Of a stretch of 64,000 bases of DNA, positions 1-64,000 are shown in pieces. A program made the translations under genes and the position numbers. A model generated the notes under the pieces. It did no database searches, was not told the origin of the DNA, and was given only the letters and a program-made list of their open reading frames with translations. Source of the stretch: Thermogutta terrifontis. Lineage in GTDB: Bacteria; Planctomycetota; Planctomycetia; Pirellulales; Thermoguttaceae. The stretch spans positions 806,001-870,000 of the forward strand of contig NZ_CP018477.1 in assembly GCF_002277955.1 (NCBI RefSeq). The letters are read 5' to 3'. Positions within the stretch are counted from its first letter, which is position 1. Every line of letters begins with the position of its first letter.

Positions 1-612
1 GCCGTCTCGAGCATGGCTGCCATGATGGCTTTGGCGGGAACAGTTTTTCTTGCTTTCCTGGTGGAAATGCAGCGCTACCGCCGTCCGGGAAGTGCCAACA
101 TCAACGTGGCCGGCACGGTGTACGCGGTGTGTTACATTGGGCTGCTGGCCAATTTCCTGGTGCAACTGCGGATGGCCTTTGGGATGGAGGCCCTGGCGTC
201 CTTTTTGATGATTGTCAAACTGGGCGACACTGGGGCGTTTGCGGTGGGCAAATTTCTGGGGCGTCATCGGATGGCCCCGCAGCTCAGCCCCAAAAAGACG
301 ATTGAAGGGGCGGTGGGGGCCGTCGTGTTCGGGGTCACGGGGGCATTTGTGGCGTTTTACTGGCTATTGCCGCTGTTTGGACTGGAGACAATTAGGCCGC
401 GATGGCAGGTGTGCCTTCTGTACGGCGTCCTGCTGGCTATCGTGGGAATGATTGGCGACCTGGCAGAGTCTCTCATCAAGCGAGATGCCCAGCAGAAGGA
501 CTCCAGCCGTCTCCTGCCCGGCCTCGGTGGGGCTCTCGATCTCATCGACTCGTCCCTGATGGCGGCGCCGGTGGCGTATCTTTTCTGGCTTTTCGGATGG
601 CTGCAACGGTGA
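1..612 (+). CDS. cdsA: Phosphatidate cytidylyltransferase, C-terminal part (5' end outside window)
   Basis: The reading frame is open from base 1, so the gene starts left of the window; 203 residues are visible. CdsA is a polytopic inner-membrane enzyme making CDP-diacylglycerol from phosphatidate and CTP for phospholipid synthesis. The visible part has several hydrophobic segments and the family's C-terminal signature region (SLIKRDAQQKDSSRLLPG then LGGALDLIDS). The K-R...K-D block and the final Asp are conserved, but the usual HGG is LGG and the usual DR is DL. It converges on the methyltransferase gene with 17 bp between stop codons. Family assignment is secure; activity of the variant motif is inferred. 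Confidence 0.86.
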   Translation, partial: AVSSMAAMMALAGTVFLAFLVEMQRYRRPGSANINVAGTVYAVCYIGLLANFLVQLRMAFGMEALASFLMIVKLGDTGAFAVGKFLGRHRMAPQLSPKKTIEGAVGAVVFGVTGAFVAFYWLLPLFGLETIRPRWQVCLLYGVLLAIVGMIGDLAESLIKRDAQQKDSSRLLPGLGGALDLIDSSLMAAPVAYLFWLFGWLQR

Positions 613-629
613 AGTTGGACGGCGAGCTT

Positions 630-1478
630 TCAAGCGGGAAACAGGTTGCGCGGACTCTCCGGTTGATGCCCGGCCGAGCTTGCCAGGTTTTCAGAGGTTT
701 CTCTGGGGAGTTTGTTCTCTGCATGGACAGCCGCCGTGTCGAAGTGCGGGGCGGGAAGGGCAATCGCAGATGGAGGGGCCTGCGCAACAAAGTACTCGGC
801 GAACCCCACGGCGTCCCACACGACACTGGCTGGGATGTAGCCGCGGAGCACAATTCCCGCCAGCATGTAGCAGGGCAAGAAGAGCACCCGGCGCCACAGA
901 AATCGCCTGCCAGCCTGTCTAATGGTCAACCGGTGCCCCTGGGCAATTTCCATCAATTGGGGTAAAGACACCAGGCTCCGATGGGTGGGATCGTCCCAGA
1001 AATTAAGGCATCCGCGGATGCCAAACCATCCGTTGCGGGCGGGCGGGAAGCGGAGGGACCGGGCAGAAGGGACCTCAACATAGAGCAGGCCGCCGGGACG
1101 CAGTTTTGGCAGCAGGTCCTGGAACACTTTGACCGGCTGACGGAGATGCTCCAGCACGTGGGAGCAGAAGATCACGTCATAAGCAGCATCGGGAATAGCA
1201 GTAAGAACTGACGGTTGATCGAGATCCAGCGGAAAAAAACGGTCCATGGCCGCCTCGTCCGCGGCATCTCGATTCCACGTCTGGCAGTCCACTCCCTCGT
1301 ACCGGCAGGAAGGAAAGTACCGTTTCGTGAGGGAAGGGCTGTGGTTGCCGCAACCGATGTCGAGAACGGTGGCCCCGGGCCGGGAAAGGACGTCACGCAC
1401 GGCGAGGAAGCGGTGCGGGTATTCGAACCATGCATAAATCTTACGCAGCGTTTTCAAGAAGATATTCCCTGCGCTCAT
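630..1478 (-). CDS. Class I SAM-dependent methyltransferase
   Basis: About 282 residues. The Rossmann SAM-binding motif VLDIGCGN lies near residues 38-45 and the post-I/II region contains SHVLEHL, typical of the Methyltransf_11/UbiE-like fold. The C-terminal half has a hydrophobic stretch (RVLFLPCYMLAGIVLRGYI) that may touch the membrane. I chose the ATG at 1478 over an upstream TTG at 1505; it overlaps the HAD gene by 38 bp. It is the last gene of a four-gene minus-strand run with a sugar transferase and an ATP-grasp ligase, so a glycan or lipid-linked intermediate is a reasonable but unproven substrate. Confidence 0.82.
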   Translation of the reverse strand: MSAGNIFLKTLRKIYAWFEYPHRFLAVRDVLSRPGATVLDIGCGNHSPSLTKRYFPSCRYEGVDCQTWNRDAADEAAMDRFFPLDLDQPSVLTAIPDAAYDVIFCSHVLEHLRQPVKVFQDLLPKLRPGGLLYVEVPSARSLRFPPARNGWFGIRGCLNFWDDPTHRSLVSLPQLMEIAQGHRLTIRQAGRRFLWRRVLFLPCYMLAGIVLRGYIPASVVWDAVGFAEYFVAQAPPSAIALPAPHFDTAAVHAENKLPRETSENLASSAGHQPESPRNLFPA

Positions 1479-2166
1479 GGCGACTGCTTCTGGGCACGAT
1501 ATCAAGACAATCGATCAATTCTGAAAGATGCGTGATGCGGTAGTCCGGAGGGGCCTCCGCGAGGTCGGGGTGGTGACGAAAGTAGCCGTCGTATCGCACA
1601 ATGCGAACGGTCTTCATGCCCAGCCGGGCGGCACCCCAAATGTCGCGTCGTGGGTGGTCGCCTACAAACACCACCCGCATGGGCTCAGTTTTCAACGCGC
1701 GACAGGCGGTCAAAAAAGGGAGCGGATCGGGTTTCCAGAACGGGCGGCCCAGTTCGTCGGTGCAGACAATGACATCCACCATGGAGGCCAGATCCAGAGC
1801 GGCGAGCTTTCTTCGCTGGACCTCCCGATGACCGTCCGTCACGATGCCCAGCCGAAAATGACGGCAGAGCTCGACGAGAACCTCGCGGGTCTCGGGGGGC
1901 AGCTCTATTTTGGGAACATGCGATCGCACCATGCGAACGAGCTGGGGAATCCAGCCTGGATCGAAGTTCAGGCGTCGCGCCGCGTGCTGGAAGACGCGGT
2001 CCCGGTCGATTTCCCAGTGGATGTGTTCCAGCAGGGACAGAATCTGATGCGGGGACCCAATTCCGCGATCGGCGAGAAATTCTGCCACCGTCGCGAAGGC
2101 ACTGCGGATGAACGCGATTTCAGGATAAAGGGTATCGTCCAGGTCGAAAATAATCGCCTCGATCAT
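1441..2166 (-). CDS. HAD-superfamily hydrolase (phosphatase-like)
   Basis: About 241 residues. All four HAD motifs are visible: IIFDLDDTLYPE (nucleophile Asp and acid Asp), IVTDG (motif II), the K in PFWKPDP (motif III) and VFVGDHPRRDIWGA (motif IV). The helical cap between motifs I and II fits HAD subfamily IA. The ATG at 2166 is preferred; a TTG at 2184 adds six residues. It lies 22 bp after the ATP-grasp gene and overlaps the methyltransferase gene, so the three are probably translated together. The likely reaction is dephosphorylation of a small phosphorylated metabolite or sugar; the substrate cannot be read from the sequence. Confidence 0.85.
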   Translation of the reverse strand: MIEAIIFDLDDTLYPEIAFIRSAFATVAEFLADRGIGSPHQILSLLEHIHWEIDRDRVFQHAARRLNFDPGWIPQLVRMVRSHVPKIELPPETREVLVELCRHFRLGIVTDGHREVQRRKLAALDLASMVDVIVCTDELGRPFWKPDPLPFLTACRALKTEPMRVVFVGDHPRRDIWGAARLGMKTVRIVRYDGYFRHHPDLAEAPPDYRITHLSELIDCLDIVPRSSRHERREYLLENAA

Positions 2167-2188
2167 CGGTCGGGTCTTCTGCAATCGG

Positions 2189-3367
2189 TCATGAGGGACG
2201 ATTTCGCGACAGCTGATCGCTCTGAGGCTCTCTGCATAGTTGGCGGAACCAATGGGGGCGGAAAACTAACTCGGCCGTGTGTCCATGGGACAATCCTTGG
2301 ACCGCGTCGCTATCTGAGTCATTCCCCCGAGGAACTTCCGAGGGCGACGGTGTTCTGGCAGTGGCTGCCGGGCAGGTTTTGATGATCTCGTTTCCGTGAT
2401 AGAACAGATCGCCCAGGAATCGCCACAAATGAAGGTCCGCGATATAGTCATCGGGATTGCCCTGAGCAGTCTGCCCCAGGCTTTCCAGCAGCAACGACCG
2501 GAGTAGTCGCCCGCCAGTGGCCTGATTGGAAAGCACCACCGCGGAACCCAGCCGAGGATTCACGTCAATGACGGCAGTCTTTTCACCTGCAATGATCTGG
2601 ACATTGACCGGCCCGCGATGGCCTTCGTGAGCCAATGCAGCGAGGACACGGTCCGCCACCCCGGCGACTGCCTCATTTCGGACGGTGCAGGAGCGAAACG
2701 CCTCGCCACCCACCACCTTCTCTCGGATCCGCACCACCCGCACGATAAGATGGCCGGCGCGATTGATGTAGCCGTCCACACTGTATTCCGTGCCCGAGAT
2801 AAATTCCTCCAGAAACATGGCAGGGTCGGCGAGCACCTGCCGTGCTTCCTCTCTGTTGTGGCAAAGCCGGGCGCCGATCGAGCCAAATCCCCGCGCCCGT
2901 TTGGCGAACAGGGGAAAGGGAGCCTGGTCCAGATCAATTGGCTGAAAAACCCTGGGCACGGGAATTCCACGGCGCATCGCCCATTCGCCGAAGCGGAGTT
3001 TGTCAAAACACAGTTCCGCCACATGAACGGGCGGTGTGATCAGCGCGACGCCGATCTCTGCAAAGTGTTCCCGGTAAGGCGCAAGGGCCAGAACATCGAT
3101 GTCAATGATTGGAATGACGACCCCGATTTCGTGACGCCGGCACAGTTCCAGCAGAATGCGGGGATACGAAGGATCGGCAATTGGGGGCACCTGGAAGGCT
3201 CCATCTGCAAATGCCCCCGCCGGTGTGATGGCTTCGCGATCGGCCACGTAGATCCTGGCCGTCCGAAACTCCGGAATCTCGTGCATGGCTTCGCGAAGCT
3301 GAAGAATGTGCCCCACCCATTTACCCCCACAGGTGACCAGAACATTGTGACGCAGCACGTGACGCAT
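2189..3367 (-). CDS. ATP-grasp domain protein (CarB-like ligase)
   Basis: About 392 residues. The N-terminal pre-ATP-grasp fold starts with VLVTCGGKWVGH. The central region has FDKLRFGEWAMRRGIPVP followed by FAKRARGFGSIGA, the nucleotide-binding Lys/Gly-rich pattern of ATP-grasp ligases, and later VDGYIN and IDVNPRLGSA, the metal-binding Glu/Asn region. ATP-grasp enzymes join a carboxylate to an amine or thiol through an acyl-phosphate. The ATG at 3367 has GAGGAG six bases upstream, so the 43 extra residues of the longer frame are rejected. It begins 10 bp after the sugar-transferase stop, which suggests an amino-acid or acyl decoration of a lipid-linked sugar (inference). The last ~60 residues look low-complexity. 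Confidence 0.82.
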   Translation of the reverse strand: MRHVLRHNVLVTCGGKWVGHILQLREAMHEIPEFRTARIYVADREAITPAGAFADGAFQVPPIADPSYPRILLELCRRHEIGVVIPIIDIDVLALAPYREHFAEIGVALITPPVHVAELCFDKLRFGEWAMRRGIPVPRVFQPIDLDQAPFPLFAKRARGFGSIGARLCHNREEARQVLADPAMFLEEFISGTEYSVDGYINRAGHLIVRVVRIREKVVGGEAFRSCTVRNEAVAGVADRVLAALAHEGHRGPVNVQIIAGEKTAVIDVNPRLGSAVVLSNQATGGRLLRSLLLESLGQTAQGNPDDYIADLHLWRFLGDLFYHGNEIIKTCPAATARTPSPSEVPRGNDSDSDAVQGLSHGHTAELVFRPHWFRQLCREPQSDQLSRNRPS

Positions 3368-3377
3368 GGGGGACTCC

Positions 3378-4157
3378 TCAAGCAGCACGGCGATCTTGAG
3401 AACGGTCGGCTTCTCGGTGTCGGGGGCCTGTTCCCATTGGAGACGTGATTTCCGGGTTGCGAGGAAAGCGGGTTGAAAGTTCCCCCGTGGTGACACCTGT
3501 GGAGAGCTTCCAGGTGAGGTCTTCGTGTCCCGGATGCAACCCCAGGTCGTCCACGATTTTTACGTCCTGGCCAGCCCCGTCGAAAAGCATCCCGGTGGGC
3601 ACTTTCCAGAGTGTCAGCGCCAGAATTTTCAAATCCAACAGAAGACTGAAGTGATCCACGTAGTACACGTCGTAAGCCAGACGCTCGCTGAACTTCAGGG
3701 CATTCCTTCCCATCACCTGCGCAAGGCCCGTGATCCCAGGCCGCATGTTATGGCGGCGAGCTTGTTCGGGGGTGTAGCGGGGTAGATATTCCACGAGCAA
3801 TGGTCGCGGCCCGATGAGACTCATATCCCCACGCAGGACGTTCCACAGCTCAGGGAGTTCGTCCAAACTGAAGCGGCGAAGAAAACGTCCCAGCGGCGTC
3901 AGGCGTTCCGCATCGGGAAGAGGTGTGCCATCAGGACGGAACGCGTTCCGCATGGTGCGAAACTTATAGAGCGTGAAAAGGCGACCGTGCAGACCGGGCC
4001 GGACCTGACGAAAAAGAATGGGCCGACCCATGCTCATCCAGATGGCCAGGGCAATCATAGCCAAAAGTGGGGCCAGCAGCACAAGTGCGACTGCGGCTCC
4101 TGCGACATCAAAGACCCGTTTGATGGCTAGTTGAATTTCCCTCGACCTTACCGCCAT
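3378..4157 (-). CDS. Undecaprenyl-phosphate sugar phosphotransferase (monotopic PGT family)
   Basis: About 259 residues with a single N-terminal hydrophobic re-entrant segment (VAGAAVALVLLAPLLAMIAL), then the PGT core: FRQVRPG, YKFRTM, and the catalytic Asp-Glu pair in SLDELPELWNVLRGDMSL followed by IGPRPLL. Enzymes of this family (PglC, WcaJ core) move a sugar-1-phosphate from a nucleotide sugar to undecaprenyl phosphate at the inner membrane, the first step of a surface glycan. The ATG at 4157 has GGAAG upstream. It heads the run with ATP-grasp, HAD and methyltransferase genes. The final ~40 residues are poorly conserved in look. Sugar specificity is unknown. Confidence 0.9.
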   Translation of the reverse strand: MAVRSREIQLAIKRVFDVAGAAVALVLLAPLLAMIALAIWMSMGRPILFRQVRPGLHGRLFTLYKFRTMRNAFRPDGTPLPDAERLTPLGRFLRRFSLDELPELWNVLRGDMSLIGPRPLLVEYLPRYTPEQARRHNMRPGITGLAQVMGRNALKFSERLAYDVYYVDHFSLLLDLKILALTLWKVPTGMLFDGAGQDVKIVDDLGLHPGHEDLTWKLSTGVTTGELSTRFPRNPEITSPMGTGPRHREADRSQDRRAA

Positions 4158-4282
4158 TGGCCTGCTTCCATGCACGTGCCGCAAAACTTTCCGGAGGAAA
4201 TGACGGGGACGCCTCTCGGTCAGGTACGTCCAGGCAATTTGGCAAACTGGCTCAAAAGCTTACGGGGAACCATCCCGGCAAA

Positions 4283-5350
4283 TCAAGATGAGTTTTGGCA
4301 TGGGCGGTGCTCGCAGATGACGTGGCGAAGGATGCCCAGGGCCTCGTCCACATCTTGCGAGTTGACATCCAAATGAGTGACCGCCCGAATCCGCTGCGGT
4401 GCCGTGGGCAGCATCAGCACGCCGTGGTCTTTGAGAAGCTGGGAAAGCTGGGCTGCTGTACCCCATTCTGGTGCCACGTCGAAGAGGAGAATGTTGGTTT
4501 CCACCGGGATGGGCATGAGGGTCAGGAATGGGATTTCCATCAATCCCGCGGCGAGTCGTCGGGCATTGGCGTGGTCTTCGGCCAGTCGGTCGATGTGATG
4601 TTCCAGAGCGTAAAGCGCAGCCGCGGCAAGGACGCCTACCTGCCGCATGCCACCACCGAGCACCTTGCGATGGCGTCGCGCTTCGGCGATCAGGTCTTTG
4701 GGACCCGCAAGGGCCGAGCCAACCGGTGCCCCGAGGCCTTTGCTGAAACATACGTTGACCGTGTCAAAAAGTTGCGCCCACTCATGGAGGGGGATTCCTG
4801 TAGCCACCGAGGCATTCCACAGCCGTGCTCCATCCAGATGGAGGGCCAGATGGTTGCGGCGTGCCCAGCCCACCAGTGTTTCCACAAGCGAAAACGGCTG
4901 GACGCGACCGCCCCCACGATTATGAGTGTTTTCCAGGGTCAGCAACCGCGTACGCACAAAATGGACGTTTTGCGGGCGGATCAGTCCCTCCAGTTGCTCG
5001 GGCTGCATGAGACCCCAGTAGCCCTGAACAGGTCGAGCGGCGACCCCACAGATCTGCGCGTAACCTCCCTGTTCGTAGTTGTAAATATGGGAGTCCGCTT
5101 CACAGATCATCTCGTCGCCAGGTCGGCAGTGCAGCCGCACCGCGATGAGATTGGACATCGTGCCAGACGGCACAAAGAGGGCGGCTTCCTTGTGAAGTAG
5201 CTCCGCGACACGCTCCTCGAGTCGTTGGACGGTTGGGTCATCGCCCAGCACATCATCGCCGACCTCGGCCGATGCCATCGCCGCCCGCATCCCGGGAGTT
5301 GGTCGGGTGACAGTGTCACTGCGGAAATCGAGAATCCGCTCCGTCTTCAT
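4283..5350 (-). CDS. ltaE: Low-specificity L-threonine aldolase
   Basis: About 355 residues, the usual length. The PLP fold type I features are clear: the N-terminal [14 protein letters not shown], the substrate region DPTVQRLEE, the [10 protein letters not shown] motif, [10 protein letters not shown] and the PLP-lysine segment [12 protein letters not shown]. It cleaves L-threonine or allo-threonine to glycine and acetaldehyde in the cytoplasm. The ATG at 5350 (MKTERILDF) is preceded by GGGGAACG and fits the family start better than the longer frame. It lies 39 bp downstream of the RNase R gene on the same strand, and about 125 bp upstream of the sugar-transferase run. Confidence 0.93.
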
Positions 5351-5389
5351 GCGACGTTCCCCATAATCCCATAGCACCGGAGCCGTAGT

Positions 5390-7729
5390 TTATTTTGACT
5401 TTTTTCTCGCAGAACGTCCGCCGCCCGCTTTGTTTGCACGCCGTGTGCTCATCTCCGTCCCGTTAACCCGTTGAGATAGCGAGCGGTGCCGATTCTTCTT
5501 GGTCGCCTTTTTGCCATTATGAAATCCGGCCAGGGACTCTTCCACGATCCCCGGCGTGGGATGGCCGCGGTGGGCGATGAGCCGAAAATCGAGCTGGCGG
5601 CGTTCCAGATCGACATGCGCCACCGCCACCTGGACAAGGTCTCCCAGCCGAAACTGATTGCCCTTGCGCCGGCCGACCAGGGAGTGTGAAGTGCGATCGT
5701 AATCGTAGTAGTCGTCCTGGAGGGCTTCCACGGGGATGAAGCCATCCGCGGGAAGAGCAACTCCCTGGACAAACAGCCCATATTTTTCGACGCCGGTGAT
5801 GATCCCTTCCATCTCCATGCCGATTCGCTCGCTGAGGAAGGAGAGGAGTTTCAATCGCGTCAACTCCCGCTCTGCCGCCTCGGCACGTTCTTCCCGATCC
5901 GAACAATGTTCACCAAGAGCAACCAGTTCCGCGGGATTGATCCGCGGGTTCTTCCCCAGCAGGAGGGCGTCCACCAGCCGGTGAATCGTCAGGTCGGGAT
6001 ACCGCCGGATGGGCGACGTGAAGTGGCAGTAGCACTCGCTCGCCAGGGCGTAATGGCCTTCTTCCAGAGGGCTGTAGATGGCCCGCTGAAGTGATCGCAA
6101 GACTGCGTAGTGGACCGCATACTGTTGGGGCTTGCCCGTGGCGTACTCCAGCAGTCCCTGCAGACCGAAACGGTCCTCCAGATCGCGAGGAGGAAATCCG
6201 AGTGCCTCCACAAATTCCCGCAGCAGGCGGAGCTTGCGCTCGGCCGGCGGTTTATGGATTCGTCGCAGAAACAACCAGCCGCGATCGCGAAGCGTCTCGG
6301 CCACGCTTTCATTGGCGGCCAGCATGAATTCCTCGATCATCTGATGGCTTTCCGTGTTCGGCACCAGATGCGCGCCGATGACCCGACCGCGACGATCGAG
6401 ATTCACTTTGACCTCGGGCATGACAAGTTCCAGGGCTCCCCGTTCGCGTCGTCGCTGGCGGAGAATCCGGGCGAGATCGCGCATCCGTAGAAGAAGGTCA
6501 TGGACTTTCGTGCCCCACGCTTTCTTATAAGCTTCTGGATTCTCCAGAAATGCATCCACCTGCTCGTAGGTGAGGCGTTTGTCGCTGCGGATGACCGACC
6601 GGTAGATTTTCACATCGGTTTTGACACCATCGGGTGTGTATTCAATGTAAACCGACTTGGTGAACCGGAGTTTGCCCGGCTGCAAACTTGCCAGGCCATT
6701 GGAGAGCAGTTCCGGCAACATGGGGATGACGCGGTCGGGCAAGTAGACGCTGGTTGCCCGTTCCCGCGCCTCTCGGTCGATGGCCGAGCCGGGAGGGACA
6801 AAGTAGGCCACATCGGCAATGTGCACCCCCAGCACCCACGTGCCGTCCTCGCGGCGCTCAAGGGAAATCGCGTCATCGAAGTCGCGGGCATCCTCGGGGT
6901 CGATCGTGATCGTTGTTTCGTGGGTTGCGTCGTAGCGGTCGGGCGGAATAGTTTCTTCAAACATCGCCGCCTGGGCCCGGGCTTCTTCCAGAACGTCGGG
7001 CGGAAATTCCTCCGGCAGATTGAATTCCCGCATAATCGTGAGGGTGTCCACGCCCGGCTTGCCCAAGGGGCCAAGCACCTCCACGATCACACCTTCACCG
7101 CTCCGATGATGGCTGGGGAAGCGGAGCATCTCGATGACGACCTTGTCGTCCGGCCGGACACCTCGCGCGCCGGGATCTCCCACGTAGATCGGCTGGGCGA
7201 ATACGGTCCCGTCCACCTGGACAAAACCCTGCCCGTCATGCTCAAAATAGGTGCCGACGAAACGCGAATTCTGCCGTTCGAGGATTTCCACAATTTGACC
7301 GGCCAGCATGCGTTCTCCACGCCGATGACGATGGGCCAGCCGTACCCGCACAAGATCGCCGGTGGAGGCGTCCCCGGCCCAGTCTGCCGGGATGAAGATA
7401 TCCTCAGGGGGCTCGGTGTCGCCGGGTTTGGCCTTGGGCCGAACAAATCCGTGCCCTGCCTCTTTGCGGCGAAAAATTCCGATGATTTCACCGCCCCGAT
7501 ACGGAGAATCATCGGTTTTGCGCTGACCTGCCAGGTACACGAGATGTCCCGATCCGAATTCGAGCAGCCCGGCTTTGACCAGCTCTTTGACCGCCTTTTT
7601 GACTAGGTGGGCCTCTTCACTGGGGATTTGCAGCGCTTTGGCGATCGCCCGCGGCTTGACCGGTTGATACTTGGGCGATCGCACGTGTTCCAGGATGGCG
7701 TTTTGCAGTTCTTCCATGGCTTGTTTCAT
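5390..7729 (-). CDS. rnr: Ribonuclease R
   Basis: About 779 residues, matching RNase R. Order of domains: N-terminal winged helix (~1-75), cold-shock OB folds (~85-230), RNB catalytic domain (~245-570) with the Asp cluster in DPEDARDFDDAISL, and a C-terminal S1 domain (VEKYGLFVQ). A Lys/Arg-rich tail ends the protein, as in E. coli RNase R. It is a processive 3'-5' exoribonuclease degrading structured RNA. The ATG at 7729 is chosen because GAGGAG lies ten bases upstream; a frame nine residues longer exists. The 800-bp region upstream is filled mostly by repeat cluster A. Confidence 0.95.
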   Translation of the reverse strand: MKQAMEELQNAILEHVRSPKYQPVKPRAIAKALQIPSEEAHLVKKAVKELVKAGLLEFGSGHLVYLAGQRKTDDSPYRGGEIIGIFRRKEAGHGFVRPKAKPGDTEPPEDIFIPADWAGDASTGDLVRVRLAHRHRRGERMLAGQIVEILERQNSRFVGTYFEHDGQGFVQVDGTVFAQPIYVGDPGARGVRPDDKVVIEMLRFPSHHRSGEGVIVEVLGPLGKPGVDTLTIMREFNLPEEFPPDVLEEARAQAAMFEETIPPDRYDATHETTITIDPEDARDFDDAISLERREDGTWVLGVHIADVAYFVPPGSAIDREARERATSVYLPDRVIPMLPELLSNGLASLQPGKLRFTKSVYIEYTPDGVKTDVKIYRSVIRSDKRLTYEQVDAFLENPEAYKKAWGTKVHDLLLRMRDLARILRQRRRERGALELVMPEVKVNLDRRGRVIGAHLVPNTESHQMIEEFMLAANESVAETLRDRGWLFLRRIHKPPAERKLRLLREFVEALGFPPRDLEDRFGLQGLLEYATGKPQQYAVHYAVLRSLQRAIYSPLEEGHYALASECYCHFTSPIRRYPDLTIHRLVDALLLGKNPRINPAELVALGEHCSDREERAEAAERELTRLKLLSFLSERIGMEMEGIITGVEKYGLFVQGVALPADGFIPVEALQDDYYDYDRTSHSLVGRRKGNQFRLGDLVQVAVAHVDLERRQLDFRLIAHRGHPTPGIVEESLAGFHNGKKATKKNRHRSLSQRVNGTEMSTRRANKAGGGRSARKKSK

Positions 7730-8024
7730 AGGGAATAGTCTCCTCTTTTCGGCCAAATCGACCGACGACCGGATGAATTGTACAAGACCAGCGGTGACAA
7801 TTGGCGGGAGGCCCCGTTTGTCTCACCGTAGTGGGAATGTTCGGACAAGCTCCACAAGGCGGGTGACAACCATCGTCGCCCGTTTCCGATAGGCACGCTC
7901 CTATCAGGAGAACGGTGCACGCGACTTATTTTCTGGGAAAAGTCCCGTCGAATTTTTCTCAACATTTCGTTTTCATAAAGTATAGACGCAAGTTTTGCAA
8001 ATTCAATCCGCATCGAAGTTGAGC

Positions 8025-8490
8025 GCGGACCTGACAAGCAGGTCCCTCCGGAAGGGATCTATTCGGAGGGGCACGCCTGTCGTGCCCAATGAAGTGGAAT
8101 TGTTTATCCAACATCGAAAAAAGCGGACCTGACGAGCAGGTCCCTCCGGGAAATCGTTCGGAGGGGCACGCTTGTCGTGCCCGATGAACGGGAATGGATG
8201 ATCGAACGTTGAACGGCGGAACCTGACAAGCAGGTCCCTCCGGCGTTGTAGGGGCAATTCATGAATTGCCCCGACCGTGTAATCAGCGGAATGCGGACCT
8301 GACGAGCAGGTCCCCCCGGGAAATCGTTCGGAGGGGCACGCTTGTCGTGCCCGGTGAAGTGGAATTGTTTATCCAACATCGAAAAAAGCGGACCTGACAA
8401 GCAGGTTCCTCCGAGAGGAAGCTCACCGGTCTCAAAACCTTGCCCAAATTCCCAGGTCTTTTCCCGAGCGGAGGAAAGTTGGGATGGGTC
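8025..8490 (-). repeat. Repeat cluster A: composite hairpin-array element, minus orientation
   Basis: A gene-free stretch lying between the RNase R start and the mazG-like gene. It holds alternating short hairpins such as GGACCTGACAAGCAGGTCC (8027-8045, 8125-8143 with GACGAG, 8295-8313) and GGGCACGCTTGTCGTGCCC (8164-8182, 8334-8352; variant 8069-8087). Units recur about every 92-98 bp. Segments 8124-8184 and 8294-8353 are nearly identical (offset 170), and 8091-8133 matches 8356-8398 (offset 265), so the array is a mosaic. Read on the minus strand, 8410-8490 matches the head modules of clusters B and C. The sequence 7730-8024 before it shows nothing recognisable. Short reading frames here are by-products of the repeats. 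Confidence 0.85.
8248..8275. repeat. 28-bp palindrome (copy 1)
   Basis: A near-perfect palindrome, GTAGGGGCAATTCA followed by TGAATTGCCCCGAC, embedded in repeat cluster A. Related copies occur at 11162, 18241, 21601, 26317, 30840 and 35741. Confidence 0.85.
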
Positions 8491-8561
8491 GAACCAGACC
8501 GAATTCGCCTTGAGGGAGTGAGCCGTTGGCGGTGCGAAAAATCGATTGCCGGTCTCTGGGA

Positions 8562-8990
8562 TTATTGCGAGGCAGAACTGCTCGCTGGACCCGGCCAGCG
8601 AGGATCGTCGGGTCCGAAGTATCCCCGGTAAATCTCGGCCGGGTATTTCTGAACGTTCTTCTCCATCTTTCGCAACACGGCCGTCGTGAGATCGATCCCC
8701 AGTCGGCTGGAAAGGGCCAGCAGATAGCAGAAGACGTCGGCCATTTCGTCGGCCACTGCTTCCCGCTGTTCAGGGTTCCTGGCGACCGCTTCTCCCTGCT
8801 CCGGAGTGAGCCACTGGAAATGTTCCATCAGTTCGGCGGCTTCCACGGCCAGCGCCATGACGAGGTTCTTGGGTGTATGGAACGGCTCCCATGACCGTTC
8901 CTGGACGAATTTCTCGACGATCTCGCGCAACCGGGCGATCGGCGTGGTGGCATCGCTGGCGGGAAAGGGGACCTGTTCCGAAGACGTCAT
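8562..8990 (-). CDS. MazG-like nucleotide pyrophosphohydrolase (dCTP pyrophosphatase type)
   Basis: About 142 residues. The all-alpha MazG fold is indicated by MALAVEAAELMEHFQW (first Glu cluster) and DEMADVFCYLLAL (second Glu/Asp cluster), arranged as in the RS21-C6/DCTPP1 family, which hydrolyses non-canonical or excess dNTPs to monophosphates with Mg2+. The ATG at 8990 is used; a GTG at 9002 would add four residues and neither has a strong ribosome site. It lies downstream of the DUF4838 gene, separated by a terminator-like hairpin, so it may have its own promoter. Confidence 0.87.
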   Translation of the reverse strand: MTSSEQVPFPASDATTPIARLREIVEKFVQERSWEPFHTPKNLVMALAVEAAELMEHFQWLTPEQGEAVARNPEQREAVADEMADVFCYLLALSSRLGIDLTTAVLRKMEKNVQKYPAEIYRGYFGPDDPRWPGPASSSASQ

Positions 8991-9021
8991 CGGCGTGATC
9001 ACCGCAGGGACACATCGGCCT

Positions 9022-9066
9022 GCAAAAGCGGAGCAGCCGCGAAGGCGGGCACTCCGCGGCTGCTCC
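9022..9066 (-). terminator. Hairpin terminator after the DUF4838 gene
   Basis: A 12-bp perfect stem (9030-9041 with 9055-9066) and a 13-nt loop. On the minus strand it is followed by GCTTTTGC, a short T run, so termination may be partial. Confidence 0.6.
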
Positions 9067-9109
9067 TGGGGGCTGGGGCAATGGACGACTTCTTATTATT
9101 GCAAAAACC

Positions 9110-10921
9110 TTACCGCGATTCCAGTCCCAGCGCGTCTGCCAGTTTAGTCCGGTAATCCTCCAGGTTGAGGGGGTTCCATTCATTCAGTCGGGTGATTCCT
9201 GCCACGGGAATCAGCTCCACGAATGGCCGAAAGCGTTGCTTGGCCAGTGAAGCCAGCGGCTCTTTCTGTGGGGCGAGCCGGGCACGCTCCAGAATCGCGT
9301 AATCCACACTCAGCCGACCGATCTTCACCCGTTTGAGCAGCGTCGGATCATCGTGGACCGCCTCCTCCGCCTTCTGCCAGAGTTGGTTGGCTTCCACCAG
9401 CAGCTCGTCCGTGAGGTGGGGATGGGTCGGAGGAATCCAGATGCTGCAATGGATGTTTTCCTTTTCCACGCGATCGTGGAGAGCGTCGATGTACTGGCGG
9501 ATGAACGGAGCCGCCGCCCCATAGTAGCCTTCCAAGAACTCGTTCATGGCCAGGTTTTCATCATAATCGGGATTCCAGAGGAACTTGGCCGTCATATAGC
9601 CGCCGAGTGCCGCCAGTTCACTGTTGGGTGTGTTGTAGGTGTCCTGTTCAAAAATTCCTTTCACGTTGTTTTCTACAAAGAGCTTGATATTGTCATTGCG
9701 GACCCGCTGGTTGGGAAACGGCAGCAGGTAGTGCCGGAAGTCGGTAACGTAGTCCCACACCCACAGCCGGTTGCAGATTTTCGCCCAGCCTCGCAGGTCT
9801 TCCACGAACGCCTTGTTGGCCGGCAGGTCGCAGGTGGCCAGCGGATGGGCAAAGCAGCACTCGATGGAGCACAAGCGAATGATCACATTGGGCCGGGGAC
9901 GCATCGTCTTGGGCGGCTTTCGCGTCCATTGATAGGCCAGCGTTTCGATGGCCTTGTCGGGGAAGCGTTTTTCCACGGCCTCCGCCACTCGATTAACCAT
10001 CTGAAGCACCGGGGCGATCTGGCTTTCTTCGGCCTTGGCCAGGGCCTGACATCTGTCGCATTCGCAGTAGTTGTACCAGTCGTTCTGAGAAACGGAGAAC
10101 ACGAACGCCTCAGGATCGCGCTCCATCGCCTTGAGGATCTCTTCCGTAACAATCCGAATGACATCCTCATTGGTGCAGCAGAGCTGCGTTCGGTCCTTCA
10201 GCCGTTTTCCTTTGACCAGCGCGAAATACTCGGGATGCTCATCGAAATATTTTTCCGGGGGGACCAGCCGATCGAAGGTGTGGACGAAAAAGCCACTTCC
10301 AAACCGGATCTTGCCGCCGTGTTGTGGCCCCAGCCGTCCCGACGAGGAATTGACCCGATTCCGGGCACACCAGTCTCCGTCAAAGCAGTCGTAAGTGAAC
10401 GGCTCCCGGTATTCCAGGACGGGAACGATCGTTTCATCGAGAGGTCCGATGGTCAGGCGATTGTGGTGGGGAATTCGGCTGCAATCCGGGGTGAACCAGC
10501 GGCATCCCCAGTGATCCTCGAGCAACCCGTAGACCCCATAAAGCGTGCCCCGGGGCTCACCACCGGCAATGATGAGACGTTGGCCAACCGTCTTGATGGT
10601 GTAACCTTCCTTGCCCAGCTTCTGCCAGTCAATTTCGACGCCGAGTTCCTGCAATCGGCGATTGTTGCTCAGCAGGATTTCCTGGTCGGCGGCGGGTTGA
10701 AAGGTGTCTGTCCGGATGGAGAGGTTCGCTCCGGTCATTTCGCGGATGAATTTGGCCAATTCATCCGCGGCATGACGCACGGGTTCGCTGGCCTTTTCAG
10801 GAATGACAATGTGATAGGACGATTGCCCACCCTCCGCAATAACGAGTTCCTGTGCGTACGCCGGACAGATGCCCACCGACACGACAGCCATCAGTAACAT
10901 TCCCCAGGGAATCCGACGCAT
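9110..10921 (-). CDS. Secreted DUF4838 protein (glycosidase-like)
   Basis: About 603 residues. A signal peptide (MRRIPWGMLLMAVVSVGICP, cleavage near AYAQ) sends it out of the cytoplasm. Residues ~25-140 resemble the N-terminal domain of family 67 alpha-glucuronidases (KFIREMTGANL, GEPRGTLYGVYGLLEDHWGC); the following region (~180-500) matches DUF4838 in layout, with CCTNED, SQNDWYNYCECDRC and IRLCSIECCF. Such proteins are common in polysaccharide-degrading planctomycetes and Bacteroidetes, but the reaction is not established. The ATG at 10921 has GAGGAGG upstream, so the six extra residues are rejected. It is divergent from the thioredoxin-protease gene, with repeat cluster B between them. 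Confidence 0.82.
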   Translation of the reverse strand: MRRIPWGMLLMAVVSVGICPAYAQELVIAEGGQSSYHIVIPEKASEPVRHAADELAKFIREMTGANLSIRTDTFQPAADQEILLSNNRRLQELGVEIDWQKLGKEGYTIKTVGQRLIIAGGEPRGTLYGVYGLLEDHWGCRWFTPDCSRIPHHNRLTIGPLDETIVPVLEYREPFTYDCFDGDWCARNRVNSSSGRLGPQHGGKIRFGSGFFVHTFDRLVPPEKYFDEHPEYFALVKGKRLKDRTQLCCTNEDVIRIVTEEILKAMERDPEAFVFSVSQNDWYNYCECDRCQALAKAEESQIAPVLQMVNRVAEAVEKRFPDKAIETLAYQWTRKPPKTMRPRPNVIIRLCSIECCFAHPLATCDLPANKAFVEDLRGWAKICNRLWVWDYVTDFRHYLLPFPNQRVRNDNIKLFVENNVKGIFEQDTYNTPNSELAALGGYMTAKFLWNPDYDENLAMNEFLEGYYGAAAPFIRQYIDALHDRVEKENIHCSIWIPPTHPHLTDELLVEANQLWQKAEEAVHDDPTLLKRVKIGRLSVDYAILERARLAPQKEPLASLAKQRFRPFVELIPVAGITRLNEWNPLNLEDYRTKLADALGLESR

Positions 10922-11030
10922 GGTGATCCTCCTCCGCAAAAGAAACTAAACCCGGTTTGTGCGACCCAAACAGGCGTTTCCCAGGGTACACGGCGATGAC
11001 GCCTGCCGCAATAAGGGGAAGGTTGGCCCT

Positions 11031-11540
11031 ATCCCCACTTTGTCCGCCCCCGGGGAAAGGCCTGTAAAAGTCGGCAACGTCTTCAGAGGAGTGAGATTCA
11101 GCCCGGAGGGACTTTTCCCGGAGGGACCTGCCTGTCAGGTCTACGTTCCTCTGATTACATGGTAGGGGCAATTCATGAATTGCGCCTACAATGTCGGAGG
11201 GACCTGCCTGTGGAGCCGCCTCTCGGAGGGACGCGCTCGTCACGTCCGCTTCGCGATGTTGGATTATCCACTGTTATTCATTGGGCACGACAAGCGTGCC
11301 CCTCCGAAAGAATGTCGGAGGGACCCGCTTGTCGGGTCCGCCGTGCAACGTTCGATCATCCATTCCCATTTCCCCCGGGCACGACAAGCGTGCCTCTCCA
11401 AAAAAATGTCGGAGGGACGTGCTCGTCACGTCCGCTTCGCGATGTTGGATTATCCACTGTTATTCCCCCGGCACGACAGGCGTGCCTCTCCAAAAAAATG
11501 TCGGAGGGACGTGCCTGTCAGGTCCGTCATTCAACGGTCA
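11031..11540 (+). repeat. Repeat cluster B: composite hairpin-array element, plus orientation
   Basis: It begins with a head module (11031-11115) that matches cluster C and, inverted, cluster A. Then come tandem units: CGGAGGGAC occurs at 11224, 11316, 11410 and 11502, a period of 92-94 bp. Each unit has a first hairpin (for example GGACCCGCTTGTCGGGTCC at 11321-11339, GGACGTGCTCGTCACGTCC at 11414-11432), a spacer with ATCATCCATTCCC or a relative, a second hairpin GGGCACGACAAGCGTGCCC (11283-11301), and CCTCCGA pairing with TCGGAGG. Arms differ between copies but stay complementary. It separates two divergent genes. No protein-coding role is visible. Confidence 0.85.
11162..11189. repeat. 28-bp palindrome (copy 2)
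   Basis: GTAGGGGCAATTCA followed by TGAATTGCGCCTAC, with one mismatch, inserted between the head and the first full unit of cluster B. Confidence 0.85.
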
Positions 11541-12053
11541 ACGTCTGCCAAGCGCCCTCGTTGTCGCCTTCGATCGGCCTGAAATGCTCTCTTGCTTGCC
11601 GGAATCCCACAGAAGTGGGTGGGCTGCTGTCTTGCTGAAATGGCGGTACCGAGGTCGGCTCACTGCCAATTTGGCAGCCGCACCAATTTGATATTGCCAC
11701 CCAACTGCCTTGTGGTATTTAATGAGTGTCTCTCGGTGGGTGGACCGGGAGGGATGATCGCCATCGCCTCTGCCGAGAGACGTTGCACTATCCCACTCAT
11801 TGGCAACAGTTGACGGATCGTACACGTCGAGAGAACACGGAGGTTGCCCTGGATCACAAGTATCCGGTGACCATGGATGGTCGATGCGTTCATTCAAGCC
11901 GGCAGGTGCTGGCGGACGGGCTTTTCTCGTCCGCACCGTCCTGGAATCGGCCGGCCTCTTTGCGTCGCACTTGCTCACCTGGTGGCCAGGGTGGCGACCT
12001 CCTCGAAACTTACCTGCGGGTGGCGTTCCCGCCTTTTTCTGGAGGGTTTGCCG
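11541..12053. other. No gene seen; upstream region of the thioredoxin-protease gene
   Basis: About 510 bp after cluster B. Reading frames here are short, lack coding character and disagree with the well-supported start at 12054. I could not identify a promoter, RNA gene or repeat with confidence. Confidence 0.5.
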
Positions 12054-13985
12054 ATGCGCGCTGTGATACTTTGGCCACCGCGCCACAGGTGTCTGCTCTG
12101 GGGTTTGCTCGTCCTGGGACAGTGCGTGGGGTCGCTGACATTTCCTCCCGTCAGGGCAGATGATCTCGCTGGTCAGACAGTCCTTTTGGATTTTTACGCC
12201 GACTGGTGCGGTCCATGCCAGCAGATGATGCCCGTGGTGGAGGAGCTCCACCGGGCCGGTTACCCCGTGCGGAAAGTCAACATTGATCGAGAACCCGCGC
12301 TTGCGCAGCGCTTTCGCATCAACGCGGTGCCGACTTTTGTAATGATCGTCAATGGGAGGGAAGTGGACCGCATTGTCGGACCGGCCAGCCTCGATCAGCT
12401 TCGGCTGCTGTGTCGTTTGGCGCCGCAACGGCCGACTCAATTCATACCGGTACAGGCCCCTTCAGAAACAATCGCGAGAACAGCTTCGGGAAATTCCTCG
12501 GTTCCCCCACAATCGCCGATCAATGACGGTGGTTCTCAGCGGAAAGGTTTGCCCCCGTTTGACTCGCAGTGTCGGTTTGCTGCTCCGACGGACGAAGACC
12601 TTATTGCCGCGACGGTGCGGATTCGGATTGAAGATCCTCGAGGTCGGTCGAGCGGCTCGGGCACAATCATCGATGCCCGAGGAGGCGAAGCCCTGATTAT
12701 CACCTGTGGTCATCTCTTTCGGGAAAGCAAGGGGCAATTGCCGATTCAGGTGGATCTTTTTGGCCCGCGGCCTGTCCAAAACCTGCCCGCCCAGCTCATT
12801 CACTATGATGAAAAACTGGACATCGGCTTTTTGAGTATCCGGCCCAACCAGCCGGTGGTTGTCGCGCGAGTGGCCCCGCCAGGCTATCCGCTGGCGGTGG
12901 GTGATGCGATTTATTCCGTGGGCTGTGGGGAGGGGCAACCGCCGACGGTTTGGAAGGGGAAGGTAACGGCGATCGACAAATATTTGGGACCAGCGAACAT
13001 CGAGGCTTCCCGGGCACCCGTGGTGGGACGCAGCGGAGGTGGCCTGTTTTCCAGCGAAGGCTTCCTCATCGGTGTGTGCAACGCCGCTGATCCACCCCTG
13101 GATGAAGGAATCTATCTGGCCCTGCGGGAAATTCATCGCTCGTTGGATCGGCTCAATCTGGCCATGGTCTATCGAACGGACGGAGCCACCGTAGCTCCCG
13201 CGACGTTGGTGCAGGCAACGCCCTCCCCCGTCCCAGCCCGGTCGGCCGGGGAACTTTCCAACGGGATGCGGGCATCAGAGGGCGTCGCACCAGAGCAGGC
13301 CAACGTGGCATCTAACACCGCTGGGGAAGGACAGCAAACGTCGGTGCTGGGAGCGGACGCTCGGCCGATTCCTTCGCAGGAGTTGGTACGTTCTCCTGAG
13401 GAAGTGACCCTCGCCGCAGGGCTGCCGTTGCCGATTGCTTTGAGCCAGAGTGCTGAACACGCGTCTTCCCAGCAGGAAATAAAACCCTCCGCTCCGTTTA
13501 ACCGGGCGCCTGCCGTGCCGATGTCCCATGTCGCAGCCACGGGAGGGTTATCTACGACAGGGCTGTCGCTGGAGGAGCGCGCAGCCTGGGAAGAAATCGC
13601 CAGGCGACGTGCGGCAGGGTACGAGATCGTATGTGTCGTTCGGCCGATGAATCAGCCCCAGGCCCCCAGTGAGGTCATAGTCCTTCGGGAGATGTCGCCG
13701 GAGTTTCTTGCCCTGCTGAGACAGGAAGGGGTGAAGACGATCCATCCCCGTGAGGAGAGCCGAATCGATGGAGCAGGGGTGCAGACAAACGTGGTTCCGC
13801 AGTTGTCGGATGCAAGAGCGGCGGTGCCCCTGGTGCCCATCACAGCCCAAGCACGAATCGACGACAGAGGCCATTCTGAGCGTGCCGTCCGGGGTCAGGG
13901 CGGTTTGTCGCCCGCCGTGGATATGAGCGGGATCGGCCTGCCGGCGGCGGTGATCGCAATTGCGCCTTCAGGTGGCGGCCGATAG
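12054..13985 (+). CDS. Exported thioredoxin-trypsin-like protease fusion
   Basis: About 643 residues. After a signal peptide (residues ~1-35), a thioredoxin domain spans ~38-125 with the redox motif WCGPC near 51 and the cis-Pro in NAVPTFV. A trypsin/HtrA-like domain follows (~185-370): His in IITCGHLF (~217), Asp in KLDIGFLSI (~255) and Ser in GRSGGGLF (~327), with correct spacing for a catalytic triad. The remaining ~270 residues are low-complexity with a short conserved-looking patch. The start at 12054 has GGAGGG eight bases upstream; the longer frame reads through non-coding DNA. It probably works in the periplasm on misfolded or disulfide-containing proteins (inference). No PDZ domain is visible. 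Confidence 0.85.
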   Translation: MRAVILWPPRHRCLLWGLLVLGQCVGSLTFPPVRADDLAGQTVLLDFYADWCGPCQQMMPVVEELHRAGYPVRKVNIDREPALAQRFRINAVPTFVMIVNGREVDRIVGPASLDQLRLLCRLAPQRPTQFIPVQAPSETIARTASGNSSVPPQSPINDGGSQRKGLPPFDSQCRFAAPTDEDLIAATVRIRIEDPRGRSSGSGTIIDARGGEALIITCGHLFRESKGQLPIQVDLFGPRPVQNLPAQLIHYDEKLDIGFLSIRPNQPVVVARVAPPGYPLAVGDAIYSVGCGEGQPPTVWKGKVTAIDKYLGPANIEASRAPVVGRSGGGLFSSEGFLIGVCNAADPPLDEGIYLALREIHRSLDRLNLAMVYRTDGATVAPATLVQATPSPVPARSAGELSNGMRASEGVAPEQANVASNTAGEGQQTSVLGADARPIPSQELVRSPEEVTLAAGLPLPIALSQSAEHASSQQEIKPSAPFNRAPAVPMSHVAATGGLSTTGLSLEERAAWEEIARRRAAGYEIVCVVRPMNQPQAPSEVIVLREMSPEFLALLRQEGVKTIHPREESRIDGAGVQTNVVPQLSDARAAVPLVPITAQARIDDRGHSERAVRGQGGLSPAVDMSGIGLPAAVIAIAPSGGGR

Positions 13986-14039
13986 GATCGTGAAGCCTGA
14001 AGTGAGGACACGAAAAGCGGCGAAGAAGCGTTAGGGCCA

Positions 14040-14074
14040 GCAAGAAAAAGAACTGGGCGGCTCAAGCCGCCCAG
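14040..14074 (-). terminator. Rho-independent terminator of clpC
   Basis: A perfect 10-bp stem (14053-14062 with 14065-14074, CTGGGCGGCT paired with AGCCGCCCAG). On the minus strand it is followed by TTCTTTTTCTTG. It lies 38 bp past the clpC stop and shows no T run on the plus strand. Confidence 0.8.
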
Positions 14075-14111
14075 AATGGATGACACGCTTTTACTCGAGA
14101 GTCTCGGACGC

Positions 14112-16703
14112 TCAATTCTGGCTGGCTGGCGGAGTCCCGGAATCGCCCCCAGACACGCCCGCGGTTTCCGGTTCATCGGCGCTGGCTTCACCGGGCGGTG
14201 GCAATTCCGGCTTGCCGACCACACCTTCGAAGACCAGTTGTTTCTTGCCGCCGACGTCCTTGACCTTCACCACAATCGTGTCCTTGCCTTCGAACTCACC
14301 TTTAAGGAGCTCCTCGGCAAGCGGGTCTTCGATGTAATTCTCGATGGCACGCCGCAACGGTCGGGCACCAAAGTCGAGATTCGTACCCCGCTTGATGATG
14401 AGCTTCTTCGCCTCCTCGGTGAGCACGAGGGACAGGCCGCGTTCGGCCAGCCGCTGGCGGACCTTGCCCAACTCGAGTTCCACCACGTCGCAGAGGTCTT
14501 TCTGCGTCAGGTGCCGGAAGACGATGATGTCGTCCACCCGGTTGAGGAACTCGGGCCGGAACACCTTCTCGATCTGCTCGATGACACGCCGCTTCATGTT
14601 TTCGTAGCTGGTGTCATCGTCGGGCTTCTGGAAGCCGAAGGCGGCCTCATTCTTGATCGCCTCGGCACCCGCATTGGTGGTCATGATCAGGATCGTGTTC
14701 CGGAAGTCCACATTCCGGCCGAAGCTGTCCGTCAGACGCCCTTCCTCCATCACCTGGAGCAGCATGTTGAACACGTCCGGATGGGCCTTCTCGATCTCAT
14801 CGAGGAGGATGACCGAGTACGGCCGACGCCGGATCTTTTCCGTGAGTTGTCCGCCCTCCTCGTAGCCGACGTAGCCCGGCGGCGCGCCGATGAGGCGGCT
14901 CACGTTGTGTTTCTCCATGTACTCGCTCATGTCAATCTGGATGAGGGCGTCCTCATCGCCGAACATGAACTCGGCCAGGGCCTTGGCAAGGAGGGTCTTA
15001 CCGACACCCGTCGGCCCGGCGAAGATGAAGCATCCCACCGGCCGCTTGGGGTCTTTCAGACCGCTGCGGCTCCGCCGCACCGCCCGGGCGATCGACTTGA
15101 TCGCCTCATCCTGGCTGACCACCCGCTTGTGCAGCTCTTCCTCCATCTTGAGCAACCGGATGGAGTCCTCGGTGGTCATCCGGGTGAGCGGAATGCCGGT
15201 CATCTTGGAGACGACCTCGGCCACAACCTCGGCGTCCACGATGCCGTCCGCGGCAGCCGACTTCTCGCGCCACTCGCGCATCATGGTAGCCTTCTTTTTC
15301 TTGAGTTTGTCGGCCTGGTCGCGGAGTTTGGCGGCCTTTTCGAAGTCCTGATTGGCCACCGCTTCCTCTTTCTCCTTGTTGAGCCGCTCGATTTCCTCGT
15401 CGATTTCTTTGAGGTCGGGCGGCCGGGTCAGCGACTTCAGGTGCACCCTCGCACCGGCCTCGTCGATCACGTCGATGGCCTTGTCGGGCAGGCAGCGGCC
15501 GGTGATGTACCGGCTGGAGAGTTCCACCGCCGCGACAATTGCATCGTCGGTGATCTGCACGTGGTGGTGCTTCTCGTAGCGATCGCGGAGTCCTTTGAGG
15601 ATTGCGATGGTTTCTTCCTTGGTGTTCGGTTCCACCATCACGACCTGGAACCGACGATCGAGGGCGCTGTCCTTCTCGATGTATTTACGGTACTCATCGA
15701 GTGTGGTGGCGCCGATGCACTGGATTTCGCCACGGGCCAGAGCCGGCTTGAGGACGTTGGAGGCGTCGATCGCGCCCTCCGCACCACCCGCACCGACCAG
15801 CGTGTGCAGCTCATCAATGAAGAGGATGACGTTCCCCGCCCGGCGGACTTCGTTCATGACCGCCTTGATCCGCTCCTCAAACTGACCGCGGTACTTGGTC
15901 CCCGCGACCATCATGGCCAGGTCGAGCACCACCACCCGTTTGTCGAGCAGGATCTCGGGCACATCACCCTTGACGATCCTCTGCGCGAAACCTTCCACGA
16001 TGGCAGTCTTACCGACACCAGCCTCACCCAGGAGCACCGGGTTGTTCTTCGTCCGCCGGCAGAGAATCTGCATCGTGCGCTCGATTTCTTTTTCACGCCC
16101 GATCACCGGATCGAGCTTGCCTTGCCGGGCCAATTCGGTGAGATCCCGGCCGAAGCTGTCGAGCGCTGGAGTCCGGGATCGGCTTGCCCGCGCGGAAGGA
16201 TCACCGCCGGTGACTTCCTCCTGGCTCAATCCGCCGGAACGATCGGGGGTTTCAGCGGCTTCACTTCCGTGACCGAGCAAATTGAGAACCTCCTCCCGAA
16301 CCTCTTCCAGCTTGAGGCCGAGGTTCATCAATACCTGAGCCGCGACACCTTCCTGCTCACGCAGCAAGCCGAGCAGGAGGTGCTCGGTCCCGATGTAGTT
16401 GTGATTGAGATTTCGCGCCTCCTCGGTCGCGTACTCGATGACCTTGCGAGCGCGCGGGGTCAGCGGAAGCCGTCCCATGGTCACCATGTCGGGACCACTC
16501 TGGACGAGCTTTTCGACCTCGTTGCGAATCCGCTTGAGGTCCACATCCAGGTTGCGCAGCACGTTGGCCGCCACACCGCTCCCCTCCTTGATGAGGCCGA
16601 GCAAGATGTGCTCCGTGCCAACATATTCATGGTTGAACCGCTGCGCCTCCTGGTTGGCCAACTGCATGACCTTTCGGGCGCGATCAGTAAATCGTTCGAA
16701 CAT
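14112..16703 (-). CDS. clpC: ATP-dependent Clp protease ATPase subunit ClpC
   Basis: 863 residues. It has the double Clp N-domain (~1-145), first AAA+ module with Walker [14 protein letters not shown] (~208) and Walker [10 protein letters not shown], a UVR-motif middle domain ([20 protein letters not shown]), and a second AAA+ module with [14 protein letters not shown] (~550) and [16 protein letters not shown]. This layout identifies ClpC rather than ClpA or ClpB. It unfolds proteins for ClpP or acts as a chaperone in the cytoplasm. The ATG at 16703 has GAGAGGAAGG upstream. It is monocistronic here: a terminator follows it, and 645 bp without a gene precede it. No CIRCE-type operator was seen. 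Confidence 0.97.
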
Positions 16704-17348
16704 AGTCGTGCCTTCCTCTCACTGTTTTTCTCATTGAGAGCGATCGACTGTGAATCCGATCGCAGCTCAATGCTCGTTGCCCATTCGTTAATTGTACCGT
16801 TCACCGCCCTCCCGCGTGACTGCCGTCGTTTCACCGACGACAGCTTCTGGCCGGACGAAAGGGCGTCCAGCACCATAGCACTGCAACTCTCGTTCCGGCC
16901 AAAAAATCTGCAACATTTTTTCCTGCTTTCAAATGGCTTCGTCTGTCAGCGAAGACTTTCCCTCTCGCGTGAGCCGTTTCCAGCTGCGTCCCCCCCAAAA
17001 ATCCTGCCACGCCAGTCCCGCCATTAAAAAATAGCCCGGCGGGGCACAAACGACTGAACGCCAATAAAAGTTTACCCCATCGGGCCATTTTCGCGAACTG
17101 CCAAGTTGGCGGTTGGTGTTGTCGTTTTTGCATCACGCTAATGCAGTTTCCGGTCTTTCTAACCATCCCCCAATGGAATTATACGTGCGATTTGGTTTTC
17201 GGTCCTCACCGGGCGAAGGATTTGGCCGTCCTTCTCTGCCTTTAGCATCGCGATGGATCTGTGCGCTTGCTGGTTCGGTTCTGTTTCGACACGTCCTTTC
17301 GACCCGAAGTTCACAGATTCCGCTTGGCCGACGTGTTGTTCTACTGTG
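16704..17348. other. Gene-free region upstream of clpC
   Basis: About 645 bp between clpC and the end of the TPR membrane-protein gene, both on the minus strand. A TACAAT at about -10 spacing appears roughly 90 bp upstream of clpC but has no convincing -35 partner. The frames spanning it have no domain-like character. I see no repeat or RNA gene. Confidence 0.45.
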
Positions 17349-17990
17349 TCATGCCGCTTTGGCAGTCGGCGACCAGGACACGGCCGCCTCAACGTCCGCG
17401 GTACTTTTGGGCTGTGATGTCGGGTTTTCCTTGGTTTCGGTGCTTGCCCGGTGTGCCTCCTTCTCGGCCGTCGATAGCTGCTCCAGGATCTCCAGTTCTC
17501 GGTCGATTTCGAAAAGCCAGGGCGCCGCGCGTTCCACCTTCCGCAATTTGGAAAGAAGTGACCGAGCGGCAGGCAAACGGCCCTGGCGTCGCCACACCGA
17601 AGCCAGGAGAAGGGCGGCTTCGACGTCCTGCGGATCCCGCCGCAGCCGATTGCGGAGCAGCGACTCAGCCAGCGCCCGATCACCCCGAAGATACGCGTGC
17701 AGCGCCTGGGGGTACGTGTCGTCCAACTCGCGCTGGGTGGCGCGCTGCTCTTCCGTGCGAACGAATCGCCAGGACAGCACAACGCCTGTGATCCACCCCG
17801 CACAGAACGCCAGCCAGAGGAAGTTTTTGATCTCTGCACTAACGAGTTCCGGCCAAAGCAAAGTGGTGGCCAAAGCCACCTGGAAAATGGCGGAAAGCAA
17901 GACGCTCCCTATCCAGGCCGACCAGGTGGGCCGCACCAGAAGGGGGGCCAAACCGGGAACTAGCCAGAGATACCAACCGCGGCTTTTCAT
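17349..17990 (-). CDS. Small membrane protein with TPR-like repeats
   Basis: 213 residues. Three hydrophobic segments occupy the N-terminal ~80 residues (WYLWLVPGLAPLL, WIGSVLLSAIFQVALATTL, FLWLAFCAGWITGVVL), followed by a helical region with TPR-like pairs ([40 protein letters not shown]) and a Ser/Thr/Glu-rich tail. This is a membrane-anchored cytoplasmic or periplasmic scaffold by appearance; no function can be assigned. It overlaps weaker frames on both strands, but this one alone has structured composition. An ATG start at 17990 is used. Confidence 0.68.
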   Translation of the reverse strand: MKSRGWYLWLVPGLAPLLVRPTWSAWIGSVLLSAIFQVALATTLLWPELVSAEIKNFLWLAFCAGWITGVVLSWRFVRTEEQRATQRELDDTYPQALHAYLRGDRALAESLLRNRLRRDPQDVEAALLLASVWRRQGRLPAARSLLSKLRKVERAAPWLFEIDRELEILEQLSTAEKEAHRASTETKENPTSQPKSTADVEAAVSWSPTAKAA

Positions 17991-18636
17991 GAACTCAGCC
18001 CGTCAAAAACTTCCTGCTGCAAGCCATTGAGTTCCCCTCTAAATAGCCTTATCATACGCCTAACAATAGGGGGTCAGCTCTCGTGGCCAGCGTGTGGTTC
18101 GATTGTCGCTGGGCGAACTTGGCCTGGAGATTCTCAAACTGCTGGGCAGTTTAGCCCGTTTTGGGGTGCCAGGGCAAGACGATCTGGCCCCGCGGCTGGG
18201 CCTGTAGCGGCGATTGCCGTCTGCGGGTGAGCGTAATTTGGTGGGGTCAATTCATGAATTGCCTCTACCGGTAAAACAGGCGACACACGGGACACATTGG
18301 TTGGGGCCAATGTATGAATTGCAGCCACAAGCCTGGAGCTGTGGGCGGTCGCAACATGGGCATGGATCAGGATCTCACGCAGGCAATAACTCTTATTAAT
18401 GGTGGTGACCGTGGCTGGAGGCGTGCCGGTCAGGCCGGGGTTCGAGGCCCGGGGGCACCCGAGTCGGTGGCTCCCTTTTCAGGGTTACGGCCGGGCGGTA
18501 CACTGAGTGGTGAGAGATTTGGTGGATGGGAAAAGAAAGGTTTGGTTTTTGTCAGACTGGAGGTCGAATACCGCCTTTGCGGGATTTCCGGCGGGTGCTC
18601 GGTTGACGGGAAATTTGCGGAACGTGCGGAGCTGAG
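17991..18636. other. Gene-free region upstream of rpsO with degenerate palindrome copies
   Basis: About 645 bp between divergent genes. It contains a 28-bp palindrome copy (18241-18268) and a decayed relative at 18301-18328 (TTGGGGCCAATGTATGAATT). The last ~150 bp form the rpsO leader, ending in GGAGCTGAG before the ATG. I see no other feature. Confidence 0.55.
18241..18268. repeat. 28-bp palindrome (copy 3, degenerate)
   Basis: GTGGGGTCAATTCA followed by TGAATTGCCTCTAC, a diverged member of the family, upstream of rpsO. Confidence 0.7.
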
Positions 18637-18906
18637 ATGTCCATTACCAAAGAACAAAAGCGCGAGCTGATTGAGCAATTCCGGACCAGTGAGGCAGACA
18701 CGGGTTCGCCCGAAGTTCAAATCGCGATTCTGACCACGCGGATCAAGGCTCTCACCGAGCATTTGAAGGTCCATCGCAAAGACTTCGCCAGCCGACGTGG
18801 CATGCTCATGATGGTCAGTCGGCGGCGGAAGCTTTTGGATTATCTCAAGCGGACGGCTCCGGATCGCTACTTCGCGATTATTCAGCGGCTCCAGCTCCGC
18901 AAGTGA
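18637..18906 (+). CDS. rpsO: 30S ribosomal protein S15
   Basis: 89 residues, the exact family length. The motifs [35 protein letters not shown] and [19 protein letters not shown] are characteristic. It binds 16S rRNA in the central domain of the small subunit. An ATG start has GGAG nearby. pnp follows 114-123 bp downstream, the rpsO-pnp order found in many bacteria, so they may be co-transcribed. The S15 leader is autoregulatory in several bacteria; I did not resolve such a structure here. Confidence 0.97.
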
Positions 18907-19029
18907 TTTTCCCCGCGAGCAGCACCCGGCTTGTGATTCCTCGGCATTTCGGCGACGGATGCCGCTTGGGCTTCTCGACAGGCGGTATGGCGGCCTCTCA
19001 GAAGCGACCTGGTTGGAAAGGTGACAACA

Positions 19030-21225
19030 TTGAAAGTCCGAGTTGAACGCCGTATTGGGGCTCAAACGTTATGGATTGAAACGGGGGAACTGGGGAGACA
19101 GGCTGCGGGCTGCTGTCTGACAGGATATGGTGACACGGTGGTTCTGTGTGCGGTGACCACCGGCCCGCCGCGCGAGGGAATCGACTTCTTTCCGCTCAGT
19201 TGCGACTATCGGGAACGGTACGCGGCGGCAGGGAAGTTCCCTGGGGGATTTCTGAAGAGGGAAGGTCGCCCCACGCCCCGTGAAGTGCTCATCTCACGGT
19301 TGATCGACCGGCCCATCCGTCCCCTCTTTCCGGAAGGCTTCATGGACGAGGTCCAGGTTCAGGCGATGGTCATGGCGGCCGACCGCCAGAATGACCCAGA
19401 CGTTCTGGCGATGATCGGTTCGGCGGCTGCGCTCGCCATATCACCGATTCCGTTTTTGGGACCGGTGGGTTCGGTGCGGGTAGGACTCATCGAGGGCCAG
19501 ATTGTGCCCTTCCCCACGCAGGAAATGCTCGACAAGAGCGAGCTGGACCTGGTCGTCTCCGGCACCGACGAAGGCATCGTGATGATTGAAGGCTTTGCCA
19601 AGGAAGTGCCGGAAGATGTGATGGGCGACGCCATCATGGCGGCCTACGAGTACGTCAAGCAGGTCATCGATCTACAGAAAGAGCTGATTGCCCAGGTCCA
19701 ACCGGTCAAGAATCCGTTTGAGCCGCTACCGCCCAGCCCGTTGTACGACCAACTCAAGGAGCGCTATTACGAGGAATTTAAGCAAGCCAAACAGGTGCCC
19801 GGAAAACTGGACCGTGCCCAGGCCGTTGAGCAGCTCAAACAAAAGGCGCTCATGGAAATGATTCCCGATCCAACGGCGGAGGGAGCGCCGCCCATCGTCG
19901 AGTTTGAAAGGGCCTGGCACGAACTGGAACGGCGAGTGGTCCGCGATCTGATTCTCAGCGGCAAGCGGCCGGATGGACGCGGCGTCAAGGAACTCCGTCC
20001 GATCACGTGTAAAGTCGATGTCCTGCCGCGGGTGCATGGTTCCGCCCTGTTCCAGCGCGGTGAAACGCAGGCCATGATCACCGTCACGCTGGGCACCACC
20101 CGGGACCAGCAACTCGTGGACGGCATCATGGAGGAATACGGCAAGAAATTCATGCTGGACTACTACTTCCCGCCGTTTTCGGTGGGTGAATGCCGGCCGA
20201 TTCGTGGACCAAGTCGGAGAGAAATCGGACACGGCAATCTCGCCGAGCGGAGCGTGGAACCGGTCCTGCCCGACCCGGAGGTGTTCCCTTACACGATCCG
20301 AATCATTTCGGACATTCTGGAATCCAACGGTTCCAGCTCCATGGCCACGGTGTGCGGGGCCACGCTGGGATTGATGGCGGCGGGAGTTCCCATTCGCAAT
20401 CCGGTGGCGGGCATTTCGATCGGGCTGATCAAAGAGTCGGACGACAACTGGCTTCTGCTCACCGATATCATCGGGGATGAAGACCACTTCGGTGACATGG
20501 ATTTCAAGGTCGCGGGGACCCAGAACGGTGTCACCGGCATCCAGCTCGATTTGAAGGTTCGCTCGATTCATGAAGCGATCATCCGCGCGACCCTGGAGCA
20601 GGCCCGGGAAGCACGCATCGAGATCCTTCGCAAGATGCTGTCCGTAATCTCGCGGCCACGGGACGATATCTCGGTCTTCGCGCCGCGGTTGCTGCGGACC
20701 AAGATCGATCCCGACAAGATCGGCATGTTGATCGGGCCGGGTGGAAAAACAATCCGTAGCATTCAGGAGAAGACCAATTCCACCATCGAGGTAGAGGACG
20801 ATGGGACCGTCACCATCGCGGCGTACAGTCTGGAAGACGCCCAGGCCGCGCTGAAACAGGTGGAGGCCGTCACGGCGACCATTGAAGTGGGGAAAATCTA
20901 CGATGGCCGGGTCACCAGCATTAAGGACTTCGGCGCGTTCGTGGAGATCCTGCCCGGCAAGGACGGCCTGTGCCATATCAGCGAGCTGGCCGACGAATAT
21001 GTGGCGAACGTATCCGACATCTGCAAGGTGGGTGACACGGTTCCCGTCAAGGTGATCGCTATTGATGATCAGGATCGGGTGAAGCTCAGTCGGAAGAGCG
21101 CACTCCGCGAACTTGCCCAAAAGCAGAAAGAGGCAGAAGGCGGTGGCTCGTCAACAGGTGCCACCTCTCCCCCTCACCAGCCGCCGCAACGGCGACAACC
21201 GCCCAGTCATCGACGGCGCACATAG
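19030..21225 (+). CDS. pnp: Polyribonucleotide nucleotidyltransferase (PNPase)
   Basis: About 731 residues. Two RNase PH-like domains (~1-215 and ~305-530), a KH domain with [15 protein letters not shown] (~560), and an S1 domain with [20 protein letters not shown] (~625) are present in the standard order. A catalytic-domain landmark [16 protein letters not shown] is intact. It degrades RNA phosphorolytically from the 3' end. The start is not ATG: TTG at 19030 has AGGTGA five bases upstream and gives the family-typical [10 protein letters not shown], whereas GTG at 19021 has no properly spaced site; I prefer TTG. The Pro/Gln/Arg-rich tail is variable in the family. Confidence 0.95.
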
Positions 21226-21300
21226 GGCCAGCGGTTTCTGCTTCCCACACGATGCAGCAAACGCCGTGGAGAGGTTGTTGTCTGGCCGCACGGGCTGAGT

Positions 21301-21812
21301 CATCCCAACTTTGTCTCCGCCGCGGTAAAGGTTCATGAAGTTCGGCAGGGTCTTAAGAGGGGTCAGTTTCAGCCCGGCGGGACCTCTCCCGGAGGGACGT
21401 GCTTGTCACGTGCGCTTTTCGACGCTGGATCATCCATTCCCTTTCCACGGGCACGACAAGTGTGCCCCTCCGAAGAAATCCCGGAGGGACCTGCTTGTCA
21501 GGTCCGATCAACACCAATTGATGACCCATTGCTCCTTGCCGCACGCGACAAGCGTGCCCCTCCGAAGTTTCATGGGAGGCCGTGGAGAACGTTCGTCCTG
21601 GTAGGGGCAATTCACGAATTGCCCCTACAACGCCGGAGGGACGTGCTTGTCACGTCCGCTTTCCGACGCTGGATCAGCCATTCCCTTTCCACGGGCACGA
21701 CAAGCGTGTCCCTCCGAAGAAATCCCGGAGGGACCTGCTTGTCAGGTCCGATCAACACCAATTGATGACCCATCGCTCCTCGCCGGGCACGACAAGCGTG
21801 CCCCTCCGAGGG
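21301..21812 (+). repeat. Repeat cluster C: composite hairpin-array element, plus orientation
   Basis: The head module (21301-21380) matches clusters A and B. The body has CGGAGGGAC at 21390, 21482, 21634 and 21726, giving 92-bp units. About 155 bp from 21390 is repeated almost exactly from 21634 (offset 244). Hairpins include GGACCTGCTTGTCAGGTCC, GGGCACGACAAGCGTGCCC-type elements and CCTCCG pairing with CGGAGG. It fills most of the gap between pnp and the histidine kinase gene; 21226-21300 and 21813-21983 hold nothing recognisable. Its short reading frames are by-products of the repeats. Confidence 0.86.
21601..21628. repeat. 28-bp palindrome (copy 4)
   Basis: GTAGGGGCAATTCA followed by CGAATTGCCCCTAC, almost perfect, placed between the two duplicated halves of cluster C. 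Confidence 0.87.
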
Positions 21813-21983
21813 GATCTGCATAGTATCCCACTCCGCTTCCCGCCCATTTGTACCGGCTCGGTGCATCCTGTATGATGACAGGGAACGGCGAGTCATTCGT
21901 TCCCGGGTAATCAGGATGGTCGCCAGCAGGCAAGAGCGACGGGCTCCGGCAGCAGCAAGCTTCTCATTCGACGGAAGGGCACA

Positions 21984-22787
21984 ATGGACGGCAATTCCTC
22001 CCGTGTGCGAGATGACGTGTCTCAGCGGCTGATCGACCAGTACACGGAGCTTGCGCGCCTGGCCGGTGCCCTCGCCCACGAAATTAAGAATCCCCTTTCG
22101 ACCATCCGACTCAATCTCGAGCTATTGGCCGAGGATTTTGCCAATTCGGACAACCCGCGGGAACGGCGTGCACTCAACCGCATCCAGATCGTCCAGCGGG
22201 AATGTGAACGATTGCAAACCATTTTGGACGATTTTCTGAAATTCACGCGGGCGGATCGGCTGAATCTGGAACCGGCCAATTTGAATGAAGAGATTCGGCG
22301 GGCCCTGCAATTTTTTGCGGCGCAGGCCCGCGAGGCAAACATTCGCATCATGGATTTTCTGGCCAGCAATTTGCCGACGGTGTTGCTGGATCGTGCAGCC
22401 TTTCAGACGGCGCTTCAGAATTTGTTGATCAACGCATTGCAGGCGATGCCCAAGGGGGGTGAGCTGGTTGTCCGCACGGTCCCATCCCCCGAGGGTGTGG
22501 TTATCGATTTGATCGACAACGGCTGCGGGATGGACCCCGAGACACTGGCCCATGCCTTCGACGCATTTTTTACGACGAAGCGCGGGGGCACCGGTTTGGG
22601 ACTGCCCACGGCCCGTCGTATCATCGAAGCCCATGGCGGATGTATCACGGCCCAGAGTGAAATTGGCCGCGGCACGCAAATGACCATCAAGCTTCCCATC
22701 CCCCGACAATTGCCAGGAGAGACAGTAGCGAGTGATGAGCGAGCGAGTGAGTCCCCCAGAACAGAAAAGCAGGTCAGCGGCGGTTGA
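21984..22787 (+). CDS. NtrB-like sensor histidine kinase without an input domain
   Basis: 267 residues. The H-box [19 protein letters not shown] sits at ~29-47, the N-box in [13 protein letters not shown] (~146), G1 in DNGCGMD and G2 in [12 protein letters not shown]. No transmembrane segment or PAS/GAF domain is present before the H-box, so it is a cytoplasmic kinase that must receive its signal through a partner. It phosphorylates itself on His and passes the phosphate to the response regulator whose gene overlaps its 3' end by 53 bp. Confidence 0.92.
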
Positions 22788-24165
22788 AGCCAAGGACCGC
22801 CCGACCGCGCGAATCCTCATTATCGATAATGACCCCGGTCATGCGGAGGTCATGGCAGAGGCCCTGGAGCGGGAAGGGTACCGGTGTCGGGTGGCCACTT
22901 CAGGACCGGAGGGTGCAAAGCTCATCCGGGAGGAGGAGTTCGATGTCATCATCACGGACCTTGTGATGAACGAAATTGACGGTTTGGATATCCTCCGGCT
23001 GGCGAAGCAGGAACAACCTGAAGCGGAGGTCATCCTCGTCACCGGTCATGGAACGATCCAGTCTGCCGTCACCGCCATGCGGGAGGGGGCCTTCAACTAT
23101 TTGCTCAAGCCGCTGGATCTGGCGCAACTGCGGGCGGTGACCGAAAAGGCGGTGGAAAGTGTTCAGCTCCGGCGGACCAATGTGGAACTCCATCGCCGGC
23201 TGGACGAAACGTTTGGATTCCAGGGTATTGTGGGCAACAGCCCGCAAATGCGCGCTGTTCTGGAAAAAGTCAAACGGATCGCCCCCACAAACGCCACGGT
23301 ACTCATTCTCGGAGAAACGGGAACGGGCAAGGAACTCATCGCTCAGGCCATCCATCAGAACAGCCCGCGAAAGAACAAGCCGTTCGTGGCCCTCAATTGT
23401 GCAGCACTGAGTGAAAATATTTTGGAAAGTGAGCTGTTTGGTCACGTCAAGGGAGCATTTACGGATGCCTGTGCGGATCGGGTGGGAAAATTCGAGTATG
23501 CCCACGGCGGCACGCTGTTCCTGGACGAGGTGGGCGATATGCCCATGGCCACTCAGATCAAATTGCTGCGTGTTCTGGAAAACGGGGAAATCACCCGAGT
23601 GGGCTCCAACGATCCCATCAAGGTGAATGTTCGGGTGCTTTCGGCCACCAATCAAAACCTGGAGGCGCTGGTGGAGGAGGGACGCTTCCGCCGCGATCTT
23701 TACCACCGTCTCAATGTGGTGAGCATCCGACTGCCGAGTCTGGCAGAGCGGGCGGAGGACATCCCCATCCTGATCGACCACTTCATGAAAATGTTCGCCA
23801 AGAAGCATAACAAGCACATCAAGGGGATGACGCCCGCTGCCCGACGCCGTTTGCAAATGTATTCGTGGCCGGGAAATGTCCGGGAATTGCGCAACGTTAT
23901 CGAAAGTATGACCGTTGTGGATTACGACGGCATCCTCGACGTGGATGATCTGCCCGAGCAATTCGCGGACGGCGACGCCCGTCGCACGGACGCCAACAAT
24001 GTGTCGTTGGCGGCGCTGGTGGGAAAGCCGTTGGAAGAAATCGAGAAGATGTTCATCGCCGAGACGCTGCGCGCCACAGGGGGAAATCGCGAAGAGGCTG
24101 CGCGGCTACTCGGCATCGGTGAGCGGACGCTCTATCGCAAGATCAAGGAATATGGGTTATCGTGA
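22735..24165 (+). CDS. Sigma-54-dependent response regulator (NtrC family)
   Basis: About 476 residues. Receiver domain (~22-140): acidic pair in IIDNDPGH, phospho-acceptor Asp in [13 protein letters not shown], Thr in LVTGHG and Lys in LLKPL. AAA+ domain (~160-395): Walker [16 protein letters not shown], sigma-54 contact loop GAFTDA (the usual form is GAFTGA), Walker [13 protein letters not shown]. The C-terminal Fis-type helix-turn-helix is [20 protein letters not shown]. The ATG at 22735 is preferred over the adjacent GTG at 22732. It activates transcription from -24/-12 promoters once phosphorylated by the preceding kinase; its targets are unknown. Confidence 0.94.
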
Positions 24166-24272
24166 CTCTTTCCTCCTCTGCCGATCGCCCCAACAATTGT
24201 TGTTGTCGGGTGCTGTTGAAGGAAACTGAATGGAAGATTCAGGGGCGCGGGAACCAGCCAACGGAGGTTCGG

Positions 24273-26246
24273 ATGGCGAAGATTCGCCGTCTTCCCCAGA
24301 GCGTGATCAATAAAATCGCGGCTGGCGAGGTCATCGAACGCCCCGCCAGTGTCGTGAAGGAACTTGTCGAAAACTCTCTGGACGCCGGCGCAACGCGGAT
24401 TGATGTTTCGGTCGCCAAGGGTGGGATTGAGTTCATCCGCGTGGCCGACAATGGTTGTGGCATCGCCTTTGAAGACCTGGAACTGGCCGTCGCCAGTCAC
24501 GCGACAAGCAAGATCAGTGATGCGGAAGGCCTCTTCCACGTGCGGACGCTGGGGTTTCGTGGAGAAGCGCTCGCGTCCATCGCCGAGGTCAGCCATCTTC
24601 GTCTTCGCAGTCGTACTCCGGATTCAGACTCGGGCGGCGAAATCTACGTGGAAGGCGGCCTGGTGCGGTCCATTGCGCCGTGCGGGTGTCCCGTGGGAAC
24701 GGTCGTCGAGGTCCGCCAGTTGTTCTTCAATACTCCTGTGCGGCGAAAATTCCTTCGTTCCACCACCACGGAACTGGGGCATATTTCGGAGACTGTGGCG
24801 AAGCTGGCGCTGGCCCATTTCCGGGTGCATTTCACGCTCACGCACAATGATCGGCCGGTGCTCCAGTTGCCGGCAGCCGGCGATCTTCTGGAACGCATAG
24901 CCGCCCTTTACGGGCAGGAGCTGGCCGACGCCCTCATTCCGGTGTCCAGTGAAGATGGGGCGGTGCGCTTGTACGGGTACGTGGCCCATCCGGCATTCAG
25001 TCGGCCGAATGCAAAAATGCAATTTTTGTTTTTGAACGGTCGAGCGATCCGCGATCGCAATCTTCAGCACGCCCTCAATGAGGCCTACCGGGGCCTTTTG
25101 ACCGTGGGACGCCAGCCGGTCGCTTTTCTGGTGCTGGAAATGCCGCCGGAAATGGTGGACGTGAACGTCCATCCCACCAAGCAAGAGGTGCGTTTTCTGG
25201 ACAGCGGGAGACTTTACAGCCAGCTTCTCAGCACGCTGCGAAGGGAATTCCTTAGCAGCGACCTCAGCACCCGCATTTCCGCGCCCATACCGGCTCAGGG
25301 CGGTGATTCCTGGCGGTCAGCTCACGATCCGGAAAAGGTTCGGGCCATGCGCCGACAGATCGTGGAATGGGCCAAGGGGGAACTTCAGCAGAGACTGGCG
25401 GGAGAAGTCACATCAACTGCAGAAGTGTCGCAGAATACGGTGAGGCGAGAGCCACTCGCGCCCCACCCCGATGAAACAGCACGACATGGCGTCGGCTTGA
25501 GAGAGTTTGGTGCCTGTGGGGAGCGTGGAGCCGAAGATGATGCAGGACTCGCCACAGCCACGGCGGGGTACCGTTCTGCCGGTTCGCGAATCGCGGAATC
25601 CATTCAGACTGCTGAAGCGTTGGGGCAAAAGCCGCAGCGGGGCGGGCATCCGGACCTGGGGCTCGGCAGCGATTTCGCACCCAAGGTGCTTCAAATTCAC
25701 AATCGTTATTTGATTACAGAAAGCGACGAGGGCCTGGTGGTCATCGACCAGCACGCGCTGCATGAACGGATTCTTTACGAGCAGCTTCGGCAGAGCCTCC
25801 AGGAGGGACAGCTCACCACCCAGCAGCTTCTCATCCCCGAACCTGTGGACCTCTCGCCCGTGGAGGCGGCCCTGGCCCTGGAAAACAGGGAGCTTCTCGC
25901 CGAGTTGGGACTTTCGATTGAGCCTTTCGGCGGGAGCACGGTGCTCGTGCACAGTTATCCGGCCATGCTGCGGCACATGTCGGCCGGGGATTTGCTTCGC
26001 TCGGTACTGGCCGCACTCGCCGAGGGAAGAGGCCAACCGGACCGCGCAACCTTGCTGGACAGCATTCTTCACAGCCTGGCGTGCAAAGCGGCAATCAAGG
26101 CGGGAGAACGGCTGGCCCCGGAGCAGGTGCAGGCACTCCTCGAGCAAAGCCGCCAGGTGCTCCATTCCCATCACTGTCCGCACGGTCGCCCGACAATGCT
26201 GGTCTTTTCGCGCGAGGAGCTCGATCGCTACTTCCGCCGCACGTGA
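24273..26246 (+). CDS. mutL: DNA mismatch repair protein MutL (endonuclease type)
   Basis: About 657 residues. The N-terminal GHKL ATPase has IAAGEVIERPASVVKELVEN, RVADNGCGI and HATSKI with TLGFRGEAL. The C-terminal domain carries DQHALHERILYE, an exact fit to the DQHA(X)2E(X)4E nicking motif, plus ACKAAIKAGE and CPHGRPT, the metal-site motifs of endonuclease-type MutL. It couples mismatch recognition to strand incision. GGAGG five bases before the ATG at 24273 sets the start; the longer frame is rejected. The linker (~375-475) is variable. No mutS lies in the window. Confidence 0.96.
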   Translation: MAKIRRLPQSVINKIAAGEVIERPASVVKELVENSLDAGATRIDVSVAKGGIEFIRVADNGCGIAFEDLELAVASHATSKISDAEGLFHVRTLGFRGEALASIAEVSHLRLRSRTPDSDSGGEIYVEGGLVRSIAPCGCPVGTVVEVRQLFFNTPVRRKFLRSTTTELGHISETVAKLALAHFRVHFTLTHNDRPVLQLPAAGDLLERIAALYGQELADALIPVSSEDGAVRLYGYVAHPAFSRPNAKMQFLFLNGRAIRDRNLQHALNEAYRGLLTVGRQPVAFLVLEMPPEMVDVNVHPTKQEVRFLDSGRLYSQLLSTLRREFLSSDLSTRISAPIPAQGGDSWRSAHDPEKVRAMRRQIVEWAKGELQQRLAGEVTSTAEVSQNTVRREPLAPHPDETARHGVGLREFGACGERGAEDDAGLATATAGYRSAGSRIAESIQTAEALGQKPQRGGHPDLGLGSDFAPKVLQIHNRYLITESDEGLVVIDQHALHERILYEQLRQSLQEGQLTTQQLLIPEPVDLSPVEAALALENRELLAELGLSIEPFGGSTVLVHSYPAMLRHMSAGDLLRSVLAALAEGRGQPDRATLLDSILHSLACKAAIKAGERLAPEQVQALLEQSRQVLHSHHCPHGRPTMLVFSREELDRYFRRT

Positions 26247-26316
26247 CGAGCGGGCAGTTTTCTGCGCTGACGCGTTGCGGTTTTTGGAGCGGTCTACAAG
26301 ATGTCAGATGTGCCCT

Positions 26317-26459
26317 GTGAAGGGCAATTCATGAATGGCCCCTACGGCCGCTGTGTCTTATGCTCCGAAAATGATATCCAAGACATTGGGGTGGGCGATT
26401 CGTCAAAGAAATTGGGCGGAACTCTCCACAGTTGGAATATGGACCTGACAAGCAGGTTT
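26317..26459. repeat. Repeat remnants: 28-bp palindrome copy 5 and one hairpin
   Basis: The palindrome relative at 26317-26345 has one extra base (GTGAAGGGCAATTCA then TGAATGGCCCCTAC). A decayed hairpin GGACCTGACAAGCAGGTTT is at 26441-26459. They lie in the 370-bp gap between mutL and the TIM-barrel gene, which holds nothing else I recognise. Confidence 0.7.
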
Positions 26460-26618
26460 TGAAGGGCGCTCCCCCGCGAATCCGTGTGGCCGTCCCGGCG
26501 CCATCGGTAGAGGAAAAACATAGATGTGTCGGGGCCCCGCATTGTTGCTTTTTGTCGGGACGCGCATCTATACTGATGGGGGACTATGATGGGCTTCAGC
26601 AGCGGGAGGGCACAACCT

Positions 26619-27431
26619 ATGGCCTGGCCGTTTTTGCGGATCGGGAACCAGACGGCGTTCAGTGCAAGTGATCCCACGGATCCCTATCGTTTTGCCGTGG
26701 AACACGGTTTTGACGCCTTCGAATGGTTCAACGACAAGCGGCACGGCTGGGGCTGGTGTCAGGAAGACGCGGACGAGTACGACCGGCGACAGATTCGTCA
26801 GACGGGCGAAGAGAAGCACATCGCCTACAGCGTCCACGCCCGGTGCCAGGCGGACATCACCACACCAGAGGGTCGGGAGGATGTCCTCCGCAGCATCCAG
26901 TTTGCCAACGACATTGGCGCGAAGCTCGTGAACATCTACTTCCACGGGACGCAGGGTGTGCAAGGCTTCGCCGAGGCGCTGCGCCCCATTGTGGAAGCGG
27001 CGGCCCCTGCTCAGATCAAAATCAGCGTTGAAAATACGGTCTTCGTGGGGCCGGAAGAATTCAACGATCTGTTCGCGTTTCTTCGCGAAAAAGAGTGGTA
27101 TGTTCCCGGTCAGGTGGGACTGTGCTTTGACATGGGACACGCCAATCTCTGCTCGGCGACGCGGAACAATTATGTTGGCTTTCTGGAAAAGTTGTCGTCC
27201 GACGTGCCCATCGTGCATCTACACGTCCACGAGAACTGGGGGGACGGCGATAGCCACCTGCCGCTTTTCACGGGGCCTGCCGGGATGGACGACACAGGCG
27301 TTCGCGCGATGTTCCGGATTCTCAAGGAACGGGGGTATGATGGGCTAATCATCATGGAGCAATGGCCTCAACCGGCGGAGCAGCTTCTGCACACGCGGCA
27401 GAGATTAAAAGAACTGCTTCTCTCGCTTTGA
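26619..27431 (+). CDS. Sugar phosphate isomerase/epimerase-like TIM barrel
   Basis: About 270 residues of the xylose-isomerase-like/AP endonuclease 2 fold. Candidate metal ligands follow the family order: Glu in KISVENTVF, Asp and His in LCFDMGHANL, His in VHLHVHENWGDGDSH, Glu in LIIMEQW. Family members isomerise or epimerise sugars, inositols or related ketoses; the substrate here is open. The ATG at 26619 (MAWPFLRIGN) has GGAGGG eight bases upstream, so the upstream ATG at 26586 is not used. It stands alone between mutL and the outer-membrane gene. Confidence 0.85.
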   Translation: MAWPFLRIGNQTAFSASDPTDPYRFAVEHGFDAFEWFNDKRHGWGWCQEDADEYDRRQIRQTGEEKHIAYSVHARCQADITTPEGREDVLRSIQFANDIGAKLVNIYFHGTQGVQGFAEALRPIVEAAAPAQIKISVENTVFVGPEEFNDLFAFLREKEWYVPGQVGLCFDMGHANLCSATRNNYVGFLEKLSSDVPIVHLHVHENWGDGDSHLPLFTGPAGMDDTGVRAMFRILKERGYDGLIIMEQWPQPAEQLLHTRQRLKELLLSL

Positions 27432-27473
27432 ACGATCACCGGCTGCCTCTTGGCTGAGAAAGTGAAGCAGACG

Positions 27474-27508
27474 CCCCGCCGTTGAAAAACAGCGGGGATT
27501 CTTTGTTA
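27474..27508 (+). terminator. Weak terminator after the TIM-barrel gene
   Basis: A 10-bp stem with one C-A mismatch (27474-27483 with 27488-27497) followed by ATTCTTTGTTA. The position 43 bp past the stop fits, but the T run is poor. Confidence 0.4.
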
Positions 27509-27667
27509 ATCTGCGATAGCTGCGCAAACTTTTCTTGTCGTGCTGTTTTTCTTTCCGGACAGCCCGCGAAAAAGCGATATTCTCGATACGAGCGGAAATG
27601 CTGCCCGTTTGAAGCACGGATGCGCTTTTGAAATCCTGGATGCTCTTTCCAGTTTACGGGGGACGCT

Positions 27668-28774
27668 ATGAAAACAAGGACGTTTTTGGCGGTTCTAGCG
27701 GCCGGTTGTTTTGTTACCGGGACGGCGATGGCGCAATGGGCACCCTCCGGAATGTACCCCAACGCCTGGGGAGGTGGTGTTCCAGTGGGATATTTCGAAC
27801 AGGGTGGTCCGGCTCCCCAGACGCTCACTCCGGTTCCGGAGTCGCCTTCTACCGGCCCGACGGAAGCGTGTCCGACCGGCCGCCTGCCGGTCTGGCAGGT
27901 CTGGGGTGAATATCTTTATCTTCGTCCCTCCGACGTGGATGTGCCCTGGGCTGTTGCCATTAACGGGGCCATTCAGCAGGGAGATGTTCCCATTCAGGTC
28001 GGCCGAATTGCCAACGCCGATATCGACTTCGACTCCGGTTTTCGTGTTGGTGTCGGCCGAGTGGTGGACGAATGTTCCAGTGCCGGCGTCAGCTACACGT
28101 TCTTTGAAAGTCACTCCAACGATTCGCTCAGCACAGACGCCCCCCTTGTCCTGCGGTCCCTGGTGGCTCATCCGGGCACCCTGACGGCGGCTGCCGACTA
28201 CCTCCGCGGTATCGCCAGCAACGACGTGGACTTCCAGTTGATCGATGCCGACTACCGCCACATCTTCCGCAGCAATTGCTATGGTTCGTGGAACTGGCTG
28301 GTCGGCGGTCGCTACGCTCAACTGGAACAGGATTTTTCGTCCACGTTCTTTAACAACGGTGTGGAAAATGTGCTCACCGACATCCGGTTTTATGGCGGTG
28401 GTATCCGGCTTGGATTGGAAGGCGAACGTCACTTCCAGAACTGCAATCTGATGGTGTATGGTCGCAGCGCCGCCAGCTTTGTGGCGGGAGACTTCCGTGC
28501 CCGGTATTTCCAGGGACAGTCCTTCACCAGTGTGGAAGTGGATACCAACTGGCGTGGTTCCCGGGTGGTGCCAATCCTCGATCTCGAATTGGGCAGCGGC
28601 TGGGTCAGCGACAACGGCTGCGTGATGTTCACCGTCGGCTACATGGTGAGCGCCTGGTTCAACGCAGTGGATGCTGACACCTTCATCCGAGGTGTGCAGA
28701 GCAACAACTTCAGTGACATGGACGACACAGTGGTGTTCGATGGTTTGGTGGGACGAGCGGAGATCCGCTTCTGA
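27668..28774 (+). CDS. Outer-membrane beta-barrel protein (Lpg1974/BBP7-like)
   Basis: 368 residues. A signal peptide (MKTRTFLAVLAAGCFVTGT, cleavage after AMA) is followed by a short Pro-rich stretch and then ~290 residues of alternating beta-strand pattern rich in Gly and aromatics (WGEYLYLRP, WLVGGRYAQLEQDF, GGIRLGLEGERHF, CVMFTVGYMVSAWF). The protein ends in RF, the aromatic terminus used for outer-membrane assembly. The layout resembles the Lpg1974 pore-forming family and the planctomycete BBP7 barrels; exact family and transport role are uncertain. GGGGGACG precedes the ATG. A strong terminator follows, so it is monocistronic. Confidence 0.83.
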   Translation: MKTRTFLAVLAAGCFVTGTAMAQWAPSGMYPNAWGGGVPVGYFEQGGPAPQTLTPVPESPSTGPTEACPTGRLPVWQVWGEYLYLRPSDVDVPWAVAINGAIQQGDVPIQVGRIANADIDFDSGFRVGVGRVVDECSSAGVSYTFFESHSNDSLSTDAPLVLRSLVAHPGTLTAAADYLRGIASNDVDFQLIDADYRHIFRSNCYGSWNWLVGGRYAQLEQDFSSTFFNNGVENVLTDIRFYGGGIRLGLEGERHFQNCNLMVYGRSAASFVAGDFRARYFQGQSFTSVEVDTNWRGSRVVPILDLELGSGWVSDNGCVMFTVGYMVSAWFNAVDADTFIRGVQSNNFSDMDDTVVFDGLVGRAEIRF

Positions 28775-28826
28775 TCGTTTGCTGACTCCAGCGTTTCCCG
28801 GAAACACCTGACATCGTTCCCGCTCG

Positions 28827-28865
28827 CACTCGCTGTTCGGCACGCAGCGAGTGTTGTCTTTTTTG
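28827..28865 (+). terminator. Rho-independent terminator of the outer-membrane barrel gene
   Basis: A 9-bp perfect stem, CACTCGCTG (28827-28835) with CAGCGAGTG (28845-28853), a 9-nt loop, then TTGTCTTTTTTG. Confidence 0.85.
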
Positions 28866-28913
28866 TGAGACGTCTGGGTCGGCCAAGGGGGTCGCGGACT
28901 GATCAGGCCGGTA

Positions 28914-30455
28914 TTATCGGAGAAACTGAATCGCGGCCAGCGCTGCAGCGACGAGCACGCCGCCGATGATCACAAGCCAGATCCACGCCGGCATGGGTGG
29001 GGCGCGACGCGGCCTGTCGCGGCGGACTATTGCCAGCAGAGGATCTTCCTTGACGTCTAAAGGCAACGTTATCGCGGCCCCCGATTCCGGTTCTCCAGGA
29101 AGGGCGCTTTCCTGGTTGGTATTCGCCGTATCGTTGGGCTCGCGGGTAAGTTCCTCCGGAATAGGCAGCGTTTCCACAATGGGTTTGGCCACCGGCAGCG
29201 TGGGTGTGGTGGCGGATTCTTCCAGCGGTCTAGCCTTGGGGAGCGGTGCAACGGCAGGCGTTTGCTGAAGGGCCTGCGCGACCGGCAAAGGCGTCGGCTT
29301 GCCGCTGGTTGGTTCGCTGATCGGTTTGGCGGACAGCAACTTTGTCCCTGGCGTTGGAACGGCGCCGGGTGCCGCCGTTGGCGCTGCTGGTGCACTGCGG
29401 CGGAGCGTGTTCTCATCGGCAATCTGATAGCCGTGATTGATCAGCCACAGCCGCAACGCGTCGGCTACCTGGGCTGCCGATTGATACCGGGCCGAGGGCT
29501 TCTTGGCCATCATCTTCATGCAAATGGCCACAAGATCGTCGGGCACATCCGGGCGTTCGTTGCGGATGTCGGGCGGCATTTCCCGCTGATGCTTCATGAC
29601 GCGCTGGGCCAGCGTTCCCTCGGGGAAAGGGGGATGTCCTGTCAGAAGGAAATAGAGCGTGCACCCCAAACTGTAAATGTCCGCCCGAAGGTCCACCCGA
29701 TGGCTGTCGATGGCCTGTTCCGGGGCGAGATAGTCGGCTGTCCCCAGCACGTTCTCATCGTAGGCGAGGGTGAGTGATGCGCGGTCGTCGTCCGAAAAAC
29801 GCGCCAAACCTAGGTCCAGTAACTTGACCACCCCCTTTTTGTCCACAAGAAGGTTCGCAGGTTTGATGTCGCGATGGATGAGGCCCGCCTGATGGGCGTG
29901 ATGGAGGCCTTCCGCTGCCTGGCGGATATATTCGGCCGCCATGTGAGGGGGCAGGGGGCCCTTTTCTCTGACCATCCGCTGGAGGTCCTGGCCCTCCACG
30001 TACTCCATCACCAGGTAGTGATTCGTACCGTCGCTGTCCACGTCGTAGGCGCGGACGATGTTGGGATGGTCGAGAGCGGCCGCCGCCTTTGCCTCACGGT
30101 GAAATCGCGCGAGATAGGAAGCGTCGTTGACCCGGTGTTTGGGCAGAACCTTGATCGCCACCCGGCGCTGCATGAGCACGTGTTCAGCAAGATACACGCT
30201 GCTCATCCCCCCGCTGCCCAGGTGATCAAGCAATTTGTACTTGCCCAGGAAAAAACCTTTGTAGCGACCTTCGAGGAGTTTTCCGGCCTGCCACCGGGTA
30301 AGAAGGCCAGCCTCGACCAGCTTGCCCGCCAGTTCCTCGGCGGTCAGCGAAGAGCTTCCCTCAGGTGGCAGCCACTGCTTGACCACCTTCTGTAACTGGT
30401 CGGTCTCGACCAGTTGACTGCGTTTCACCAGATCGAGGAATTGCTCGACCGTCAT
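28914..30455 (-). CDS. Serine/threonine protein kinase with C-terminal membrane anchor
   Basis: 513 residues. A ~70-residue N-terminal domain ([32 protein letters not shown]) of the type found before many planctomycete kinases precedes the PknB-like kinase domain (~73-335): glycine loop [18 protein letters not shown], catalytic loop [14 protein letters not shown] in place of DFG, and [12 protein letters not shown] Pro/Ala/Thr-rich linker leads to a single C-terminal transmembrane helix ([20 protein letters not shown]). The kinase side is therefore cytoplasmic with almost nothing outside. Substrates are unknown. It is divergent from the beta-helix gene. Confidence 0.92.
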
Positions 30456-30839
30456 CGGAAGTCTCGCTACCCGAGGTTTTCATCCCGCTGGCATAAGTGC
30501 CCAACCTTTCCGTCGTTTCACAATCGTACCGGGCCCACGTCACTCACCGGTTTTCCCGGACATCAACCCTTCCTTACGCGAGTCCGCTCATCTGCTGGCC
30601 CAAAGTATTGGGCAAAATTTGACACTCTCCTCCACCGCTATTTAACTTACCACTTTCCGGGAATTATTTCCACTTTCTGAAGTCCACCCGCTATCAAAGT
30701 CGGCACGGCAGGCGGAGTTGTGCCTGCGGCGCAAACGATGCTGGTCGGTCCGCTGCCAGCAGCACGGGCAAACCGGCCAGATTCCGGCGGGGATTCCGGA
30801 TTACTGTCACACTACAGAGGACGGGGCCACATGGTCCCG
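30456..30839. other. Gene-free region between kinase and beta-helix genes
   Basis: About 380 bp of divergent upstream sequence. I see no clear promoter, RNA gene or coding frame; repeat remnants begin at 30840. Confidence 0.45.
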
Positions 30840-30903
30840 TGGGGAGATTCATGAATCGCCCCTACCGTGGGTTGTTGGCAAACGGACGTGACAAGCATGT
30901 CCC
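30840..30903. repeat. Repeat remnants: 28-bp palindrome copy 6 and one hairpin
   Basis: A shortened palindrome (30840-30866, GTGGGGAGATTCA then TGAATCGCCCCTAC) and the hairpin GGACGTGACAAGCATGTCC (30885-30903), whose arm pairs with one G-U. The hairpin lies inside the over-long frame of the beta-helix gene and supports its later start. Confidence 0.72.
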
Positions 30904-31019
30904 TCCGCATGCGGACTGTTCCGCGCCTCTCACGGCCTGGGCGCGCTGGTGTATCATGGAAGCTTTCTCCGCTTGGAAGGCGTTTCACTAAACTGGATTC
31001 TTTCGCGCGGGAGATGGCC

Positions 31020-32867
31020 ATGTCCTTGGTAATGAACGCATCTACTGGCAGAACTCTTTGGAGATCGCCGGGTCATTTGTCCGTCTGGCTTGCTTGGCTC
31101 TGGATGGTGGCGGCGACGGGCTCCACCTGGACAGAGGAGGCCGCGCTGCCGATTCCTTCGCAAGAACCGGCCAACGTGCCGGTTTTTCGAATCAATGCCT
31201 GCGAAGCGGGAGTGGTGCCGGACGGCAAGACTGACTGCACGGAGGCCCTCCAAAAGGCCCTGGACCGGGCGGGCAAGATGGGGGGCGGCATTGTGGAACT
31301 TCCTGCCGGGGTCTATCGCGTCCAGGGACATCTCGTCATCCCTGCCAACGTGACCCTCCAGGGGGTTTTCCAGACGGCTCCCACCACGGCGCGATGGGGT
31401 CAGCTCACACCGGCAGGAACAGTGCTCCTCGCATACGAGGGGAGAGGAAACGAACAAGGTGAGCCCTTTTTGCGACTAGGGGGCAGTCACGCGACGGTGG
31501 CCGGCCTTGCCATCGTTTACCCGGAATGGAACCCAAAGGACGTGCCCCCGGTGCCGTATCCTCCCTGCATTGCCTCCACTAACACCGAGAACGTTTCCAT
31601 CCAAAACTGTCTTCTGGTCAATCCTTACGAGGGAATTCGGCTGATTCGGGCGCACCGGCATCTTGTGCGTAACGTCACGGGGTACCCCATCAAGCGGGGA
31701 ATTTACGTCGATGAATGTTACGACATTGGTCGAATCGAGAACGTGCATTTCTGGCCGTTCGGGGTGAGCTATCGGCCGGACGACCCATACTGTCAGTGGA
31801 TCAACCTGAACGGAGTGGCCTTCGAGTTTGCCCGCACGGACTGGCATTATGTGATCAACACCTTCTGTTTTGGATACGGGATTGGTTATAGGTTTTCTCA
31901 GTCAGCCCATGGGAGCGCCAACGGGAACTTTCTGGGGATCGGGGCCGATTCCTGTCAGCGAGCGGTGGTGGTGGAACAGGCTCAGCCACCGGGGTTGCTC
32001 ATCACGAATGGAGAATTCGTTGGTCGATGGAGCAGCCAGGATTCGGTCACCCTCGACGTCGGTCCGCAGGTGCAGGGGAAGGTCAGTCTGGTTAACTGTT
32101 CATTTTGGGGGCCCATTGATCGGTGTGTGGTGATGCGAAGTCCACATGCCCAGCTAACGCTCTCCGCGTGCCATTTTTGTGAGTGGGATGTCGCGAATCA
32201 GGGGTCGCCCGCGGTCGAGATCCAGGCCGGGTTCGCCACCATTCAGGGATGCACATTCGATCGCGATACGGCCCAGCACATCCATATCCACAGCGGTGTC
32301 CGATCGGTCATCGTGACGGCCAACCAGGCGCCGGGCGGCTTGCGGGTGAATAACGAAGCGGGAAGCAAGGTGCAGATGGGCCTCAATGCGGAGGATCCCA
32401 TCCAGTGGACGCCGGAAGCACGGCTTCATTACCGGTTGGATTTGGGCCAACCAGGGGATTCGCGGTATTTGCTCAATTGGTATGGTCCGGAAAAAAGCGA
32501 GCGAACCTTCCGCTGGAGCACATCCAAATCGCAGTTGGTGCTGCCCATCGAGCCTGGGCGGGCTTATGAGGTGCTTCTGGAGGTGAGTATTCCAAAAGCC
32601 CTGGAAGGTAAAGAAATAACGCTGCATCTTGGCGATCACGTGCTTGGGGTATTAAAGTCCGGGGAAAACAGAGTGCGTATTCCTCCCCAAGAAACTGAAA
32701 AACTCACGCTCCAAATTCGCTCGCCCGGTTGGGTGCCTGCCGAATTGAGCAAACAATCAACCGACCGGCGCGTCCTCGGGATACAAGTGTTTTCGCTTGT
32801 GATGAAAGGAGAAGGGGCCGACGAAAAAATCTTTGACGCAAACACCGGAGAATGGCAGACTCAGTGA
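31020..32867 (+). CDS. Secreted right-handed beta-helix protein (pectate lyase superfamily)
   Basis: About 615 residues. A signal-peptide-like N terminus (hydrophobic HLSVWLAWLWMVAATGS) is followed by VPDGKTDCTEALQKALDRAG and GIVELPAGVYRVQGHLVIP, the hallmark start of the pectate-lyase-superfamily/GH28-like beta-helix. Strand repeats continue to ~residue 450 and a jelly-roll-like region closes the protein. The likely role is binding or cutting of polysaccharide outside the cell; no catalytic residues are certain. The ATG at 31020 has GGAG six bases upstream. The next gene, a methyltransferase, starts ~280 bp later on the same strand. Confidence 0.82.
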   Translation: MSLVMNASTGRTLWRSPGHLSVWLAWLWMVAATGSTWTEEAALPIPSQEPANVPVFRINACEAGVVPDGKTDCTEALQKALDRAGKMGGGIVELPAGVYRVQGHLVIPANVTLQGVFQTAPTTARWGQLTPAGTVLLAYEGRGNEQGEPFLRLGGSHATVAGLAIVYPEWNPKDVPPVPYPPCIASTNTENVSIQNCLLVNPYEGIRLIRAHRHLVRNVTGYPIKRGIYVDECYDIGRIENVHFWPFGVSYRPDDPYCQWINLNGVAFEFARTDWHYVINTFCFGYGIGYRFSQSAHGSANGNFLGIGADSCQRAVVVEQAQPPGLLITNGEFVGRWSSQDSVTLDVGPQVQGKVSLVNCSFWGPIDRCVVMRSPHAQLTLSACHFCEWDVANQGSPAVEIQAGFATIQGCTFDRDTAQHIHIHSGVRSVIVTANQAPGGLRVNNEAGSKVQMGLNAEDPIQWTPEARLHYRLDLGQPGDSRYLLNWYGPEKSERTFRWSTSKSQLVLPIEPGRAYEVLLEVSIPKALEGKEITLHLGDHVLGVLKSGENRVRIPPQETEKLTLQIRSPGWVPAELSKQSTDRRVLGIQVFSLVMKGEGADEKIFDANTGEWQTQ

Positions 32868-33149
32868 TTTGTGCCCCGTGTGAGCTTTTTCCGCGAATCA
32901 ACGGGCGATTCGCCCTTGCGCTTGTGTGATAAGCGCGAATGCAGGCGATTTGATCGCGGGTGGCGATTGACAATCTCACCGACGGTGTGGCATATTAACG
33001 GCACGTTTGAATCAATTCGGTGCCACTTTCGGCAGGAATCGTCCTCGGAGGGGTTTGAAGGGCGTTCTTGCCATCGAGCAAGTGGAGGCAATCTGCGCCG
33101 ACATAGGGGGAGCGCGTCCGCGCGGAATCTCTGGTTTCGGGAGGGAAGA

Positions 33150-34352
33150 ATGGCCGAACTGGATCCCATGGAGCAGCGGTATCAGGAACGGCTCCGTCGC
33201 TATGTGACGGCCATGCGCAAGGGCAAGCCGGACCGCATTCCGATCCGGCCGTTCGTGGCGGAGTTCACGGCGGTCTATGCGGGCTACACGATCCAGGAAG
33301 TGACCCACGATTATCAGAAGGCCTTCGACGCCGTGATTCGGTGTGCGGCGGACTTCGATTGGGACGCCGTGGTGCCCAATATGGTCTACGTTTGGACGGG
33401 GCTCGTCCAGGCGATCAACCTGCGGTATTATGCCGTCCCTGGCGTCGATCTTCCTGCGGATGTTCCCTTTCAGTATTTGGAACCGCCTGAAGAAAACGCC
33501 TGGATGCGTCCCGACGAGTATGACGCGCTCATAGAAGATCCGACGGGCTACCTTTACAACGTGTGGTTGCCGCGGGTATCTCGGGACGTGGTTGCGCCCG
33601 GCCAGCCTAACACATTTCGCAACAACATGTCATTCGTGCTGGGTGCCATGGCGATGCTTGATTACTTCAACGCGCTGGGGCGACAGGTGGAACGATTGCG
33701 GCGGGAAACAGGTACGGTCTCGGCCATCTCGGGGATCCTCAAGGCACCTTTCGATATCCTTGCCGACAAGCTGCGTGGGTATAAGGGATTGTGTCTGGAC
33801 CTCTATCGCCAGCCGGACAAAGTGCTCAAGGCCTGCGAAGCCCTTGCCCCGCACCTTCTCCACGTGGCCAAATCCGGTGCCGATCCACAGAAAAATGTTC
33901 CCATCGGCCTGTGGATGCATCGTGGATGCGTGCCATTTCTTTCGCCACAGCAATTTGAACGCTTTTACTGGCCAACGTTAAAGTGGATTATCGAATCCCT
34001 CTGGGCGGAAGGTTACCAGGTGCTGTTCTATGCCGAAGGGGAATGGAATCCCAATTTGAAATATATCGCACAACTCCCCGATTTAAGCATTGTCTATCAT
34101 GTTGATCGGGGAGATATTTTTGAGGTGTATAAGGCAGTGGGGCACAAATTTTGTATCAGCGGCGGTATTCCGAATGACTTACTGGCTTTTGGCACTCCGC
34201 AGGATGTGCGCGAGTATTGCAAGAAGGTCATTGATGGCGTAGCGCGTGATGGTGGCTATATCATGGATGCCAGCGCTATCATGCAGAATGATGCCAAGAT
34301 AGAAAACGTTCGGGCCATGACAGAGTTCACCCGCGAATACGGGGTATATTGA
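33150..34352 (+). CDS. Uroporphyrinogen decarboxylase-family (corrinoid) methyltransferase
   Basis: About 400 residues. The sequence follows the URO-D/MtaA/MtbA TIM-barrel pattern: an early RIPIRPFVAEF in place of the HemE arginine motif, GLWMHRGCVPFLSPQQFERF, and a C-terminal HKFCISGGIPNDLLAFGTP with GYIMDASAIM. It is not a standard HemE, and a corrinoid protein gene follows 537 bp downstream, so methyl transfer to or from a corrinoid is the likely job; the substrate is unknown. GGGAGGG before the ATG at 33150 sets the start. The last third and the gap after it are visibly AT-richer than neighbouring genes. Confidence 0.84.
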   Translation: MAELDPMEQRYQERLRRYVTAMRKGKPDRIPIRPFVAEFTAVYAGYTIQEVTHDYQKAFDAVIRCAADFDWDAVVPNMVYVWTGLVQAINLRYYAVPGVDLPADVPFQYLEPPEENAWMRPDEYDALIEDPTGYLYNVWLPRVSRDVVAPGQPNTFRNNMSFVLGAMAMLDYFNALGRQVERLRRETGTVSAISGILKAPFDILADKLRGYKGLCLDLYRQPDKVLKACEALAPHLLHVAKSGADPQKNVPIGLWMHRGCVPFLSPQQFERFYWPTLKWIIESLWAEGYQVLFYAEGEWNPNLKYIAQLPDLSIVYHVDRGDIFEVYKAVGHKFCISGGIPNDLLAFGTPQDVREYCKKVIDGVARDGGYIMDASAIMQNDAKIENVRAMTEFTREYGVY

Positions 34353-34580
34353 GTATCGAGTCTATTTCGGCGGAACGCATTCAGTAAAAAGCGGGCCGAT
34401 TGCTGCATCGACAATAATAGCCGATGGATGAAAAGAAATTCATCTAACTGATATAGTTGCGGGACTTGTATCATCGCACGAGGTTATGGTCTGCTAAATT
34501 ACATTAAACGAGGAACACTTTGCCGAGTCGCGGAGAATCACGAATAACGGTCGGTGGAGTGCTCATGAGGGAGATCTGCC

Positions 34581-34781
34581 ATGGTAGACGAAACGCGCGA
34601 GAAGGATGTGTCCACGCAACCGGGTTGTGGGGTTCGCCCGCCTGGAACGTGCATTCCGTGGGATGAGAAACGCCGCGAATTGGGCGAGATAAAGGGCGAT
34701 GAGGAATTAGTCAAGAGAATCTGGGAGAATATCGACGCGCTTGGCTACACGTATATCTGGCAGGTGTTGCTGTCATTTTAA
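34581..34781 (+). CDS. Small protein of unknown function between corrinoid genes
   Basis: 66 residues, recognised from its ribosome site (GAGGGAG eight bases before the ATG) and its position between the methyltransferase and corrinoid-protein genes. Two Cys lie in PGCGVRPPGTCIP, followed by a charged helical half (DEKRRELGEIKGDEELVKRI). No domain is recognised. It may be a real accessory subunit, or the remnant of a longer gene, since the ~230 bp before it are AT-rich and gene-free. Confidence 0.5.
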   Translation: MVDETREKDVSTQPGCGVRPPGTCIPWDEKRRELGEIKGDEELVKRIWENIDALGYTYIWQVLLSF

Positions 34782-34888
34782 TCCATGCCGAAAAAGAGTT
34801 TTGGAAAGCTCTGGTGGAAAAGCCGTGATAACGGGGGAATTGGGTGAGGGGAGATGGCCCGCCCCCGCGTTCTCAGGGGATCGAGATA

Positions 34889-35533
34889 ATGAGCGAAAAA
34901 ACGCTTGCCGAGGCGATCGCGTGGTGTGATGAGGCGACGGCAATGCGGCTTATTCGGGAGCAGCTTGCCGCGGGTGTACCGGCTCAGGAGATCCTCGCGC
35001 AGTGTAACGAGGGGATGCTGGAACTGGGAAATCGCTTTGCCCGGGAGGAATGCTTTCTTCCGGACCTCATGTTCGGCGGTCTGATCATGAAGAACATCAT
35101 GGCCGAGCTTGGCCCCCATCTCACCCGGGACGTGAAAGGGGGGGCCGCCGGACTGCGGGCGAAGGCGGTGATGGGCACCGTTCAGCACGACGTTCACGAT
35201 ATTGGAAAAGACATTGTGGTCATGATGTTGCGCGGGGCGGGATTTGAGGTCATCGATCTGGGCGTGGACGTGCCGCCCGAGCGATTTGTCCAGGCCATCC
35301 GAGAGCACCGGCCCTCCGTGGTGGGAATGAGTCTTCTTCTCACCACGTGTTATCCGTCGGTGACCGCCACGGTCAATGCAATTCGCGAGGCCGGGCTGCG
35401 GGATCAGGTGGCCATCATGGTGGGCGGGGCCGCAGCGAGTGAGCTTCTCGCCAAAAATGCCGGCTGCGATTTCTACGGCAAGACGGCGGTCGATGGGCTC
35501 AAGTTCGCCTGTCAGGTGGCGGGGATCAAATAG
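34889..35533 (+). CDS. Corrinoid (cobalamin-binding) methyltransferase subunit
   Basis: About 214 residues. The N-terminal helical methionine-synthase-like B12 cap (~1-85, CNEGMLELGNRFAREECFLP) precedes a Rossmann B12-binding domain with the signature DVHDIGK (His as lower cobalt ligand), VIDLGVDVPPE, SLLLTT and VGGAAAS, as in MtbC/MtmC/MtaC. It carries a methyl group between two methyltransferases in the cytoplasm. I use the ATG at 34889 (MSEKTLAEAI), the family-typical start, rather than 34844. No corrinoid-reductive activator gene is present in the window. Confidence 0.92.
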   Translation: MSEKTLAEAIAWCDEATAMRLIREQLAAGVPAQEILAQCNEGMLELGNRFAREECFLPDLMFGGLIMKNIMAELGPHLTRDVKGGAAGLRAKAVMGTVQHDVHDIGKDIVVMMLRGAGFEVIDLGVDVPPERFVQAIREHRPSVVGMSLLLTTCYPSVTATVNAIREAGLRDQVAIMVGGAAASELLAKNAGCDFYGKTAVDGLKFACQVAGIK

Positions 35534-35621
35534 CGGCGCGGGGGCAAAATTCAACCGCCGGGCTGAATAACCGCCCGAACGTAAGCGGGTGATGCATTTC
35601 CACTTAACCTCTGGGAACGCG

Positions 35622-35768
35622 GCCGTCCATGGGCCTCCGCCTGGGAGCAAGATTCAGCCCGGAGGGAGCTCCTTGTCAGGCCAACATTCCGACGACGGCG
35701 TAGCCAGTTTCACCCACGGGGCCGCAACTCTCGTCAAACGGTAGGAACAATTCACAAATTGCCCCTAC
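35622..35768. repeat. Repeat remnants: head-module fragment and 28-bp palindrome copy 7
   Basis: CCTCCGCCTGGGAGCAAG then ATTCAGCCCGGAGGGAG (35636-35670) resembles the end of the head module of clusters A-C, and GTAGGAACAATTCA followed by CAAATTGCCCCTAC (35741-35768) is a palindrome copy. They lie in the 340-bp gap between the convergent corrinoid and SDR genes; nothing else is seen there. Confidence 0.65.
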
Positions 35769-35873
35769 CGAACGTTGGGCCGTGGCATCTCATGGGAAAC
35801 TAAAAATTGGGCCGCATCAGGTCGCGGGATGGTTTACGAAGGTGGGCCGCTGCGTGGCGATTCAAAGACTGCA

Positions 35874-36644
35874 TCAAAAGATTCGCGCCAGGCAACCACC
35901 ATCCACCACGATAACCTGCCCGGTGATGTACCGGCCGGCTTCGCTTGCCAAAAGCAGGGTGGGCCAGGCGACTTCCTCGGGCTGTCCCCACCGACCCAGG
36001 GCCGTGCGGGAAACGATTTGCTCCTGCTGTTCCTTGCTGAGCAGGGTCATCGGCATTTCCGTGGCGATGGGACCGGGCGCAATACAGTTGACCGTGATGT
36101 TGAACGGTCCCAGGTCGAGGGCGCTCGCTTTGGCCATTCCCACCAGCGCCGCCTTGGTCGCCGAATAGGCATTGCGCTTCGCGGTGCTGGCAAGCGCCAT
36201 CATGGAGGACATGTGGATGATCCTTCCCCAGCGACGTTCCTTCATTTTGGGAACCAGCGCCCGGGTTAGACGCATGGCATTGGTCAGATTGAGCTCCACG
36301 AGGTAGTCCCAGTCTTTATCCTGAATTTCGTCGATGGCCTGGGGAATATTCCAGCCCGCGTTATTGATCAGGATGTCGATATGCCCCATGCGGGCGAGGG
36401 CCTCGGCCGCGAGGCGATCGGTGTCCTCGCGTCGGGCAACATCGGCAGCCAGCCATTCCACTCGCTGCCCGGTGCTCTGCGAAAGCTCCTCGGCCGTCTT
36501 GCGGATGGCCTCTTCCGTGCGGCTGCAGATGAAGAGGTCGGCACCCGCCTGGGCGAAAACCTGGGCGATGGCCCGACCGATGCCGCGACTCGCTCCCGTG
36601 ATCAAGGCAGTACGCCCCGCAAGGCTAAAGATGGTATCCTTCAT
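35874..36644 (-). CDS. SDR-family oxidoreductase
   Basis: About 256 residues, a classical short-chain dehydrogenase: cofactor motif TGASRGIGRA, NNAG in ILINNAGWN, catalytic Ser in MSSMMAL, YSATKAALVG (Tyr-x-x-x-Lys) and IAPGPIATEM. The Arg after the first strand (CSRTEE) suggests NADP(H). The substrate is not evident; ketoacyl-reductase, sugar or alcohol dehydrogenases share this pattern. The ATG at 36644 has GAGGGA seven bases upstream. speA lies ~90 bp downstream on the same strand. Confidence 0.92.
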   Translation of the reverse strand: MKDTIFSLAGRTALITGASRGIGRAIAQVFAQAGADLFICSRTEEAIRKTAEELSQSTGQRVEWLAADVARREDTDRLAAEALARMGHIDILINNAGWNIPQAIDEIQDKDWDYLVELNLTNAMRLTRALVPKMKERRWGRIIHMSSMMALASTAKRNAYSATKAALVGMAKASALDLGPFNITVNCIAPGPIATEMPMTLLSKEQQEQIVSRTALGRWGQPEEVAWPTLLLASEAGRYITGQVIVVDGGCLARIF

Positions 36645-36733
36645 GGCGATTTCCCTCATGAAGCCAGCACGTTGTGTTTTTCCCCGTGTGACAAAGCCCA
36701 TTGCAAGCCCGGCCGACGATGCCGCGGGCTGGG

Positions 36734-38656
36734 TTATTCGGCTGGATTTTCCAGATACGTGTACCCTTCCAGTCCGGACTCATAGAAACGCAGCAATCTT
36801 CCGGCCTGGCGATCGTCGATGCGGCCTCGCCGAATCGCTTCTTCGAGGCTGTTTCTCAGCCGAACCACAAGGGTGTTGGGATCGAATTCCACGTAGGAGA
36901 GCACTTCGCGAACAGTATCGCCGTTGATCACCGTCTCCACCACGACGTCGCCGTCTTCATCGAGTCCGACGTGGACGGCATTGGTATCACCGAACAGATT
37001 GTGGAGATCGCCGAGAATCTCCTGATACGCCCCCACGAGGAAGACACCGATGTAATACGGCTCGCCACGGAACTCGTGGAGTGGCAGCGATCGCTTGACA
37101 TCATGCCGATCAATGAAACGGTCGATTTTGCCGTCGGAGTCGCAGGTGATGTCTGCCAGGATGCCGCGGCGCGTCGGTTGTTCTGTCAGACGGTGAATGG
37201 GCATGATGGGAAAGAGCTGTTTGATGGCCCAGCTATCCGGCAGGGATTGAAAGAGTGAAAAATTGCAGAAGTACGTTTCGCTGAGCAGGGATTCCAGCAC
37301 TTCCAGTTCCTCGGGAACGTAGTCCAAATGCTGCATCAGCCGGTAAATCTTGCGGCAGATGGCCCAGTAAATGTTCTCAGCGAAGGCCCGTTCTTCAAGC
37401 GACATGTAGCCATTATTGAAGAGATTGATCGTGTTCTCCAGAGCTTCCTGCGCGTCGTGGAAGCTTTCCAGCAAATTGCGGACATTGAGGGCTTCGTACG
37501 TTTGCAGGAGGTCGTGCAGACACTGCTCCGCATCCTCGGGGATTTTCTCGGGAATTCCATTTTCACCGCGATCGGCAACCCCCAGCACATTGAAAACCAG
37601 AACACTGTTGTAGGCGACGACGGCCCGACCGCTTTCGGAGAAAATCGTGGGATGCGGTACACCCGCGTCATCGCACACGTGCTGGATGTGGTAGACCACG
37701 TCGTTCGCGTATTCTTCCAGGGTGTAATTGACGCTGGACTCAAAGGTGGTCTGGGAGCCGTCGTAATCCACACCCAGTCCGCCGCCCACATCCAGATACT
37801 GCAAGCCGGCGCCCTGCTTGTAGAGATCGGCGTAAACTCGGGCACCTTCGGTAAGGGCGGCCTTGATGTGGCGGATGTTCGTGATCTGGCTTCCCAGATG
37901 AAAGTGAAGGAGCTTGAAGCAGTCGGCCATCTCGTGCTCTTTCAGCTCCCGCAAGGCCCGCAGGATTTCGCTCACCGTCAGGCCGAATTTGGAACGATGG
38001 CCCCCCGAAGATTGCCATCGACCGGAACCCATCGCCGCCAGTTTGACACGGACACCGATATTCGGGCGAACGCCCACCTCCCGCGCATAACGCAGGATCA
38101 ACTCTAGGTCAGTGTATTTTTCCACGACCAGGAAGATGTTGCGGCCCATCTTTTGGGCCAGCATGGCCGTTTCGATGAACCGGGCGTCCTTGAATCCATT
38201 GCAGACGATGGGGGTGTCGTTATCGGCGAGGGCGATGACCGCCAGCAATTCGGGTTTACTGCCAGCTTCCAACCCGAACTTGTAGGGGGCTCCGTAACGG
38301 AGAATCTCTTCCACCACCTGCCGCTGCTGATTCACCTTAATGGGGTAAACGAGGTGGTATCCGCCGGTGTAGTTGTGGTCGCGGATCGCATCGCTGAAAG
38401 CGTTCTTGATCTCTCCCAGACGGTGCTTGAGAATGCCCCCGAACCGGAGCAGAACCGGAGTCTGGATGCCGCGAACGACCAAGCGATCGACGAGGTGTTT
38501 GAGGTCGATGGAGCGCTTGGGGTCTTTTTCCGGGTGCACGCAGACATGCCCAGCGGCGTTGACGGAGAAATACCCCTTACCCCAGCTCCGGACCTCATAG
38601 AGCTCCTCGGCATCGGCCACCGTCCACCGGCGTGCTTGGGCATCGAGTTGCAGCAT
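36734..38656 (-). CDS. speA: Biosynthetic arginine decarboxylase
   Basis: About 640 residues, close to E. coli SpeA. A PLP-binding alanine-racemase-like barrel carries the lysine in YHLVYPIKVNQQRQV, the glycine-rich phosphate site in YLDVGGGLGVDYDG, HFHLGSQ, and the C-terminal substrate site. It makes agmatine from arginine for polyamine synthesis. GGGAGAGGGGGA lies upstream of the ATG at 38656; the frame extends 32 residues further but with poor support. The C terminus (RGRIDDRQAGRLLRFYESGL) is family-typical. Confidence 0.95.
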   Translation of the reverse strand: MLQLDAQARRWTVADAEELYEVRSWGKGYFSVNAAGHVCVHPEKDPKRSIDLKHLVDRLVVRGIQTPVLLRFGGILKHRLGEIKNAFSDAIRDHNYTGGYHLVYPIKVNQQRQVVEEILRYGAPYKFGLEAGSKPELLAVIALADNDTPIVCNGFKDARFIETAMLAQKMGRNIFLVVEKYTDLELILRYAREVGVRPNIGVRVKLAAMGSGRWQSSGGHRSKFGLTVSEILRALRELKEHEMADCFKLLHFHLGSQITNIRHIKAALTEGARVYADLYKQGAGLQYLDVGGGLGVDYDGSQTTFESSVNYTLEEYANDVVYHIQHVCDDAGVPHPTIFSESGRAVVAYNSVLVFNVLGVADRGENGIPEKIPEDAEQCLHDLLQTYEALNVRNLLESFHDAQEALENTINLFNNGYMSLEERAFAENIYWAICRKIYRLMQHLDYVPEELEVLESLLSETYFCNFSLFQSLPDSWAIKQLFPIMPIHRLTEQPTRRGILADITCDSDGKIDRFIDRHDVKRSLPLHEFRGEPYYIGVFLVGAYQEILGDLHNLFGDTNAVHVGLDEDGDVVVETVINGDTVREVLSYVEFDPNTLVVRLRNSLEEAIRRGRIDDRQAGRLLRFYESGLEGYTYLENPAE

Positions 38657-38959
38657 GGGCGTGGTCCCCCTCTCCCTGGTCCAAGGGTCTGGAATGACTT
38701 TGTCGAAATGGCCGTTTGGATTGGTGAAATGATTCTCGAACCTCTCCCTCATCGTTCAAGAAAAAACACCCGCGGTTGACCGGTTATCAGTTCGGGGTTC
38801 CAAGGGAAAGCTGCGTCCAGCAGCCAACCCGGAGGTGTCGAGTCTGCCGCCTCGTTGGGACCGACTTTCTCCCTGGCCGAACCACCACAACTCCGCGACG
38901 ACGCAGGATTTCCTTCAATAACCGTATCGTATTCAATTACCGCCCAGTGAAAAGGGGGT

Positions 38960-38994
38960 AAAAAAGAGCCTGACCGCGAAAACGGCGTGCAGGC
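38960..38994 (-). terminator. Probable terminator of the peptide transporter operon
   Basis: GCCTG (38968-38972) pairs with CAGGC (38990-38994), extended by CCG with CGG, around an AAAA loop. On the minus strand it is followed by TCTTTTTTACC. It lies ~90 bp past the last transporter gene. Confidence 0.55.
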
Positions 38995-39085
38995 CCCAGG
39001 GCGTACCGAACGGGAGACGCGGCGAAAAAGCACAAGGCCGAAATCGGGGCCAATCAAGCCTTTCCGGAGCCTTCCCGGTTGCTTT

Positions 39086-40195
39086 TCAGCGCGTCGCCGC
39101 GGGGCCACTGACCGTGGTTTCAGGGGCGTCCATTTCCTCGACAAATTCGCCACGACCCGCCAGGTCCTTCTCCACGGCATGACATCGAACGTAGTGGCCG
39201 CCGAGATTCAGAATCCGCGGAGGTTCCGTGCGACAGATATCCATCCGGCGAGGACACCGTGGATGAAAGCGACAACCCGCCGGAGGATTGTCGGGACTCG
39301 GCGGATCGCCTTCCAGAATGATCCGCTGTCGGCCGCTCTTCGGATCCATCGTCGGAATCGCTGACAGGAGCGCCTGCGTGTAGGGATGGAGAGGTTCGGC
39401 ATACAGTCGTCGGCTGTCGGCAAGCTCCACGATCTCGCCCAGGTACATCACCGCCACGCGGTCGGAAAGGTATTCCACCACGGACAAATCGTGGGAAATA
39501 AAGAGATACGTGAGGTGACGTTTTTCTCGCAATTCGACCAGCAAATTGATGATTTGCGACTGGATGGACACATCCAGGGCGGAGAGCGGCTCGTCAAGGA
39601 CGACGAAGTCCGGTCGAAGGACAAGCGCCCGGGCGATGCTCACTCGCTGGCGTTGTCCCCCGGACAGTTCGTGCGGATAGCGTGTCATCATGTCGGGATC
39701 GAGTCCGACTTCGCGGAGGATGGCGGCCACCAGTTCCCGGCGTCTTCGCTGCTGTTCCGCCTGCGACAGCCGCTGGGGAACCGCGGACGGATCGTCCTTT
39801 TTCTTCTCCTGAAGTAAGTCGGGATGGACGATGAGCCCTTCCTCGACGATGCTGCCGATGGTCATTCGTGGATTGAGGGAGCTGAATGGATCCTGAAACA
39901 CGATTTGCATGAACCGCCGGAGGTTGCGAAGTTCGGGACCGCGGCAGGTCACAATATTCCGTCCAGCAAAAAAAATGTCCCCGCTGGTCGGTTCGATGAG
40001 GCGGAGGATCGTTCGGCCGAGGGTTGTCTTACCGCAACCCGATTCGCCCACCAGGCCGAGCGTCTCGCCCTTGCGGATGGCAAACGAGACGTCGTCCACT
40101 GCCCGGGTGTAGCGCGTGATACGGGAAAGCAGCCCTTCCCGCTTGGGAAAGTACTTCTTGAGGTGACGAACGTGAAGGAGGATCTGGTCAGCCAT
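39086..40195 (-). CDS. dppF: Oligo/dipeptide ABC transporter ATP-binding protein (DppF type)
   Basis: About 369 residues. Walker [16 protein letters not shown]-loop [13 protein letters not shown], signature [15 protein letters not shown], Walker [13 protein letters not shown], and the C-terminal oligopeptide-transporter extension with a Cys-rich [14 protein letters not shown] (Fe-S-like in this family). It is one of two ATPases driving peptide uptake. ATG at 40195 overlaps the dppD stop by 8 bp, so the over-long frame is rejected. Specificity for dipeptides, oligopeptides or other solutes cannot be told. Confidence 0.94.
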
Positions 40196-41279
40196 TGTTT
40201 CGATTGGTCGGAACGTCGTCGAACGAAAGTTCCCCAGCAAAGTGACACCGCACCCAGTGGCCGGGGGCCAGGACGCGGAGTTCTGGTTCCTGCTGCCGGC
40301 AAATCTCCTGACAGTAATCGCAGCGGGGATGAAACTTGCAACCGGGCGGGAAATCCTTGGGATTGGGGACATTCCCCTTGATGGTGGCCAGCTTTTTCCC
40401 TTTATCTTCTCCCAGGCGGGGACGCGATCGGAGAAGGCCCACCGTGTATGGGTGGAGCGGCTGCGTGAACAGGGTTTCCACGGGAGCCCGCTCCACAATT
40501 TTGGAGGCGTACATGACCGCCACCTCGTGTGCCAGCTCCGCGACCACCCCCAGATCGTGGGTGATGATGAGGATGGCCATTCGTTGCTTCTGCTGAATTT
40601 CTCGAAGAAGCTCCAAAATCTGAGCCTGAATGGTGACGTCCAGGGCCGTGGTGGGTTCGTCGGCGATGAGCAGTTTTGGCCGGCACGCCAGGGCCATGGC
40701 GATCATCACGCGCTGCCGCATCCCCCCAGAAAACTGGTGCGGGTAGTCCCGCCAGCGTTTTTCCGCGTCGGGAATCCCCACCTGCTTGAGTGAGTCAATC
40801 ATCAATTGTTTGGCACGTTCCGCGGAGATTCGGCCGCCGCGGTTTCCCTCTTCGCGGTGGTGGAGTCGGATCGCCTCCAGGATCTGGGAGCCCACCGTGA
40901 AAACCGGGTTGAGGGAAGTCATCGGCTCCTGAAAGATCATGGCAATTTTGCCGCCCCGCACTTTCCGCATCTCTGGCTCACTGAGTTGGGTGAGGACGCG
41001 GACGCCGTCTTCATCGTGGTAGGTGATCTTGCCGCCGACGATTTGGCCGGGCGGCGCCACCAGCCGCATGATCGACAGGGCGGTCACCGACTTGCCGCAC
41101 CCCGATTCACCGACCAGCCCCAGCGTTCGTCCCGGATATATCTCCAGCGAGACGTCATCCACGGCGCGGAGAGTGGCTTCCTCGGTGAAGAAGTATGTGC
41201 GGAGGTTCTCCACCCGGAGCAGGGGATCCAGCCGTGTCGTTTGACTCTGCATGTTTTCGGATTGGGCAGAAACGGGCAT
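40188..41279 (-). CDS. dppD: Oligo/dipeptide ABC transporter ATP-binding protein (DppD type)
   Basis: About 363 residues. Walker [30 protein letters not shown], signature [15 protein letters not shown], Walker [15 protein letters not shown], and the C-terminal [14 protein letters not shown] cluster. It pairs with DppF to hydrolyse ATP for import. I use the ATG at 41279; upstream TTG/GTG codons have weaker support and no start has a strong ribosome site. The gene follows dppC after a ~90-bp gap. Confidence 0.93.
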
Positions 41280-41369
41280 GAATCGTATCTCGTGCAGTCT
41301 GTCGCGTTTATTTCTCGGCACTTATCGGCAAACTCGTGCGGTGGGCCATTTCCTATTCCGCCGCAGACG

Positions 41370-42641
41370 CTAAATGCGCAGTCGGGGATCCATGGCGTCG
41401 CGAAGTCCGTTACCCACCAGGTTGAAGGCCGTCACGGTAATAAACATCGCCAGCGAGGGGAAGACCACCAGCCACCAGTAGTGATAGTTCTCACTTCCCT
41501 GGCGGAGAAGCAAGCCCCAGCTTGGGGCAGGGAGGCGGACGCCAAAACCCAGCAGACTTAACCCCGCCTCGGTGATGATGGCGCCTGCAATCCCGAAGGG
41601 GGCGGCGACCATCGCCGGGGAAAGCGAATTCGGCAACACGTGCCAGAACAGCACGCGGAGGTTCGTCGCGCCAGTCGCTCGGGCGGCCGCAACATAGTCA
41701 AGATTTCGCTGTTTCAGGACCTCGCCCCGAATCAGCCGGGCGACGGTCGGCCAACCGGTCAATCCGATCACCACCATGATGATGTAAATGCTCTGGCCCA
41801 ACAGACCCACGAGAGTCAGGATCAAAAAGAATGCCGGAAACAGCATGATCACCTCGATGATACGCGAGATGAGGATGTCCACGAACCCACCATAATAGCC
41901 CGCAATAGCCCCCAACACGATCCCAATGACCATGTAAATGCCCACCGCCACGAAACCAACTGTGAGGGAAATCCGCAGACCGTAGATCATCCTCACGAGG
42001 ACATCCCGGCCCACGTCGTCTGTGCCCAAAATGTGAGGAAAGCCATCGTTGCTCTTTCGCCAGAACAGGACTTGCTCCCCGGTGTTGGGATTTGTTGTGA
42101 ACCGCGGCTTGCGGTAAAACGGGGGTTTGACGGGGGAGTCCATATCCTGCTCGGTCGGCCCGAAAGGAATCAGGGGATACACAGCCCGAGCTGTCCCCTG
42201 ACGGGCAAACTCCTCTTCCGGGAATGTTCGGGCACGGTAGCGATTGTCGGGGCGGACGCCGGGAATCATGAAAATGCCGCCAAGTCCCAGAATGGCCAGG
42301 GCGTAGACCGCGGCGTACTTTCCCACAGGAAGCAGCTTCTCCGGATAACGGCGACGGTAGCGAAGAGCGTGGATGACCACGCCAATCAGCCAGGGGAAAA
42401 AGGCCACCATCGCCAGGTTGAACCAGTAGTCCACCGTTTCCTCGGGATTGAAGAGTGCGCGGAACCACGGCCAGGCCGTCCCGCGCTCGTCGTGGTAGTA
42501 AAACGGAATATTGCAGGCCAGGACGGGGGCGAAAATGGCAATCAGAAAGAGCACCGCCAGAACCCACAAAGACCCTACCGAAAACGGGTTCTTGCGGAAC
42601 TGTTTCCACACAATTTGCCAGTAGGACTGACCGGAGGTCAT
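41370..42641 (-). CDS. dppC: Peptide ABC transporter permease (DppC type) with inserted membrane segments
   Basis: 423 residues against ~300 usual. The C-terminal half is a standard DppC: GTDDVGRDVLVRMIYGLRISL, then the EAA loop GEVLKQRNLDYVAAARATGA and the terminal NGLRDAMDPRL. Between the first helix and that core, residues ~42-210 form an insertion with two predicted extra transmembrane helices (AMVAFFPWLIGVVIHAL, YAAVYALAILGLGGIFMI) and a hydrophilic stretch. It overlaps dppB by 4 bp (ATGA), so the two are co-translated. Confidence 0.92.
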   Translation of the reverse strand: MTSGQSYWQIVWKQFRKNPFSVGSLWVLAVLFLIAIFAPVLACNIPFYYHDERGTAWPWFRALFNPEETVDYWFNLAMVAFFPWLIGVVIHALRYRRRYPEKLLPVGKYAAVYALAILGLGGIFMIPGVRPDNRYRARTFPEEEFARQGTARAVYPLIPFGPTEQDMDSPVKPPFYRKPRFTTNPNTGEQVLFWRKSNDGFPHILGTDDVGRDVLVRMIYGLRISLTVGFVAVGIYMVIGIVLGAIAGYYGGFVDILISRIIEVIMLFPAFFLILTLVGLLGQSIYIIMVVIGLTGWPTVARLIRGEVLKQRNLDYVAAARATGATNLRVLFWHVLPNSLSPAMVAAPFGIAGAIITEAGLSLLGFGVRLPAPSWGLLLRQGSENYHYWWLVVFPSLAMFITVTAFNLVGNGLRDAMDPRLRI

Positions 42642-44458
42642 TTCTCCTCACCCTGAGCGGAAAAGGTAATCCGCGGATCCACCAGCACGTAGAGAATGTC
42701 CGTCAAAAGGATGCTCAATAGAACGATAATGGCGTCGATATAGATGAGCGCCATCAGCGTGGGATAGTCTTTCTGTTCTATGGATTCCCAGCTCAGACGA
42801 CCCATTCCGTGTATTCCAAAGATGTACTCGACAAGAACGCTCCCGCCCAAAAGCGCGGGCAAAAAGCTGGAAAACAACGTGAGAATGGGAATGAGCGCGT
42901 TCCGCAAAGCGTGCTTGAAGATCACGGTAAATTCGGAAAGCCCTTTGGCCCGAGCAGTACGGATATAGTCCTGCGAGATGACCTCCAGCATGCTCGTCCG
43001 AGCATACATCGCCAGCCCCGCCAGACTGAAAAGCGACAGACACATAACAGGCAGGAAAGCATGCCAGAGGTAGTCCAGAAGGTATCGTGGCCAGGAAAAG
43101 TTTTCCGCACCTTGGGAGTGCAACCCAATCATGGGAAACCATTTGAGATAATCCCCGTAGCAAAAAAAGAGCAACAGTAACATGGCGGCAACAAAGGACG
43201 GGATGGAATAAAGAAGAAAAAGCGTCAGACTGATCGCGCGATCCGTCAGGGTGTTGCGTTTGACAGCGGCAATGATCCCGGCGGGGATGGCGATCAGGTA
43301 GGTGACCAGCTCGGCCATCAGTATGAGCGGCGCCGAGACGATCACCGCATTCCAGATCTTGGTGGCCACGGGTTCCCGGGTTTTGGTGGCCGACCGACCG
43401 AACTGGAACGTGACCAGACGCCACACCATGTGGGCATACTGAGTATCTGTGAACACGTAGGCCACTCGAAGGAGAAAAGGCGGCTCGTAGCGCTGCCGGT
43501 AAAGCTCATAATGGGCGATCCAGTTTTCCGCCACTTCCTCCACGAGGGACTCGGGAGCATCGGCGGGCACATCCAGCCGAAGCGGCTCGCGGACCAGCCG
43601 TCGCAGGGCCAGGCTGGCCACGAATTTTTCCCGAAGTGTCGAATCACCCAGAAGTTTTTCCGCGAAGAAACGAACTGTTTGCGGATCGAGGTAATCGAGC
43701 TCTTCAAGGAGCTGAGTTTGGGACATCTGGCAAAGGGCGTGGAAACGAGATTCCAGTTCGGCACGTTCCGTGCTGCTGAGAGGCCGGGTGGTGGATTCTG
43801 TTCGCTTCCACCACAGCCGCCAGGCGCCGACCACGTACGGTGTTTCCTCCTCTCTTGGCCGGGCGGAATAGGTAAAGACGAACGGTTCCACCACCATGGA
43901 ATTCAAGGCATGGATGAGTCCGATTTTGACCTGCCGATCCACATCTGGGGACTCGAGCAGCCGGACGGCAAATGGGACGCCGTGATGGCCCAGGTCCTCG
44001 CAGAATACCTGCACGTAGGCCGCCACGGCCTGGGCGAGGCGGGCATGTTCCGCGGGATCTTCCAGGCGAGCGCGAAACCGAGGAATCCCGAGCGAACGGA
44101 GAAACGCGAGACGCTCGTGGCCGTTCGGCAGCCGCGTCGGATCATGGGCCAGGACGGCCAGTTCGGCAGCGATCTGGGATTGGCTGGCTACCCGATAGTA
44201 TCCGGCCCAGTACACCGCCTGCGAATAATCGCGAAAATACCGGAAGTTAAGCAGGAGAGGCCGATCGAGCTTGAGATCCCGCTTTTGAATAAGATACGCC
44301 TCGCGGGTTTGAGTGGTCTGGCCGGCCAGCCCGGTGGCCCCAAGCTGCATCAAAAGGGGATCTCCCGGCGCAAGTTGCATGATGCAGAATGACACCACCG
44401 TGATCCCGAACAAGGTGGGGATCATCAGCAGAAGGCGGCGGACAATATAACTCCACAC
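42638..44458 (-). CDS. dppB: Peptide ABC transporter permease (DppB type) with a large inserted helical domain
   Basis: 606 residues, nearly twice the usual ~335. The N-terminal helix (RRLLLMIPTLFGITVVSF), APGDP and LDRPLLLNFRYF are standard, and the core resumes at ~353 (FGRSATKTREPV) with five helices, the EAA loop (EVISQDYIRTARAKGLSE) and a normal C terminus. Residues ~76-340 are a hydrophilic insertion whose helical pattern (KIGLIHALNSMV, VRFFAEKLLGDSTLREKFVA) resembles HEAT repeats; topology puts it on the outer face of the membrane. It is preceded by the solute-binding gene with an 84-bp gap. Confidence 0.92.
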   Translation of the reverse strand: MWSYIVRRLLLMIPTLFGITVVSFCIMQLAPGDPLLMQLGATGLAGQTTQTREAYLIQKRDLKLDRPLLLNFRYFRDYSQAVYWAGYYRVASQSQIAAELAVLAHDPTRLPNGHERLAFLRSLGIPRFRARLEDPAEHARLAQAVAAYVQVFCEDLGHHGVPFAVRLLESPDVDRQVKIGLIHALNSMVVEPFVFTYSARPREEETPYVVGAWRLWWKRTESTTRPLSSTERAELESRFHALCQMSQTQLLEELDYLDPQTVRFFAEKLLGDSTLREKFVASLALRRLVREPLRLDVPADAPESLVEEVAENWIAHYELYRQRYEPPFLLRVAYVFTDTQYAHMVWRLVTFQFGRSATKTREPVATKIWNAVIVSAPLILMAELVTYLIAIPAGIIAAVKRNTLTDRAISLTLFLLYSIPSFVAAMLLLLFFCYGDYLKWFPMIGLHSQGAENFSWPRYLLDYLWHAFLPVMCLSLFSLAGLAMYARTSMLEVISQDYIRTARAKGLSEFTVIFKHALRNALIPILTLFSSFLPALLGGSVLVEYIFGIHGMGRLSWESIEQKDYPTLMALIYIDAIIVLLSILLTDILYVLVDPRITFSAQGEEK

Positions 44459-44542
44459 GGGTCGCTGAACTCTCCTCAGCAGGTCAAGCCGGATGTGACG
44501 AATGTATGCCGACGTCTGTTGCCGTTCCCCGCACCCCAGGCA

Positions 44543-46447
44543 TCACGGTCCCACGGCACGCGGCCGGGACGCATACCATTCGCGGCTGTCGTAGCAGGGA
44601 CGAATCTTGTAAAACTTGATGTTTTGCAGCCGGGTATCGTACCCTCCCGTCGCCCGATCTGTGAACAGGAAAGTGTAGGGTTGATCTTCGTAAATCCGTC
44701 GGTGGATTTGCTTGTATAGCTCGTGCTGTTTTTGCTCGTCCATGGTCACACGCAGTTCCTCGATGAGCTTGTCCACCTCCGGGTTGCGGTAGGCCACGTG
44801 ATTGGAACTGTCGGGAACCTCCGCCTGGCTGGAATGCCACAGTTGGAAGGGATCCTGCTTCCAGGAGAGCGCCCAGCCCAGCATGGCTGCTTCATACTCC
44901 CGTTTGCGGAGTTTTTGCAGCATCAGATTCCACTTGGTGGGCGCGATCTGGACGTCGATGCCGATTTTCCGACACTCCTCTTTGATAATCTCGGCGATCT
45001 GTCGGTAGCTGGGAGCGTCGGTGTAGATCATGAGTTCGAAGCGGGCAGGAACCTTGACGCCATCAATCACTTTATCCAGCACGCCGTCATTGTCCGTGTC
45101 CTGCCAGCCTGCCTTGGTAAGTAGCTCTTTGGCCTTGGTTGGATCGTAAGGAATGGGCGGAAGCGAGCTATCGTAAGAGCTGCTGCCAGGGAGGAAAGGT
45201 CCTGTGGTCCGTTCCGCCAGTCCGCGGAAGACCTTCTCGATGATTGTGTCCACGGGAATGACGTAGGCCAGAGCCCAGCGGAATTCCTTGTCCCGGAAGA
45301 CCGGTTTCGTCAGGTTGTAGCCGATGTACCGGTAGCCCGGATATGCAAAGTCCACCAGGTTCACTTTCTTCGCCAAAACGTTGGGATGTTGCTTAGCCTG
45401 GAGAAACTGGTCTTTGTCGGGGATTCCAGCGAAATCAAGTTGATTTTGCAGGAGCATTTGGGTGTTGGTGTTGGGGTTGGAGATACACCGGTAGACAACA
45501 CCGCTGAAGTAGTAAGGATTCCCCCAGTAATCGGGATTCCGTACCAACACAAGCCGCTGCTGGGAAACCCATTCTTTGAAAATCATTGGGCCGGTACCGC
45601 ACATCATCTTGTTGGCCCAGTGGTTGTTAAAGCCGTCGGCGAACTCTTTGGACGAGAAATCAAAAGAGATCGGTTCCCCAGTGGCGTTCACCGAAAAAAC
45701 GTGCCGCGGAATGATCGGCACGCCGCCCAGCGTGAATTCTTTGGCCAAAAAATAGGGCTTCTTCCACCGGACCTTCACGGTGTACTTGTCCACCGCCCGA
45801 TATTCGATCATCGACCGCTGGCTTTCGTCTGTGGCGGTGGGATCTTCGTAATAACTGCGAATATGGGCGGCCTCGACATTGGGATTGAGGACGCAATCGA
45901 ACGTGAACGTGACGTCGCGGGAGGTCAGTTCAGCCTCGGGAAGTGGTTTACCATTCGGCAACTTCATGGGGTGCCACTTCACCCCTTTGCGGAGGTGAAT
46001 GGTAAATTCGAGATTTTTCTCGTCGAACTCCCATTTCTCTGCGAGCACCGGCTCCCACTCGTCGGGATTGTCAAACCGCGGTTCCGCCAGAGTTTCGTAC
46101 ACCCGCGATTGGAACGCCTCGGAGACAGTATCCGATGCCGTGATCGGGTTGAGGGTATCTGGGTCGTCTGGGTAACTGAGTAAAAGCACATCGTTTTCGG
46201 CGGGGGGAACACCAGCTCGGGTAAGACGTGGTTTGGCAGGGCTGGTCCCGCCCGCCGATTCAGCCGCGCTTTGCGATATTCCCTTGCTCTCTTGGGCGGA
46301 GCTTCCGGAGTCGGTCCGGCTGCATCCCACCAGAGTGAGGCCGATGCACAAAGCGGCCAGCGTAAAGCGAATTCTCCAATTCTGCCACACACACCTTGCG
46401 GTTAGCGGATGCAAAGTGATCGCGGCATGATTTTGATGCTCGGCCAT
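44543..46447 (-). CDS. Peptide ABC transporter solute-binding lipoprotein (SBP family 5)
   Basis: About 634 residues. A signal sequence ends in the lipobox LTLVGC. The mature part has the SBP_bac_5 layout, for example YETLAEPRFDNP, FEFTIHLRKGVKW-like FTIHLRKGVKW, and EFRWALAYVIPVD. It captures peptides or related solutes outside the inner membrane and delivers them to DppBC. GAGGTG twelve bases before the ATG at 46447 supports that start. It is the first gene of the operon SBP-dppB-dppC-dppD-dppF. It is ~100 residues longer than E. coli DppA, possibly to fit the enlarged permeases (inference). Confidence 0.93.
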   Translation of the reverse strand: MAEHQNHAAITLHPLTARCVWQNWRIRFTLAALCIGLTLVGCSRTDSGSSAQESKGISQSAAESAGGTSPAKPRLTRAGVPPAENDVLLLSYPDDPDTLNPITASDTVSEAFQSRVYETLAEPRFDNPDEWEPVLAEKWEFDEKNLEFTIHLRKGVKWHPMKLPNGKPLPEAELTSRDVTFTFDCVLNPNVEAAHIRSYYEDPTATDESQRSMIEYRAVDKYTVKVRWKKPYFLAKEFTLGGVPIIPRHVFSVNATGEPISFDFSSKEFADGFNNHWANKMMCGTGPMIFKEWVSQQRLVLVRNPDYWGNPYYFSGVVYRCISNPNTNTQMLLQNQLDFAGIPDKDQFLQAKQHPNVLAKKVNLVDFAYPGYRYIGYNLTKPVFRDKEFRWALAYVIPVDTIIEKVFRGLAERTTGPFLPGSSSYDSSLPPIPYDPTKAKELLTKAGWQDTDNDGVLDKVIDGVKVPARFELMIYTDAPSYRQIAEIIKEECRKIGIDVQIAPTKWNLMLQKLRKREYEAAMLGWALSWKQDPFQLWHSSQAEVPDSSNHVAYRNPEVDKLIEELRVTMDEQKQHELYKQIHRRIYEDQPYTFLFTDRATGGYDTRLQNIKFYKIRPCYDSREWYASRPRAVGP

Positions 46448-46806
46448 GGAAAGCACCTCAGACGGGATGATTTAACTCCATTGCGTAGTGTACGGTGTAC
46501 GCAGAGCGGAACCGCGAAAATCTCCAGAAAACAGCCCTTTCGGGTTCCCGTTCCTTCCATTGTTCCCTGGAGTCTCGCGCTTCGCCGCCCTGTTGGCTTG
46601 ACTCCACGGTGTCTTTGCCGCATGTTAGGAAAGAAGTGTTGCGCCGTCAATAACGACTGTTCAAGACCGGGAAAAATAATAAAGATGCGCAAAACGCGGG
46701 GAGGTGCTGGTTTTAGCCTGCATGTTCTTCATCCAGGGCGTCATTTTTGATCAGGTGAAAGTGGTTCCATCGAGCAAACCCGTTGCAGGATTGAGGTGAA
46801 TTTATC
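46448..46806. other. Divergent intergenic region, transporter operon / sppA
   Basis: About 360 bp that must hold the promoters of the peptide transporter operon and sppA. I could not pick a reliable -10/-35 or -24/-12 pair. No repeats or coding frame are supported. Confidence 0.45.
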
Positions 46807-47877
46807 ATGACTACCGACAATTCTCCGCCGGTCGTGGCTGCGGTGGTTCCCCCGCAACCTCCGATCGTCGTTCGTCGCTGGAGTGTGGGGGCCATTATCG
46901 TTATTGTCCTGTTGCTGCTGGGGCTCATTTTTTCCGCCTTTCTGAACATGATGCTGCTGGGGATGGTCGGGCTTCGTCTGTTCGAGACGCCGAAAGTGCG
47001 GGAGGAATATTTCTCACATTCCAAAACAGCCCGGGACAAAGTGGTCATTATGTCGCTGGAGGGCCTCATCCTGGACGGCCGGGGGTTCATGAAGGACCAG
47101 ATCGACCAGGTCATTGAGGACGAGTCGGTCAAGGCGGTGGTGCTGCGGATTAATTCGCCGGGGGGAACCGTCAGTGGCGCCGATTACATTTACCACCATC
47201 TCAAGAAGATGAAAGAAAAGCGGAACATTCCGCTGGTGGTGAGTATGGGGGCCATCGCGGCCAGTGGGGGCTATTATGTGGCCATGGCCGTGGGGGATAC
47301 ACCCCGCTCGATCTACGCCGAACCGACAACCTGGACCGGTTCCATCGGTGTGGTCATCCCGCATTACAACGCCGCGGAGCTCGCCGAAAAAATCGGCATC
47401 CAGGAGGATTCGGTGGCCAGCCATCGGTTGAAGACGATGGGGAGTATTCTCCGGCCGATGACCGAGGAAGAGCGGAAAATCTTCCAGGGGCTTGTTGACG
47501 AGAGCTTTGAAAGGTTTAAAGAGATTGTCAAATCCGGCCGACCTGTCTTTCGCAAACAAGCGGCCCTACTGGATAAGTTGGCCACCGGCCAGGTGTTCAC
47601 AGCCCAGCAGGCCAAGGCCGATGGCTTGATCGACGAGATCGGGTTCCTTGAAGATGCGGTTGACCGCGCGATCGAACTGGCCGGGCTCGATCCGGAGAAT
47701 GTCCGGGTGGTCCAGTACAAAAAGGAACCGACCATGGCGGACATCCTCTTCGGGGACACGGTGCGTTTCCCAATCCGACCAGCCGGCGCGGATTGGTCGT
47801 GGCTGCTGGAATTGAGCGTTCCCCGAGCCTATTATCTCTTCTGGCAGGGACCCGCGCTTCTCCGCAGCGGATCGTGA
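46807..47877 (+). CDS. sppA: Signal peptide peptidase SppA (S49 family)
   Basis: 356 residues. One N-terminal transmembrane helix (VGAIIVIVLLLLGLIFSAFL) is followed by a single S49 protease domain of the short (Bacillus-like) SppA type: RINSPGGTV, the nucleophile Ser in MGAIAASGGYYVAM, TGSIGVV, and the general-base Lys in HRLKTMGS. It degrades signal peptides left in the membrane after secretion. GAGGTGA precedes the ATG. It is convergent with the sulfate importer operon, and no terminator was found in the 87-bp gap. Confidence 0.94.
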   Translation: MTTDNSPPVVAAVVPPQPPIVVRRWSVGAIIVIVLLLLGLIFSAFLNMMLLGMVGLRLFETPKVREEYFSHSKTARDKVVIMSLEGLILDGRGFMKDQIDQVIEDESVKAVVLRINSPGGTVSGADYIYHHLKKMKEKRNIPLVVSMGAIAASGGYYVAMAVGDTPRSIYAEPTTWTGSIGVVIPHYNAAELAEKIGIQEDSVASHRLKTMGSILRPMTEEERKIFQGLVDESFERFKEIVKSGRPVFRKQAALLDKLATGQVFTAQQAKADGLIDEIGFLEDAVDRAIELAGLDPENVRVVQYKKEPTMADILFGDTVRFPIRPAGADWSWLLELSVPRAYYLFWQGPALLRSGS

Positions 47878-47964
47878 AGACGCGGCTTGTCGCGGCAAGC
47901 TGACCGCATGCCGGGCCCGGGATGATGGACCGCCGTCAATTGCCTGCGTCACAGATGCCCACGC

Positions 47965-49056
47965 TCACTGACCAACGGCGGCACGAAGCGGTTCGGCAGG
48001 GGGGTACTGGTGGCCATCTTCGGTGAAGCACCGCAGTTGCCTGGCCGACACGTAAACAGTATCCCCTTCCGCAAGTGCAAGTTGCGACAGGTGATGGGGA
48101 TCAATTTCGGCGAGGAAAAGTTCCCCCGATTGGGCCATCAGCCACAATTTCACCAGTCCTCCCGCCGTGTGAATTCGCTGAACCACGGCCGGGAAAGCGT
48201 GCTTATGAGGAATCGTGCTGAGGGCGAATTCGTGCGGTCGTACGAAGACCACCACCTCTTCTCCGGCCGACAGGGCCTCGGAGGTGCCAAATTCCACGCG
48301 GGAACCACGGCGAATCCCGCGAAACCTGTTCACGGTGCCGATGAATTCGGTGACAAACGCTGATTGCGGCTGATGATAAACTTCTTCCGGCGTGCCCACC
48401 TGCTCGATTCGGCCAGCGTTGAGGACGACCACACGGTCCGCGAGCTCCAGAGCCTCGTCCTGATCGTGGGTGACGAACACGCTTGTCAGACCGATCTCGT
48501 CATGCAATCCACGCAGCCAGGTGCGGAGTTGCCGACGAACCTTGGCATCCAGGGCTCCGAACGGTTCATCCAGGAGAAGTACCTGCGGGCGGATGGCCAG
48601 TGCCCGGGCCAGGGCCACCCGCTGACGCTGCCCACCCGACAGTTGATGCGGATACCGCTCGGCGAATGGCTCCAGTTGTACCAGCCGCAAAAGCTCCCGC
48701 ACTCGCGCATCGATGTCACCGGGAGAAAGCCGCAGCCGCCGCCGCTGAACGCGAAGTCCAAAAGCGATATTCTCGTAGACCGTCATGTGCCGAAACAGTG
48801 CGTAATGCTGGAATACAAACCCCACTCCCCGCTGGGACGCCGGCCGATAGGTGACGTCTTTACCATCGAACAGCAGACGGCCGGAGCCAGGGTCGGGTGC
48901 TTCCAGGCCGGCTATGATTCGCAGAAGTGTCGTCTTTCCCGAACCGGAAGGTCCCAGCAGTGCCACGAGTTCTCCCGCATGAATGGTCAGATTCACGCGA
49001 TCGAGAGCGCGAAATTTGCCGAAGGTTTTGGAGATTTCGATCACTTCGATGCGCAT
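47965..49056 (-). CDS. cysA: Sulfate/thiosulfate ABC transporter ATP-binding protein
   Basis: 363 residues. Walker [16 protein letters not shown]-loop [12 protein letters not shown], signature [15 protein letters not shown], Walker [12 protein letters not shown], and a C-terminal TOBE-like domain (~240-350). The signature and neighbours place it as CysA. ATP hydrolysis drives sulfate import through CysTW. The ATG at 49056 overlaps cysW by 16 bp and has GAGGAGG ten bases upstream. It is the last gene of the operon. Confidence 0.94.
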
Positions 49057-50021
49057 GGGAAAGACGCCTCCTCAAAAAGACAATCTTGCCCGCGGTTGAG
49101 CTTCCGATTGATGCGGTGTTGCCAGACGGTCTTCACGACCAGGGTCACCAGCCCTACTCCGGTGAGCAGCGAAGCAACGGCAAACGCGGCAGAGAACTGG
49201 TACTCGTTGTAAAGGAGTTCCACATACAGCGGCAGAGTCACAGTGAAACCGCGGATGTGTCCCGAAACGACCGAAACCGCACCGAATTCCCCGAGAGATC
49301 GTGCGGTGCACAGAATCACTCCGTAGAGGAGCGCCCAGCGAATCTTAGGCAGCGTGACGTGATAAAAGATCTGCCAGCCGTTGGCGCCAAGCAGTCGAGC
49401 GGCTTCTTCCTCCTCGCTCCCTTCGGTTTCCATCAGGGTCTTCACTTCCCTGACCACAAGCGGCAGGGTGACGAAGGCGGTTGCCAGAACAATACCCGGG
49501 AATGCGAAAATGACCCGAACACCCCAGCGTTCCAGAATCGCTCCCAACCACCCATGCTGCCCATAGACCAGAATGAGCAGCAACCCCACCACGACCGGCG
49601 AGATGGAAAGAGGCAAATCAATAAGGCTGATCAGCGCGTTGCGGCCGAAAAAGCGGTATTTGCTCAGGCACCACGCCGCGGACAGTCCAAACGCGGTATT
49701 GATGGCAACGCAGAGTGCGGTGACTGACAGGCTGAGCCGCACCGCCGCCAGGGCTTCCGGATTGCTGATTGCCGCACAGTAAACATGCCATCCCTGACGG
49801 AACGCCTCTGCAAAAACGACGACCAGAGGGAGCACAAGAAATACTCCAAGGATCAGCAGCGTGGTCAGAATGAGACCGAGACGCAAAAGAATCCCAACGG
49901 GCGAACTCCGTGTAAGTCCAGCATAGGGGTGCGATGGCTCGGCGCTGGCCGCCGTGAAACCATTGGTCGGCGAGGTGGATCGCGATGGAGCGAGGGAAAG
50001 ACACCTCAATGACTGTTTCAT
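49041..50021 (-). CDS. cysW: Sulfate ABC transporter permease CysW
   Basis: 326 residues, with a ~40-residue hydrophilic N-terminal extension and six predicted helices ([20 protein letters not shown] at the start). The EAA loop [20 protein letters not shown] and the C-terminal [17 protein letters not shown] are typical of CysW. It overlaps cysT by 4 bp (ATGA). It forms the membrane channel with CysT. Confidence 0.93.
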
Positions 50022-50854
50022 GCGACGCTCCCTTCCTGCCAGCGCAACTGCCAGTTGTGGAGAGCGTTTATGGTCACGAGAATGCCCAGGGATGCCAGCA
50101 GCATGATCGCTGCAATGACGGCCGCCCCGTGATAGTCGTACTGCTCAAGCTTGATGACGATGAGGAGTGGTGCAATCTCTGTGCGATGGGGAAGGTTGCC
50201 TGCGATGAAGATGATGGAGCCATACTCACCCACCGCCCGGGCAAACGCCAGAGACATGCCCGTGAGCAGCGCCGGTCGCAGAGAAGGAAAAGTCACCCGC
50301 CAGAATGTCACAATCGGTCCGGCGCCCAGGCTTGCCGCGGCCTCTTCCCAGTCCGAAGGAAGATCGGCAATGGCAGGTTGAAGGGTTCTCACCACGAATG
50401 GCAACCCAATATAGATCATGGCGATTAGAATTCCCCAGCGCGTGTAGGCCAGGGAAAAGCCCCACTGCTCCGTGATCGCTCCCAGCCATGAGCCGGGAGC
50501 GAAAAGGGTTGTCAGGGCGATTCCAGAAACGGCTGTGGGCAGGGCAAAGGGTAAATCAACGAGTGCATCGAGGAAGCCTCGGCCGGGGAATGTATATCGT
50601 ACAAGAACCCACGCGACGACAAACCCGAGCACCGCGTCCACCATCGCGGCGGCCAGGGCAGAGCCAAGGCTCAGACGGATGGCCGACCAAACCCGCGGTT
50701 CCCACAGGGTGCTCCAGCCGGTTCCGCTGGTCAGAAACGTCGTGAAGGCCGCCAGGGGCAGGATGACCATCGCGCCGAGGTAGCTCACGGTGATCCCCAG
50801 CGTGAGGCCAAAGCCCGGCAACGTCGGATGTCTCTCCCGTACTCTAAAAGGCAC
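50018..50854 (-). CDS. cysT: Sulfate ABC transporter permease CysT
   Basis: About 278 residues with six helices. FALPTAVSGIALTTLF, the EAA loop DWEEAAASLGAGPIVTFWRV and AVGEYGSIIFIAGN match CysT (CysU). The start is not ATG: GTG at 50854 has GGAGGAG seven bases upstream; TTG at 50857 is the alternative. It starts only 20 bp after the binding-protein stop. Confidence 0.93.
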   Translation of the reverse strand: MPFRVRERHPTLPGFGLTLGITVSYLGAMVILPLAAFTTFLTSGTGWSTLWEPRVWSAIRLSLGSALAAAMVDAVLGFVVAWVLVRYTFPGRGFLDALVDLPFALPTAVSGIALTTLFAPGSWLGAITEQWGFSLAYTRWGILIAMIYIGLPFVVRTLQPAIADLPSDWEEAAASLGAGPIVTFWRVTFPSLRPALLTGMSLAFARAVGEYGSIIFIAGNLPHRTEIAPLLIVIKLEQYDYHGAAVIAAIMLLASLGILVTINALHNWQLRWQEGSVA

Positions 50855-50874
50855 CAAAAATCTCCTCCACCAAA

Positions 50875-51993
50875 TCAGTGCGAAACCGAGGTTTGCGCTT
50901 CCATAATGCGGTCGAATGTACCACCGTCGTCGAAGTGTTCCTTTTGGGCCTTTGCCCAGCCCCCAAACACGTCGTCCACGGTGAACATCTCCACGGGGCG
51001 AAAGACGTCTGCAAATTCTTGGGCTACCGTGGGATCCACCGGCCGATAGTAGTGACGCCCAATGATCCGCTGGGCCTCGGGCGTGTAGAGGAATTGCAAA
51101 TAGGCCTCCGCCACGGCACGCGTTCCCCTCCTGTCCACAACGCCATCGACAACGGCCACGGGGGGCTCGGCAAGAATGGTCACGGAAGGCACCACCAGTT
51201 CGACGTTTTCCCCACCCACTTCCCGGGTGGCCAGGAGGGCCTCGTTTTCCCAGGCGATGAGCACGTCGCCAATTCCCCGCTGAATGAAGGTGTTGGTGGC
51301 CCCGCGTGCCCCCGTGTCCATCACCTTCACCCGCGAGAAAATCGCCCGCACAAACTCAAACGCCTTTTCCTGGGCCTTTTGGACCTCGGGAGACGAGGCG
51401 TTTTTCACTTTGGAGAGATCCCCTAACTCGCGTTTGAGGGCATATCCCCAGGCTGCCAGATAATTCCATCGTGCCCCGCCGGAAGTCTTTGGATTGGGAG
51501 TCACCACGTCGACGTCGGGCCTGGTGAGGTCCTCCCAATCCTGGATGTTTTTGGGATTACCTTTTCGGACAAGGAAAACAATGGTGGAGACGTACGGGCA
51601 ACTGCGATGGGGCAAACGCTCCTGCCAATTCGCGGCGATGAGGCCCGTTCGGGCAGCGATGACGTCGATATCGTATGCGAGGGCCAGGGTCACCACGTCA
51701 GCCTGGAGGCCGTCGATCACCGCTCGTGCCTGCTTTCCGGAACCACCGTGGGACTGACGGATCTCGACCTGCTGACCAGTTTTGGCCAGCCAATATTGGG
51801 CAAATGAAGCGTTGATCTCTCTGTAAAGCTCTCGAGTAGGGTCGTAAGAGACGTTAAGCAGCACGAGGCGGGAGTCTGACCTGCCGCACCCGCTCACCGT
51901 TGCTGCGGCGCAAAGGGCCACCAGCGCGAAGGCCGCCAGGCATGCTCTCCAGTGGATAGGAAAACGCAGCTTTGCATTTGTCGTGGTGGGCAT
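50875..51993 (-). CDS. Sulfate-binding lipoprotein (Sbp/CysP family)
   Basis: About 372 residues. A signal peptide ends in the lipobox TVSGC. The mature protein has the Sbp pattern: [45 protein letters not shown], and [20 protein letters not shown]. It binds sulfate, or possibly thiosulfate, outside the membrane. The ATG at 51993 gives a proper signal peptide, whereas the 54 residues upstream in frame cross the predicted promoter. It is the first gene of sbp-cysT-cysW-cysA. Confidence 0.93.
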
Positions 51994-52118
51994 GAGTGGT
52001 GAAACTCCACGTTGGACGGCGTTGTCATTTGAGATTGGCCAATCGCCACGCGCGGTGAACCGACAGCCGACGGCGATTCCGCACATGCGCGGGCCGTAGG
52101 CCAAAGGTGAAGGCGTCA

Positions 52119-52134
52119 CGCACGATCCATGCCA
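52119..52134 (-). promoter_or_regulatory. Candidate sigma-54 promoter of the sulfate importer operon
   Basis: On the minus strand TGGCATGGATCGTGCG has the GG-N10-GC spacing of -24/-12 promoters; the -24 part matches TGGCAC in five of six, and the -12 part is weaker. Transcription would start near 52107, giving a ~115-nt leader before the ATG at 51993. A sigma-70-like alternative is TTGACC/TATAGT (52210-52215 and 52185-52190, 19-bp spacer). Confidence 0.5.
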
Positions 52135-52220
52135 GTGGCGAATAGCGCGTCGCAAGTGACGCCTTAGTAAGGAGATATGACTTTACTATATCTTTGGCCG
52201 GGTTTTCAGGGTCAATCAAT

Positions 52221-52236
52221 CCGTGAAATATAACGG
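52221..52236. promoter_or_regulatory. 16-bp palindromic operator, copy 1
   Basis: CCGTGAAATATAACGG. Half-sites follow CCGTKAWA. Its centre is ~120 bp upstream of the predicted sigma-54 start of the sulfate operon. Confidence 0.68.
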
Positions 52237-52262
52237 GGTGGACTGGATTCGAAGGCGCAGAA

Positions 52263-52278
52263 CCGTTACATTTAACGG
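52263..52278. promoter_or_regulatory. 16-bp palindromic operator, copy 2
   Basis: CCGTTACATTTAACGG, 42 bp (four helical turns) from copy 1. Confidence 0.68.
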
Positions 52279-52342
52279 AAAATCTCTGCCATTGTTCTTC
52301 GACGAAGAATCAACGCGAAATATCCTCGCCGCTTGTTCAAAA

Positions 52343-52358
52343 CCGTTAAATATCACGG
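52343..52358. promoter_or_regulatory. 16-bp palindromic operator, copy 3
   Basis: CCGTTAAATATCACGG, 80 bp from copy 2 and 33 bp before the regulator's ATG, so it could also control the regulator gene. Confidence 0.68.
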
Positions 52359-52390
52359 AAATCTCGCGCAGGGGTTGGCAAATACTGCTT

Positions 52391-53950
52391 ATGATGGATG
52401 AGAACACGCTCCTTGTTGAAGTCTGGCGGGAAGCCTGCCGCCATATCGAGATCGCCGAATCGGTGGCGGGAATCGCGACAGTCCTCAAAAACCGCATCCC
52501 GTTTCAGGTCATGGTGGTCCGCCGGTTGAAACCGTCCGACTCGGTTCTTGAGACCGTCGCCGTCGCGCCGACCGTTCCCCCGTGGTTGGGGCAGAGAGTA
52601 ACCCCCCTTTCGCGTGCTGCACTCTCCCGTCTTATGCAGTGGTGTTTAGGGCGGGACGTGTTGAAAATGCCGCCCAATCGGCCAGATCTTTGCGGCGTGG
52701 ATTTGGAAAGCTTGCTTGGGAACGCTCCCGCGGCTGTCCTGGTCGGCGGCTTGGTCTCGGACGGGAAGGCGACGGGGATTGCGTTGCTGGTGGAAAGAGA
52801 AGATGGGCCACCGTTTACGACCTCTCACGTTCAACTCTTTCACGAGGTTCTGGAGCCGTTGGCCGTCAGCCTGGAGAACGATGCCCGAGTCCGCGAGTTG
52901 GCCGTCCTTCGCGAAGCCGCCGAAGCCGAGCGGCAGTCCCTTCTGGCGCGTCTGGGTCGAAAGTCGCTGGGCGACACCATTGTGGGAGCAGACGGTGGCC
53001 TCAAGCACGTCATGGAACGCGTGGAATTGGTGGCTCGATCGGATGTGCCGGTGCTTTTGCTGGGAGAAACGGGTACCGGAAAGGAGCTTATCGCGCGGAC
53101 GATCCATCTTCGCTCTCCTCGGGCGAAGGCGCCCTTTCTTCGCGTAAATTGCGGCGCGATCCCTCCCGAACTGGTGGACTCCCAGCTCTTCGGTCACGAA
53201 AAGGGAAGTTTCACGGGGGCGGTGGAAACGCATCAGGGGTGGTTTGAGAGGGCGGATGGAGGCACGCTTTTTTTGGACGAAATTGGAGAACTTCCCCTGG
53301 ACGCCCAGGTGCGTCTTCTGCAGGTTCTTCAGGACGGAACGTTTGAGCGCGTTGGTGGCCGACATCCCATCACCGTGGACGTGCGGATCATCGCCGCCAC
53401 GCATCGGAACCTGCAGGAGATGGTGCGGGCGGGTCGGTTTCGCGAAGATCTGTGGTACCGTCTGGCGGTTTTTCCGATCTTTCTCCCGCCGCTCCGCGAC
53501 CGGCCCGAGGATATCCCGGCGCTTGCCCGGCATTTTGCCGAACGGGCGGCGGTGCGGTTCAATTTGCCGCTCCAACTGCCCACTGAGGAAGACATTCGTC
53601 TTCTTATGAGCTACGACTGGCCGGGAAACATTCGGGAGCTGGCGGCGGTCATTGATCGCGCGGCCATTTTGGGCGACGGCCGGGGCCTGCAGGTAGCCAA
53701 AGCCCTGGGAATCGGCACCTCGCCCGGTGCCACGGATCACCAGAAGGAGAATTTCCAGGACGAGGCCTTTCCCACACTGGAGGAAGTCAATCGTCGCCAC
53801 ATTGAAGAAGCCCTTCGGCGGTGCGCCGGGAGAATCGAGGGGCCCAAAGGGGCGGCGGCTTTACTGGGGATCAATCCCCACACGTTGCGCTCCAGAATGC
53901 GCAAACTGGGCATTCGATGGCAAGTCTACCGCAGGAAGTCTGGGGCGTGA
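52391..53950 (+). CDS. Sigma-54-dependent activator, GAF-AAA-Fis type
   Basis: About 519 residues. The N-terminal ~190 residues look like a GAF sensor, with no receiver domain. The AAA+ domain has Walker [16 protein letters not shown], the sigma-54 contact loop GSFTGA, Walker [13 protein letters not shown] and the sensor region DVRIIAATHRNLQEM. The C-terminal Fis-type helix-turn-helix is GAAALLGINPHTLRSRMRKL. The start at 52391 (or 52394) is favoured because the longer frame runs through the three palindromes. It is divergent from the sulfate importer operon and is the natural candidate to control it; the signal sensed is unknown. Confidence 0.92.
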   Translation: MMDENTLLVEVWREACRHIEIAESVAGIATVLKNRIPFQVMVVRRLKPSDSVLETVAVAPTVPPWLGQRVTPLSRAALSRLMQWCLGRDVLKMPPNRPDLCGVDLESLLGNAPAAVLVGGLVSDGKATGIALLVEREDGPPFTTSHVQLFHEVLEPLAVSLENDARVRELAVLREAAEAERQSLLARLGRKSLGDTIVGADGGLKHVMERVELVARSDVPVLLLGETGTGKELIARTIHLRSPRAKAPFLRVNCGAIPPELVDSQLFGHEKGSFTGAVETHQGWFERADGGTLFLDEIGELPLDAQVRLLQVLQDGTFERVGGRHPITVDVRIIAATHRNLQEMVRAGRFREDLWYRLAVFPIFLPPLRDRPEDIPALARHFAERAAVRFNLPLQLPTEEDIRLLMSYDWPGNIRELAAVIDRAAILGDGRGLQVAKALGIGTSPGATDHQKENFQDEAFPTLEEVNRRHIEEALRRCAGRIEGPKGAAALLGINPHTLRSRMRKLGIRWQVYRRKSGA

Positions 53951-54204
53951 CTCCACAACCACGGGCTGCGGGCAGATCGATGCAAATGCAAGCATGAAGC
54001 AGGTGGGCTGAAACAAACTCCGAGATTGACGAGATTGCGTTGTGAATGCCTCGGGAAAGTCGCACGCGTTGCATGAGTCTTGTCTTCCCCCGGGTTGGCG
54101 AACACCAACTGGCCGTGGTAGCGTAATGGTGTTATCAGTATCGGCATGCCAAATTTGTGTCGTGAGCGCTAGAACTAATTGGCATTTGCGATGGGAGAGG
54201 CTCA

Positions 54205-55548
54205 ATGCGTGTACTTGCAAGACTTGCCTGTGTTTTGGTGGTTGCCCTGGCATGTGCAGGATGTCCTAAGCCGCAGCCGGCCCCGCAAAGTAGTGAAGAG
54301 CCCAAACAACCGGTTGCCAAGGAACCCAAGCCGACGCAGCCGACTGTTAGTATTGACCCGGCCCTTGTTAAGAAACTGGAAGAGCGAGTAACCGAGCTAA
54401 ATGGCAAGCTTGAGCGAGACGCGAACGGCAATCCGCTAGCCGTGGACCTCTTCCAGCGGCAGACGACCGATCAGGACCTGGCCCTGATCGCGCAGATCCC
54501 GACCATCCAGCGGCTGAGCTTGTGGGGCGCCGACATCACGGACGCAGGTATCCAGGAGTTGACGAAGCTCCCCAACCTTCAGGTGCTCGTTCTGGAGAAT
54601 ACCAGCATCACCAACGACGGAATGAAGTTCCTGGGGCAGATCAAGAGTTTGCGGTCGCTCAATTTACGGCGGAGCACCAATTTGACAGACGATGGTCTCC
54701 AGCATCTGGTGACGCTGGAAAATCTTCAGGAATTGGCGCTGCTGTACAACAATTTTTCCGATGCCGGGATGAAATGGGTGGGACAGCTCAAGAAGCTCCG
54801 CAACCTGGACCTGCGGGGATGTGTCATGATCACGGATGCGGGCCTCGAACAACTGAAGGACCTGAAAGAATTGCGGGCCCTTAAGTTGCGGAACCAACCC
54901 AGCGTTACCGATGCGGGCATCGCCACAATCGCCCAGTTGACCAATTTGAAAGACCTCGCTTTGGAAGATGCCGGGATTACCGACGCCGGCGTGAAGCAGC
55001 TTGCATCGCTCACCAATCTGGAGGCACTCAACCTCATGCGGTGTTACGGGGTGACGGATGATGGGATTGCCTTGCTCAAGCCGCTCACCAAATTGCAGCG
55101 CCTTTTCCTGCGGGGACTTTACATCTCCGGCCATGGACTGAAGGCGCTCACCGATACACAGAATCTCCAGGAACTGGATCTGGCGGAAACGCAGGCGGAC
55201 GACACCACTGCTGAGGCCCTGCTCAATTTTCCCAACTTGAAGGTTCTGGATCTCTGGCATACCCAGATCACCGATGCCGGCCTGGCCCATCTCGGCAAGC
55301 TCAAGCAACTGGAAGAACTGGTCCTGGACGGAACACGCATCACCAGTGCCGGGCTGGCCCACCTGAGCAATCTGACACAACTCCGCACGCTCTCACTCAA
55401 AGAGTGTGATGACATCACAGACGAGGCCGTGCCTCATCTCGCGAAGCTGGCGTCCCTCAAAAAGTTGTCGCTCCAGCAGAGCGGCTTGAGTGAAGGCGGA
55501 ATCAATCAGCTTCGGGAAAAATTGACCGGCTGCACGGTCGAATTCTGA
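54205..55548 (+). CDS. Leucine-rich-repeat lipoprotein
   Basis: 447 residues. A signal sequence with a lipobox (ALACAGC) is followed by a Pro/Gln-rich linker and a short coiled-coil-like segment, then ~14 LRR units of ~24 residues from ~90 to the C terminus, each like ITDAGIQELTKLPNLQVLVL. The repeats follow the cysteine-free LRR_6/RNase-inhibitor-like form with frequent TDAG starts, a type expanded in planctomycetes. The role is probably protein binding at the cell envelope. GGGAGAGG precedes the ATG and a strong terminator follows, so it is monocistronic. Confidence 0.88.
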   Translation: MRVLARLACVLVVALACAGCPKPQPAPQSSEEPKQPVAKEPKPTQPTVSIDPALVKKLEERVTELNGKLERDANGNPLAVDLFQRQTTDQDLALIAQIPTIQRLSLWGADITDAGIQELTKLPNLQVLVLENTSITNDGMKFLGQIKSLRSLNLRRSTNLTDDGLQHLVTLENLQELALLYNNFSDAGMKWVGQLKKLRNLDLRGCVMITDAGLEQLKDLKELRALKLRNQPSVTDAGIATIAQLTNLKDLALEDAGITDAGVKQLASLTNLEALNLMRCYGVTDDGIALLKPLTKLQRLFLRGLYISGHGLKALTDTQNLQELDLAETQADDTTAEALLNFPNLKVLDLWHTQITDAGLAHLGKLKQLEELVLDGTRITSAGLAHLSNLTQLRTLSLKECDDITDEAVPHLAKLASLKKLSLQQSGLSEGGINQLREKLTGCTVEF

Positions 55549-55635
55549 TCCAAGGACTCCGAAAACGCGAAGAGGCATCCCGCACGAATTTACGCAAAGC
55601 GAAGACGTTCAGTCCTGGGGCGACAGGAAAACGAG

Positions 55636-55672
55636 CAAGCGGGGTGTCGTTAAAACACCCCGCTTGTTTTTT
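55636..55672 (+). terminator. Rho-independent terminator of the LRR gene
   Basis: A perfect 12-bp stem, CAAGCGGGGTGT (55636-55647) with ACACCCCGCTTG (55655-55666), then a run of T to 55672. Confidence 0.92.
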
Positions 55673-55773
55673 AGTGCCGGGCAATGCAAGGTGGCAGGTG
55701 AATGGAGCTTGGCTCAGAAGGGCTCAAGCAAGCGGATGATTTCCGCCATTGGGCCCGGGCCAGGTTTTTTGAA

Positions 55774-56469
55774 TCAGTCGAGCGGCTTGACGCGGATGTT
55801 GCGGTAGGCCACCGGACCGTGATTCCCCTGCAGCATGATGGGGCCACGGGGCACTTCCTTGCCTGTCACGCCGCCGGGGGTCTGGGAGGGTAACTCTAGG
55901 TTCTCGTGAATGACCTGGCCGTTGAGCACCACTTTCACCAGCTTGCCGTTGGCGGTTTTCTTGCCCGTCGCGTCAAAACGCGGGGCGCGGTACTCGATGA
56001 CGTACTTTTGCCACTCGCCAGGTTGCTTGGAAGCATTCACCTTGGGAACGGCAATGCTGTAGAGCGCGCCCATGTCTCCCATGCCCAGCTTTTCCTTGCC
56101 GTAGCTATCGAGGACCTGAATCTCATACTCGCCCATAACGTAGATGCCGGAGTTTGAACCCTTCGGGACCATCACTTCAATCTCGATGATGGCATCGCCG
56201 AAGGTCTGCTCGGTGTAGATGTCCACGCCATGAGAACCGACGTTCACGAGTTCTTCCCCACCGGGTTTGCAGATGAGGGCGCGGGGATCATTCGGATCGA
56301 CGGCCGCCGTTCCCACCTGCCATTTGCTTTGCTCGGGGCTTCCCTTGAGCTTCCAGCCCGGTAGACCCGGCTTGATCGGAATGGTGATCCAACCGTCTTC
56401 TGCAACCGCCGAGGCGGCCATTCCCGTCACCAGAACACCACACACCAGCCAACACGCGGACTTCCTCAT
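55774..56469 (-). CDS. Secreted DUF1080 (3-keto-disaccharide hydrolase-like) protein
   Basis: 231 residues. A signal peptide (cleavage near ASAVAEDG) is followed by a single DUF1080 jelly-roll domain: FGDAIIEIEVMVPKGSNSGIY, YEIQVLDSYGK, EWQKYVIEYRAPRFD, VLNGQVIHENLELP and GPIMLQGNHGPVAYRNIRVK, all family landmarks. Related proteins act on or bind 3-keto sugars or other glycans; the exact activity is not known here. AAGGAGATGG lies before the ATG. The sulfatase gene ends ~125 bp upstream on the same strand, so they may share a pathway. Confidence 0.93.
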   Translation of the reverse strand: MRKSACWLVCGVLVTGMAASAVAEDGWITIPIKPGLPGWKLKGSPEQSKWQVGTAAVDPNDPRALICKPGGEELVNVGSHGVDIYTEQTFGDAIIEIEVMVPKGSNSGIYVMGEYEIQVLDSYGKEKLGMGDMGALYSIAVPKVNASKQPGEWQKYVIEYRAPRFDATGKKTANGKLVKVVLNGQVIHENLELPSQTPGGVTGKEVPRGPIMLQGNHGPVAYRNIRVKPLD

Positions 56470-56594
56470 GGTGCCATCTCCTTGTTAGAGGACCGACAAC
56501 CAACACGTCCCATGGCCCCACAGCCAATGGGACTGATCACGTTCGAGGATTGACAAATCTCGATTGTTCGGCGGGATTCCTGTTATCAGGGAAG

Positions 56595-58022
56595 TTATTC
56601 CGGTTGGTAATCGGGATTTGGGGTTGGTAGCTGGGCATCGACCTCTTTCAACCATTTTTCCAGGACCGCCCGGAGCTGAGCAGCCTTTTGCGGGAAACGG
56701 TCAGTGAGGTCCTGTGATTCCTGGGGATCGTCCTTGAGATTGTACAGCTCTCCATGATTATCCTCATAGAAGTGGATGTATTTCCAGTCACCGTGCCGCA
56801 CCGCACTGTAGGGAGTAGCGCCGCCCGGATGGTAGTGCGGATAGTGCCAGAAGAGGGCGCGATCAGGCAACGACCCCTCGCCGCGAAGCACATTGGCTAC
56901 GCTCATGCCGTCGGAATGGTGCGAAGGATCGTCGGCGAGGCCGAGCATGTCGAGAACGGTGGGATAGAGATCGATCGTCATGATCGGTTGATGGGAAACG
57001 CTCCCTGGAGCGGTCACCCCAGGCCACCGAATGATCCAGGGAACGCGGACGCCACCCTCATAAGCCGATCCTTTTCCGGCCCGCAGGCCGATGTTGTGGG
57101 TCACTGGCCGTTTCTGGCACGCGGGCAGAACCAGTCCACCGTTGTCGGACGTGAAGATGACGATCGTTCGTTCGGTCAGTTGCAGACTATCGAGAGTTTC
57201 GAGAATTCGGCCGACGCTTTGGTCCAAACTGTGAATCATGGCGGCATAGACCGGGCATTGCTGACCGTTCAGGTTGTCTCCCCGGGCGTTAGCTTCTGCG
57301 AGCTTCTTTTCGTAATAGCGAACAAGCTGTTCCTTGGCCTGAAGCGGCGTATGCACGGCATAATGAGCAAAGTACAGGAAAAAGGGCTTTCCCTTGTTGG
57401 CGGTAATGAACTTCATGGCTTCATCGGTGAGGCGATCGGTGAGATATTCCCCCTCGTGACCGCCCTCCAGCGGAACGCGGCGGTCTGCTTTTCCGTACGG
57501 CCAGAAGTAACTGCCGGGCGACCCCCACTGCGTTCCCCCGATATTCAAATCAAACCCCTGATGCTGGGGAAAGTAGGGCGGATCCCCCAGGTGCCATTTT
57601 CCCACGTGGGCTGTGGCGTAACCCGCTTCATGAAGTCTTTCCGCCAGGGTGAGCTCTTCGAGGGGAAGGTACATTCTCCAATCGGGAATGCGGAGTTTTG
57701 CCCGTGGTCGCACATGACCGGGGATCCAGTCGGTGAGGTGCAAGCGTGCCGGATACTTCCCGGTCAAAAGAGCTGCCCGAGTGGGTGAACACACCGTACA
57801 TGCGGCATAGCCCTGGGTAAAGCGCATTCCCTGCGAGGCAAGGCGATCGATGTGGGGAGTTTCGTAAAATCGGCTGCCGGTACATCCGAGATCAGTGGCT
57901 CCCAGGTCATCCACCAGAATGACCACCACGTTCCACGGTTTTTGTGGCGGTTCTTTGGCCAGGGCGGTACCACTCAAGGCAAGTAGCAACCCCAGCCCCA
58001 CAGCTCTTTTCAGCCCAGACAT
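56595..58022 (-). CDS. Secreted sulfatase (type I, Cys-type formylglycine)
   Basis: About 475 residues. A signal peptide (LKRAVGLGLLLALSGTALA) is followed by the sulfatase metal site VVVILVDDLGATDLGC and the formylglycine motif CSPTRAALLTG (Cys-x-Pro-x-Arg), then GKWHLG, and TSDNGG for the second Asp/Asn pair. The Cys must be oxidised by a maturation enzyme, not encoded in the window. It removes sulfate from sulfated sugars or similar compounds outside the cytoplasm. GGGAGG precedes the ATG at 58022. Subfamily and substrate cannot be given. Confidence 0.95.
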   Translation of the reverse strand: MSGLKRAVGLGLLLALSGTALAKEPPQKPWNVVVILVDDLGATDLGCTGSRFYETPHIDRLASQGMRFTQGYAACTVCSPTRAALLTGKYPARLHLTDWIPGHVRPRAKLRIPDWRMYLPLEELTLAERLHEAGYATAHVGKWHLGDPPYFPQHQGFDLNIGGTQWGSPGSYFWPYGKADRRVPLEGGHEGEYLTDRLTDEAMKFITANKGKPFFLYFAHYAVHTPLQAKEQLVRYYEKKLAEANARGDNLNGQQCPVYAAMIHSLDQSVGRILETLDSLQLTERTIVIFTSDNGGLVLPACQKRPVTHNIGLRAGKGSAYEGGVRVPWIIRWPGVTAPGSVSHQPIMTIDLYPTVLDMLGLADDPSHHSDGMSVANVLRGEGSLPDRALFWHYPHYHPGGATPYSAVRHGDWKYIHFYEDNHGELYNLKDDPQESQDLTDRFPQKAAQLRAVLEKWLKEVDAQLPTPNPDYQPE

Positions 58023-58250
58023 GGCAAAACCTCCCCGAGGATGTCGCAAGGTTAGCCAGGGCGAGTCAACGTGTTTTCGCCCCCATTATAAACGGCGATG
58101 GCGGCGAAAGCACCGTGGCGGAAGGAGTAAGCAAGAACTGGCTTCTCTTTCCAAGAGGAGTGATTTCCGAAAGAGTATCATCCTGATCACCTGGGGGCTG
58201 CACACCGCCGCGGGCGATACACTGCTCCGCTCTTTGACAAGAGCGAGGGG

Positions 58251-59573
58251 CTAATTTTCGTTGTCCGCGGAGTACGCCAGTTGGCCGTCGATCCACACGG
58301 CCCGAACGGTCGCCTGGGGAGCGAGCACGGCTTCCACAGGGTCTCTTTCGTCGATCCGATCCTCCAATTTCACGACCGTGATTTGGGCGGAAGCCCCGTC
58401 GCGCAGATATCCCCACCCTTGCCATCCCAGCACCTTTGCTGGTTGAGATGTTGCCATGGCAAGGACTTGCCCAGCAGGCAAGTGGGGAAAGAGCTCGCGT
58501 ACAGTTTGCAGCTCCCGCAAGATACTCAGGTCCGGATTGGTCGCGCGACTGTCCGTCCCGAGAATCACGGGAATCCCGGCCGCGAGGTATTCGTCGAGGG
58601 GATACCCCGCATGGCCGAAGCGGCGGTAGGTTCGCGGACAGAACACCACCGCAACCCGCCGGGCCGATCGCTGGAGCAAACTCCGCTCAAGCGATGTCAG
58701 ATGATTCCCGTGGACGATGAGAAGGGGAGAACTCTCGGAAAGGATGGCGATATACTCGGCCCAACTCGTACCGCTTCCGAAAAGAGACCGGGTATTGATC
58801 CCCAGATCAGCGAACATCTTATGAAATGGGCCCGTCTGATGTTGGAGAAGCTCTTGTTCTTCTGCGGTCTCTGCAAGGTGGATGGCCACTGGAAGAGCCC
58901 GAGCGTTGGCGTATGAAACGAGTTGCCGCAACACGGTAGGCGGGACGGTGTATGGCGCATGGGGACTGATTCCCGCATCCAGTCCCAGCAGCGTACATGC
59001 CCAGCGATGCAGATCGAGTCGGGAAATGAGTTCCCCTACCGTATCTTCTCGCACGGCGATGCATTCCAGGAGGCTGAGCACGCGCGGACGTGGCCCTGAA
59101 GGCAAGCGTCGGTCGGGGAGGAATGTTTCCACCCACCACGCAGGCCAGCCAGGCTGCGCGATATCAACAATCCCGCACGCACCGCCTGCCACGCATTCTT
59201 CGATTCCACGGGAGATGGCCTCCGCCGGACGATAGTCTGCCGATCGACGGAACGCGACAACGGTGGGAATCCATTCCCACAGGGATTGCCCTTCTTTAAA
59301 ACCTCTGTTCCAGCCGCTCAGCTCCAGATGGGTGTGGGCATTGATCAGTCCGGGTAGGATCGCGCAGCCGGGATAGGTGTGCTCTTCGACGACGATGTCG
59401 GCATGTTCCGGCAGGCTGGCCCGCAATTTGTCCACCACACGAGCAGAAGAGGAATCCTCTCCCACGGCCAGCACGCGGTCCCGGTACAACAGGACACTGC
59501 CAAACCGGCGAGGCGATTCTCCGGGAGAAATGACCCAGTCAGCGGATAGTCGATAAAGTCGGAACTCGAGCAT
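58251..59573 (-). CDS. Amidohydrolase (deaminase-like, possibly aminofutalosine or adenosine-type)
   Basis: About 440 residues of the metal-dependent amidohydrolase superfamily: metal site LPGLINAHTHLELSG, DAGISPHAPYTVP, VAIHLAETAEE, LIVHGNHLT, and the catalytic Asp in ILGTDSRATNPDLS. The HLAETxEE and GTDSxATN patterns resemble MtaD/SAH deaminase and aminodeoxyfutalosine deaminase. Which substrate is used cannot be told; the latter would fit menaquinone synthesis by the futalosine route. GGAAG lies directly before the ATG at 59573 (GTG at 59576 is possible). It is cytoplasmic. Confidence 0.85.
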   Translation of the reverse strand: MLEFRLYRLSADWVISPGESPRRFGSVLLYRDRVLAVGEDSSSARVVDKLRASLPEHADIVVEEHTYPGCAILPGLINAHTHLELSGWNRGFKEGQSLWEWIPTVVAFRRSADYRPAEAISRGIEECVAGGACGIVDIAQPGWPAWWVETFLPDRRLPSGPRPRVLSLLECIAVREDTVGELISRLDLHRWACTLLGLDAGISPHAPYTVPPTVLRQLVSYANARALPVAIHLAETAEEQELLQHQTGPFHKMFADLGINTRSLFGSGTSWAEYIAILSESSPLLIVHGNHLTSLERSLLQRSARRVAVVFCPRTYRRFGHAGYPLDEYLAAGIPVILGTDSRATNPDLSILRELQTVRELFPHLPAGQVLAMATSQPAKVLGWQGWGYLRDGASAQITVVKLEDRIDERDPVEAVLAPQATVRAVWIDGQLAYSADNEN

Positions 59574-59648
59574 CACTTCCGTGGTGGGAGTCGTGTCGGT
59601 ATTGCCTTAAGGTCCGCAACCTGTTCTGAACGAGTTTCCGGACCGACC

Positions 59649-61943
59649 TCAGTCGGCGTCATGCTCGGGGGTCGGCCGATCTGGCGAGTGCGGGATCATC
59701 CAGGAGACGATCAGTCCGGCGGCGAGAATGCCGGCGGCCACGATCGGCCCATGAAACATCAGTCCGTCCTCCGTCCAACTGGCCAGGGATTCCAGCCAGG
59801 GATGCTGCCGGTAGACCTCGGCCGTGATCGATCCCAGAACCAGCCCCAGGCCATTGTGCATTGCATGGTACACCACACAGGGATAAAGGCTGCCGGTGCG
59901 GAGGGCAAGCATTCCCAGGACCAATCCGGCAACGAATGCCACCACCGACTGCTGCATGAGGGCGTGAGTGAGGGCGAAAAACACGGCGGAGTACACGACG
60001 GCTTCCAGAGGCCGCAAACCGCTCCGAAAGCCGGAGAGCACGAATCCTCGGAAGGCGAGTTCCTCGCACACGGCCGGTACGAGAGCCATCACGAACAGCA
60101 GGGTAGGCCAGTCCGGCACGCTTGTGGAGAGTTGCTTGAGGTACTCCGCGATGGCCGGATCGAGAGGGTACAGCTTTGTCACCCAGAGTTTGAATGTGCT
60201 GAATGCGGGACACAGAGCAACGGCCAGCAATGCGGCACCCAAAACGTGTCGCCAACGTGGCCAGCGAAGGAGCAGTGTCTCGCGCGGCCGGTCCACAAAC
60301 AGTCCCGTCATCACCCCCACCGGCAGGAGGACCACAACCAACTGCGTGATGAGCGCCTGTTGCATGAAACTGAGTGTCAGCGAAGTCCGGGCGAGAGCTT
60401 GTGTCAGCACAAAACGAACCAGCAGAATGCTGACCCCGCACAAAAGTGCCAGTGCCGGGGTTGGGACGGAACGCCGGCGTGTGGCGTATCGCAGCCAGGC
60501 AGTGAGATCAAATCGCTCACTCTCCCGGAAGAGCACTTGTTCTCGATTGAACTGCTGAACAGACCAGCGGAGCATGAGAAGGCATCCGCCCAGAGTGACC
60601 GCGGTCACCGGCGCGACGAAGCGGAGGGCCTCGGCGATTTGCCCTTCGATGAGTGTCTTCAGCAGCAAGACCAGGCCCGCAATCGGAATAAGGGCCGTGC
60701 CCAGGTCCAGCTCAAGGCCTCGCGCCATGGGGAGGCCGACGAGCGGTAACGTCACAAAAAGCAGCGGCATCAGATAGTACTGGCCCTCTTTTGTGCTGCG
60801 TGCAAATGCGGCGATGCCCAACGCCAAGCAACTAAATGCGGCTGAAGTCGGCAACAGGGCCAGTCCCAGCCACAAGACCGAGGACAATGGGGGCGCGGAA
60901 AACTGCGGCAGGTTGCCGAACGCCAGCCACCCTGTCAGCCCCATGCTGACCAGGTTGAGGACCGCGGTCGCCATGCTGAAAACCGTGATGGCCGCCAGCT
61001 TGCCGAGGACGATTTCCTTTCGACTGGCGGGGCTGGAAAGAAGCGTTTCCAGCGTTCCGCGTTCTTTCTCTCCGGCACACAGATCCACGGCGGGGTAGAA
61101 CGAACCGGTAAGAGACCAGATGACCAGCAGGACAGGGAAAATCTTGGCCCAAACGGCAGCCCCCTGAAGCGAGGTCCCCGCCGAGACATCCGCGATTTCG
61201 AGGCGGAAGGGGCGCGCGGCCTCGGGCGGCAATTGGGCGGCCGCCAGGTTGGCGATCATCACCTGGGTACTCCATTGCTCCAGGACGCGCTGCAGTCGAT
61301 TGTAGGCGGTTTGTGATCTTTCCTGCGCGGAAGAGTAATAAATCTGGGGCGACGGAATCGCGGACCGCGCCACAATGACCGGTTGGCCCTTCCCAGGCGG
61401 ACTCTCGCCGGAGTGACTTAATTCGTCGTGGTCTTTTGACCCGGTACTTTCAAAATGAGTGTCTGCCGGATTCCGAATATCCCCAGGGAAATGCGCCGTC
61501 AATTGACGGCGGATCTCTTCCCGAAATCGCGCAAGCTCGCCGGCGAATCCCGGCGGAAAGACCAGGACGGCATCAAAATCCTGCGATGTGATGGCCTCCT
61601 TGGCGAGGGTTTCCCAGCCCTCGGGCGCTCTGGGAAGACCGTGATCCTCGGGTTCCTCGCGGAAAAACGCAAGCTCCAAAAGGCGGGCTTCCGCGGGACT
61701 GGCGAAAAACATTTCACAAAAGCGATTGTTTTCAAACAGCGGTGGATCGAGCGGTTCCCGAGCGCCGATGACCAGAATCCGACTGGGCTTTTCGCCCATG
61801 AACTGGGCAATTTGAAAGAAGCTCAAACCCAGGAGCGGATAGAGGAACACCGGGAGCACCGCCACCATGAAGATCGTCCGGCGATCACGCAACTGATCGC
61901 GGATTTCGCGGGCGAAGATGATGCGAACGTTACGCCACGTCAT
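59649..61943 (-). CDS. ABC-2 permease fused to a CPBP intramembrane protease
   Basis: 764 residues. The N-terminal ~470 residues are an ABC-2/NatB-like permease: an early helix ([20 protein letters not shown]), a long extracytoplasmic domain (~50-250), then five helices including [12 protein letters not shown] and [10 protein letters not shown]-like [12 protein letters not shown]. The C-terminal part is a second membrane domain with CPBP (CAAX-protease/bacteriocin-processing) motifs: the EExxxR in [13 protein letters not shown] (~630), [10 protein letters not shown] and NGLG. It pairs with the ATPase whose gene overlaps by 4 bp. The exporter moves an unknown substrate, and the protease domain may act on it or on a membrane partner. 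Confidence 0.9.
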
Positions 61944-62803
61944 GTCGGACGGTTGAGTGCGGGTGATCCTGTGTGAGTGTCGTGTTCAGTTCCCACCGTG
62001 TTGCGATCGCACGGCTCGCGGCGACTTTCTTGATGGGCCACTGTCGGCTGGCCGTTTTCCAGTTCGACCTGGGTGATCAGGCGGAAGAAAAGCTCTTCCA
62101 GATCGTGCTCGCGGTACTCTTCGCGAAGTTCCGGCAATGTCCCCGCCGCCAGAATCTTTCCGCGATAGAGGATGGCGATGCGGTCACAGAGTTTTTCCGC
62201 CTCGCGCATGATATGCGTGGAGAAAATCACGCATTTTCCCTGGTCTCGCAACTCTGCGATGGTTTTGAGCAGCGCTCTTGCCACCAGGACGTCCAATCCG
62301 GCAGTCGGTTCATCGAAAATGAGTACGGGTGGATCGTGAATGAGGGCGCGGGCGACGGACACCTTCTGCTTCATCCCGGTGGACATCTTGGCTCCCAGGA
62401 CATCGCGGATCTCCCACATTCGCAGCCGGTTGAAAAGCTCCTCCATGCGAGCCCGTAACACGTCCCGCGGCAACCCGTAGAGAAGTCCAAAATATTCGAC
62501 CATCTCCCAGGCCGTCATGCGGTCATACACGGCCGTGTTGACAGACATGAACCCGATCGACCGGCGAACCTCATCGGGCTGTGTTAAGCAATCGTAGCCG
62601 TTGACCACGGCCCGGCCGGAGGTCGGCCTCAGCAGCGTGGCGAGGATCCGCAGAGTGGTGGTTTTACCCGCCCCATTGGGGCCTAACAGGCCGAAAACCT
62701 CGCCTGGTCGGGCAACGAAACTGAGCCCTTCCAGGGCCACAATCCGCCCCCGACGGAGGTCCTCATAGTGTTTGGCGAGATTTTCCACCACAACGCTGCA
62801 CAT
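61940..62803 (-). CDS. ABC transporter ATP-binding protein (NatA-like)
   Basis: About 287 residues. Walker [15 protein letters not shown], an ABC signature of the NatA form [15 protein letters not shown] (in place of LSGGQ), Walker [13 protein letters not shown] and the switch His in FSTHIM. The last ~40 residues are variable. It powers the ABC-2/CPBP permease downstream. The ATG at 62803 is preferred to a TTG at 62806. Confidence 0.94.
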
Positions 62804-63340
62804 CAAAAACGCTCGTTTTCAGCTTGTTAAAATCATCCGGGAATTTGAGGTGCTCTAAGCCGGCACTCGTGCGGCCTTGTAACATAAACCGCTGAATGTT
62901 CGCACATGAAGTCCGTTGGCCACTCTTAAAAGGGGCCATTGGCGGCCCGGCGCAAGCCTGAAGTCGCTGGTCCAGGACTTTTCGCGGTCACTGCCCGCGG
63001 CCGGGGCGACTGGCGCAGGCCCACACCCGATCGGTTGCAACCCATCTGAACTTTTCTTTTCGGCTTCAGAAGATTGTACCACGCGAGAACCCAAGCCAGC
63101 CGGTGAGAATGTCACCCCGCGAAAAACCGTAAGCGGAAAACCGCATTCCGCGGCCGCCCGACAGACATCGCTGTTACGACTGATTCAGGCTTCGGAACAG
63201 CACTGTTTTCACGTGACCGGACACAATGGACCACCAAAAGTGGCATTGTCACCGGGAAACCCAATCTGGACAATGCCGGTCGGTGCTGCCCGACGAATGT
63301 GAGCGACGCACGGTCGAGTCGGAGAATTAGGAAAAATAGG
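62804..63340. other. Gene-free divergent region
   Basis: About 537 bp between the ABC-exporter operon and the rightmost gene. The frames at 62855-63115 (minus) and 62916-63302 (plus) overlap each other, have no domain-like sequence and lack ribosome sites. I see no repeat or RNA gene. Confidence 0.5.
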
Positions 63341-64000
63341 ATGAGTCAACCTGTTCGCGTCCTTGCAATATTACTTTTTGTGACTTGCGTTCCGGAGGGA
63401 CTGTCTTTCGCGGTGACGCCGGGCATGGCGTCAGCGGACGACATCGCCGGTGCACAGCCGGACGAGTCGCACAACGGGTATCCCGCGGAGGTGAACCTCC
63501 TGGCGCAGTCGCAAGCGCAGCGGATGAATTCTCTTCGCTCGCCGCTTCGAGTCGCCCGTGCGCAAGAACCAGCCGCCACCGCGCAGCCTGATGCAGGGGG
63601 AGGCACGCCGCCGCTTTCGCCGGTAACGCCTGGAGCCGGGGCGCAGTCACCCGCCGAGCCTTCCGTGCCCGCATTGTCCGCCGAAGACCTTCAGCTTCGG
63701 ATTCAGCGGATTCAGTCTGATCCCAGTCTGGACGAGGCTCTCAAATCCCAGATTGTCGGAATCTATGAGCGCGCCCTCCAGGAACTTGCGGCGGCTGACA
63801 AGGCCAGAGCTCGCGCGGAGCAATTTCGCCAGCAGCGGGAGTCCATTACCCAGGAAATTAAAAAGCTGGAAGCAGAGCTTGCTTCCCTGGAAGCAGCCGC
63901 GGGCACTGTCAATGCGGACGACCTGTCGCTGGAAGACATTCAGAAAGCGGCCCAGGAGGCCGAGGAACGGCTCAATGCGGCGCGGAGTGCCCGTGACTCC
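63341..64000 (+). CDS. Exported coiled-coil N terminus, probably a mechanosensitive-channel protein (3' end outside window)
   Basis: An open frame of 220 codons from ATG to the window edge with no stop. A hydrophobic N terminus (VRVLAILLFVTCVPEG) is followed by an Ala/Pro-rich linker (~40-110) and a strongly helical coiled-coil region: LQLRIQRIQSDPSLDEAL, then AADKARARAEQFRQQ and EIKKLEAELASLEAAA. This N-terminal pattern resembles the periplasmic porin-like domain of MscK/MscM-type channels, but the membrane core is off the edge, so the name is tentative. TAGGAAAAATAGG precedes the ATG; the ribosome site is weak. Confidence 0.68.
   Translation, partial: MSQPVRVLAILLFVTCVPEGLSFAVTPGMASADDIAGAQPDESHNGYPAEVNLLAQSQAQRMNSLRSPLRVARAQEPAATAQPDAGGGTPPLSPVTPGAGAQSPAEPSVPALSAEDLQLRIQRIQSDPSLDEALKSQIVGIYERALQELAAADKARARAEQFRQQRESITQEIKKLEAELASLEAAAGTVNADDLSLEDIQKAAQEAEERLNAARSARDS

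Follow-up and report, generated by a model that had tools for sequence, protein, structure and literature searches.

The window, meaning the whole 64,000-nucleotide stretch of Thermogutta terrifontis DNA analyzed here, carries the genes sbp-cysTWA (47965-51993, minus strand) divergent from the gene of a sigma-54-dependent activator (52391-53950, plus strand). The features of the locus are as follows.

47965-49056, minus strand: cysA, sulfate transporter ATPase (TIGR00968, 378.7 bits, cut-off 342.75)
49041-50021, minus strand: cysW, sulfate permease (TIGR02140, 347.3 bits, cut-off 329.1)
50018-50857, minus strand: cysT, sulfate permease (TIGR02139, 350.3 bits, cut-off 246.1)
50875-51993, minus strand: sbp, sulfate ABC transporter substrate-binding protein (TIGR00971, 454.2 bits, cut-off 155.5)
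52119-52134, minus strand: candidate -24/-12 (sigma-54) element TGGCATGGATCGTGCG (matrix score 11.4, window excluded from training; runner-up in the gap 0.2)
52221-52236, no strand: palindrome 1, CCGTGAAATATAACGG, predicted activator site (0 mismatches to CCGTKAWATWTMACGG; matrix 21.0; center about -120)
52263-52278, no strand: palindrome 2, CCGTTACATTTAACGG, predicted activator site (1 mismatch to CCGTKAWATWTMACGG; matrix 19.2; center about -162)
52343-52358, no strand: palindrome 3, CCGTTAAATATCACGG, predicted activator site (0 mismatches to CCGTKAWATWTMACGG; matrix 21.0; center about -242)
52391-53950, plus strand: sigma-54-dependent activator with GAF-fold, AAA+ and Fis-type HTH domains (PF00158, PF02954, alignment, and the GAF fold of residues 1-175)

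An earlier note on this DNA had read the minus-strand genes as a sulfate importer operon, and family searches bore this out: the binding protein, the two permeases and the ATPase of an Sbp/CysTWA importer each matched a sulfate-specific NCBIfam model over its cut-off. Against the CysA equivalog NF008105, the window cysA scored below the cut-off (394.5 of 502). The start of sbp was best placed at the ATG at 51993, which gives a lipoprotein-like signal peptide as judged by eye, and that of the activator at the ATG at 52391 or 52394.

The AAA+ domain of the activator matched PF00158 with 236 bits, which places the protein among the sigma-54-dependent activators (bacterial enhancer-binding proteins), and its C terminus carries a Fis-type HTH (PF02954, 34.2 bits, cut-off 22). 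The GAFTGA loop is the rule for sigma-54 activators. In the window protein this loop reads GSFTGA and the Walker B motif GTLFLDE; across 36 aligned activators the loop was GSFTGA in 25, GAFTGA in 10 and GAFTSA in 1, so that G[SA]FTGA is found in 35 of 36, and Walker A is kept. Sigma-54 itself is encoded in the genome, with one match for rpoN (PF04552, 208.7 bits). A Pfam search of the activator at 1e-3 gave no GAF match. The structure model of residues 1-175 (mean pLDDT 94.4) had GAF domains, GAF-containing photoreceptors and phytochromes as its listed neighbors, including 3k2n, a domain of a Chlorobium sigma-54 regulator (TM 0.75), and the GAF-fold domain corresponds to about residues 1-165. 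Only four columns of the N-terminal domain alignment were invariant across 33 sequences. The description of the protein as a GAF-AAA-Fis activator therefore holds, for AAA+ and Fis by Pfam and for GAF by fold, not by Pfam. Orthology with NifA, NorR or FhlA was not obtained, as the 25 families listed, of 28, all scored below their equivalog cut-offs.

Three 16-bp palindromes had been reported in the gap between sbp and the activator gene. They were found at 52221, 52263 and 52343, the third some 40 bp ahead of the activator ATG. By mismatch their count is only mildly unusual: CCGTKAWATWTMACGG at up to 3 mismatches has 4 matches, compared with a shuffle mean of 1.36, and 4 of 100 shuffles reach that count. 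Their quality and clustering do stand out, the next best place in the 64-kb window for a palindrome matrix trained without the window scoring 12.5. In the 4.81-Mb genome, CCRTNAWATWTNAYGG at no more than one mismatch has 8 sites (reversed control, 5), namely the three window palindromes and five others. For sites at up to one mismatch, a Thermogutta regulon extending beyond the sbp locus was rejected, since all five of these other sites lie inside ORFs.

The minus-strand GG-N10-GC element noted earlier is likewise present, as TGGCATGGATCGTGCG at 52134-52119, with the boxes TGGCAT and GTGC; its -12 box departs from the consensus, having GTGC in place of TTGC. From its sequence, sbp transcription would start near 52109. 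Recomputed from this start, the palindrome centers fall at -120, -162 and -242, in agreement with the distances of about -120, -163 and -243 given before, and 42 bp separate copies 1 and 2, matching the claimed four helical turns (4.0), with 80 bp between copies 2 and 3. The window promoter is weak (among 29 divergent gaps only L071 scores lower than 11.4), and TGGCAYN6TGC alone is not significant, with 2 occurrences in the window for 1.47 expected in 64 kb; the second overlaps coding ORFs. For this core pattern it is position, not rarity, that counts as evidence. Elsewhere in the window, a -24/-12-like match at 4296-4312 (16.3) lies in coding sequence, within a gene that by eye resembles an aldolase; it was dropped because it overlaps coding ORFs, and is probably due to chance. 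A search for a -24/-12 element oriented toward the activator was also dropped, as it only matched the activator's own coding N terminus.

Given the weak -12 box and the expected frequency of the core pattern, sbp-cysTWA might be transcribed from a sigma-70-type promoter (TTGACC-TATAGT), the -24/-12 match being there by chance. We consider this very unlikely. The -24/-12 element is the sole good match in the gap (11.4 versus 0.2), it lies at the usual enhancer distance from the palindromes, and 26 of the 28 other divergent gaps contain a strong one, whereas the TTGACC and TATAGT boxes are separated by 19 bp as measured by eye. A sigma-70 scan of 51900-52450 with spacers of 16-18 bp gave no site, and a sigma-70 promoter for sbp was rejected on that result.

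We then considered the conservation of both elements within the order. Forty-five activator loci were examined and four lacking the activator N terminus were dropped, leaving 41 upstream regions, the window included. A palindromic motif search of these regions, seeded by words in the sequences, gave CCgTnAtATaTnAcGG as its best motif at width 16, and at width 17 it yielded tgGCAangncntTGCca, a mirrored form of the -24/-12 element. The palindrome matrix, retrained without the window from a typed consensus, found 106 sites above 8 in 40 regions, compared with 1 and 1 in two controls. On 39 real regions, a set without the window and one duplicate, its likelihood score was 414.9, versus 96-111 in 12 dinucleotide-shuffled sets, and no palindrome above 11 was found in 58 kb of activator coding sequence. 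All but one of the 41 loci have palindromes upstream of the activator, whether or not sbp is present. The 29 divergent gaps include the window and two loci of one genus (L017 and L073). At least one palindrome above 11 is present in 28 of them and two or more in 24, such that the palindromes are kept where activator and operon are both conserved, their absence from such loci being what the earlier note had named as a refutation. For the -24/-12 element, a directional matrix was started from the established consensus and trained on loci other than the window; it arrived at tGGCACgncnnTTGCtt and scored above 13 in 26 of the 29 gaps, the exceptions being L071, L072 and the window; on one strand of the 58 kb of activator coding sequence, two such matches occur by chance. 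L072 has no palindrome above 11, and the promoters of L071 and L072 are weak. Since all 29 gaps except that of the window were used in training the matrices, the gap counts only describe a pattern. Independent tests of it come from the window itself, the shuffled sequences, a negative control, operons detached from the activator and genomes beyond the order.

The negative control consisted of 16 readable sbp loci from 15 genomes without the activator, L107 being omitted because its contig starts inside sbp, and L215 offering only 365 bp upstream. None of these loci has a palindrome above 11 or a -24/-12 element above 13, the nearest misses being one palindrome at 10.9 and one promoter match at 12.2. 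Together with the -24/-12 elements in 26 of 29 gaps, the absence of both elements from the activator-less loci supports the proposal that the operon is apparently under sigma-54 control through the palindromes.

The geometry is also largely preserved. Palindromes are often centered near -106, -129 and -150, and in 23 of the 28 loci having one, the nearest falls between -90 and -135, with L030, L046, L064, L068 and L071 as exceptions. L071, with its nearest site at -235, and L072, without a site, are outside the distance table, and at L068 and L086 the best promoter match has its palindromes on the downstream side. The spacings of 42 and 80 bp in the window are wider than the usual 20-24 bp.

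Because the palindrome array is close to the activator start codon in most genomes, autoregulation is also suggested; the nearest site is centered within about 15-60 bp of that codon in most orthologues. The palindromes could thus serve mainly for autoregulation of the activator, with sbp-cysTWA transcribed from another promoter. We give this reading only a slim chance: the distance from the nearest site to the sbp -24/-12 element is held within a narrow range (90-135 bp in 23 of 28), the sigma-70 scan found no site for sbp, and where the activator is encoded elsewhere in the genome, palindromes nevertheless precede sbp. The latter point comes from five genomes in which six sbp loci lie away from the activator. 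Each of the six (6/6) is preceded, within 1.5 kb, by two or more palindromes above 11, nearly 1 kb upstream of sbp in the case of L085, and a -24/-12 element above 13 was found at two of the six. The stretch next to sbp holds no palindrome at the sbp loci L093 and L094.

Alternatively, another regulator, such as a sulfur repressor, might use the palindromes as its operators, with the neighboring activator acting elsewhere. They are sites predicted from sequence, inverted repeats are common as operators, and a single site above 15 occurs in the loci of 5 of the 80 outside relatives kept, from at least 583 matches listed. Nevertheless, we regard this as highly improbable, since the palindromes stand upstream of the activator in nearly all loci of the order irrespective of sbp, no site above 11 was found upstream of the 16 readable activator-less sbp loci, and an enhancer-like distance to the -24/-12 element is unexpected for a repressor.

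Activator orthologues were identified in 45 of 146 genomes of the order, Thermogutta terrifontis included; 43 matched at E 1e-130 or better, two (G126 and G070) are partial with values of about 1e-102, and matches from 1.6e-93 onward were taken as paralogues. sbp is present in 41 of the 45 genomes with the activator versus 16 of the 101 without it (Fisher 1e-18, a value not corrected for relatedness, which overstates independence because the genomes are related). Partial sbp matches, at 2.8e-4 in three genomes and 4.1e-4 in G130, were not counted. No sbp was detected in four activator genomes, G130, G098, G053 and G070. In 36 of the 41, sbp adjoins the activator (within about 2.5 kb), and in G072, G054, G122, G017 and G126 it is absent from the stretches read around the activator. 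G114, the only other sampled genome of the window's genus, has neither the orthologue nor sbp. Two copies of the divergent activator/sbp pair, L066 (contig C194) and L067 (contig C49), were observed in G090, a genome that is 89% complete and 7% contaminated.

The circuit is wider than sulfate import in other genomes. In G130 and G098, the activator faces a TauE/SafE transporter gene, with palindromes between the two; the -24/-12 element before TauE scores 16.3 in L036, where the nearest palindrome is at the usual distance (about 120 bp), and 12.3 before the TauE/SafE gene of L049. In G053, the facing gene is serine-dehydratase-like. A sample of 392 genomes from across the phylum added fourteen orthologues outside the order, and their neighborhoods hold sbp (7), cysK (2, both also with sbp), cysC (2), a cysteine-dioxygenase-type gene (1) and an SsuA-like binding protein below the cut-off (1), such sulfur genes being present in 11 of the 14. 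The other three have nearby only an ABC ATPase without an assigned family (L232 and L236) or a DUF1559 gene (L229). Palindromes above 11 occur near the activator in 10 of the 14, with none in the other 4, and promoters are uneven (cysK, 16.4 in L235 and 7.3 in L230; cysC, 10.8 in L231 and L233). Near the 80 loci of the best outside relatives that were kept, of at least 583 matches listed, no Sbp/CysTWA match was found at 1e-10; records close to the window's genome may be missing from this set.

A number of further observations were made along the way. The cysteine-dioxygenase-type gene beside the activator in G476 (L239:4318-4956) is preceded by a -24/-12 element of 17.2 and palindromes, hinting at cysteine oxidation as a target. 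Palindromes with a -24/-12 element also precede DUF1559 pilin-like genes in G126 (L114:1501-3002 and L119:131-1529) and G348 (L202:3075-4389), as if surface proteins of two distant planctomycetes were in the same sulfur circuit. In G042 (L109:592-1516), two strong palindromes and a -24/-12 element (13.0) face a Trans_reg_C (OmpR-type) gene, possibly a second regulator in the circuit. Sites of the palindrome matrix were also seen just beyond other activators of the class in Geobacter UBA6802 (L131:4143, 20.9) and Hydrogenedentota (L128:4174, 16.9); with such matches outside Planctomycetota, the motif may be common to a wider branch.

Computation has shown the parts, their joint conservation, the geometry, and the lack of these elements at loci where the activator is missing. 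The best reading of these results is that the activator is a sulfur-assimilation regulator with sulfate import as its main target. From these observations we infer that, very probably, the sigma-54-dependent activator binds the palindromes and opens the sbp-cysTWA promoter when sulfur is short. Dimers of the Fis-type HTH would bind the palindromes, and the central AAA+ domains would assemble into a ring that reaches sigma-54 RNA polymerase at 52119-52134 by DNA looping. ATP hydrolysis would then remodel the polymerase and open the promoter, making transcription of the operon sigma-54 dependent. The trigger would be sulfur shortage, so that the operon would be induced by sulfur limitation, and the GAF-fold N terminus probably reads the sulfur signal directly, as a ligand sensor. 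Lying close to the activator start, palindrome 3 may have an additional role in autoregulation.

Sulfate import is usually described as being under the control of LysR-type CysB or of repressors. The CysB systems of enterobacteria and pseudomonads share their substrate and operon content with the Thermogutta locus, but CysB has a LysR fold and acts at a sigma-70 promoter, in contrast with the AAA+ activator and -24/-12 promoter found here. NifA/NorR/FhlA-type activators have the same sensor-AAA+-Fis layout and palindromic upstream sites as the Thermogutta protein, although their regulon and palindrome differ from those of Thermogutta, and the window activator scores below the cut-offs of NifA (337.7 of 528.85) and NorR (321.8 of 476). 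In P. aeruginosa, cysAWT is reported to be under CysB control (PMC12581299). A functional likeness, that of a sigma-54-dependent activator tied to sulfur scavenging, exists with Pseudomonas SfnR, described as an activator of sulfone use (Endoh 2003, 2005; Habe 2007; via PMC8234197). SfnR has organosulfur targets and is itself regulated by CysB (Endoh 2003), whereas the Thermogutta activator is associated with an inorganic sulfate importer. In Desulfovibrio, nine sigma-54-dependent operons with TSUP or putative sulfate-export transporters have been reported, some of them co-regulated with lactate genes (PMC4641369), and matrix-based predictions of sigma-54 targets in many phyla, Planctomycetia included, comprise a sulfite reductase in Aquificia (PMC12316311). 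The accessible portions of these two surveys note no sigma-54-controlled Sbp-CysTWA importer or sulfur-assimilation activator, and the word "sulfate" has 0 occurrences in the latter. A literature search, with most subscription journals outside its coverage, returned no description of sigma-54-controlled sulfate import or of planctomycete sulfur regulation. The new part would be inorganic sulfate import as a target, the regulator class being already known.

It may be that the activator is the Planctomycetota sulfur counterpart of NtrC, an old, sigma-54-dependent and GAF-sensing regulator in the place of CysB. Such a regulator would trade targets between lineages (sbp-cysTWA, TauE, cysK, cysC, perhaps also sulfonate import and cysteine dioxygenase) and, in certain genomes, command DUF1559 pilin-like surface proteins; we hold the chances of this broader picture to be about even. 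If the sigma-54-dependent control of sbp-cysTWA is true, nutrient control by sigma-54 would extend to inorganic sulfur in Planctomycetota. The regulon motif, promoter geometry and candidate sensor domain described here can be tested in many genomes.
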